Virus record (IMG/VR): IMGVR_UViG_3300024326_000027
Location: 1-27,997 of that record
DNA length: 27,997 nucleotides
Source: a virus
Direction: 5' to 3' (one strand)
The position numbers and the translations under genes were made by a program. Positions 1 through 27,997 of this stretch are shown here, piece by piece; within the stretch, counting starts at the first letter, position 1; each line of letters starts with the position of its first letter. The notes below the pieces were generated by a model that had not been told where the DNA came from, made no database searches, and saw only the letters and a list, made by a program, of their open reading frames with translations.

Positions 1-1
1 T

Positions 2-643
2 GAGATAGTAACAGAGCAAACCGCCACCAGAGCCGAGACTAGAGGCCGGAAGCGTACCAGACCGCAAAAGATTGATTGGAGTGGCCTGCGTGGTGGCTGC
101 GAATGTGCAGTGATTTTGTATAATATTGACGATGACAAGGCACTGATTGTAAAAACTGATGACTTCTTCAATGATACAAACTGGATTGTGGAGCAGCTTA
201 GATTGGGCAGGTTTTCGCGCTTAGATGTACAGGCAGATTATAGTGACAAATGCTGTAAATTTGCTGTTTTGAGCGGCTTTGGAACGACTGTCGGAGAAGT
301 AAGACACAACTGTGAGGCATCTGAATTTTATGATGGAATTTATGATTGCACTGCCAGCGCTAAGATTTCTAAAGATTCACAGCCACAGGCGACAGAACTG
401 CCAGAGACTGATCACAGTATCCCAACAGTCACCGATGTACTGTCGATTGACTGGGATACGATGCATCACCAGCAGACACTCAGAAAGTACCTGACTATCT
501 GCAAAAATCCCGAGGTCAGGGAGATTGCAGAGGCTTATATCGATGAGCAATTCGCCCCAGAGGATGAAATCGAACCCGAGACTGTCTTTGCAGAGGATGC
601 TGCCGTAATCATGGACAGATTCTGTAGAAAGTACCGTAAATAG
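2..643 (+). CDS. Unrecognised phage protein, 5' end cut by window edge
   Basis: The frame is open from base 2 to the TAG at 641-643, so the gene probably starts before the window; a GTG at 110 is the first start-like codon after a basic stretch (RGRKRTRPQK, about residues 15-24 of the visible part) and has no convincing ribosome site. About 213 residues are visible. The N-terminal part is basic, the middle holds several Cys and acidic residues, and the C-terminal third is acidic and helical (REIAEAYIDEQF). I do not recognise a family. It lies just before the non-coding control region that precedes the terminase genes, which would suit the last gene of an early or replication block. Function unknown. 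Confidence 0.6.
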   Translation, partial: EIVTEQTATRAETRGRKRTRPQKIDWSGLRGGCECAVILYNIDDDKALIVKTDDFFNDTNWIVEQLRLGRFSRLDVQADYSDKCCKFAVLSGFGTTVGEVRHNCEASEFYDGIYDCTASAKISKDSQPQATELPETDHSIPTVTDVLSIDWDTMHHQQTLRKYLTICKNPEVREIAEAYIDEQFAPEDEIEPETVFAEDAAVIMDRFCRKYRK

Positions 644-681
644 GGGTTCAGGCTACTTTTACACTGCACTTTACGAAAAAT

Positions 682-920
682 AGGGTATTTTACCTCTCAA
701 ATACCCTGAAAAAATGGCAAATACCCTGTTCTCTAAAATTTCAGGGTATCGAGAAAAGCCAGTGTTTATGAGGGCTCCGGGTACTTTTTTATCTAAAATA
801 CCCTCAATACCTTAAAAAATATTTATAGGTACATATGAGAGAATGAAAAAAGTTTTTTTATTTTTGTTTTCTACATAGACCCCTTAAAAAATGGGGAGGT
901 ATTTTGGGCGTTCAGGGTAT
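682..920. repeat. Cluster of ATACCCT inverted and direct repeats
   Basis: The motif AATACCCTGA or its complement occurs at 682-690 (inverted), 699-709, 719-728, 741-749 (inverted), 797-804 and 912-920 (inverted). Two pairs form perfect hairpins: 682-690 with 699-707 (9 bp) and 721-728 with 742-749 (8 bp). Neither hairpin is followed by a T tract, so they are not ordinary terminators. The spacing and orientation suit binding sites for a phage regulator or an iteron-like site. The role is inferred only. Confidence 0.5.
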
Positions 921-1097
921 TGGGTGTATTTAAGGCGGAAGCGTGCTGGATGAGTTGAGCGTTTTTGGCTGTTGAAGGATGTGATACGCCGCCAGGGAAT
1001 AAAGCTTTTTCTCTTTGGTGGGAAGGTTCACTTTCTGGCGCCGATAATTGTCGGAGTGATTGATAAGTTCCGCTGCAAATAATTTTAAAATTAGGTG

Positions 1098-1126
1098 TTG
1101 CATTTTGATAGATACAGATATATAAT
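1098..1126 (+). promoter_or_regulatory. Probable late promoter upstream of the terminase genes
   Basis: A perfect TATAAT -10 box at 1121-1126 lies 17 bp after TTGCAT at 1098-1103, which matches only the TTG of the -35 consensus. A weak -35 with a perfect -10 is typical of a promoter needing an activator, and a sigma-like late regulator is encoded at 8001-8456. It is followed by three hairpin repeats and a terminator before the small terminase gene. Confidence 0.5.
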
Positions 1127-1156
1127 ACAATCAAGTTGTATGAGTAATTGAAAGAG

Positions 1157-1280
1157 TTAAATCCGATGGACATTCGTCGGAAGTCGCAAGTGAATAAATT
1201 AAATCCGGTGGGTTCTCGCTGGATTTGTAATTAAATACATTAAATCCGGCAAATTCCCGCCGGTGTGAGAATGAGCTCGG
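1157..1280 (+). repeat. Three tandem 41-42 bp hairpin repeats in the late leader
   Basis: TTAAATCCG recurs at 1157, 1199 and 1240, spaced 42 and 41 bp. Each copy starts a stem-loop: TCCGA/TCGGA in copy 1, AAATCCGG/CTGGATTT in copy 2, CCGGC/GCCGG in copy 3. Stem bases change while pairing is kept and the loop keeps a TTC-C-G pattern, so the transcript is probably structured. The array sits between the likely late promoter and the terminator at 1281-1311, which fits an attenuation or antitermination leader; binding by the packaging machinery is an alternative. Confidence 0.55.
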
Positions 1281-1311
1281 GAGGCTCCAGTTAATAGCTG
1301 GGGCCTCTTTT
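1281..1311 (+). terminator. Intrinsic terminator ahead of the small terminase gene
   Basis: GAGGCTCCAG (1281-1290) pairs with CTGGGGCCTC (1298-1307) in a 10-bp stem with one G-U pair and a 7-nt loop, followed by TTTT. It stands inside the leader of the late operon rather than at the end of a gene. Confidence 0.7.
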
Positions 1312-1359
1312 GGCGTTTAGGGGTAAATTGAGCATATGTGTAAGCCAGGAGGTGAGAAC

Positions 1360-1938
1360 GTGGAGAAGAAAGATATGGAACAGGCTGGAAGGGAAATTGT
1401 GAAGCGAAAGGGAAATGGTAAAAATAGCCCTGTCATTGGTGGTAATGGCGTGGAGCCAATCAACAGAGAAGAAAATGCTTTGTTCTGCCAGTATGCCCTT
1501 GATATGTTTCACGCCCCGACGGTGGATTTAAATGACACAGAAGCAGTCGCCGCAGCAATAGATGGTTACTTCAAATATTGCATTGACCGTGAGTTACGCC
1601 CTGGAAACCTAGGATTGTACGCTGCTCTGGGGCTTTCTAAACAGGATGTGAGCAATGCGATTAACGGATACAGCGGGAAACTAAGGCCATCGACCATAGA
1701 CCTCATTAAAAAAGCAAAGCAGGCTTTAGCCACATATAGAGAGCTCCTTGGCAGCCAGGGCAAGCTAAATCCGGTCACCCTCATTTTCTGGCAGAAAAAC
1801 TATGATGGACTGAAGGATCAGCAGGATATTGTGCTGACACCGAATACAAGCATGCGGCAGGAGCATACAGTAGACGAAATCACCCAGAAGGTGCTGGAGG
1901 ACATACCTGTGGATGATGATAATTCAGACACAATTTGA
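1360..1938 (+). CDS. terS: Phage terminase small subunit
   Basis: Probable DNA-recognition subunit of the packaging motor, which hands phage DNA to the large terminase at 6274. The 192-residue product has a basic N-terminus, a helix-turn-helix-like middle (GLSKQDVSNAINGYSG) and the segment NPVTLIFWQKNYDGLKDQ, which resembles the 'NPV-IF--KN-G--D' signature of Gram-positive small terminases. I place the start at GTG 1360 because AGGAGG at 1347-1352 is spaced 7 nt from it; an in-frame ATG at 1336 lies upstream of that site and lacks one. The tail is acidic. Unusually, more than 4 kb of other genes and tRNAs separate it from the large subunit. Confidence 0.8.
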   Translation: MEKKDMEQAGREIVKRKGNGKNSPVIGGNGVEPINREENALFCQYALDMFHAPTVDLNDTEAVAAAIDGYFKYCIDRELRPGNLGLYAALGLSKQDVSNAINGYSGKLRPSTIDLIKKAKQALATYRELLGSQGKLNPVTLIFWQKNYDGLKDQQDIVLTPNTSMRQEHTVDEITQKVLEDIPVDDDNSDTI

Positions 1939-2043
1939 TATAGTTGTCAGATAATATGGAGCAAGCAGCATGTGCGGACTGCTATAGCGGCAAACGTGCA
2001 ATGCAAAATACTGCATATGTAGTGCATAATAGGAACATCTCGT

Positions 2044-2077
2044 AACTGTTCGCAAAATAGCGATTTCACGAACAGTT
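2044..2077. repeat. Inverted repeat AACTGTTCG / CGAACAGTT
   Basis: Perfect 9-bp arms at 2044-2052 and 2069-2077 are separated by 16 bp. There is no T tract. It lies in the 306-bp gap after the small terminase, just before the GC-rich block at 2115-2156, and may be a terminase or regulator binding site. Confidence 0.4.
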
Positions 2078-2114
2078 GAAAAAGGCATGAAATGGGAGGA
2101 TAGTTAGCAGTGAG

Positions 2115-2156
2115 TGGCCCCCGGGAGGGGGTCTATGGGTAGACGTCCGGCGGCCT
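2115..2156. other. Candidate cos/packaging site (GC-rich block)
   Basis: A sharply GC-rich 42-bp island in AT-rich DNA contains CCCCC-GGGA-GGGGG (2118-2131), the hairpin GTCTA-TGGG-TAGAC (2131-2144) and CCGGCGGCC. It directly follows the small terminase. In many cos-type Gram-positive siphoviruses the cohesive end is a GC-rich, partly symmetric site beside this gene. The assignment rests on position and composition only; the actual cut site cannot be read from the sequence. Confidence 0.35.
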
Positions 2157-2244
2157 ACTTACCCCTCTTACCAGCGAAAAAATAAAAAAGGCTCCCAGCA
2201 TTACTCAAAAAATTTTCTCAGAAAACAAAAAGGAGGTATGCCCT

Positions 2245-2445
2245 ATGTCGAATGTAAATCCGCTTACGGAGGCAATAACCGTGTTACGGACCAGTATTAT
2301 AAATGACAAAGATATCTACAATGGTTTTGTTTCCAGCATTGAATCTGCCATTAATGAAGCCAAGCCTTATACGAAGGAGCGTGATCTGGCGGTGGCTATT
2401 TTAAACAGAGTAGTTGGCATTGAAGGAGGGGAGCAGGGTTTATGA
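2245..2445 (+). CDS. Small phage protein of unknown function
   Basis: A 66-residue soluble, mostly helical protein with a strong ribosome site (AAAGGAGG, 2229-2236) before ATG 2245. The middle (SAINEAKPYTKERDLAVAILNRVVG) has the look of small hypothetical proteins often seen beside phage terminase genes, but I cannot name a family. Its stop codon overlaps the ATG of the next small membrane protein (ATGA at 2442-2445), so the two are probably co-translated. Confidence 0.65.
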   Translation: MSNVNPLTEAITVLRTSIINDKDIYNGFVSSIESAINEAKPYTKERDLAVAILNRVVGIEGGEQGL

Positions 2446-2606
2446 TGGTTTTTAAGTATTTATTGGCAGCGGTTAATTTCTTGCTGTTTTTGATTATGAC
2501 GTTGATTACTATGGCCGGTGTCAAGAAAGATGATGAAGCTACAAAATGGCTACTGTTGGTGTTTAGTTTATTACCGGTAGCAAATATGGTAGCTATTTTG
2601 GGGTAA
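2442..2606 (+). CDS. Small two-helix membrane protein
   Basis: A 54-residue protein starting at ATG 2442, overlapping the previous stop by 4 nt, with GGAGGGG at 2424-2430 as a somewhat distant ribosome site. Two hydrophobic segments (about residues 4-24 and 37-53) are joined by a charged turn, GVKKDDEATKW, giving a hairpin topology. It lies directly before the LemA-family gene and is probably part of the same module. Small phage membrane proteins of this kind can act in lysis or in blocking superinfection, but nothing here decides between such roles. Confidence 0.6.
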   Translation: MMVFKYLLAAVNFLLFLIMTLITMAGVKKDDEATKWLLLVFSLLPVANMVAILG

Positions 2607-2621
2607 AGAAGGAGTATGGAG

Positions 2622-3176
2622 ATGGCAGAGAAGAAAAACAAATGGAAAGTAGCGGTAATAGGTGTAGTTATTGTACTGGCGGTTGGGCTTCTTGGAGTGT
2701 TTGTAGTTCAGCACTCACGAAATAAGGCAATACGGTTAGATGAGAAAGTTCAATCTGCCATGTATAATATAAAAGCCCAGGAAAAGAAGCGTGTGGATCT
2801 GGTATATAATTTGGCTGATTGTGTGAAACAGTACGATAAACATGAAGCAGATACTCTGGCTGCCATTGTGGAAGGACGTGGCTCTACTGGAGACATTGAG
2901 AATGTTACAACATCAATCTCGGCGGTAAGTGAAGCATATCCTGAGTTAAAATCCAATGAAAATTATAAGGAACTCATGAGGAATCTGACAACGCTGGAAA
3001 ATGAAATTTCTCAATCAAGAATCAACTATAATAACACTGTTGAAAAATATAATCGCTATGTAAAAGGTTTTCCGGCAAGAATGTTTTTGGATAAAGCAGG
3101 ATATGAGGTAATGACCTATGAAAGATTAGAATTTGATGCACCGGTTACGGCGCCGCAGGGGTTATTCGATGAATAA
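2622..3176 (+). CDS. lemA: LemA-family membrane-anchored protein
   Basis: A 184-residue protein with a lysine-rich N-terminus, one transmembrane helix (about residues 9-28) and a long helical domain outside the membrane. The LemA pattern is visible in order: 'Y-I-AQEKKRVDLVYNLADCVK-Y-KHE', then 'YPELKSNENYKELM-NLTTLENEI--SR--YN-TVEKYN----FP'. LemA proteins are widespread in bacteria but their molecular role is poorly defined. I start at ATG 2622 because GGAG (2611-2614) is correctly spaced from it; ATG 2616 is too close. The gene overlaps the next one by 8 nt. LemA is not a normal phage morphogenesis protein, so this looks like cargo. Confidence 0.85.
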   Translation: MAEKKNKWKVAVIGVVIVLAVGLLGVFVVQHSRNKAIRLDEKVQSAMYNIKAQEKKRVDLVYNLADCVKQYDKHEADTLAAIVEGRGSTGDIENVTTSISAVSEAYPELKSNENYKELMRNLTTLENEISQSRINYNNTVEKYNRYVKGFPARMFLDKAGYEVMTYERLEFDAPVTAPQGLFDE

Positions 3177-3894
3177 CTTTCGGATTACCCGACGAGAAAT
3201 TTTGATGAGTATTCCCATGGTGGCAATATTGTTTCTGGTGGGAATGTGGATTTCTGGGATAATCGAAAGTCACATAGATGACAAAAACGCAGAATATTAT
3301 AGTGCGGTGCAGATTACGGAACCGGATATATTCCAGTTTAATATGCAAACCAATGTGGGAAATGCCTTTGTATATGGCGTTTTAGAGGCTGTTGATACGG
3401 TTTCCTATCCAGATATCCAGGGAGAATTTATGAGCCTGAGAAAAGTCACTGAAAGGTATACAATGCATACCAGAGTGGTGACAACAACAGATTCTAAGGG
3501 ACGGAGCCATACACGTACTGAAGTGTATTATAGCTGGGATTATGTTGGAGAGGAAGAAAAGCATTCGGAGAAATTGCAATTCATGGGAAGTGAATTTGAC
3601 TTTTCAAAATTCAATATACCAACTCAAGATTACATAGACACAGTATATGAATCACATACAGTCCGGTACAAATTTTATGGGAGCGCTACTAAGTACACTG
3701 GTACAGTTTATACGGAACTGAGAAATGGTACTATTTCAGAATCAAGCAAATTTTATGAGAGTATGAACATAGATGAAACCATAAAACAGTGCACATCTAA
3801 TGCATGGATATATGTGTTTTGGATATTTTGGGTGATTTTTATGGTTGCGGCAGTTGTTGGATTTTATGCCATTGACAATAAATGGCTGGAATAA
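3169..3894 (+). CDS. Two-pass membrane protein with large external domain
   Basis: A 241-residue protein overlapping the LemA gene by 8 nt, starting at ATG 3169 after GGGG at 3160-3163. A short basic N-terminus is followed by a transmembrane helix (about residues 12-33), a domain of some 170 residues and a second helix (about 208-232) near the C-terminus. The domain between the helices contains RVVTTTDSKGRSHTRTEVYYSWDYV and is probably extracytoplasmic. It resembles in layout the membrane proteins that accompany LemA in bacterial chromosomes, but I cannot assign a family with confidence. Coupling to the LemA gene suggests a joint envelope function. Confidence 0.7.
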   Translation: MNNFRITRREILMSIPMVAILFLVGMWISGIIESHIDDKNAEYYSAVQITEPDIFQFNMQTNVGNAFVYGVLEAVDTVSYPDIQGEFMSLRKVTERYTMHTRVVTTTDSKGRSHTRTEVYYSWDYVGEEEKHSEKLQFMGSEFDFSKFNIPTQDYIDTVYESHTVRYKFYGSATKYTGTVYTELRNGTISESSKFYESMNIDETIKQCTSNAWIYVFWIFWVIFMVAAVVGFYAIDNKWLE

Positions 3895-3909
3895 AATACA
3901 GGAGAAAAT

Positions 3910-4065
3910 ATGCTGGTATTTACATTCGGAATCCTCCACTTCGGACTATGTTGGGAAATGATAGATCCAATGGCAGAGGTGGTTGTGTTCATAAAGAAGG
4001 CATTGTCGTTGCTTACAAAAGTAGGCTGGTCTTTTACATGCGACAATTCATTGCATCCAGAGTGA
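3910..4065 (+). CDS. Small hypothetical protein (51 aa)
   Basis: An open frame of 51 residues with AGGAG at 3900-3904 correctly spaced before ATG 3910, 15 nt after the previous stop. The first half is hydrophobic with aromatic residues (VFTFGILHFGLCW) and the centre is a probable amphipathic or membrane-associated helix (EVVVFIKKALSLL). No family recognised. It ends 19 nt before the first tRNA and is probably the last gene of the LemA-containing group. Confidence 0.5.
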   Translation: MLVFTFGILHFGLCWEMIDPMAEVVVFIKKALSLLTKVGWSFTCDNSLHPE

Positions 4066-4084
4066 GTGTGCAATGTGAATTGAT

Positions 4085-4156
4085 TGGGCTATCGCCAAGT
4101 GGTAAGGCACAGCACTTTGACTGCTGTATGCGCTGGTTCAAATCCAGCTAGCCCAG
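4085..4156 (+). tRNA. tRNA-Gln (anticodon UUG)
   Basis: A complete cloverleaf is readable: acceptor TGGGCTA/TAGCCCA, anticodon stem CAGCA/TGCTG with loop CTTTGAC (anticodon TTG), and T stem GCTGG/CCAGC with loop TTCAAAT. The discriminator base is G and no CCA is encoded. It decodes CAA. Confidence 0.9.
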
Positions 4157-4424
4157 CTCGGTTTCTAATTTTTAGAAAACCTCCTTCCCCATCTAGCCTG
4201 AAGTGGCTGAATAAAGGCGTGTCAACAGCGCCGGATGGGTTCGGCACTCAGAGTAATGGCTGTTGTGCCGTATTTCCCCTCAAAACCATTACAGCAAACC
4301 AGCTAACGGTAGCAGAAATTCTGTGGGGTAAGGCCAAAAGTGATACATTATAGATGATAAACTCAGTTATGGCTAACAGAATGATCTGCGGAGCAGGTGA
4401 ACTTGCACTGTCCCACCTGCTTTT
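4157..4424 (+). ncRNA. Candidate structured RNA, part 1 (between tRNA-Gln and tRNA-Met)
   Basis: No credible gene lies here, yet pairing is dense. CCCATC (4188-4193) pairs with GATGGG (4234-4239) and encloses two hairpins, AGCC/GGCT (4195-4208) and GGCG/CGCC (4216-4232), giving a three-way junction. Next come CGGCAC/GTGCCG (4242-4270), then CCCC (4276-4279) facing GGGG (4324-4327) around GCTA/TAGC (4302-4313), and GTTA/TAAC (4366-4377). The 3' end is the hairpin GCAGGTG/CACCTGC followed by TTTT (4393-4424). I infer a structured non-coding transcript; large phage RNAs such as GOLLD and ROOL are known to occur near phage tRNAs, but I cannot assign this one. Confidence 0.4.
4393..4424 (+). terminator. 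Terminator-like hairpin just before tRNA-Met
   Basis: GCAGGTG (4393-4399) pairs with CACCTGC (4414-4420) over a 14-nt loop and is followed by TTTT that runs straight into the tRNA. The large loop makes it a weak terminator; it may equally be a processing hairpin. Confidence 0.4.
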
Positions 4425-4498
4425 GGGCTTTTAGCTCAGTTGGTCAGAGCAACCGGCTCATAACCGGTCGGTCCCAGGTTCGAGTCCTGGAAAGCCCA
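4425..4498 (+). tRNA. tRNA-Met (anticodon CAU)
   Basis: Complete cloverleaf: acceptor GGGCTTT/AAAGCCC, D stem GCTC/GAGC with AGTTGGTCA loop, anticodon stem ACCGG/CCGGT with loop CTCATAA (anticodon CAT), T stem CCAGG/CCTGG with TTCGAGT, discriminator A, no encoded CCA. It fits an elongator tRNA-Met; the Ile2 type, which carries the same CAT before modification, cannot be excluded by eye. Confidence 0.9.
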
Positions 4499-4888
4499 CG
4501 TGGCGTAAGACGATGTAGGCTATGTCTTTATGGCAACGGTCATCTATTACAAATAGCTGATGCAGGCTGACGAGCAGTTTATATTGCAGCCGTTTTGGTT
4601 GGGAGTATCCCATGATCCGTAGGACCAGAAAACTCCATGCTTGCCAGAGCGATTAAACTGAGCCTGGCCTTGCATATACCATGGGATGGCATGAGAAGGC
4701 CATATGCACGTTAAAAGTTGGGTGTAAGGACGTTATTTAATCTTTATCGGTTTCCGAGAAAACACCATAGTGTCGGAGCTACCACGATAAAAACAACTGC
4801 AGGTGTGGGAAAACAGAAGCAAAAAACAACCCAATAGTGGAACGCACGCCGCGATAAATATTGCTGCTATGGGGCCTATACCCCATTT
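4499..4888 (+). ncRNA. Candidate structured RNA, part 2 (between tRNA-Met and tRNA-Tyr)
   Basis: A 390-nt stretch without a gene. In order it shows AAGAC/GTCTT (about 4507-4530), CATC-TATT-ACA-AATA-GCT-GATG (about 4542-4563), GGCTG/CAGCC (about 4566-4593), CCAG/CTGG (about 4645-4668), TGCATAT/ATATGCA enclosing CCAT-GGG-ATGG (about 4671-4709), then TTATCG/CGATAA (about 4743-4789) enclosing CCGA/TCGG and ACAC-CATA-GTGT, and finally ATGGGG-CCTATA-CCCCAT (4869-4886) against the tRNA. So many nested stems in one gene-free stretch suggest a structured RNA. Identity is unproven. Confidence 0.45.
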
Positions 4889-4972
4889 GGATGAATATAC
4901 CGTAATTGGGAGCGGGCCTGACTGTAAATCAGGTGCCTTCGGGTTCTGGTGGTTCGAGTCCACCTTAATCCA
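4889..4972 (+). tRNA. tRNA-Tyr (anticodon GUA), slightly irregular
   Basis: The anticodon arm CCTGA-CTGTAAA-TCAGG carries GTA, the long variable arm TGCCTTCGGGTTC is as expected for tRNA-Tyr, and the T arm GGTGG-TTCGAGT-CCACC is standard. The acceptor GGATGAA/TTAATCC has one G-A mismatch, and the D arm is short and irregular. No CCA is encoded after the discriminator A. It could be a functional but divergent phage tRNA or one starting to decay. Confidence 0.8.
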
Positions 4973-5069
4973 CTGATAACTAAATAGCAAATTTACCGGA
5001 AAGTACATATGACATTATTTGGTATAGTAACGGAAGGAAAGTCGAATTAGAGTAGAAAGTAGGTGCGGT

Positions 5070-5510
5070 ATGCAAGAATACTTTAAGGAAATAAAATATG
5101 AAGGTTTTTCATTGCGGATTCCGGTTAAGTGTTTTAAATCGGATTGTTACATTGAGGAACGTCAATTTAATGATGCAATATATAAGACATTTGGTGAAAT
5201 AGAGAAGTATAAAAAGGCTTTTGAGGACGCAAAGAATGAGAAAGATAAGCAGATTTCCGAAATGCAGGCCCATATTGATAGCCTAAAAGCTGAGTTAGCA
5301 GAATTGCAGCTGAATAAGCAGGAGTTACCGCTTGAACCTATAGAGGTTGCCGCAATGCTTATAAAGTCAACTGTAACACGTAAAGCAAATTCTATTCAAA
5401 AGGCATTTAATTGTCCAGATAAATATGAAGATGATAGGTATTCCAATGACGATTTACTCCAGATAGCGGAGCATTTGTTGGTGTATTGCAAAAATGCAGA
5501 GGAGGAATAA
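5070..5510 (+). CDS. Coiled-coil phage protein of unknown function
   Basis: A 146-residue protein. Residues about 40-85 form a strong charged coiled coil (EIEKYKKAFEDAKNEK, SEMQAHIDSLKAELAELQ), followed by a helical C-terminal domain. Start ATG 5070 is preceded by AGGTG at 5060-5064. It begins the group of small phage genes between the tRNA region and the large terminase and ends 2 nt before the next start codon. I do not recognise a family; a DNA-binding accessory role is possible but not shown. Confidence 0.65.
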   Translation: MQEYFKEIKYEGFSLRIPVKCFKSDCYIEERQFNDAIYKTFGEIEKYKKAFEDAKNEKDKQISEMQAHIDSLKAELAELQLNKQELPLEPIEVAAMLIKSTVTRKANSIQKAFNCPDKYEDDRYSNDDLLQIAEHLLVYCKNAEEE

Positions 5511-5512
5511 AC

Positions 5513-5698
5513 ATGGCAGAGGGATTTTATTTAGAATTAGATGATTATTGTTCTTTTTGTAGCTATTTTGAACCCGATATAGAGAAGGTAGATATTACTA
5601 CGCTTGGAGACAGAGCACGCTCATATACAACCACGATTAAGTGCATAAACGCTTATAAGTGTAAAAGAATTTCCGAGAATATGAGGAATAAAAAATGA
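5513..5698 (+). CDS. Small Cys-rich phage protein (61 aa)
   Basis: Start ATG 5513 is set by the strong GAGGAGGAA at 5499-5507; an in-frame ATG at 5486 lies inside the previous gene and is less likely. Two cysteine pairs (CSFC near residues 12-15 and C-NAYKC near 43-48) suggest a small metal-binding fold, followed by a basic tail. It overlaps the next gene by 4 nt (ATGA). Similar short Cys-containing proteins are common in this part of Clostridia phages; the function is unknown. Confidence 0.65.
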   Translation: MAEGFYLELDDYCSFCSYFEPDIEKVDITTLGDRARSYTTTIKCINAYKCKRISENMRNKK

Positions 5699-5949
5699 AC
5701 CCAATAGAATTTACAGAACAAAATTCCGTATTTGTAGCAGATGGATGCGATGACCTTCCGGCCTGCAGGCAGTATAACGAACAGTTTCATGCAGATGAGA
5801 TGATTTCCTTGTGGGAGTTATCAGATGAGGATTGCGTGGAAATTTTGAAGCAGATTAAGGATGGAAAGCGTCCGGCTATTTATCTGGCGGTGATTGGAGG
5901 TCAACCTCCGGTGAGTTTGTGGGTGAGGAGTGAGAAGAATGAGACTTAG
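5695..5949 (+). CDS. Small acidic phage protein (84 aa)
   Basis: An 84-residue acidic protein translationally coupled to the gene before it (ATGA overlap at 5695-5698). It contains SLWELSDEDCVEILKQIKDGKRPAIYLAV, a compact helix-strand unit, and a C-terminus ending SLWVRSEKNET. It overlaps the next small gene by 11 nt. No family recognised; it belongs to the tightly packed set of accessory genes leading to the large terminase. Confidence 0.6.
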   Translation: MNPIEFTEQNSVFVADGCDDLPACRQYNEQFHADEMISLWELSDEDCVEILKQIKDGKRPAIYLAVIGGQPPVSLWVRSEKNET

Positions 5950-6207
5950 TAGACTATCGCCGAAGTGCCGTGAATGTCCATTTGTTTGTAAGTGTGATAA
6001 CAAGAGAATGGAGGCACTTGCATATCTGAACCCGCAGTACAGGATACAACGCAACCTTTGGGCGCAGAAGTATTAGTAAAACACGATTATCGGGATGTCA
6101 AGGTTTCCGAGAACACCACAATAACAATAGATTTGGAAGAAGTGAAGCGTCAAATGGAAAAGGGACTTTATAGAAAAGCGGGATTTGGCCTTGAATTTGG
6201 AGCATAG
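5939..6207 (+). pseudogene. Frameshifted small Cys-rich phage protein
   Basis: The first frame starts at ATG 5939 and gives 45 residues with a zinc-like cluster CRECPFVCKC before TAG 6074-6076. The -1 frame is open across the same stretch and continues EPAVQDTTQPLGAEVL then KHDYRDVKVSENTTITIDLEE to TAG 6205-6207. The two halves join sensibly near 6024-6032 (LAYL then EPAVQD) into a protein of about 85-90 residues of a type I associate with Clostridia phages. One missing base explains it. No canonical slippery heptamer is present there, so I read it as a mutation or sequencing error rather than programmed frameshifting. Confidence 0.6.
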
Positions 6208-6217
6208 ATAAAATCAC

Positions 6218-6259
6218 ACCGGCTATCAATCAGAGATAGCCGCTAACCTGCAACAGTTA
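6218..6259 (+). ncRNA. Late-gene leader element, copy before large terminase
   Basis: ACCG begins a perfect 8-bp hairpin, CGGCTATC (6220-6227) / GATAGCCG (6235-6242), followed by CTAACCTGCAACAGTT. The same layout (ACCG, hairpin, then C-T/C-G/A-ACC and AGTT) occurs three times before the tail tube gene and once before the tape measure gene, with different stem sequences that still pair. It ends next to the ribosome site of the gene at 6274. Confidence 0.55.
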
Positions 6260-6273
6260 AAGGAAGTGGATAA

Positions 6274-7977
6274 ATGTCTGATTTAAAGAAACACCTACAG
6301 ATTATCCGGGCTCTACATAAGCGAGACTTATCCCAATACGATAACCTCTCTATGCTTATGGATATGGTTCTGGCGGTAAAAGATGAGGATATCGAACTAG
6401 CGAAGGATGAAGCGCAGTTCGTCAAAAAGACTGCAGCGGCCGGCACCAGGGGCAAGACAGAAGTGTCCAGGTTTGTAGACCTGTACTGGAAAGCCATGTT
6501 GTTCCTGGCACAGAATCGAGATTTGGACTCTTACTTGATTTATCTGGAACGCGACCGAGATCCGGAGGAGCGTTTTTACTTGCCACGGCGTGAACAACTT
6601 CGCAAGCATGGCATTGTGCAGGCTCTGCAGCAGCTCATTGACGATGAGATTGACATTTTGTCTATATCCTGCCCGCCAGGTATAGGCAAGACGACTCTGG
6701 CGGAGATGTTTCTTTCCGGATGGATAGGTTGGAATCCTGATCTGTGCAATCTGTTTTCTTCCCATTCGGGGCATGTTACCCGCATGGTCTATGATGTGAT
6801 CTGCAATATCATTGGTGTAGGTCTGAAGCCTGGACAGATTGCGGAATATCGTTGGCGGGATATTTTCCCGGATGTACAGATAGAAAACGTAAACGCCAAG
6901 GAAGAGACAATTAATCTCGGAAAATTCAAACCGTTTAAATCCATAACATTCCGGGCCCTGGGCGCTTCCCAAACAGGTGTTACCCGCGCGGAAGGATTGC
7001 TTTACTGCGATGACTTGTGCTCTGGAATTGAAGAGGCTCTTTCAAAGATTCGTCTTGATAAACTCTGGACGAAATACAGCACTGACCTGAAAACCCGTAA
7101 GAAGCAGGGAAAGAAAGGAAAAAAGTGTAAGGAACTCCACATTGCTACCCGGTGGTCCGTTTGGGACGTAATCGGTCGGATTCAGAATATATACCGGGGA
7201 AATGATCGGTGTAAATTCATCTCGGTTCCCGATATTGACCCGGCAACTGGAAAGAGTAACTGGAATTTCAAATATGGTGTTGGATTTGATGAAGCCTATT
7301 TTGAAGATATTGAGCGTTCTCTTGATGATATTACATATAAATGTCTGTACAAGAATGAACCTGTAGAGCGCGAAGGAATTCTTTATGAACCTGATAAGCT
7401 CCGGCGGTACTTTGGGATATTACCTGATAAGGAACCTGACGCCATTCTTGCTATTTTGGACCCGAAAGGAACAGGAAGTGATTACAATGCCCTAGGTGTA
7501 TTCTATCAATACGGACAGGATTATTACCTGCATGATTGTGTGTTCCAGAATATAGACCCATATCAGTTAGATGATTTGAATGCAGATTGTCTTGTGCGGA
7601 ATAATACCCAGATATGCCAGATTGAGTCCAACAAGGAAGGCGTGCGGACTGGTGACACTATCCAGGCAAAGGTTAAGGAACGTGGTGGGCGTTGCAGCAT
7701 AGAGAAAAAATATACCACCACAAATAAGGAGACAAGGATTATCGTCAACAGCCCCTGGGTTATTGAGCATGTTATCTTCCGGGCACCCAAAACCCCAGAG
7801 AATCTAGACGGATATGAGGTAAAATCAGACTATGGGCAGTTCATGAGCTGGCTGTGTGCATATAGCCAATTAGTACGCAATCCGCATGATGACGCTCCAG
7901 ATATGGTGGCTATGTTGGCGGTAAGGGAAAGTGGTGGATATAAGGCAAAAGCAGAACCTATGCAGAGGCCGTGTTGA
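6274..7977 (+). CDS. terL: Phage terminase large subunit
   Basis: ATP-driven packaging motor and nuclease, 567 residues. The ATPase domain shows a Walker A motif CPPGIGKTT (about 133-141) and a Walker B GLLYCDD (about 241-247). The C-terminal RNase H-like nuclease carries an acidic residue in AILDPKGTGSDYNA (D396), a glutamate in QIESNKEG (about 451) and a final aspartate in HDDAPDMVAM (540-543). The N-terminal 125 residues are helical and include a short adaptor-like region. Start ATG 6274 follows AAAGGAAGTGG (6259-6269). A leader RNA element lies immediately upstream. It works with the small subunit at 1360 and the portal at 8545. Confidence 0.95.
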   Translation: MSDLKKHLQIIRALHKRDLSQYDNLSMLMDMVLAVKDEDIELAKDEAQFVKKTAAAGTRGKTEVSRFVDLYWKAMLFLAQNRDLDSYLIYLERDRDPEERFYLPRREQLRKHGIVQALQQLIDDEIDILSISCPPGIGKTTLAEMFLSGWIGWNPDLCNLFSSHSGHVTRMVYDVICNIIGVGLKPGQIAEYRWRDIFPDVQIENVNAKEETINLGKFKPFKSITFRALGASQTGVTRAEGLLYCDDLCSGIEEALSKIRLDKLWTKYSTDLKTRKKQGKKGKKCKELHIATRWSVWDVIGRIQNIYRGNDRCKFISVPDIDPATGKSNWNFKYGVGFDEAYFEDIERSLDDITYKCLYKNEPVEREGILYEPDKLRRYFGILPDKEPDAILAILDPKGTGSDYNALGVFYQYGQDYYLHDCVFQNIDPYQLDDLNADCLVRNNTQICQIESNKEGVRTGDTIQAKVKERGGRCSIEKKYTTTNKETRIIVNSPWVIEHVIFRAPKTPENLDGYEVKSDYGQFMSWLCAYSQLVRNPHDDAPDMVAMLAVRESGGYKAKAEPMQRPC

Positions 7978-8000
7978 TTTAGCGGTAGGAGGGATAAATC

Positions 8001-8456
8001 ATGGTTATAACCAGAGAATATCTGGCGCAGTACAGGTATTTAGAGCAGCAAATTAAATCCACAGAGAGAAAATTAAAATATTATGAGACACATCCAGTAG
8101 TATCAGAACATGGGGTTGTCAAAGGCTCTGCAAAGGCATTTCCGTTTATAGAGCGCCATTTTACTGTGTCCGCTCCTCATGTGAAATCTGATGAAGAGAG
8201 AAAAAATACGATTTCTCAGTTAATTGTGCAGTTGGAATACAATAAGAATTTGTATGAGGATATGAAGCTTGATATAGATTTATTTATTGCAGAAATTCCA
8301 GATTTGGAGCTGAAAACCATGTTTGAGATGTATTACAATGAACGGAAAACATATGAGCAAATTGGAAGCGCCATTGGGTATCACAGAACAAGGATTTCTC
8401 AGAAAATTGACGAATACCTCAAATCCTGCGAAGATTCTCACAATTCTCATTCATGA
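8001..8456 (+). CDS. Sigma-like late transcription regulator (RinA/ArpU type)
   Basis: A 151-residue protein whose N-terminal half is coiled coil (YRYLEQQIKSTERKLKYYE), followed by GSAKAFPFIERHFTV, and whose C-terminus is a sigma-70 region 4-like helix-turn-helix (YYNERKTYEQIGSAIGYHRTRISQKIDEYL, about 110-139). This layout is that of the phage ArpU/RinA/DUF1492-type proteins, which activate late or packaging genes in Gram-positive phages. AGGAGGG at 7987-7993 sets the start. It is unusual for it to sit between large terminase and portal rather than before the terminase. The likely target is the weak -35 promoter at 1098-1126. Confidence 0.75.
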   Translation: MVITREYLAQYRYLEQQIKSTERKLKYYETHPVVSEHGVVKGSAKAFPFIERHFTVSAPHVKSDEERKNTISQLIVQLEYNKNLYEDMKLDIDLFIAEIPDLELKTMFEMYYNERKTYEQIGSAIGYHRTRISQKIDEYLKSCEDSHNSHS

Positions 8457-8490
8457 AATGCTATTATGATATCAGTGAAAAGTATGTAAG

Positions 8491-8520
8491 GCACCGGGAA
8501 ACCACTCCGGTGCTATTTTT
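8491..8520 (+). terminator. Intrinsic terminator before the portal gene
   Basis: GCACCGG (8491-8497) pairs with CCGGTGC (8507-8513) over a 9-nt loop, followed by TATTTTT. It stands between the late regulator and the portal, inside the late operon. Confidence 0.65.
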
Positions 8521-8544
8521 GTGCGGAAAGGCGGTGAGATCAGT

Positions 8545-10026
8545 GTGATATATCATAAAAATAGAGAATCCTTTGTAGATGTCTGCAATGGGGTGTTTGG
8601 CCGAAAGGTAATTAAGTCTCGTGTGAAGGAAATTAATAGCGGAAATGTAGTTCAGGAGTTAGGCAAGGCACTGTCTATTCACTGGCAGAACCGCCGGGAA
8701 ATTGACTACCTTTACCATTACATGAATGGTAATCAGCCTATACTTTATCGAGAAAAGCAGGTACGCCCAGAAATCAAGAACAATGTGGTGGAAAATCATG
8801 CTCTGGAAATTGTACGCTTTATGATGGCTCAGAGTTTCGGGGAGCCAATCCAGTATGTGAGTGTCGACAAGGACGAGGCAAAAACGCAGGAAATTGATAG
8901 TCTCAATAAAATGATGGCATCAATAGACAAATCCTTCTATGATATCCAGATCGGGGAATGGCAGAGTAATGTAGGAATAGCTTATCGGTACAACTGGAGT
9001 AATACTACGGCGGATGTAAGCCTTGGAGAGTGCCCTATAGGGATTGATGTTCCGGACCCGAGATACAATTTCGTGGTATACTCCTCAGATTTTGGTACTA
9101 GACCTTTGATGTCAGTATCACAAATGAAAAATGAGGACAATGAAAACGTATATTTTTGTACCACACCCAAGCAGGTGTATTGCATCAAGAATGGAAAGAT
9201 AATTCCAGAGATATCCGCACCAAATGGTTATGGCCGTATTATGCTGGTGGAATTCCCGAACAACGTTCGCCGCCTTTCCGACATTGAAATAGTAATCACA
9301 ATGTTGGATGCGCTAAATAAAGTCCAGTCAAACCGCATGGATGGAATTGAGCAGTTTGTTCAGGCTTTCATGAAATTCGTCAACTGCGAGATTGATGAAG
9401 ATGATTTTTTGAAAATGTGCCAGCTTGGAGCCATAAAAATTAAGGGGCAGCAGGGCGTACAGGCCGATGTGGATGTAATATCCAATGAACTGAATCAGGA
9501 GCAGACCCAAGTTGCGAAGGATGATTTGTATAAAAACATGCTTATCATTGAGGGTATGCCAAATCGGGAGCAGAATACAGGTGGCGATACAGGGCAGGCC
9601 GTGTATCTTCGGAATGGATGGGATTTTGCGGAGCAGAGGGCAAAGATTGACGAGCCAGTGATTATCAAGTCTGAGAAGGAGGCTCTGAAAAATGTGCTGA
9701 CAATCCTTAGGACAAAGCAGCTTATCAGCCCGCATCTGAAAATCAGCGATATTGATGTGAAGATTACCAGAAATAAGACTGATAATATGCTGGTGAAAGC
9801 GCAGGCCCTGATTTATCTTCTTGAAAAAGGTATCCATCCCAAGATTGCCATTAAGACCTGCGACCTCTGGGGAGACCCGGAAAAGGTTTATGTCCAGTCA
9901 AAGCCTTATCTGGATGCTCTTTATAAGACCGCCCAAGAGATGCAAGCCGAAGAGGAAAGGAAGTCTGCACAGGCGGCAGCGTTGGCGCAGACACAATCAA
10001 AGAGCCCACCGGAAGGTGGTGAGTGA
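8545..10026 (+). CDS. Portal protein (SPP1 gp6-like)
   Basis: Dodecameric head vertex channel through which DNA enters and leaves. The 493-residue product starts with the typical region SGNVVQELGKALSIHWQNRREIDYLYHYMNGNQPIL followed by RPEIKNNVVENHALEIVRFM, characteristic of the SPP1-type (Gp6) portal family; the C-terminus is a coiled, Gln/Ala-rich crown (YKTAQEMQAEEERKSAQAAA). I choose GTG 8545 because GGCGGTGAG (8530-8538) is well placed; GTG 8521 overlaps the preceding terminator tail. Length is normal for the family. The next gene starts 7 nt after its stop. Confidence 0.9.
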   Translation: MIYHKNRESFVDVCNGVFGRKVIKSRVKEINSGNVVQELGKALSIHWQNRREIDYLYHYMNGNQPILYREKQVRPEIKNNVVENHALEIVRFMMAQSFGEPIQYVSVDKDEAKTQEIDSLNKMMASIDKSFYDIQIGEWQSNVGIAYRYNWSNTTADVSLGECPIGIDVPDPRYNFVVYSSDFGTRPLMSVSQMKNEDNENVYFCTTPKQVYCIKNGKIIPEISAPNGYGRIMLVEFPNNVRRLSDIEIVITMLDALNKVQSNRMDGIEQFVQAFMKFVNCEIDEDDFLKMCQLGAIKIKGQQGVQADVDVISNELNQEQTQVAKDDLYKNMLIIEGMPNREQNTGGDTGQAVYLRNGWDFAEQRAKIDEPVIIKSEKEALKNVLTILRTKQLISPHLKISDIDVKITRNKTDNMLVKAQALIYLLEKGIHPKIAIKTCDLWGDPEKVYVQSKPYLDALYKTAQEMQAEEERKSAQAAALAQTQSKSPPEGGE

Positions 10027-10033
10027 TTTGGCT

Positions 10034-10225
10034 ATGGTTAGATGTAAGGGAAAGGGTTGCGGCCTGATATTGGGTGAATTTCAGGGTAAAGGCCGGATAA
10101 AATGTTATAAGTGTGGTGGTATTAATAGGTTTGATACAAATGCGAAGCAGCACACTTATAGACCGCCAATGCAACACACGGAATTAAAAGACAGGACAAC
10201 AAGTAGCGGTATGGTATTTCACTGA
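10034..10225 (+). CDS. Com-like zinc-ribbon protein
   Basis: A 63-residue protein with a CxxxxC...CxxC zinc ribbon: RCKGKGCGLILGEF then GRIKCYKCGGINRFDT. This matches the pattern of Mu Com and its phage relatives, small zinc proteins; Mu Com activates translation of the mom mRNA by binding it. Start ATG 10034 is preferred (GGTGAG at 10017-10022); GTG 10019, overlapping the portal stop, is possible. It sits where related phages often carry such a gene, right after the portal. A head-morphogenesis MuF-type gene, frequently found nearby, is absent. An RNA-binding role here is inference. Confidence 0.7.
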   Translation: MVRCKGKGCGLILGEFQGKGRIKCYKCGGINRFDTNAKQHTYRPPMQHTELKDRTTSSGMVFH

Positions 10226-10328
10226 TGTTGTCCTTAAAATTTGCCAGCCTAAGCGTAAGAGGGCAGGAACTATGCGGAGCGCACCGTGTTAAAAAAGTGT
10301 ATGTTCTGAAATAAAAGGAGAAGTAAAA

Positions 10329-10898
10329 ATGACCAGAGAGCAAGTAAAAGAACAGTTTCCTGATGCTACAGAAGAGCAGATTACAGCGATTCTGAATATC
10401 AATGGAGCTGATGTAACACAGGCAAAGAAGAATAACGTTGACCCTAAAGAGCTGAAACGACTTCAGGGGATTGAGGCAGAGTATACAAAACTTCAGGACG
10501 CCGGATTAACGGATGCTGAAAAAGCAGCAAGAGCTCTGGCGGATGCGGAAGCAGCAAAGGTTGAGTTCGCAAAGAAATCTAACCGGCTGGATGCTGAGAA
10601 AATTCTTGTAGCAGCCGGATTGACGGAAGATGACTACAAAGACCTGATTGATGGTATTATTTCTGACGATGCTGAAAAAACAAAGTCCATGGCTACTGGT
10701 CTGGCTACCATGGTGACTAAGCAGAAAGAGTCTGCTATCCAGAAGACAAAAGAGGAATTGATGGATAGAACCCCAAATCCAGCTGGTGGTTCTGGTGGCG
10801 GAGAGGAAAAAACAGAAGATGTAAAATTTGCTGAAGAAGTGGCAGGTACGTTTTCCACTGCCAGCGCAACATCAAAATCAGTTTTTGATAATTATTAA
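10329..10898 (+). CDS. Capsid scaffold protein
   Basis: A 189-residue, highly charged, Ala/Lys/Glu-rich helical protein, typical of phage scaffolds of the DUF4355/gp20 kind. It has a long helix (RALADAEAAKVEFAKKSNRL), a middle segment LDAEKILVAAGLTEDDYKDLI, and a flexible Gly/Ser stretch (NPAGGSGGGEE) near the C-terminus. AAAAGGAG at 10314-10321 precedes ATG 10329. Its position between portal and major capsid genes is the usual one. It would guide capsid assembly and then leave. The first 30 residues (REQVKEQFPDATEEQITAIL) look UBA-like, which some scaffolds show. Confidence 0.85.
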   Translation: MTREQVKEQFPDATEEQITAILNINGADVTQAKKNNVDPKELKRLQGIEAEYTKLQDAGLTDAEKAARALADAEAAKVEFAKKSNRLDAEKILVAAGLTEDDYKDLIDGIISDDAEKTKSMATGLATMVTKQKESAIQKTKEELMDRTPNPAGGSGGGEEKTEDVKFAEEVAGTFSTASATSKSVFDNY

Positions 10899-10910
10899 GG
10901 AGGAAGAGAA

Positions 10911-11231
10911 ATGAGATTTACACAGAAAGAGTATGGACAGCCTATTGAAATCTTAAAGTTCAATGATTTCAAGGGGGAGGCATGCATGGTATCTGATTCT
11001 GGGGTGGTAGCAGATACCAATGGAAAGAAAATTGTAAAAGCAGGTACGCCGCATCCGGCAAATAATGAAACTTGCAAGGGCATTTTACTCCACGATGTTG
11101 ATGTCACCTATGGGGAGGCACCGGGAACCAGGGTGTTCGAGGGATCCATTGACACCAAGAAACTTACAAAAAATGGGATTACCGTTGCCGAGGAAGCAAA
11201 AGCGGTCCTGCCACGTGTGACATTTTTTTGA
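10911..11231 (+). CDS. Head decoration/stabilisation protein
   Basis: A 106-residue, beta-rich protein directly before the major capsid gene. The segment KAGTPHPANNETCKGILLHDVDVTYGEAPGTRVFEGSID is typical of small capsid decoration proteins, which bind the expanded head from outside. AAGGAGG (10898-10904) precedes ATG 10911. It is 23 nt from the next gene and clearly co-expressed. Assignment depends on the position and this motif. Confidence 0.7.
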   Translation: MRFTQKEYGQPIEILKFNDFKGEACMVSDSGVVADTNGKKIVKAGTPHPANNETCKGILLHDVDVTYGEAPGTRVFEGSIDTKKLTKNGITVAEEAKAVLPRVTFF

Positions 11232-11254
11232 CTGATTAGAGGAGGTATAAAAAT

Positions 11255-12337
11255 ATGGCATTACCATTAAAAGAAGCATTTACAGCAAGAGCAATCGGTG
11301 TTCTTTGGGACGCATATAAACAGACTATGGGTATCGCACCGTATCTGGGAAGTGGTTTCTTTCCCGCATCCAAGTCGCCTACTATGGATCTGAAATGGTT
11401 CAAAGGCTCTAAGGGGCTGCCGGTATCCCTGACTCCATCCAATTTTGATGCGCTGGCTACAGTAAGGGATAGAATCGGATTCAAAGAAATGGAAACTGAA
11501 ATGCCTTTCTTCCGTGAGTCCTATTTGGTAAAGGAAAAGGATGCCCAGGATTATGAAAATATGATGAATGCAGCAGATCCGGCTATCGCACAGGAACTGT
11601 TAAGGCAGATCGCACTTGGTCCGATGGATTTAGTCCAGGGAGCCGATGTCGTTCCGGAAAGAATGATCTGGCAGTTGCTTTGTCCGGTAGATGGCTCTCC
11701 AAAGATCGCGATTTCCGCCAATGGGGTGAACTATGACTATAATTATGACGTGGATGGCTCTTACAAATCCAAAAACTTCCTGGAGCTGACAGGCACTGAT
11801 AAGTGGGACGATGCAGATAACTGTGATCCGTTTGAAGATTTAAGAGCCGCCAAAAAAGCCATGAAGAAAAGGGGTAAAGTAGTAACCCTGGCAGTAATGA
11901 ATGATAATACTTGGCAGAAGATTGTAAAGAGTAAGAAAGCCAGGGAATATATTGTTGCCAAAGCTGTTACATCCCCGGTATTTATCGAGGAATCCGATGT
12001 GAAGAAGTTTATTCGCGAAAGTGAAAGCCTGAAATTGGAGATCTTGGTTTATGATAAACTCTTCATTGATGATTCCGGCGCAGAGAAAACCTTTATACCT
12101 GATGGCATGGTGGCGCTCCTCCCTGGGAAGACTGCTCTGGGCAGCACTAAATACGGTAAGACACCAGAGGAAAGAAGCGGTGACGCAAGTATCGGAAATC
12201 TGTCTATTGTTAATACTGGAGTGGCAGTATACACATACACCACACCCCACCCCATTGTGACTCAGTGTATCGTATCCGAGATTGTTCTTCCCACTTTTGA
12301 GCGTATGGATGATACATATGCCATTAAAGCATATTAG
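11255..12337 (+). CDS. Major capsid protein (gpE-like)
   Basis: A 360-residue protein with the look of the phage major capsid protein E family: N-terminal helical arm (LPLKEAFTARAIGVLWDAYK), then GFKEMETEMPFFRESYLVKEKDAQDYENMM, and the central motif around PERMIWQLLCPVDGSPKIAI. C-terminal residues TPHPIVTQCIVSEIVLPTFERMDD complete the HK97-like fold. AGGAGG at 11240-11245 precedes ATG 11255. It follows scaffold and decoration genes. Expected to be the most abundant head protein. Confidence 0.9.
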   Translation: MALPLKEAFTARAIGVLWDAYKQTMGIAPYLGSGFFPASKSPTMDLKWFKGSKGLPVSLTPSNFDALATVRDRIGFKEMETEMPFFRESYLVKEKDAQDYENMMNAADPAIAQELLRQIALGPMDLVQGADVVPERMIWQLLCPVDGSPKIAISANGVNYDYNYDVDGSYKSKNFLELTGTDKWDDADNCDPFEDLRAAKKAMKKRGKVVTLAVMNDNTWQKIVKSKKAREYIVAKAVTSPVFIEESDVKKFIRESESLKLEILVYDKLFIDDSGAEKTFIPDGMVALLPGKTALGSTKYGKTPEERSGDASIGNLSIVNTGVAVYTYTTPHPIVTQCIVSEIVLPTFERMDDTYAIKAY

Positions 12338-12349
12338 GAGGCTTGTGTT

Positions 12350-12532
12350 ATGAAATTTGATCATACTGTAAAAGTGAATGGACAGTATTATCCGGCAGGG
12401 ACTGAAATCCCTGAACCGGATAATGCTGTTGTGGAACCACCTGAAGATAAGCAGGCAGAAGAAGTTGAAGAGGAAAGCATCCCGGAGACCGAGCCGACAA
12501 AGCGTGGCCGTAAACCGGCAGCGGGAAAATAA
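12350..12532 (+). CDS. Small acidic head-region protein
   Basis: A 60-residue protein starting at ATG 12350 after AGGAGG (12336-12341). The first 25 residues form a small beta unit (KFDHTVKVNGQYYPAGTEIP) and the rest is a low-complexity acidic stretch ending in a basic tail, KRGRKPAAGK. Such short proteins are regular companions of capsid genes in Clostridia phages, with no proven role. It lies between the capsid and connector genes and is certainly co-transcribed. Confidence 0.65.
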   Translation: MKFDHTVKVNGQYYPAGTEIPEPDNAVVEPPEDKQAEEVEEESIPETEPTKRGRKPAAGK

Positions 12533-12547
12533 AGAAGGTGATGAGGA

Positions 12548-12859
12548 GTGGATAAGAACAAAATATTTGAAAACCTTAAAATGTATTTGAGCGAAAAAGA
12601 TGAGGAGCTTATCTGGCTCCTCATTGACCTGGCCTGCCAGAATGTGTTGAATCGACGATATCCTTTTGGGTATACGGAGAAACAGGAACTGGTTGCAATC
12701 TCACAATATTCCAATGTGGTGTTTCGGGCTGTGGTATATGCTTATGAAAAAGGCGGCATTACTTCCCATGCATCATTGAGTGAAAACGGTACTTCCCGGT
12801 CATTTATTGATGAGGATAAGTTGTACACGGAGATTGTCCCGGTGTGTGGAGTATTGTAG
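12548..12859 (+). CDS. Head-tail connector (adaptor) protein
   Basis: A 103-residue protein of the gp6/gp15-like adaptor type: an N-terminal helix bundle (IFENLKMYLSEKDEELIWLLIDLACQNVLNRRYPFG) and a further helix (YSNVVFRAVVYAYEKGGITSHASLSENGTSR). It would form the ring under the portal. The start is GTG 12548, with AAGGTG at 12535-12540 as ribosome site. The 118 nt up to the next gene are AT-rich with a possible long stem GCATAT/ATATGC, but no gene is seen there. Confidence 0.75.
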   Translation: MDKNKIFENLKMYLSEKDEELIWLLIDLACQNVLNRRYPFGYTEKQELVAISQYSNVVFRAVVYAYEKGGITSHASLSENGTSRSFIDEDKLYTEIVPVCGVL

Positions 12860-12977
12860 TGCTATATTGCTATTTAATGTAGCTTTGTATGCATATGAAG
12901 AAATACTCATGAATCATAAGTTATCGCGTATATGCTCAACACATTGCGTTATACAGTGATTATTGAAGGGGATAGCC

Positions 12978-13364
12978 ATGCTAAATGCAAGAATCAATCA
13001 GAGAAAGCTCTGGTTTGCGACATATCAGGGAAAACAATCTATACTGGATGACGAGGGATTTGATACTGGAGATACGGAAATAAAATATAGCGCACCAGTT
13101 ATGTTTATGGCAAATATATCCGCATCCAGGGGCAGCGCTGAAGCCGATATGTTCGGGTTGAATCTGGACTACACGAAGTCCATATCAACTTGCGATTTGA
13201 ATCTGCCGATATCGGAAACCAGCCTTATTTGGGAGATAGAACCAGAAGTAATGGCAGATGGAACCGCCAATAAGGATTCCGCTGATTATACGGTGGTGCA
13301 GGTTGCCAGAGGGATGTATGGAGTTGTGTACGCTGTGAAGATGCGGCAGAAGAGTGAGGCATAA
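12978..13364 (+). CDS. Head closure (stopper) protein
   Basis: A 128-residue beta-rich protein in the position of the SPP1 gp16-like stopper that plugs the portal ring after packaging. It starts with MLNARINQRKLWFATYQGK and has the pattern 'Y--PV-F-ANISASRGSAEADMFGLNLDYTKSI', familiar from this family in Clostridia phages. ATG 12978 is supported by AAGGGG at 12966-12971; the TTG at 12963 lies upstream of that site. After it the late operon is interrupted by an inserted regulatory module. Confidence 0.75.
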   Translation: MLNARINQRKLWFATYQGKQSILDDEGFDTGDTEIKYSAPVMFMANISASRGSAEADMFGLNLDYTKSISTCDLNLPISETSLIWEIEPEVMADGTANKDSADYTVVQVARGMYGVVYAVKMRQKSEA

Positions 13365-13370
13365 AACTTC

Positions 13371-13399
13371 TTGACAGTTTGTGGCTACAATGTTATATT
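13371..13399 (+). promoter_or_regulatory. Consensus promoter of the RHH repressor
   Basis: TTGACA (13371-13376) and TATATT (13394-13399) are separated by 17 bp, a near-perfect housekeeping promoter inside the late operon. It drives the small repressor gene and probably the antirepressor independently of late transcription. Confidence 0.8.
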
Positions 13400-13415
13400 G
13401 TAAATGTGGCTACAA
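13380..13415. promoter_or_regulatory. Twin operators TGTGGCTACAA
   Basis: The 11-bp sequence occurs exactly at 13380-13390 and 13405-13415, 25 bp apart, once between the -35 and -10 boxes and once just downstream of the -10. Each site is a near palindrome (TGTGGCTACA). This is the geometry expected for an autoregulating ribbon-helix-helix repressor, here the product at 13438. Confidence 0.65.
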
Positions 13416-13437
13416 AATGAAAGGAGGAATAAGAAGA

Positions 13438-13617
13438 ATGTCGCCAAAAACAGGGCAGAAGCTTACTGATAATCCAAAGGATGTTACAGTGAGAGCAAGA
13501 ATGGATAAAAGCACAGTTGAGAAACTTGATTATCTCGTGAAAGAGTATGGCTCTGACCGTTCGAAAATAATTCGTAACGGAATAGAAATTCAGTATGAAT
13601 CTGCAAGGAAAAAATAA
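13438..13617 (+). CDS. Ribbon-helix-helix (CopG/Arc-like) repressor
   Basis: A 59-residue protein with a clear RHH fold: the DNA-contacting strand DVTVRARMDKSTVEKLDYLVKEYG followed by the second helix SDRSKIIRNGIEIQYE. A short basic N-terminal arm precedes the fold. ATG 13438 is favoured, with AAGGAGG at 13421-13427; ATG 13417 in the same frame sits before that site. It has its own promoter with twin operators, so it probably represses itself and perhaps the ORF6N protein downstream. Together they recall the Arc/Ant pair of the P22 immI region. Confidence 0.8.
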   Translation: MSPKTGQKLTDNPKDVTVRARMDKSTVEKLDYLVKEYGSDRSKIIRNGIEIQYESARKK

Positions 13618-13658
13618 AAAAACAGTCACGCTCCGTCCAAAGAACAATGACTGTTTTT
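13617..13658. terminator. Bidirectional terminator after the RHH gene
   Basis: AAAAACAGTCA pairs with TGACTGTTTTT around a 20-nt loop, directly after the stop of the RHH repressor. The A-run/T-run symmetry lets it work in both directions. It would limit read-through from the repressor promoter into the ORF6N gene. Confidence 0.65.
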
Positions 13659-13744
13659 CCACTAGAAGTTTCCTTCTGTAAATATTATAATGCAGAACGG
13701 GACTTCTTTCAAGACAATTTTGTGAAATGAAAGGAGTTTTCAAT

Positions 13745-14329
13745 ATGACGGGTATTAGAATTAATCAGCACGATATGGAAATCAAGGAATACAATGGCCA
13801 ACGGGTAATAACATTCAAGGATGTGGATATGGTGCATGAAAGACCAGAAGGCACAGCAAATAAGCGGTTTTATGACAATAAGAAGCATTTCATAGAGGGA
13901 GAAGATTTCTACAAATTATCACACTTTGATTCCTTAATATCCGAAAAACGGGTTTTAAAAATTCCCCATAGAGGGTTGATTGTATTGACAGAATCCGGTT
14001 ACCTTATGCTTGTAAAATCCTTCACGGATAACTTGGCATGGGAAGTGCAAAGGCAACTTGTAAAAAGTTACTTCCGGGTAAAAGAGATTGAGACAAAGCC
14101 CAAGGGACGGTTAGTTGTTGATATTCCTGAGAATGCTGAAGCACAACTGGCCATTACGGATATGAAAGCCTGCCTGTCAGCTATTGATGTTTCATTAAAT
14201 CTCATTAACAGGTATCAGAGCGAAGAAACCTATAAACATATTCGTTACACATTGGAACATATGACACTGGAACTGAGACGAAAGACGATGGATTTGATAG
14301 AAGTTCAGCCTAAATTAGTTCAGAAATAG
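13745..14329 (+). CDS. ORF6N-domain phage antirepressor
   Basis: A 194-residue protein whose N-terminal 110 residues match the ORF6N/KilA-N-type domain: 'NGQRVITFKDVDMVHERPEGTANKRFYDNKKHFIEGEDFYKL' and 'RGLIVLTESGYLMLVKSF-DNLAWEVQRQLV-SYFR'. The rest is helical and probably mediates multimer formation. Proteins of this class act as antirepressors or other switch components in temperate phages. AAAGGAG (13730-13736) sets the start at ATG 13745. It sits in the morphogenesis operon between head closure and tail completion genes, behind an RHH repressor and between two terminators. Confidence 0.85.
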   Translation: MTGIRINQHDMEIKEYNGQRVITFKDVDMVHERPEGTANKRFYDNKKHFIEGEDFYKLSHFDSLISEKRVLKIPHRGLIVLTESGYLMLVKSFTDNLAWEVQRQLVKSYFRVKEIETKPKGRLVVDIPENAEAQLAITDMKACLSAIDVSLNLINRYQSEETYKHIRYTLEHMTLELRRKTMDLIEVQPKLVQK

Positions 14330-14388
14330 ATATTAGTCCTACAAAGCAGTAGCGTTGAAGCAGAAATATCAATAAAAAAGGTAATAGG

Positions 14389-14417
14389 AGAAGTCGCTAA
14401 CTTAGCGGCTTCTTTTT
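14389..14417 (+). terminator. Strong intrinsic terminator after the antirepressor
   Basis: AGAAGTCGCT and AGCGGCTTCT form a 10-bp stem (one G-U pair) with a 5-nt loop, followed by TTTTT. It closes the RHH/ORF6N module 16 nt before the next structural gene. Confidence 0.8.
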
Positions 14418-14433
14418 ATGGAGGTGGTACCAT

Positions 14434-14979
14434 GTGAAGCAAATTAAAATAAATCTGTCGCAGTCCTCAATAAAGACTGCCCAAAAGCAACTCCGTGATT
14501 ATCAGAAAGAAATCACCCAGAAGTGTGAGAAATTTGCGAAGCGGCTTTGTGATGTCGGCATACTGGTGGCTACACAAAATGTAGGGAGTTATGGAAAGTA
14601 CATAACTTTCTATAGTGAAATAACATCACAGAATACTGGTATTAAAGCTGTGTTGGCCGCAACCAATACCGGGCTTCTCAAAAGTGAATGGAGGACCAGA
14701 GATGGCGTAAAATCTGCTGATGTTTCTCCGTTGCTGATGGCTGAGTTCGGTTCGGGTCTGAAAGCTGATAATCCCAGGGCGGGTGAGTTTGGTATGGGAA
14801 CCGGTACATTCCCCGGCCAGACCCATGCAGGGGACCCGGAGGGATGGTGGTATATGGATTTAAATGGAGAGTGGCATCATTCTTATGGTGTGACGCCTAC
14901 AATGCCAATGTGCAAGGCGTCACAAGAAATGATAAAAAACGTAAGACGAATCGCGAAGGAGGTGTTTGGGGGTGTTTGA
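14434..14979 (+). CDS. HK97 gp10-like tail completion protein
   Basis: A 181-residue protein of the HK97 gp10-like family: an N-terminal helix (IKTAQKQLRDYQKEITQKCEKFAKRLCDVG), then the typical 'LLMAEFGSGLKADNPRAGEFGMGTGTFPGQTHAGDPEGWWY' region and a C-terminal helix (EMIKNVRRIAKEVFG). It is needed to finish the head-tail interface. The start is GTG 14434 behind GAGGTGG (14421-14427); the ATG at 14432 is directly followed by TGA, so it cannot be used. It overlaps the next gene by 8 nt. Confidence 0.8.
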   Translation: MKQIKINLSQSSIKTAQKQLRDYQKEITQKCEKFAKRLCDVGILVATQNVGSYGKYITFYSEITSQNTGIKAVLAATNTGLLKSEWRTRDGVKSADVSPLLMAEFGSGLKADNPRAGEFGMGTGTFPGQTHAGDPEGWWYMDLNGEWHHSYGVTPTMPMCKASQEMIKNVRRIAKEVFGGV

Positions 14980-15346
14980 CCCCTTCAACAGAGTTTTTAC
15001 CATAGTCAAAAGAAAAATCTATCCAGAGTGCAACAACGCCGGAACGACTACCGATGGTAGTCCTCCAGCATTTCCATATGCAGGCTTCCGGCAGCTCGAC
15101 AACGCCACCACGGCCGATGACCTGGAGAACAACGAGAACGCTGTGAACTCTGTTATCGAGATCACGACTTACTCCAATAAGAACCTCACTGAAGCCAAGC
15201 AAATCGCGGCTCTGGCATCAGATGCCATGAGAGAGTTAGGTTACCGCCGGACAGGCCCATTTACACCGCAGAATGCGGCAGATACCAATATATATCGAGT
15301 GATATACCGGTTTAATCGGGTGATTGGGGCAGGAGAAGAATTGTAA
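14972..15346 (+). CDS. Tail terminator protein
   Basis: A 124-residue protein in the usual position of the ring protein that caps the tail tube. The C-terminal half fits the family: NAVNSVIEITTYSNKNLTEAKQIAALASDAMRELGYRRTGP and DTNIYRVIYRFNRVIG. GTG 14972 is preferred (AGGAGG 14957-14962, 9-nt spacing) over TTG 14966. It overlaps the tail completion gene. It is followed by a strong terminator and the triple leader elements before the tail tube gene. Confidence 0.75.
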   Translation: MFDPFNRVFTIVKRKIYPECNNAGTTTDGSPPAFPYAGFRQLDNATTADDLENNENAVNSVIEITTYSNKNLTEAKQIAALASDAMRELGYRRTGPFTPQNAADTNIYRVIYRFNRVIGAGEEL

Positions 15347-15365
15347 TTAGAAAGAAGCAGCCAGG

Positions 15366-15387
15366 GAGCCGATAGGCTCTTTTTTTT
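15366..15387 (+). terminator. Intrinsic terminator before the tail tube gene
   Basis: GAGCC-GATA-GGCTC with a tetraloop is followed by eight T residues. It lies 19 nt after the tail terminator gene, within the late operon. Confidence 0.8.
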
Positions 15388-15464
15388 CATGGTTTTTTAG
15401 TTAGAAAGGTTGGTGGTCCATATATCTCCCAACTATGGGGTAAATAGTGATGCAGTAAAATTGT

Positions 15465-15514
15465 ACCGGCTGTGAACAATCAACAGTCGCTGACCGGCAA
15501 TAGTTAGCCGGTAG
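15465..15514 (+). ncRNA. Late-gene leader element, tail tube copy 1
   Basis: Hairpin I: CGGCTGT / ACAGTCG (7 bp, one G-U). Hairpin II: ACCGGC / GCCGGT with AATAGTTA between. It is the first of three copies at 67- and 66-bp spacing. Compared with copies 2 and 3 both stems have changed sequence but still pair. Confidence 0.6.
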
Positions 15515-15531
15515 GATTATAAAATATTTGC

Positions 15532-15580
15532 ACCGGCCATTAACAGACCGTGGCCGCCGACTTGTAAGAGTTACAAGTAG
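15532..15580 (+). ncRNA. Late-gene leader element, tail tube copy 2
   Basis: Hairpin I: CGGCCA / TGGCCG. Hairpin II: ACTTGTAA-GAG-TTACAAGT, a perfect 8-bp stem with GAG loop. It is followed by an AT-rich linker to copy 3. Confidence 0.6.
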
Positions 15581-15597
15581 AATTTTATAACATATAA

Positions 15598-15646
15598 ACC
15601 GGCCATTAACAGATCATGGCCGCTGACCTGCAAGAGTTGCGGGTAG
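15598..15646 (+). ncRNA. Late-gene leader element, tail tube copy 3
   Basis: Hairpin I: CGGCCA (15600-15605) / TGGCCG (15617-15622). Hairpin II: ACCTGCAA-GAG-TTGCGGGT, 8 bp with one G-U. It abuts the ribosome site AAAGGATGG of the tail tube gene, so it could affect its translation. Confidence 0.6.
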
Positions 15647-15660
15647 AAAGGATGGAAATT

Positions 15661-16089
15661 ATGGCAGGAGTAATTGCAAAGGCCTATAGCACAATAGGTA
15701 CAATTCTTGAATTTTCTGAAGATGGCACTAGTTGGACAAAATTGTGCCCAATCAAATCTTTCCCAGCTTTGGGAGGTGCGCCAGAACAAATTGATGTTAC
15801 AGATTTGGAAGATGAGGTAACATCTTCTATTCCTGGTGTGCAGTCTCTTGATGCTATGGAGTTTACAGCGAATTATACGTTGGAATCTTATACGGCAGTC
15901 AAAGCAAAAGAAAATACACCCGGTAAATATAGAATAAAACTCGGAAAAGCAGGAGCTGCCGGAACTGCCACATGGGATGGACAACACTCTGTATATGTTA
16001 ATGAGGGTGAGGTCAATGGAGCTATCCAAATGACGATTTCAGTATTCCCTACCACAAAGATTACAGTGGCAGCTACGGAAAACTCATAG
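15661..16089 (+). CDS. Major tail tube protein
   Basis: A 142-residue protein of the phage tail tube type, the hexamer unit of the non-contractile tail. Visible features: ILEFSEDGTSWTKLCPIKSFPALGGAPEQIDVTDLEDE and GVQSLDAMEFTANYTLESYTAVKA, typical of this family in Gram-positive siphoviruses, then a beta-rich C-terminus ending in ISVFPTTKITVA. ATG 15661 has AAAGGATGG (15647-15655) before it; in-frame ATGs at 15616 and 15652 fall inside the leader element or are badly spaced. The 314-bp upstream gap holds a terminator and three leader elements, suggesting special control of this highly expressed gene. Confidence 0.85.
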   Translation: MAGVIAKAYSTIGTILEFSEDGTSWTKLCPIKSFPALGGAPEQIDVTDLEDEVTSSIPGVQSLDAMEFTANYTLESYTAVKAKENTPGKYRIKLGKAGAAGTATWDGQHSVYVNEGEVNGAIQMTISVFPTTKITVAATENS

Positions 16090-16136
16090 CATTAAGCTCT
16101 ATATATCATGAAGGTAACTATGGAATAAAGTAGCGG

Positions 16137-16166
16137 GGCAGGAGGTATGTAGTAGTATCTTCTGCC
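16137..16166 (+). terminator. Hairpin between tail tube and tail chaperone genes
   Basis: GGCAGGAGGTA pairs with TATCTTCTGCC (11 bp, two G-U) over an 8-nt loop. No real T tract follows (TTCATATAAT), so it may lower rather than stop transcription, or protect the tail tube mRNA. Confidence 0.45.
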
Positions 16167-16208
16167 TTCATATAATAATAAAATATTTGCAGAATAAGGA
16201 GAAAGACT

Positions 16209-16727
16209 ATGAATATGACTGTTAACAACAAAGAATACGCAATAGAGTATACCTTCGAGGCAGCTCATAACAAAAAGTGTGTGGATGTATGCTGGAATCG
16301 GTTTACAGGTGCCGGTATGATGAAAAATACAGCGCTTAATGAACTGGAAGATTCCGATACAGCCAATAGAGTCATGACACTTGATAATCTTATTGGGTTT
16401 ATGTCGGACATACCAGAAACTGTTATTACATTACTGTACGCAGGATTGCTGGAGCATCATGGGCCTGATTCCGATGACCCGATTATTATTACTGGAAAAG
16501 ATGCTCGTAAGCTGTATAAGCAGTTTTGCAAAGAAAATCCTGATAACCCATTGGCGTCCGATATGGAGATGTTTAATGCCATTAAAGTTCAAATGGAGGA
16601 GGATGGTTTTTTCAAACGAATCGGTCTGAATCACTTTATGGAGCAAATGAAACAGACCGAATCTCAGGAGGAGAACAAGATAATTCCACAAGATCACAAG
16701 AAGAAGGCAAGCCGTTCTGGCAATTAG
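16209..16727 (+). CDS. Tail assembly chaperone (G-type)
   Basis: A 172-residue protein in the lambda G position, before the tape measure, which it would coat during tail assembly. It begins MTVNNKEYAIEYTFEAAHNKKCVDVC and contains LDNLIGFMSDIPETVITLLYAGLLEHHG; the tail is charged and disordered (EENKIIPQDHKKKASRSGN). AAGGAG lies at 16196-16201. Within it, T TTT TTC at 16607-16613 is a correctly phased -1 slippery heptamer, and the -1 frame is open from there to 17035. Both G and a longer GT product are therefore expected. Confidence 0.85.
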   Translation: MNMTVNNKEYAIEYTFEAAHNKKCVDVCWNRFTGAGMMKNTALNELEDSDTANRVMTLDNLIGFMSDIPETVITLLYAGLLEHHGPDSDDPIIITGKDARKLYKQFCKENPDNPLASDMEMFNAIKVQMEEDGFFKRIGLNHFMEQMKQTESQEENKIIPQDHKKKASRSGN

Positions 16728-17035
16728 TTGTTGAAGAATACTTGCCAAACGCCTTGTTATATGGCGTACCATATGAACTATTCTGGCATTTGAATCCAGC
16801 GAAATTGCAGCCGTTTAAGGAAGCATATCAGAAGAAACTGGAAATTGATAACCAGAACGCCTGGTTACAGGGACAATATATCAGGATGGCGGTTGGGAGT
16901 GTATTGGATGGGAAAAAGTGTAAGTATCCAGATGCGCCGATAGGTTTTGATGATGAAACGAATGCTTCTCCGGAAGCTGGATTTTTGGCTTGGATTGAGG
17001 TGTTTAATTCAAATTTCGATATAGAAAATAAATAA
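16607..17035 (+). CDS. Tail chaperone extension (T part of GT, by -1 frameshift)
   Basis: This frame has no credible start codon or ribosome site of its own but is open from the slippery heptamer T TTT TTC (16607-16613). It encodes GKPFWQLVVEEYLPNALLYGVPYELFWHLNPAK followed by LQPFKEAYQKKLEIDNQNAWLQGQYI, the typical T-domain sequence of Gram-positive siphoviruses. If slippage occurs at 16613 the fusion is about 275 residues, 135 from G and 140 from this frame. GT would bridge chaperone-coated tape measure and tail tube protein. A purine-rich AAG run at 16698-16706 is an alternative but non-canonical slip site. Confidence 0.75.
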   Translation, partial: FFQTNRSESLYGANETDRISGGEQDNSTRSQEEGKPFWQLVVEEYLPNALLYGVPYELFWHLNPAKLQPFKEAYQKKLEIDNQNAWLQGQYIRMAVGSVLDGKKCKYPDAPIGFDDETNASPEAGFLAWIEVFNSNFDIENK

Positions 17036-17041
17036 ATCATT

Positions 17042-17067
17042 AATGACCGGGAATATTCCCGGTCATT
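17042..17067. terminator. Perfect palindrome between convergent genes
   Basis: AATGACCGGGAAT pairs with ATTCCCGGTCATT, a perfect 26-bp palindrome between the + strand tail chaperone and the minus strand cassette. On the minus strand it is followed by ATGATTTATTTATTTT, making it a plausible terminator for the cassette; on the + strand the following T-run is weak. Confidence 0.6.
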
Positions 17068-17077
17068 GTATGAGAGA

Positions 17078-17695
17078 TTAAGCCTTTTTAATAAATATTC
17101 TTTTTAATATTTCTTTTACATAATCTTTGTGGAGAAAATAAAAATAAAAAAGTGTTAATAAAAAACAGCAAAATGCTACTATAAAGTCAAGCAGAAAGCA
17201 TAAATTTAGGAAACCAGATTGAAACTCGGTTATTATTTTAACTATTAATATGATACTATAAATTATTGGAAAAATAACCCTATATATTATTGAGATGAAA
17301 TCTAATAACATGGGATATTCATCAAGATAACTTTGGCTTTCTCTGGTAAAGGGTTGTCCAGAGAATTCAGAGATTGTTTTCTCTAATTTATGTATATAAG
17401 CATATAGGCGTTCTATATAAGTTGTTGTTTGATAATATCGAATAGTAAAATAAAGAACCACAAACCATATTAGCGATTGAATAATGCTTATCTCCATATT
17501 TATTTCTAAATGGTAGTTATCAGCTAACCATTTAGAAAGCGTCGTAATAAGGCTTTCAGGGTTTACCATAAAAAGAGAAAGAATGCAAAGCATAAAAATT
17601 GTGAGTATAAATAATTTATTTCTCTCATCTAAACGGGTTTTTACTAACGAGTAGGTTTCCTTATAGTGGTCGTATAACAATTCAAGTGAGTCCAT
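17078..17695 (-). CDS. Four-helix membrane protein, candidate effector of the TIR gene
   Basis: A 205-residue protein with four hydrophobic segments (about 28-45, 70-87, 134-156, 163-188) in two pairs, separated by a charged helical region (YIERLYAYIHKLEKTISEF) and a basic C-terminus. Its ATG overlaps the stop of the TIR gene (TAATG), so the two are translated together. I do not recognise the family; the topology is loosely SLATT-like. In bacterial immune pairs a TIR enzyme makes a signal that switches on an effector, sometimes a membrane protein. An effector role is inferred from that pairing only. The gene is AT-rich compared with its structural neighbours. Confidence 0.75.
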   Translation of the reverse strand: MDSLELLYDHYKETYSLVKTRLDERNKLFILTIFMLCILSLFMVNPESLITTLSKWLADNYHLEINMEISIIQSLIWFVVLYFTIRYYQTTTYIERLYAYIHKLEKTISEFSGQPFTRESQSYLDEYPMLLDFISIIYRVIFPIIYSIILIVKIITEFQSGFLNLCFLLDFIVAFCCFLLTLFYFYFLHKDYVKEILKRIFIKKA

Positions 17696-18120
17696 TACGC
17701 ATTATTTAAAGCTGAAATGATTTTATCCTGAGTAAAACTAGAGGCCCATGAAGCACCTACTCCTAACATTTCTTCAGGAGCGGAATAAAAGTTGTTTATT
17801 TTAACCCCTATAATTTTATTTCCGCGTTCAATACTTTTTGCAACTTCGTAATTTTGCCAATTGCGATAACCTATTTCAATACTGTCGGGATGTTTTTTGT
17901 TTGCATCTTGACCAACAATTACAAGAGTGTATGTAGATTCTCCGATTTTTCTGCTTAACGCTCTTTTTACAGTTGATACACTGTCACTTTTTATTTCTTT
18001 TGAAGTATAGTCACTAAAGACAAAATCAAAATTGGGATTTTCATTCCAAGCTAACATGAGATAATAATAGTTTTTATCCTTTTCGTAATCAAAAGAAACA
18101 AATACTTTCTTTTTTGCCAT
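17695..18120 (-). CDS. ThsB-like TIR-domain protein
   Basis: A 141-residue single-domain protein of the ThsB_TIR/MTH538 type. It begins KKKVFVSFDYEKDKNYYYLM (first strand and loop), continues FDFVFSDYTSKEI and ends with YTLVIVGQDANK plus WQNYEVAKSIERGNKIIGVKI, where E92 matches the position of the usual catalytic glutamate. In Thoeris, ThsB TIR proteins sense phage and turn NAD into a cyclic ADP-ribose-type signal. Here no ThsA is present; a membrane protein follows instead. AAGGAGG precedes the start and a consensus promoter lies at 18157-18184. The opposite orientation to the late operon suits expression in the lysogen. Confidence 0.85.
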   Translation of the reverse strand: MAKKKVFVSFDYEKDKNYYYLMLAWNENPNFDFVFSDYTSKEIKSDSVSTVKRALSRKIGESTYTLVIVGQDANKKHPDSIEIGYRNWQNYEVAKSIERGNKIIGVKINNFYSAPEEMLGVGASWASSFTQDKIISALNNA

Positions 18121-18156
18121 AAAAGATCCTCCTTTTTGTGAAAAATATATAACAAT

Positions 18157-18184
18157 ATTATAACATGAAGAAAATAAATGTCAA
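18157..18184 (-). promoter_or_regulatory. Consensus extended -10 promoter of the TIR cassette
   Basis: Read on the minus strand: TTGACA (18184-18179), 16-bp spacer, TATAAT (18162-18157), with TG one base before the -10. It is the best promoter in the window and shows no obvious operator, suggesting steady expression. Confidence 0.85.
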
Positions 18185-18205
18185 ATATTACTATTAGGAG
18201 GCAAA

Positions 18206-18331
18206 ATGTGTACGCATAGATGGGAAGAAAAAAAAAGAAGTATATATTGGGATTATTGGGGAAATGCAGTTTTAAAGGTAGAATTTGTTTGTGTGTGTTG
18301 TGGAAAGAAAAAGATCAGGAAATATTGGTAA
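18206..18331 (+). CDS. Small Cys/Trp-rich protein divergent from the TIR cassette
   Basis: A 41-residue protein with a strong ribosome site, AGGAGG (18196-18201), before ATG 18206. It has an N-terminal C-x-H (MCTHRWEEKKR), the segment YWDYWGNAVLKVEF and a C-terminal CVCCGKKK, together a possible zinc-ribbon. It starts only 22 bp from the -35 box of the divergent TIR promoter, so the two could influence each other. No family is recognised. Candidate roles are a regulator or partner of the TIR cassette, or an unrelated small phage protein. Confidence 0.6.
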   Translation: MCTHRWEEKKRSIYWDYWGNAVLKVEFVCVCCGKKKIRKYW

Positions 18332-18464
18332 GATAGGGTAAAATTTAAGAAGCATTTAATCTATATCATCCATTATGGACTGCAGAATGAAATAAACAGG
18401 GGGTGCGGAATTTGACCCTCCCTACATACTGGCTCATTTATAGGCTGTAAAAAATACAATTTTA

Positions 18465-18497
18465 GAACATTTATCAGAAATGGATGGCGTTCTTTTT
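18465..18497 (+). terminator. Degenerate terminator hairpin, copy A, before the tape measure
   Basis: GAACATTTATC-AGAAATG-GATGGCGTTC followed by TTTTT. The stem is imperfect, but the sequence is clearly related to the perfect hairpins at 23947-23978 (same loop AGAAAT) and 25217-25248 (same GTTCTTTTTATGCAA tail). Confidence 0.5.
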
Positions 18498-18506
18498 ATG
18501 CAAAAA

Positions 18507-18552
18507 ACCGATTATCAAAGAGTGATAATCGCTGACCATGGATAATTAGTGG
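18507..18552 (+). ncRNA. Late-gene leader element, copy before the tape measure
   Basis: ACCG begins an 8-bp hairpin, CGATTATC / GATAATCG, with 7-nt loop AAAGAGT, followed by CTGACC and ATAATTAGTGG. It matches the elements before the large terminase and tail tube genes in layout, with a wholly different stem sequence. It ends at the ribosome site of the TTG-start tape measure gene. Confidence 0.55.
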
Positions 18553-18565
18553 AAGAGGTGAGAAA

Positions 18566-21500
18566 TTGGGAACCGAAATTGATAGGCTTGAGATACAGAT
18601 TGAAACACAGGCCAGTAAGGCAAACAGACAATTAGATGAGCTGATTTCCAAGCTTGGAAAATTGGCAGGGAGTCTTTCCAGTATTAATTCTGGAGGCATG
18701 AAACAATTTGCCGCCGGAATGAATGGTATAGCCTCTGCCGCAAAAAATATGTCAACAGTAAAGTCCACGGAGATGAACCGGGTGGTGAACAATCTCCAAA
18801 AACTGAGTGGCATTAAGACCGGCAATATGTTTAATGTAGGGAATGCTCTGTTATCAGTATCCAGGGGAATGCAGGGCTTTTCTGGAATATCAGGTGCAGA
18901 TATCCCGGCTATGGTGACCTCCTTATCAAGCCTTTCAAAGCTGGGGAATAAAGGTATCAAAAGTGCTGCCGCATCAATGCCCATGCTAGCCAAAAACTTA
19001 CAGAGTATGGCAGCTACCATAAATGGCGTGAATATTAATCCTGAGATTGCTGGGCAGTTATCTGCCATATCATCGACACTGCGGACATTTGGTCACAAAA
19101 GCATGAAAACGGCTATTGATAATATGCCGGCGCTTTCCCAAGGATTAAAGAGTCTGATGCAGACACTGTCAACAGCTCCAAAAGTATCAGCTAATCTAGT
19201 GAATTTAGTGAATGCATTATCAAAGCTCTCATCTTCAGGGAGTGGAATACGGGCAGCGGCTAATGCGGTCCAGTCTGTGGGAAAGAATTCTGCGAATACT
19301 ACAAGCAGGATGCAAAGCTTATCAAATTCACTGGCAAACTTTACGAACAAGACTAAAGCAGCAAAACAGTCCACTAAGAGCTTTTCTTTTTCATTAAGTA
19401 GCCTTTATGCAAACTGCTTTTTCTTGATACGAGGGCTAAAAGCCATTGGGCGTGCGGTTGAATCGTCGATGGATTATATCGAAACATTCAACTATTTTAA
19501 TGTCACTATGTCAAAGATAGCCAGTGAGTTTTCTGGACAATGGGAGAAATATGGATATGAAAGTGCAGAGGCTTATGGGAAATCTTTTGCAGGCAGGCTG
19601 AATGATCTGACGCAGAAAATGAGTGGTTATAAGGTGGGGGATGATGGTGTACTCAGTATAACTGGTGGACAGAATCTGTCCCTTGACCCGGAACAGCTGA
19701 TGAATTACCAGTCGAACATAGCTGCGGTAACCAATTCCGTCGGGTTAATGGGTGAGAACAGTGTGAATACAGCAAAGGCCCTTACGATGCTGGCGGCTGA
19801 TATGTCATCACTGAAGAATATTGATATGTCTACCGTTATGACAAATTTCCAGAGTGGTCTTATTGGCCAGTCCCGGGCATTGTATAAATACGGTATTGAT
19901 ATCACCAATGCGACACTGCAGACATATGCATATAAATACGGGATTGAAACGGCGCTACAGGAGATGACTCAGGCTGACAAAATGCAGTTGAGGCTATTAG
20001 CGATACTTGACCAGTCAAAGGTTGCCTGGGGGGATATGGCTAATACTCTTAGTTCAGTAGCGAATCAATACCGCATCTTGAAACAGCAGATAGCAAATTT
20101 GGCTAGAGTCATCGGAAATCTGTTGGTGCCTATAGTTGCAAAGGCATTACCAATCATTAATGGTGTGGTGATTGCCTTACAGCGAATGTTTATGTTCATT
20201 GGTAATCTCCTTGGCGTTGACTGGTCTGGCCTGATGGATGGAATCAGCACAGGATATGGCGGAGCCGGGGATGAAATCGGAGATATGGTAGATGACACCG
20301 GGGATGTAGCTGATAATACCGATGATATTGGAGATTCCATTGATTCTGCCAATAAAAAGGCTAAGAAATTTAAAGACACCATACTCAGCTTCGATGAGCT
20401 TAATAAACTGAATGATAACAGCAGCAACGATATTGAATCGGGTGGAAAAACAGATAAAGACGATGGGATATCGGGTGCTGGTAGTATAGATCTGTCAGAT
20501 GAGATCGCAAAGGCATTAGCAGATTATGAATCCGTTTGGAATAAAGCTCTAAAGGACTCAGAAAATAAAGCACAGGCGTATGCGGATAATATCTGTAAGG
20601 CATTTGAAAAGATATGGAAAACAGCAGAGCCTACCAGAAAGGCTATTTCAAATTTATGGGATAATGGGCTTGCAAAGTTGGGAAAATTCTCTGGTGCTAC
20701 CTTATACGACTTCTGGAATAACTTTTTAAAACCAGTCGGAACGTGGATGCTGGCAGATGATGCTGGCCTTCCGCGTTTTTTTAATATCACAAATTCCTTA
20801 CTGAATGAAATTGACTGGAATAGATTAAGAAAATCTCTTGCAGATTTTTATACATCGTTACAGAGTATCGCAAAATTTTCTTGGAATGCTCTCATGGACT
20901 TTTATGAGGGTTTTTTAAAACCTATAGCAGTATGGACAATGAGTGATGCAATCCCACAGTTAGTCGATATCATGACAAAGTTTGTGAATGCGGTTGACTG
21001 GGATAAACTGAACAAATCATTGCGGGAATTATGGGATGCATTGGCACCATTTGTAAAAAATGTTGGGCAGGGCTTGATAAACTTTTTTGAAAAGCTTATG
21101 GATTTTGGCGCTGATTTCCTGAACAATGTTGTGCCAGGAGGTATAAAAGGAGTTGCAGATGCTTTGAAGAAAATAAGCCCGGAACAGGCTGAAAAGATTG
21201 GGGAAGCGCTTGGAGTTCTGGCATTAGGGCTTGCCTCTCTTAAAGTATTAGGAGCAATTGCTAAGTCTATAGATATTTTTATAAAGACATCATCCCTAAT
21301 TAGCGGTGCGAAGTTAATAATAGAGACTTTAAAAGGTCTTGTTGGCTTTGGAGGAAAAATATTTTCTTTTGGAAAAAATATTATAGGTGTATTTGAAATT
21401 GTAAGTGGTGGCTTTGCTGGAATTTCTGATGCTATTGGTATGGTTTTTCCGAAAGTCGGAGGAATTATTTCTGCTTTTACAAATGTAATTTCTTCATTGG

Positions 21501-22936
21501 GGGGACCAATTACTATTGCCATAGTTGCCGCTATTGCTGGAATTATTGCTGTTATATGTAACTGGGATAAAGTAAAAGAATTTTTTACGCAAACCCTTCC
21601 TAATTGGTGGAATCAATCTGTAGTTCCGTGGATTAAGAGTTTACCTGAATTTTTCAAAGAACTGCCAGGTAAGATTTACGAAAAAATCATATCTACAAAA
21701 GATAAATTCGTAGAATGGGCATCTAATGTATGGGATGCTGCATCGGCTGGAGTTAGTAAAGTTGTCAATGGCGTAGAAGGTTTCTTTAAAGAATTGCCTG
21801 GAAAGATTGGTTATGCCATAGGTTTTGCTATTGGAAAAGTGGCTTCGTGGGCTGTCAAACTTTACGAGACTGTTACAACAGAGATTCCTAAAGTTATAGG
21901 AAAGGTTGTTGACTTTTTCAAGACTCTCCCAGGAAAGATATGGGACGCGATCATATCCGCTAAAGACAAAGTGGTGAAATGGGCCAATAATATTTGGTCT
22001 GTCTTGTCGCAGAAAATTCCTGAGATAATTACGAATGTGTACAATTTCTTCAAAAAATTACCGGAAAAAATATGGAGTGCTATTATTGGTGCTGTAAAGA
22101 GTATAGGCAAATGGTGCGGAGAAATGTACCAGAAGGTGATTGAAGAAGTTCCAAAGATTGTAGGAAAGGTTGTTGATTTTTTCAAAGAACTTCCTGGGAA
22201 AATATATGAAATCGGGAAGAATCTTATTAAGGGCTTTATAAAAGGAATAAAGGACTTTTTCCAGTCAGGAATCAATGCTGTTGGAGATTTTGTAGATGGA
22301 GTTGTCAGAGGATTTAAGGATGGATTCGATGTACATAGTCCAAGCCGCGTCATGTATGATATTGCAAAGAATGTTGTTGCAGGATTTGGAAATGGCATAA
22401 ATAACAACTGGGGTGGTGTTACTAAAAATCTGTCGAATTTACTTGGGCAGACGAAAAGTAGTATTAGTAATACATTGTATGGGATAGGAGAAATGGGAAG
22501 GAGTACAATTAATAATCTTGTGAGAGGATTCTCAAATATCCATATCCCGTTACCTCATCTTGGTATATCATGGACGAGATATACGGTAGGGAATAAAAGA
22601 TTTTCTGTTCCAGATTTTAACATTAACTGGTACGCAAACGGCGGCTTCCCTGAAACTGGAGAATTATTCATGGCGCGAGAACGAGGTCCAGAGCTCGTTG
22701 GAAAGATGGGGAATAGAAATGTTGTCGCAAATAATAATCAGATCACAGACGGTATAAAAAGAGCGGTTACAGAGGGAATGATGGAGGTCGCTATGGCTTT
22801 GAATACTGGAGGGAAAGAGAATACTTCACCAATAATTGAGAATACATTTAAAGTTGATTCAGAGACGCTTTATCGTATTGTGCAAAAGGGTAAAGATAAG
22901 CATGATCGTAGATTTCATGTTGTAGCAGAATTTTAA
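18566..22936 (+). CDS. Tail tape measure protein
   Basis: The longest gene, 1456 residues, sets tail length and helps DNA pass the membrane. The N-terminus is helical (IDRLEIQIETQASKANRQLDELISKLGKL). Residues about 660-840 hold two related units around 'DFWNNFLKPVGTW' and 'DFYEGFLKPIAVW'. A hydrophobic stretch (GPITIAIVAAIAGIIAVICNW, about 975-995) is a probable membrane-insertion segment. From about 1025 there are five repeats built on FFKELPGKI with a roughly 45-residue period. The end carries DVHSPSRVMYDIAKNVVAGFGNGI, common in tape measures. Start is TTG 18566 behind AGAGGTGAG. Tail length by the usual rule would be long, near 200 nm. Confidence 0.92.
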   Translation: MGTEIDRLEIQIETQASKANRQLDELISKLGKLAGSLSSINSGGMKQFAAGMNGIASAAKNMSTVKSTEMNRVVNNLQKLSGIKTGNMFNVGNALLSVSRGMQGFSGISGADIPAMVTSLSSLSKLGNKGIKSAAASMPMLAKNLQSMAATINGVNINPEIAGQLSAISSTLRTFGHKSMKTAIDNMPALSQGLKSLMQTLSTAPKVSANLVNLVNALSKLSSSGSGIRAAANAVQSVGKNSANTTSRMQSLSNSLANFTNKTKAAKQSTKSFSFSLSSLYANCFFLIRGLKAIGRAVESSMDYIETFNYFNVTMSKIASEFSGQWEKYGYESAEAYGKSFAGRLNDLTQKMSGYKVGDDGVLSITGGQNLSLDPEQLMNYQSNIAAVTNSVGLMGENSVNTAKALTMLAADMSSLKNIDMSTVMTNFQSGLIGQSRALYKYGIDITNATLQTYAYKYGIETALQEMTQADKMQLRLLAILDQSKVAWGDMANTLSSVANQYRILKQQIANLARVIGNLLVPIVAKALPIINGVVIALQRMFMFIGNLLGVDWSGLMDGISTGYGGAGDEIGDMVDDTGDVADNTDDIGDSIDSANKKAKKFKDTILSFDELNKLNDNSSNDIESGGKTDKDDGISGAGSIDLSDEIAKALADYESVWNKALKDSENKAQAYADNICKAFEKIWKTAEPTRKAISNLWDNGLAKLGKFSGATLYDFWNNFLKPVGTWMLADDAGLPRFFNITNSLLNEIDWNRLRKSLADFYTSLQSIAKFSWNALMDFYEGFLKPIAVWTMSDAIPQLVDIMTKFVNAVDWDKLNKSLRELWDALAPFVKNVGQGLINFFEKLMDFGADFLNNVVPGGIKGVADALKKISPEQAEKIGEALGVLALGLASLKVLGAIAKSIDIFIKTSSLISGAKLIIETLKGLVGFGGKIFSFGKNIIGVFEIVSGGFAGISDAIGMVFPKVGGIISAFTNVISSLGGPITIAIVAAIAGIIAVICNWDKVKEFFTQTLPNWWNQSVVPWIKSLPEFFKELPGKIYEKIISTKDKFVEWASNVWDAASAGVSKVVNGVEGFFKELPGKIGYAIGFAIGKVASWAVKLYETVTTEIPKVIGKVVDFFKTLPGKIWDAIISAKDKVVKWANNIWSVLSQKIPEIITNVYNFFKKLPEKIWSAIIGAVKSIGKWCGEMYQKVIEEVPKIVGKVVDFFKELPGKIYEIGKNLIKGFIKGIKDFFQSGINAVGDFVDGVVRGFKDGFDVHSPSRVMYDIAKNVVAGFGNGINNNWGGVTKNLSNLLGQTKSSISNTLYGIGEMGRSTINNLVRGFSNIHIPLPHLGISWTRYTVGNKRFSVPDFNINWYANGGFPETGELFMARERGPELVGKMGNRNVVANNNQITDGIKRAVTEGMMEVAMALNTGGKENTSPIIENTFKVDSETLYRIVQKGKDKHDRRFHVVAEF

Positions 22937-22964
22937 TGAAATACCTGCCATTCTGTAGTATAAT
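22936..22964 (+). promoter_or_regulatory. Probable promoter of the zinc-ribbon/YjcQ cargo
   Basis: ATGAAA (22936-22941), 17-bp spacer, TATAAT (22959-22964), right after the tape measure stop. It would let the two following genes be expressed apart from the late operon. Confidence 0.5.
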
Positions 22965-22994
22965 ATATATAATATAGAAGGGCGGGTGCTAATT

Positions 22995-23594
22995 ATGTTG
23001 ATTAAATGTCCAGAGTGTGGAAAAGAGATAAGTGACAAGGCAGTTTATTGTCCGAGGTGTGGGTGTCCTATTGATGTATGCGGAGATGGGGTAAAAGCCA
23101 TTGATGAAGATTGTATTGTATATCAGGGAAATAGAATAAATTTATTAAACATAGTTGATATTTATGGCATGTCAAAAAATGGGGCAATAAATTTTCTGAA
23201 TAGGCAGTATAGCTTGCCGATTGAAACTGCAACACAGATAATGAATCGGTATTATGATAAGATATTAGAGGATGGGGATAGCGAAATTGCAAAGAAAATA
23301 CTTAAGCAAGTAGATCAATATAATAAGCCGATAAAAGATAAAACAACTATAGAAAACAAAGGATATTTCAAAGAAGCATGGCATACATTAGTGAAAATAG
23401 GAACGAAGGATAGTACAGTACATTGCCCAAAATGTGGATCTACTTCCTTGTCGTATCAGAACAAAAGGCTGAGTCTCGGACGTGCCATTGCTGGAGATGC
23501 CATAGCCGGTGCCCCCGGAGCCGTCATGGGTGCCTTGAGCAGCAAAAAGGGTTATGCTGTGTGCCTTAACTGTGGTAAGAAGTGGAAATTATAG
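22995..23594 (+). CDS. Double zinc-ribbon protein (cargo)
   Basis: A 199-residue protein with a zinc ribbon at each end: CPECGKEISDKAVYCPRCG near residue 6 and CPKCGSTSLSY ... YAVCLNCGKKWKL at the C-terminus. Between the C-terminal Cys pairs is a Gly/Ala-rich stretch, GRAIAGDAIAGAPGAVMGAL, which looks like a membrane-inserting hairpin. The central part (NLLNIVDIYGMSKNGAINFLNRQYSLPIETATQIMNRYY) is helical. I start at ATG 22995; GTG 22986 is possible. It is not a structural protein and sits with the YjcQ-like gene in a cargo block between tape measure and distal tail genes. Function unknown. Confidence 0.7.
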   Translation: MLIKCPECGKEISDKAVYCPRCGCPIDVCGDGVKAIDEDCIVYQGNRINLLNIVDIYGMSKNGAINFLNRQYSLPIETATQIMNRYYDKILEDGDSEIAKKILKQVDQYNKPIKDKTTIENKGYFKEAWHTLVKIGTKDSTVHCPKCGSTSLSYQNKRLSLGRAIAGDAIAGAPGAVMGALSSKKGYAVCLNCGKKWKL

Positions 23595-23605
23595 GTGGTG
23601 GTAAA

Positions 23606-23923
23606 ATGGACAATTTCAAGATAATCTATAAAATATTGAAAAGTCTAGAAAAGAATATGGGCAATGAGGAATTTGAAATAGAATCCATTTCAGCGCAACA
23701 ATTAAAAATATCATATGAGCAATGGGAACAGTTGCTGATTATGCTGTATGATGCAGGGTATATAACAGGCATTGTTGCGAGTCAGGATATGGAGGAAAAA
23801 TTCAAACACATTATTGAACCAATTAATCCAAGTATTACTTTAAGAGGAATGGAGTATCTTGCAAGCAATAGTTTTATGGCAAAAGCAAGAGAGGTATTGA
23901 AAATGGTTGGGGATATAATTTAA
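23606..23923 (+). CDS. YjcQ-family protein (cargo)
   Basis: A 105-residue protein that fits the YjcQ family, a winged-helix-like fold known from B. subtilis and many phages: 'MDNFKIIYKILKSLEKN', then 'ISYEQWEQLLIMLYDAGYITGI' and the closing 'PSITLRGMEYLASNSFMAKAREVLK'. The role of YjcQ proteins is not established; the fold suggests DNA or protein binding. GGTGGTGG before ATG 23606 sets the start, 11 nt after the zinc-ribbon stop, so the two form an operon. It ends at the terminator at 23947. Confidence 0.75.
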   Translation: MDNFKIIYKILKSLEKNMGNEEFEIESISAQQLKISYEQWEQLLIMLYDAGYITGIVASQDMEEKFKHIIEPINPSITLRGMEYLASNSFMAKAREVLKMVGDII

Positions 23924-23946
23924 AATTAAATATAGTATTAAAATAT

Positions 23947-23978
23947 GGACATCTATCAGAAATGATAGGTGTTCTTTT
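23947..23978 (+). terminator. Intrinsic terminator, copy B, after the YjcQ-like gene
   Basis: GGACATCTATC-AGAAAT-GATAGGTGTTC forms an 11-bp stem with a hexaloop, followed by TTTTAT. It is closely related to copies A and C. Confidence 0.8.
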
Positions 23979-24018
23979 ATTAAAACAGAACAAATGTTCG
24001 AAAAGCTTGACGAAAATA

Positions 24019-24047
24019 TTGACATAATTCTCCATGGATGATATTAT
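24019..24047 (+). promoter_or_regulatory. Promoter of the Panacea-type pair
   Basis: TTGACA (24019-24024) is 17 bp from TATTAT (24042-24047). A TATAAT at 24045-24050 overlaps but at 20-bp spacing. It lies just after terminator B and before the DUF4065 gene. Confidence 0.65.
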
Positions 24048-24078
24048 AATATTAAGAAAATTGAAAGGGGGATGTGAA

Positions 24079-24522
24079 ATGATAGATGTACGTGTTGTAG
24101 CACAGTACTTTCTCTGGAAGTCATCCATGAGTCATAAGAAACTTGAAAAAATGTGTTATTATGCACAGGCGTGGTATTTGGCTAATCATGGACGACCATT
24201 AATGCCTAATCGTTTCGAGGCTTGGGTACATGGACCGGTATCCCCTGATTTATATTTTCAATATAAGGATTGGGGATGGGTGGACATTCCCAAAAGAACA
24301 AAGTGCCCATCTTTAAATCAAAGTGAGAAGAAATTTCTTGATAATGTTTATAATGTATATGGTGATTATACTGCCGATGAATTAGAATCACTTACTCATG
24401 GTGAATTACCATGGGAAAATGCGAGAAAGGGATGCTCTCCATCAGCTTATTCTAGAAATCCTATATCTATGAAGGATATGAGAAATTATTATGGTGAACG
24501 GATAGGAAAAACATATGAATAA
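24079..24522 (+). CDS. Panacea (DUF4065/GepA-SocA) domain protein, likely antitoxin
   Basis: A 147-residue protein with the DUF4065 signature: 'VAQYFLWKSS--SHKKLEKMCYYAQAWYLANHGRPLMPNRFEAWVHGPVSPDLYFQYKDWGW' and later 'YTADELESLTHGELPWENAR'. This domain, named Panacea, is a versatile antitoxin domain paired with many different toxins. I start at ATG 24079, with AAGGGGG before it, not at ATG 24034, which falls inside the promoter. It overlaps by 8 nt the next gene, a membrane protein, in the antitoxin-toxin order. It has its own promoter. Confidence 0.85.
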   Translation: MIDVRVVAQYFLWKSSMSHKKLEKMCYYAQAWYLANHGRPLMPNRFEAWVHGPVSPDLYFQYKDWGWVDIPKRTKCPSLNQSEKKFLDNVYNVYGDYTADELESLTHGELPWENARKGCSPSAYSRNPISMKDMRNYYGERIGKTYE

Positions 24523-25135
24523 CATTTTAGCATGTGTTATATGTGCACTGGTGGGAATAATAATTGGCTACATTATTGGCCGATATGTAAAAAATGCAGC
24601 TATTAAAACACTTTATGATTATCTAAGTGATGTGTTTAAAAATTTAGATAATTATGTAATGACGGTATCCGCGTTAATTGTGATAGTATCGATAGTACTG
24701 TCTGTAGTAGGAAAAATTGAAACATTTGCATCCGTTACAATTAATATTTTTGGTACAATAGTGTTTTCCTGGTTGCTTACTAAAAAATCGGCGAAAGTTG
24801 AATTTAAGGAGCAAGAACAAGACCTGTCGATGCGTGCCTATAGACATATAAATTATTTGGAATCAGCAGCAAATTCTGCTTATAAAACTTTAAAAGATTT
24901 TTCTGATGACGAAGGTATTAACAAGGAAGTCAAGTTGATGCTAAGCAATGCGATGAGCCAGATAAAATATATTCAAGGCGGTATTAATACGTGTAAAATG
25001 GATTGGGTCGATATGCTTTCTCCCGAACAACAGTCTAAATGTAATATTGAAAAAAATGCGCAAGATGACGAAGAAGATTTTGGAACAGTAGATGTTGTTG
25101 TCGGACCAGAAGAGTGCAATCAAGAAGACGCATAA
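24515..25135 (+). CDS. Three-helix membrane protein, candidate Panacea-paired toxin
   Basis: A 206-residue protein with hydrophobic segments at about 4-24 (ALVGIIIGYIIGRY), 48-67 and 72-88, followed by a long cytosolic helical part (AYRHINYLESAANSAYKTLKDF) and a strongly acidic C-terminus (DDEEDFGTVDVVVGPEECNQEDA). Its start overlaps the DUF4065 gene by 8 nt and the gene ends at a UUCG-loop terminator, so the two form one unit. Some Panacea toxins act on the membrane, which makes this a plausible toxin, but no known toxin family is recognised; an abortive-infection or exclusion protein is the alternative. Confidence 0.7.
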   Translation: MNNILACVICALVGIIIGYIIGRYVKNAAIKTLYDYLSDVFKNLDNYVMTVSALIVIVSIVLSVVGKIETFASVTINIFGTIVFSWLLTKKSAKVEFKEQEQDLSMRAYRHINYLESAANSAYKTLKDFSDDEGINKEVKLMLSNAMSQIKYIQGGINTCKMDWVDMLSPEQQSKCNIEKNAQDDEEDFGTVDVVVGPEECNQEDA

Positions 25136-25145
25136 AAAAAGTTTT

Positions 25146-25171
25146 AGAACGTCCTTCGGGGCGTTCTTTTT
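25146..25171 (+). terminator. UUCG-tetraloop terminator closing the Panacea unit
   Basis: AGAACGTCC-TTCG-GGGCGTTCT followed by TTTT: a classical strong intrinsic terminator 10 nt after the membrane protein stop. Confidence 0.9.
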
Positions 25172-25216
25172 GTGTCTGAATGGGGATAACATAATGGAAA
25201 CATGAATTAACAATCT

Positions 25217-25248
25217 GGACATCTGTCATTTTGGCAGGTGTTCTTTTT
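25217..25248 (+). terminator. Intrinsic terminator, copy C, before the distal tail gene
   Basis: GGACATCTGTC-ATTTT-GGCAGGTGTTC, 11 bp with three G-U pairs, followed by TTTTT. It shares GGACATCT-TC and AGGTGTTCTTTT with copy B and the tail GTTCTTTTTATGCAA with copy A. Confidence 0.75.
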
Positions 25249-25274
25249 ATGCAATAAGAAAGCGGGGTGGCAAC

Positions 25275-25631
25275 ATGGCAATGATATGGGCAGATGGGGT
25301 CTTAATAAAAACTCCATCTGTTTTTTCGTGGGGACTGAATGATGTTTCGGCAGCGGATGCCGGAAGAACCGATGATGCGCTGATGCATAAGAATAGGATC
25401 GCACAAAAGAGAAAGATTTCTTTAGCATGGAATAATCCGACAAAAGAAGAGACTGCGTCTATACTGCAGGCTTTTAACCCGGAATATGTTAAGGTGACAT
25501 ATCCTGATGCTATGAGTGGGAAGTATGAAACCAGGGAATTTTACCGCAGCGACCCGGTAGCTCCAATGAAGGTATGGACTGTTGGGAATAAGCGGTATGC
25601 ACAATTGTCTTTTGACATCATAGAGAGGTAA
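25275..25631 (+). CDS. Distal tail / baseplate protein (DUF6711-like)
   Basis: A 118-residue beta-rich protein following the tape measure and its cargo block. Pattern: 'IWADGVLIKTPSVFSWGLNDVSAADAGRTDDALMHKNRI' and 'ISLAWNNPTKEETASILQAFNPEYVKVTYPDAMSGKYETREFY', as in the small distal tail proteins (DUF6711 type) of Clostridia siphoviruses. It would form the ring joining tail tube and hub. GGGGTGG precedes ATG 25275. The hub gene starts 4 nt after its stop. Confidence 0.75.
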   Translation: MAMIWADGVLIKTPSVFSWGLNDVSAADAGRTDDALMHKNRIAQKRKISLAWNNPTKEETASILQAFNPEYVKVTYPDAMSGKYETREFYRSDPVAPMKVWTVGNKRYAQLSFDIIER

Positions 25632-25635
25632 TACA

Positions 25636-27997
25636 ATGCAAAACGTTTCGGTTGATTTTGTAAAACAATTAAATAATGATAAACGAGCATACTTACTGAG
25701 ATGTGAAATTGTATTAACTGATGGGACGGCCCTTTCGATTTCAAATGGAAATCTTTGGTCGGATACGTTCAAGATAGAGGATGCCGTATCCAATTCTGGG
25801 AGTTTAGATATCGGCGCTGCTATAACAAATAAACTGACGTTTACTTTAGGCGATATATACGATGAATATTCTGAATATGATTTCACGGATGCCGCGATAA
25901 GGAATGTCCGAGTAGGTCTTGTACTGCCGGACGGGACAGAAGAGTATGTGAAAAAGGGAGAATATACAGTAGACGAAACGTCGTATAACGGTTCCTTGAT
26001 TACACTTGAATGCCTGGATAACATGTCAAAGTTTGATGTATCGTACAAGGAAAGCAAATTAGTGTATCCCGCTACGATCGGGGCCATAGTCCGGGATGCG
26101 TGTACTGAATGCGGGGTAGGACTGAATACTTTTGAATTTACAAATCACACGTACATTGTCCAGGAAAGACCATCCGATGAAGCCTTGACTTTTCGGCAGG
26201 TGCTTAACTGGTGTGCGCAGATCGCGTGCTGCTTTGCCCGGTGCAACACTGAAGGAAAACTGGAACTTAAATGGTTCCAGACAGGTATTCTCGAGGATGA
26301 ACTAGACGGCGGCGTATATGATAATGGAACGCCAAAGTACCAGACCGGTGATGATTCGGATGGCGGTGTCTATGCACCGTGGAATGAAGGTGATACACAC
26401 AGCGGAGGGACGTTCAATGATTTATTATCCAGTCATCATTTCATATCTTACACAAGCCCAGAAATATCCACTGATGATGTTGTAATAACAGGTATTCTGG
26501 TAAAGGAATATTCACCGGATGTCAATAAGGATGAGGTTGTTCCATATCTAACGGGCACAGAAGGATATGTGCTATCAATAGATGAAAACAGATTTATACC
26601 GCCGGGGAGAGGCCAGGAGGTTGCAGCATATTTAGGAAGTCGAATGATTGGGCTGCGCTTCAGGCCTCTTTCTTTTTCCTGTCTGAGTGATCCGACAGTT
26701 GAAGCGGGTGATGTGGGTTTCTTCACTGACCGGAAATGTAAAACATATAAGTTTCTGGTGACAAATACGGTGTTCTCTTCCGGAAATTATCAAACAGTGA
26801 CCTGCGATGCGCAGACCCCGGCCAGGAATAAAGCCACAAGATATTCCGCCGCAACACAGGCATATGTAGAATTGAGAAAACAGATCCGCAAGGAGAGGAC
26901 AGAACGGGAGAAGGCCCTGGAAGAATTGGGCAATCGGTTAGCCGCATCCTCGGGACTTTATACAACGGTAGAGGTGCAGGCTTCCGGCGGAAAAATCTTT
27001 TACCTGCATGACAGGCCAAACCTGGCGGACTCCAACATTGTCTGGAAAATGAACGCAGAAGCCTGGGGCGTATCCACAGACGGAGGGGAAAGCTGGAATG
27101 GTGGGATGACGGTCGACGGCGACACGATCGTAAGGATATTGACCGCTATAGGAGTGAGTGCCTCATGGATTGACACAGGCCGCATATCGGTGAAGGATAA
27201 GGACGAAAATATAATCTTCCTGGTAGATATGGACACAAAGGAGATTGTGATATCTGGTGATTCTGTTCGTATCGGCGGCAAGTCAGTTACAAAAGCAATA
27301 GAGGAAGTGAATAACGCAGCAAACAAAGCCCTGCAGGAAGCAGAGAAAATGAGAACTTTAAATATCCAGCTTGAAAACGATGCTCATGTAGTTCCCACAG
27401 ACGCCGACGGCAATAACGGGAAGTATGCAGGGTGTGACACTACGGTATATGTGTTATGGGGGCAGACGGATATATCTGCAGAAGTCCCTATTACAGTGTC
27501 TAAAAGTTCTGGAGTTACTGGGACATGGGATGCAAAAGACAGAAAATATACCGTAACAAACATGACAACCGATGCCGGATATGTCGATTTTACGGTTAGA
27601 TACATGGAGATCACCGCAACCAAACGCTTCAGTATCTCCAAGAATAAGCAAGGCCCCCAGGGAATTCCGGGGATAGATGGCGAGGACGGTACAGACGGAA
27701 GAACATATTTTATTAATGCATCAACCGCGATTATCAAAAGAGGCCAAGATGGACGTATATCACCCACATCTGTTACCTTTAGTTCATATTACCGTGATGG
27801 AGATAGCTCTGAAAGGACGCCATATTATGGCCGATTCGTAATTTCCGAAAGTATAGACGGAGAAACATGGGAAGCCAGATATACATCTGAAACAGACGAA
27901 ACTAGCAAGGGATATGTGCCTACAGCTACAGCTACTGCTTTGAAGTGTGTTTTATATGCGGCGGGTGGCACACAAACTGAAATGGACCAGCAAACAG
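25636..27997 (+). CDS. Tail hub/spike protein with collagen-like motif, 3' end outside window
   Basis: The frame is open from ATG 25636 to the window end, 787 codons, so the gene is incomplete. The N-terminal 400 residues look like a tail-hub (T4 gp27-like, prophage tail endopeptidase) domain: 'RAYLLRCEIVLTDGTALSISNGNLWSDTFKIEDAVSNSGSLDIGAA' and 'EYTVDETSYNGSLITLECLDNMSKFD'. A coiled coil (RKQIRKERTEREKALEELGNRL) follows near 415-440, then a beta-rich shaft and a collagen-like run GPQGIPGIDGEDG (about 673-685). It probably anchors the fibre that recognises the host surface. The weak ribosome site GAGAGG suggests coupling to the distal tail gene. Confidence 0.85.
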   Translation, partial: MQNVSVDFVKQLNNDKRAYLLRCEIVLTDGTALSISNGNLWSDTFKIEDAVSNSGSLDIGAAITNKLTFTLGDIYDEYSEYDFTDAAIRNVRVGLVLPDGTEEYVKKGEYTVDETSYNGSLITLECLDNMSKFDVSYKESKLVYPATIGAIVRDACTECGVGLNTFEFTNHTYIVQERPSDEALTFRQVLNWCAQIACCFARCNTEGKLELKWFQTGILEDELDGGVYDNGTPKYQTGDDSDGGVYAPWNEGDTHSGGTFNDLLSSHHFISYTSPEISTDDVVITGILVKEYSPDVNKDEVVPYLTGTEGYVLSIDENRFIPPGRGQEVAAYLGSRMIGLRFRPLSFSCLSDPTVEAGDVGFFTDRKCKTYKFLVTNTVFSSGNYQTVTCDAQTPARNKATRYSAATQAYVELRKQIRKERTEREKALEELGNRLAASSGLYTTVEVQASGGKIFYLHDRPNLADSNIVWKMNAEAWGVSTDGGESWNGGMTVDGDTIVRILTAIGVSASWIDTGRISVKDKDENIIFLVDMDTKEIVISGDSVRIGGKSVTKAIEEVNNAANKALQEAEKMRTLNIQLENDAHVVPTDADGNNGKYAGCDTTVYVLWGQTDISAEVPITVSKSSGVTGTWDAKDRKYTVTNMTTDAGYVDFTVRYMEITATKRFSISKNKQGPQGIPGIDGEDGTDGRTYFINASTAIIKRGQDGRISPTSVTFSSYYRDGDSSERTPYYGRFVISESIDGETWEARYTSETDETSKGYVPTATATALKCVLYAAGGTQTEMDQQT

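Follow-up and report, generated by a model that had tools for sequence, protein, structure and literature searches.

A small three-way junction RNA in a phage tRNA island and its recurrence in diverse phages

What occupies a stretch of more than 650 nt in a phage genome that is dense in potential hairpins, borders on tRNAs and appears to encode no protein? The window analysed here (27,997 nt, positions 1 to 27,997 of the IMG/VR virus record IMGVR_UViG_3300024326_000027) contains such a region at 4157-4888, and an earlier note, made from the letters alone, proposed that it might be a giant structured phage RNA, either one of the GOLLD or ROOL type or a member of a new class. The general idea of structured phage RNA near tRNAs is supported by homologs and by covariation, but a single giant RNA is not what emerges: support is strongest for a 52-nt three-way junction in the first of two spacers, and the second is occupied by a separate RNA of ~300-390 nt.

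Layout and conservation of the island

The three tRNAs around which the region was described are confirmed by ARAGORN (Table 1). As tRNA-Met divides the region, the gene-free sequence consists of two noncoding spacers, gap 1 (4158-4424, 267 nt) and gap 2 (4500-4888, 389 nt), with tRNA-Gln and tRNA-Tyr as the outer bounds, and the length originally given for it holds solely as their sum (656 nt). The absence of a credible gene from both spacers did hold, and no ORF in them is kept among relatives (designated here by L numbers): an 89-aa ORF on the plus strand (4084-4353) runs into stop codons in L003 and L022, and another on the minus strand (4733-5008) spans a stretch that is mostly missing from relatives. 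The spacer indels seen in relatives are of 4 and 5 nt. Upstream of the spacers are genes for a small terminase (1336-1938, phrog_606), a LemA-type protein and a phrog_3886 protein; downstream are small ORFs followed by the large terminase (TerL), a regulator and the portal. The locus is best explained as a tRNA and noncoding RNA island of a Lachnospiraceae-type siphophage, situated between the genes for the two terminase subunits.

Table 1. Features of the island and its surroundings, in window coordinates
Feature	Position	Strand	Basis and remarks
tRNA-Gln (TTG)	4085..4157	+	ARAGORN; Rfam tRNA 66 bits
Hairpin GGTTTCTAATTTTTAGAAAACC	4160..4181	+	alifold, folds; just 3' of tRNA-Gln, directly 5' of CUCC motif
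CUCCUU, anti-Shine-Dalgarno-like	4181..4186	+	conserved, <=~12 nt 5' of P1
Three-way junction	4188..4239	+	covariance models R1 and R2; covariation
Long hairpin, second half of gap 1	4312..4389	+	alignment and alifold
Hairpin GGAGCAGGTG...CACCTGCTTTT	4390..4423	+	alifold; directly 5' of tRNA-Met
tRNA-Met (CAT)	4425..4499	+	ARAGORN; Rfam tRNA 73.8 bits
Second structured RNA (gap 2)	4500..4888	+	homologous in L003, L047; divergent subtype in L149, L140, L152, L153
Probable divergent second module copy, CCATAGTGTCGG..CCACGATAAA	4768..4792	+	stretch absent from L003, L047
3' module of gap 2, TAGTGGAACGCACGCCGCGATAAA	4835..4858	+	common to L047, L149, L140, L152, L153
tRNA-Tyr (GTA)	4889..4973	+	ARAGORN
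Terminase large subunit	6274..7977	+	phrog_38, 1.6e-49; landmark 3' of junction in most relatives

Folding energy does little to settle whether the spacers are structured. The z-score is -2.36 for gap 1 (4 of 200 shuffles fold equally well), -0.28 for gap 2 (32 of 100 shuffles) and -1.17 for the entire region, and with z-scores this weak, the stability of a single sequence was rejected as evidence of structure. Comparison among phages is more telling. Gap 1 and gap 2 are respectively 90% and 85% identical to the window in L003 and 89% and 91% identical in L047, and gap 1 is 83% identical in L022. As the fourfold-degenerate sites of well-populated genes are only 37-65% identical between the window and L003, where spacer identity is 85-90%, the spacers are constrained more than silent coding sites. 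L047 has the same island even though its terminase is merely 31% identical to that of the window, and on this comparison the tRNA/RNA island seems to move between phages. A BLAST search of 50,697 GenBank phage records returned nothing homologous to the two spacers or to the junction, and a scan with the exact 15-mer AACCAGCTAACGGTA matched 76 stretches, nearly all of them by chance.

The neighbourhood has two further features. The LemA-family gene (phrog_1383, 2616-3176) also sits between the small and large terminase genes, and the TerL leader (6217-6274, CACCGGCTATC..GATAGCCGCTAACCTGCAACAGTTAAAGG) is 93-98% identical in L003, L004, L008 and L099 over ~54-61 nt, although the adjacent sequence differs.

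Several related phages carry aberrant tRNAs. ARAGORN calls a tRNA with the anticodon TTA, which reads the stop codon UAA, in L004 (4808-4877), L008 (3924-3993) and L099 (54-123); it occurs in this phage family, including in Lactonifactor longoviformis, and may represent either an ochre suppressor or a tRNA-Lys that has lost one base of its anticodon loop. A Phe-like tRNA has its anticodon loop cut to CTG in L004 (4412-4479) and intact (GAA) in L008 (3528-3600), with the acceptor and T arms kept in both. A tRNA-like element with a large mid-hairpin insert is present in L047 (5931-6032), L099 (274-377) and, shortened, L008 (~4143-4215); its acceptor and T arm match, and a comparison of L047 with L099 hints that its stems covary. 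L009 (1353-1552) and L005 (4240-5000) contain several sequences that resemble T arms but are not called by ARAGORN, together with a Leu-like tRNA with a long insert, and these phages seem to carry many non-canonical tRNAs. In L101, a tRNA with the anticodon TCA, which reads UGA (1577-1647), belongs to a tRNA array in a Lachnospiraceae genome that has the look of a prophage.

The three-way junction and the second spacer

The junction consists of P1 (4188-4193/4234-4239), P2 (4195-4198/4205-4208) and P3 (4216-4220/4228-4232), with J2/3 at 4209-4215 (GAAUAAA in the window). A profile of gap 1 gave weak matches in L005 and L009, 3' of tRNA-Ser, and when these were read directly, the same junction was found with stems of different sequence. 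In a MAFFT alignment of five sequences, made without fitting to any covariance model, 98% of the pair cells are standard, double-sided changes are seen in 6 of 15 pairs, and slid-partner controls collapse.

Searched with a covariance model built from the junction (R1), 397 Lachnospiraceae genomes gave two clear copies; scanning IMG/VR by pattern added others, each confirmed by its model score, for a total of 22 distinct copies in ~16 phage lineages. The consensus runs from a hairpin through (A)(C)CUCC(UUU), P1 (~6 bp), U, AGC, a short loop, GCU, GAUUAAA, P3 and G to P1', where P3 is GG, three variable pairs, a loop (often UCA) and CC. Among the 22 copies, 99.0% of the pair cells are paired and 11 of the 14 pairs, including all six of P1, show compensatory double changes; the covariation score is 0.76, compared with 0.149 in shuffles and <=0.10 when the partner is slid. 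Two cautions apply: the 22 copies were aligned by fitting to the model, and the search patterns had partly determined P2, J2/3 and the outer pairs of P3. Most of the covariation comes from P1 and the inner pairs of P3, on which the patterns placed no such constraint. Unconstrained folding yields the junction in 16 of 20 loci. The window has the features that define the motif (covarying P1 and P3, UAGC..GCU and the GAUUAAAGG junction) and scores 68.5 bits, a score that follows by construction from its being a founding member, as the covariation does not.

The three-way junction proposed from the letters of the window alone is thus borne out by covariation in distant relatives. The structure is one of RNA, selection acts on it, and diverse phages have copies, which lie on the sense strand at every locus; we have hardly any doubt that it is a real conserved RNA motif.

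One clear copy is present per record in 14 of the 15 records searched whole, and L114 and L125 have two each. Weak R1 matches without an adjacent tRNA (L103-L111, E 0.02-0.1) were treated as chance and were not recovered from the same genomes by a later covariance model, R2, at E 0.01; an R2 match in L136, also without an adjacent tRNA, was treated in the same way. L005 contains a second, weak variant of the junction (3863-3918, GCTGTTAAGG type, 14.6-19.6 bits) 98 nt 5' of the main copy. An extension of P1, or a register switch involving the CUCC flank, is visible by eye at some loci and is not general.

Might the junction be what remains of a tRNA? P1, P2 and P3 resemble an acceptor stem, a D arm and a 5-bp anticodon arm with a 7-nt loop, and the aberrant tRNA-like genes of L047, L004 and L008 would be in keeping with a decaying tRNA array that had left a degenerate tRNA without a T arm. 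Yet there is no T arm and no tRNA score, as 4188-4239 is picked up neither by ARAGORN nor by the Rfam tRNA model; conservation is far higher in the 7-nt GAUUAAA junction and in CUCC than in the loop; and the junction is under strong purifying selection and also found in L151, L137 and L148, where no tRNA was detected near it. This explanation is largely refuted, and we consider it very unlikely.

Nor is the junction recognisable as a divergent form of GOLLD, ROOL or another RNA known to Rfam, despite the shared niche and the copy in L145 that lies ~170 nt 5' of a true ROOL. With relaxed thresholds, Rfam 15 finds nothing beyond tRNA in the window or related loci, the few sub-threshold matches being antisense to tRNA or due to chance. 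GOLLD, ROOL and other Rfam families have no match at E <=5 in the window or at E <=2-3 in L005, L009 and L149. The window does not reach the 99.1-bit cut-off of the ROOL model (RF03087) and has no match to the GOLLD model, which represents the conserved 3' domain, or to Phage_pRNA (phi29-type packaging RNA), and HDV-like families are not listed among its matches. The same program detected the ROOL of L145 at 345.5 bits, and this was the only one of 12 junction-bearing records tested to contain ROOL. Membership in a known Rfam family is accordingly exceedingly improbable, and the identity with GOLLD or ROOL raised in the earlier note has to be given up. The motif is previously uncatalogued and absent from Rfam, and a literature search, whose coverage did not extend to most subscription papers or the large 2017 list of candidate RNAs, found no description of it. 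The note had named an empty Rfam search and a lack of covariation in homologs among the outcomes that would count against a structured RNA; the former was obtained, whereas covariation is strong.

Other parts of the region are structured to differing degrees. Further along gap 1, the long hairpin at 4312-4389 has compensatory changes that preserve its pairs (ATTCTGT/ACAGAAT as opposed to GTTCTGC/GCAGAAC in L047), and the hairpin directly 5' of tRNA-Met has its pairs broken in L022. In gap 2, 3' of tRNA-Met, two nested hairpins had been singled out. The outer stem of one (TGCATAT/ATATGCA, ~4671-4709) is kept in three phages, though it is nearly invariant, and its inner CCAT/ATGG hairpin loses one pair in L003 and L047; the other (TTATCG/CGATAA, 4743-4789) lies in an extra stretch missing from both of these phages and did not survive the comparison. 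The order of tRNA-Gln, junction, tRNA-Met and long spacer is repeated in L149, L140, L152 and L153. Their spacers have double changes in 12 of 70 predicted pairs, with a single helix accounting for five of these, and share with the window a 3' module of the form TAGTGGAAYGCA..CACGAWAAA..ATTGCT. The shared module and the covariation in these four loci show gap 2 to be a second, separate structured RNA of ~300-390 nt. It apparently comes in two subtypes, that of the window and that of L149, which have the 3' module in common.

Genomic setting and possible function

The junction lies beside or among tRNAs in the window and in L003, L005, L009, L047, L101, L102, L114, L120, L125, L140, L142, L144, L149, L152 and L153, with P1 starting 31 nt after tRNA-Gln in the window and 29-66 nt after a tRNA in L101, L009, L114 and L125. 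In L145, the junction is followed in turn by a tRNA-like sequence, ROOL, tRNA-Asn and tRNA-Glu. TerL is 3' of the junction in the window, L003, L005, L009, L139, L142, L144, L145, L146, L148, L137 and L125 and, by synteny, in L150 and L153; it is of the phrog_38 family in most and of the gpA type in L137, at a distance of 0.2 to nearly 5 kb where it was seen. In L149 and L101, no TerL was recognised within 9-14 kb 3' of the junction, and the association is frequent, not absolute. The L102 copy is 5' of scaffold-capsid genes, and the L151 copy fills an 88-nt gap between the portal and minor capsid genes, which leaves no space for a promoter or terminator of its own. Terminator-like hairpins are found 3' of the junction in L150, L146, L142 and L137, and directly after it in the first two; a general terminator at this position was rejected, as it is not universal among the loci.

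The usual location 5' of terminase, portal or scaffold genes brings to mind a nucleic acid involved in packaging, either a phi29-like packaging RNA or a pac or cos site. The compensatory changes, however, indicate an RNA and not a DNA site read by protein, the Phage_pRNA family of Rfam is unmatched, the small terminase of the window phage (phrog_606) is an ordinary one, and no TerL was recognised near the copies in L149 and L101, all of which makes a packaging function decidedly improbable.

Our tentative preference, which we would not put as high as an even chance, is for a cis role of the junction on its own late or tRNA-island transcript. It might work co-transcriptionally, enabling transcription or processing to traverse untranslated islands of tRNAs and large RNAs and terminator-like hairpins, promoting read-through into the packaging genes in the way of an antitermination RNA or of a processing or stability element. 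Action in cis is favoured by the L151 copy, with its tight position between two late genes; the variable distance to TerL, the loci L149 and L101 in which TerL is unseen, and terminator-like hairpins that are not universal count against it. Antitermination specifically is doubtful, and leaves the near-universal CUCC unexplained.

CUCC is present within ~12 nt 5' of P1 in 18 of 20 loci, several of which have the fuller ACCUCCUUU. One of the pattern scans had demanded CUCC; in the seven stretches from another that had not, it was present in six. Many relatives also have hairpins at the position matching 4160-4181. CCUCCUUU is identical to the 3' end of Bacillota 16S rRNA, and the near-universality of CUCC favours anti-Shine-Dalgarno pairing. 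The junction might then be a trans-acting small RNA in which the hairpin and the junction expose a CCUCCUUU seed that pairs with the Shine-Dalgarno sequences of phage or host mRNAs, and the terminator-like hairpins immediately after the L150 and L146 copies would suit an independent transcript. But the predicted probability that CUCC is unpaired is merely moderate (mean 0.58, range 0.05-0.98), no promoter was identified for the junction, and the tight L151 gap is hard to reconcile with a free-standing small RNA; on balance we regard action in trans as possible, if rather unlikely. A more elaborate proposal is unlikely: a new class of phage RNA whose hairpin and three-way junction display a copy of the 16S rRNA 3' tail (ACCUCCUUU), with which the phage would control translation through mimicry or masking of the anti-Shine-Dalgarno sequence, accompanied by a new and unrelated large RNA of ~300-390 nt in these tRNA islands.

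Comparison with known phage RNAs

Several known systems invite comparison with the junction. The packaging RNA of phi29, which is known only from phi29-like phages, contains a three-way junction, and it resembles the present motif in this and in its terminase neighbourhood; it differs in that Rfam gives no match, and the window phage has a small terminase. The put antitermination RNA of HK022 consists of simple stem-loops of early operons. Here the likeness is in the proposed mode only, that of a cis RNA helping read-through of a phage operon, and no relation in sequence or fold to the junction is seen.

Closer in location are the theta ribozymes, which like the junction are small RNAs beside phage tRNAs in gut phages, and which are counted as such when the cleavage site is within 5 nt of a tRNA (PMC10879173). 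P1 of the junction, by contrast, begins ~29-66 nt or more past the tRNA, and theta ribozymes have an HDV-like fold whereas the pairing here is that of a nested three-way junction. GOLLD is found near phage tRNAs, at times with tRNAs inside it (PMC12286853); the junction shares this neighbourhood but has no Rfam match to GOLLD, and its core motif is just 52 nt. ROOL is likewise a structured phage RNA of tRNA islands, and in L145 it follows a junction copy, but it is ~570 nt long, is unrelated to the junction in sequence and is absent from 11 of the 12 junction-bearing records tested.

Phage tRNA islands are home to GOLLD, ROOL and theta ribozymes, none of which has a settled role. What the junction adds to these is a compact and clearly covarying motif found across diverse phages, with one copy just 5' of ROOL itself. 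Its covariance model makes it searchable, its 52 nt are few enough for genetics, reporters and structural work, and with it a function for part of the 'dark' phage RNA becomes testable.
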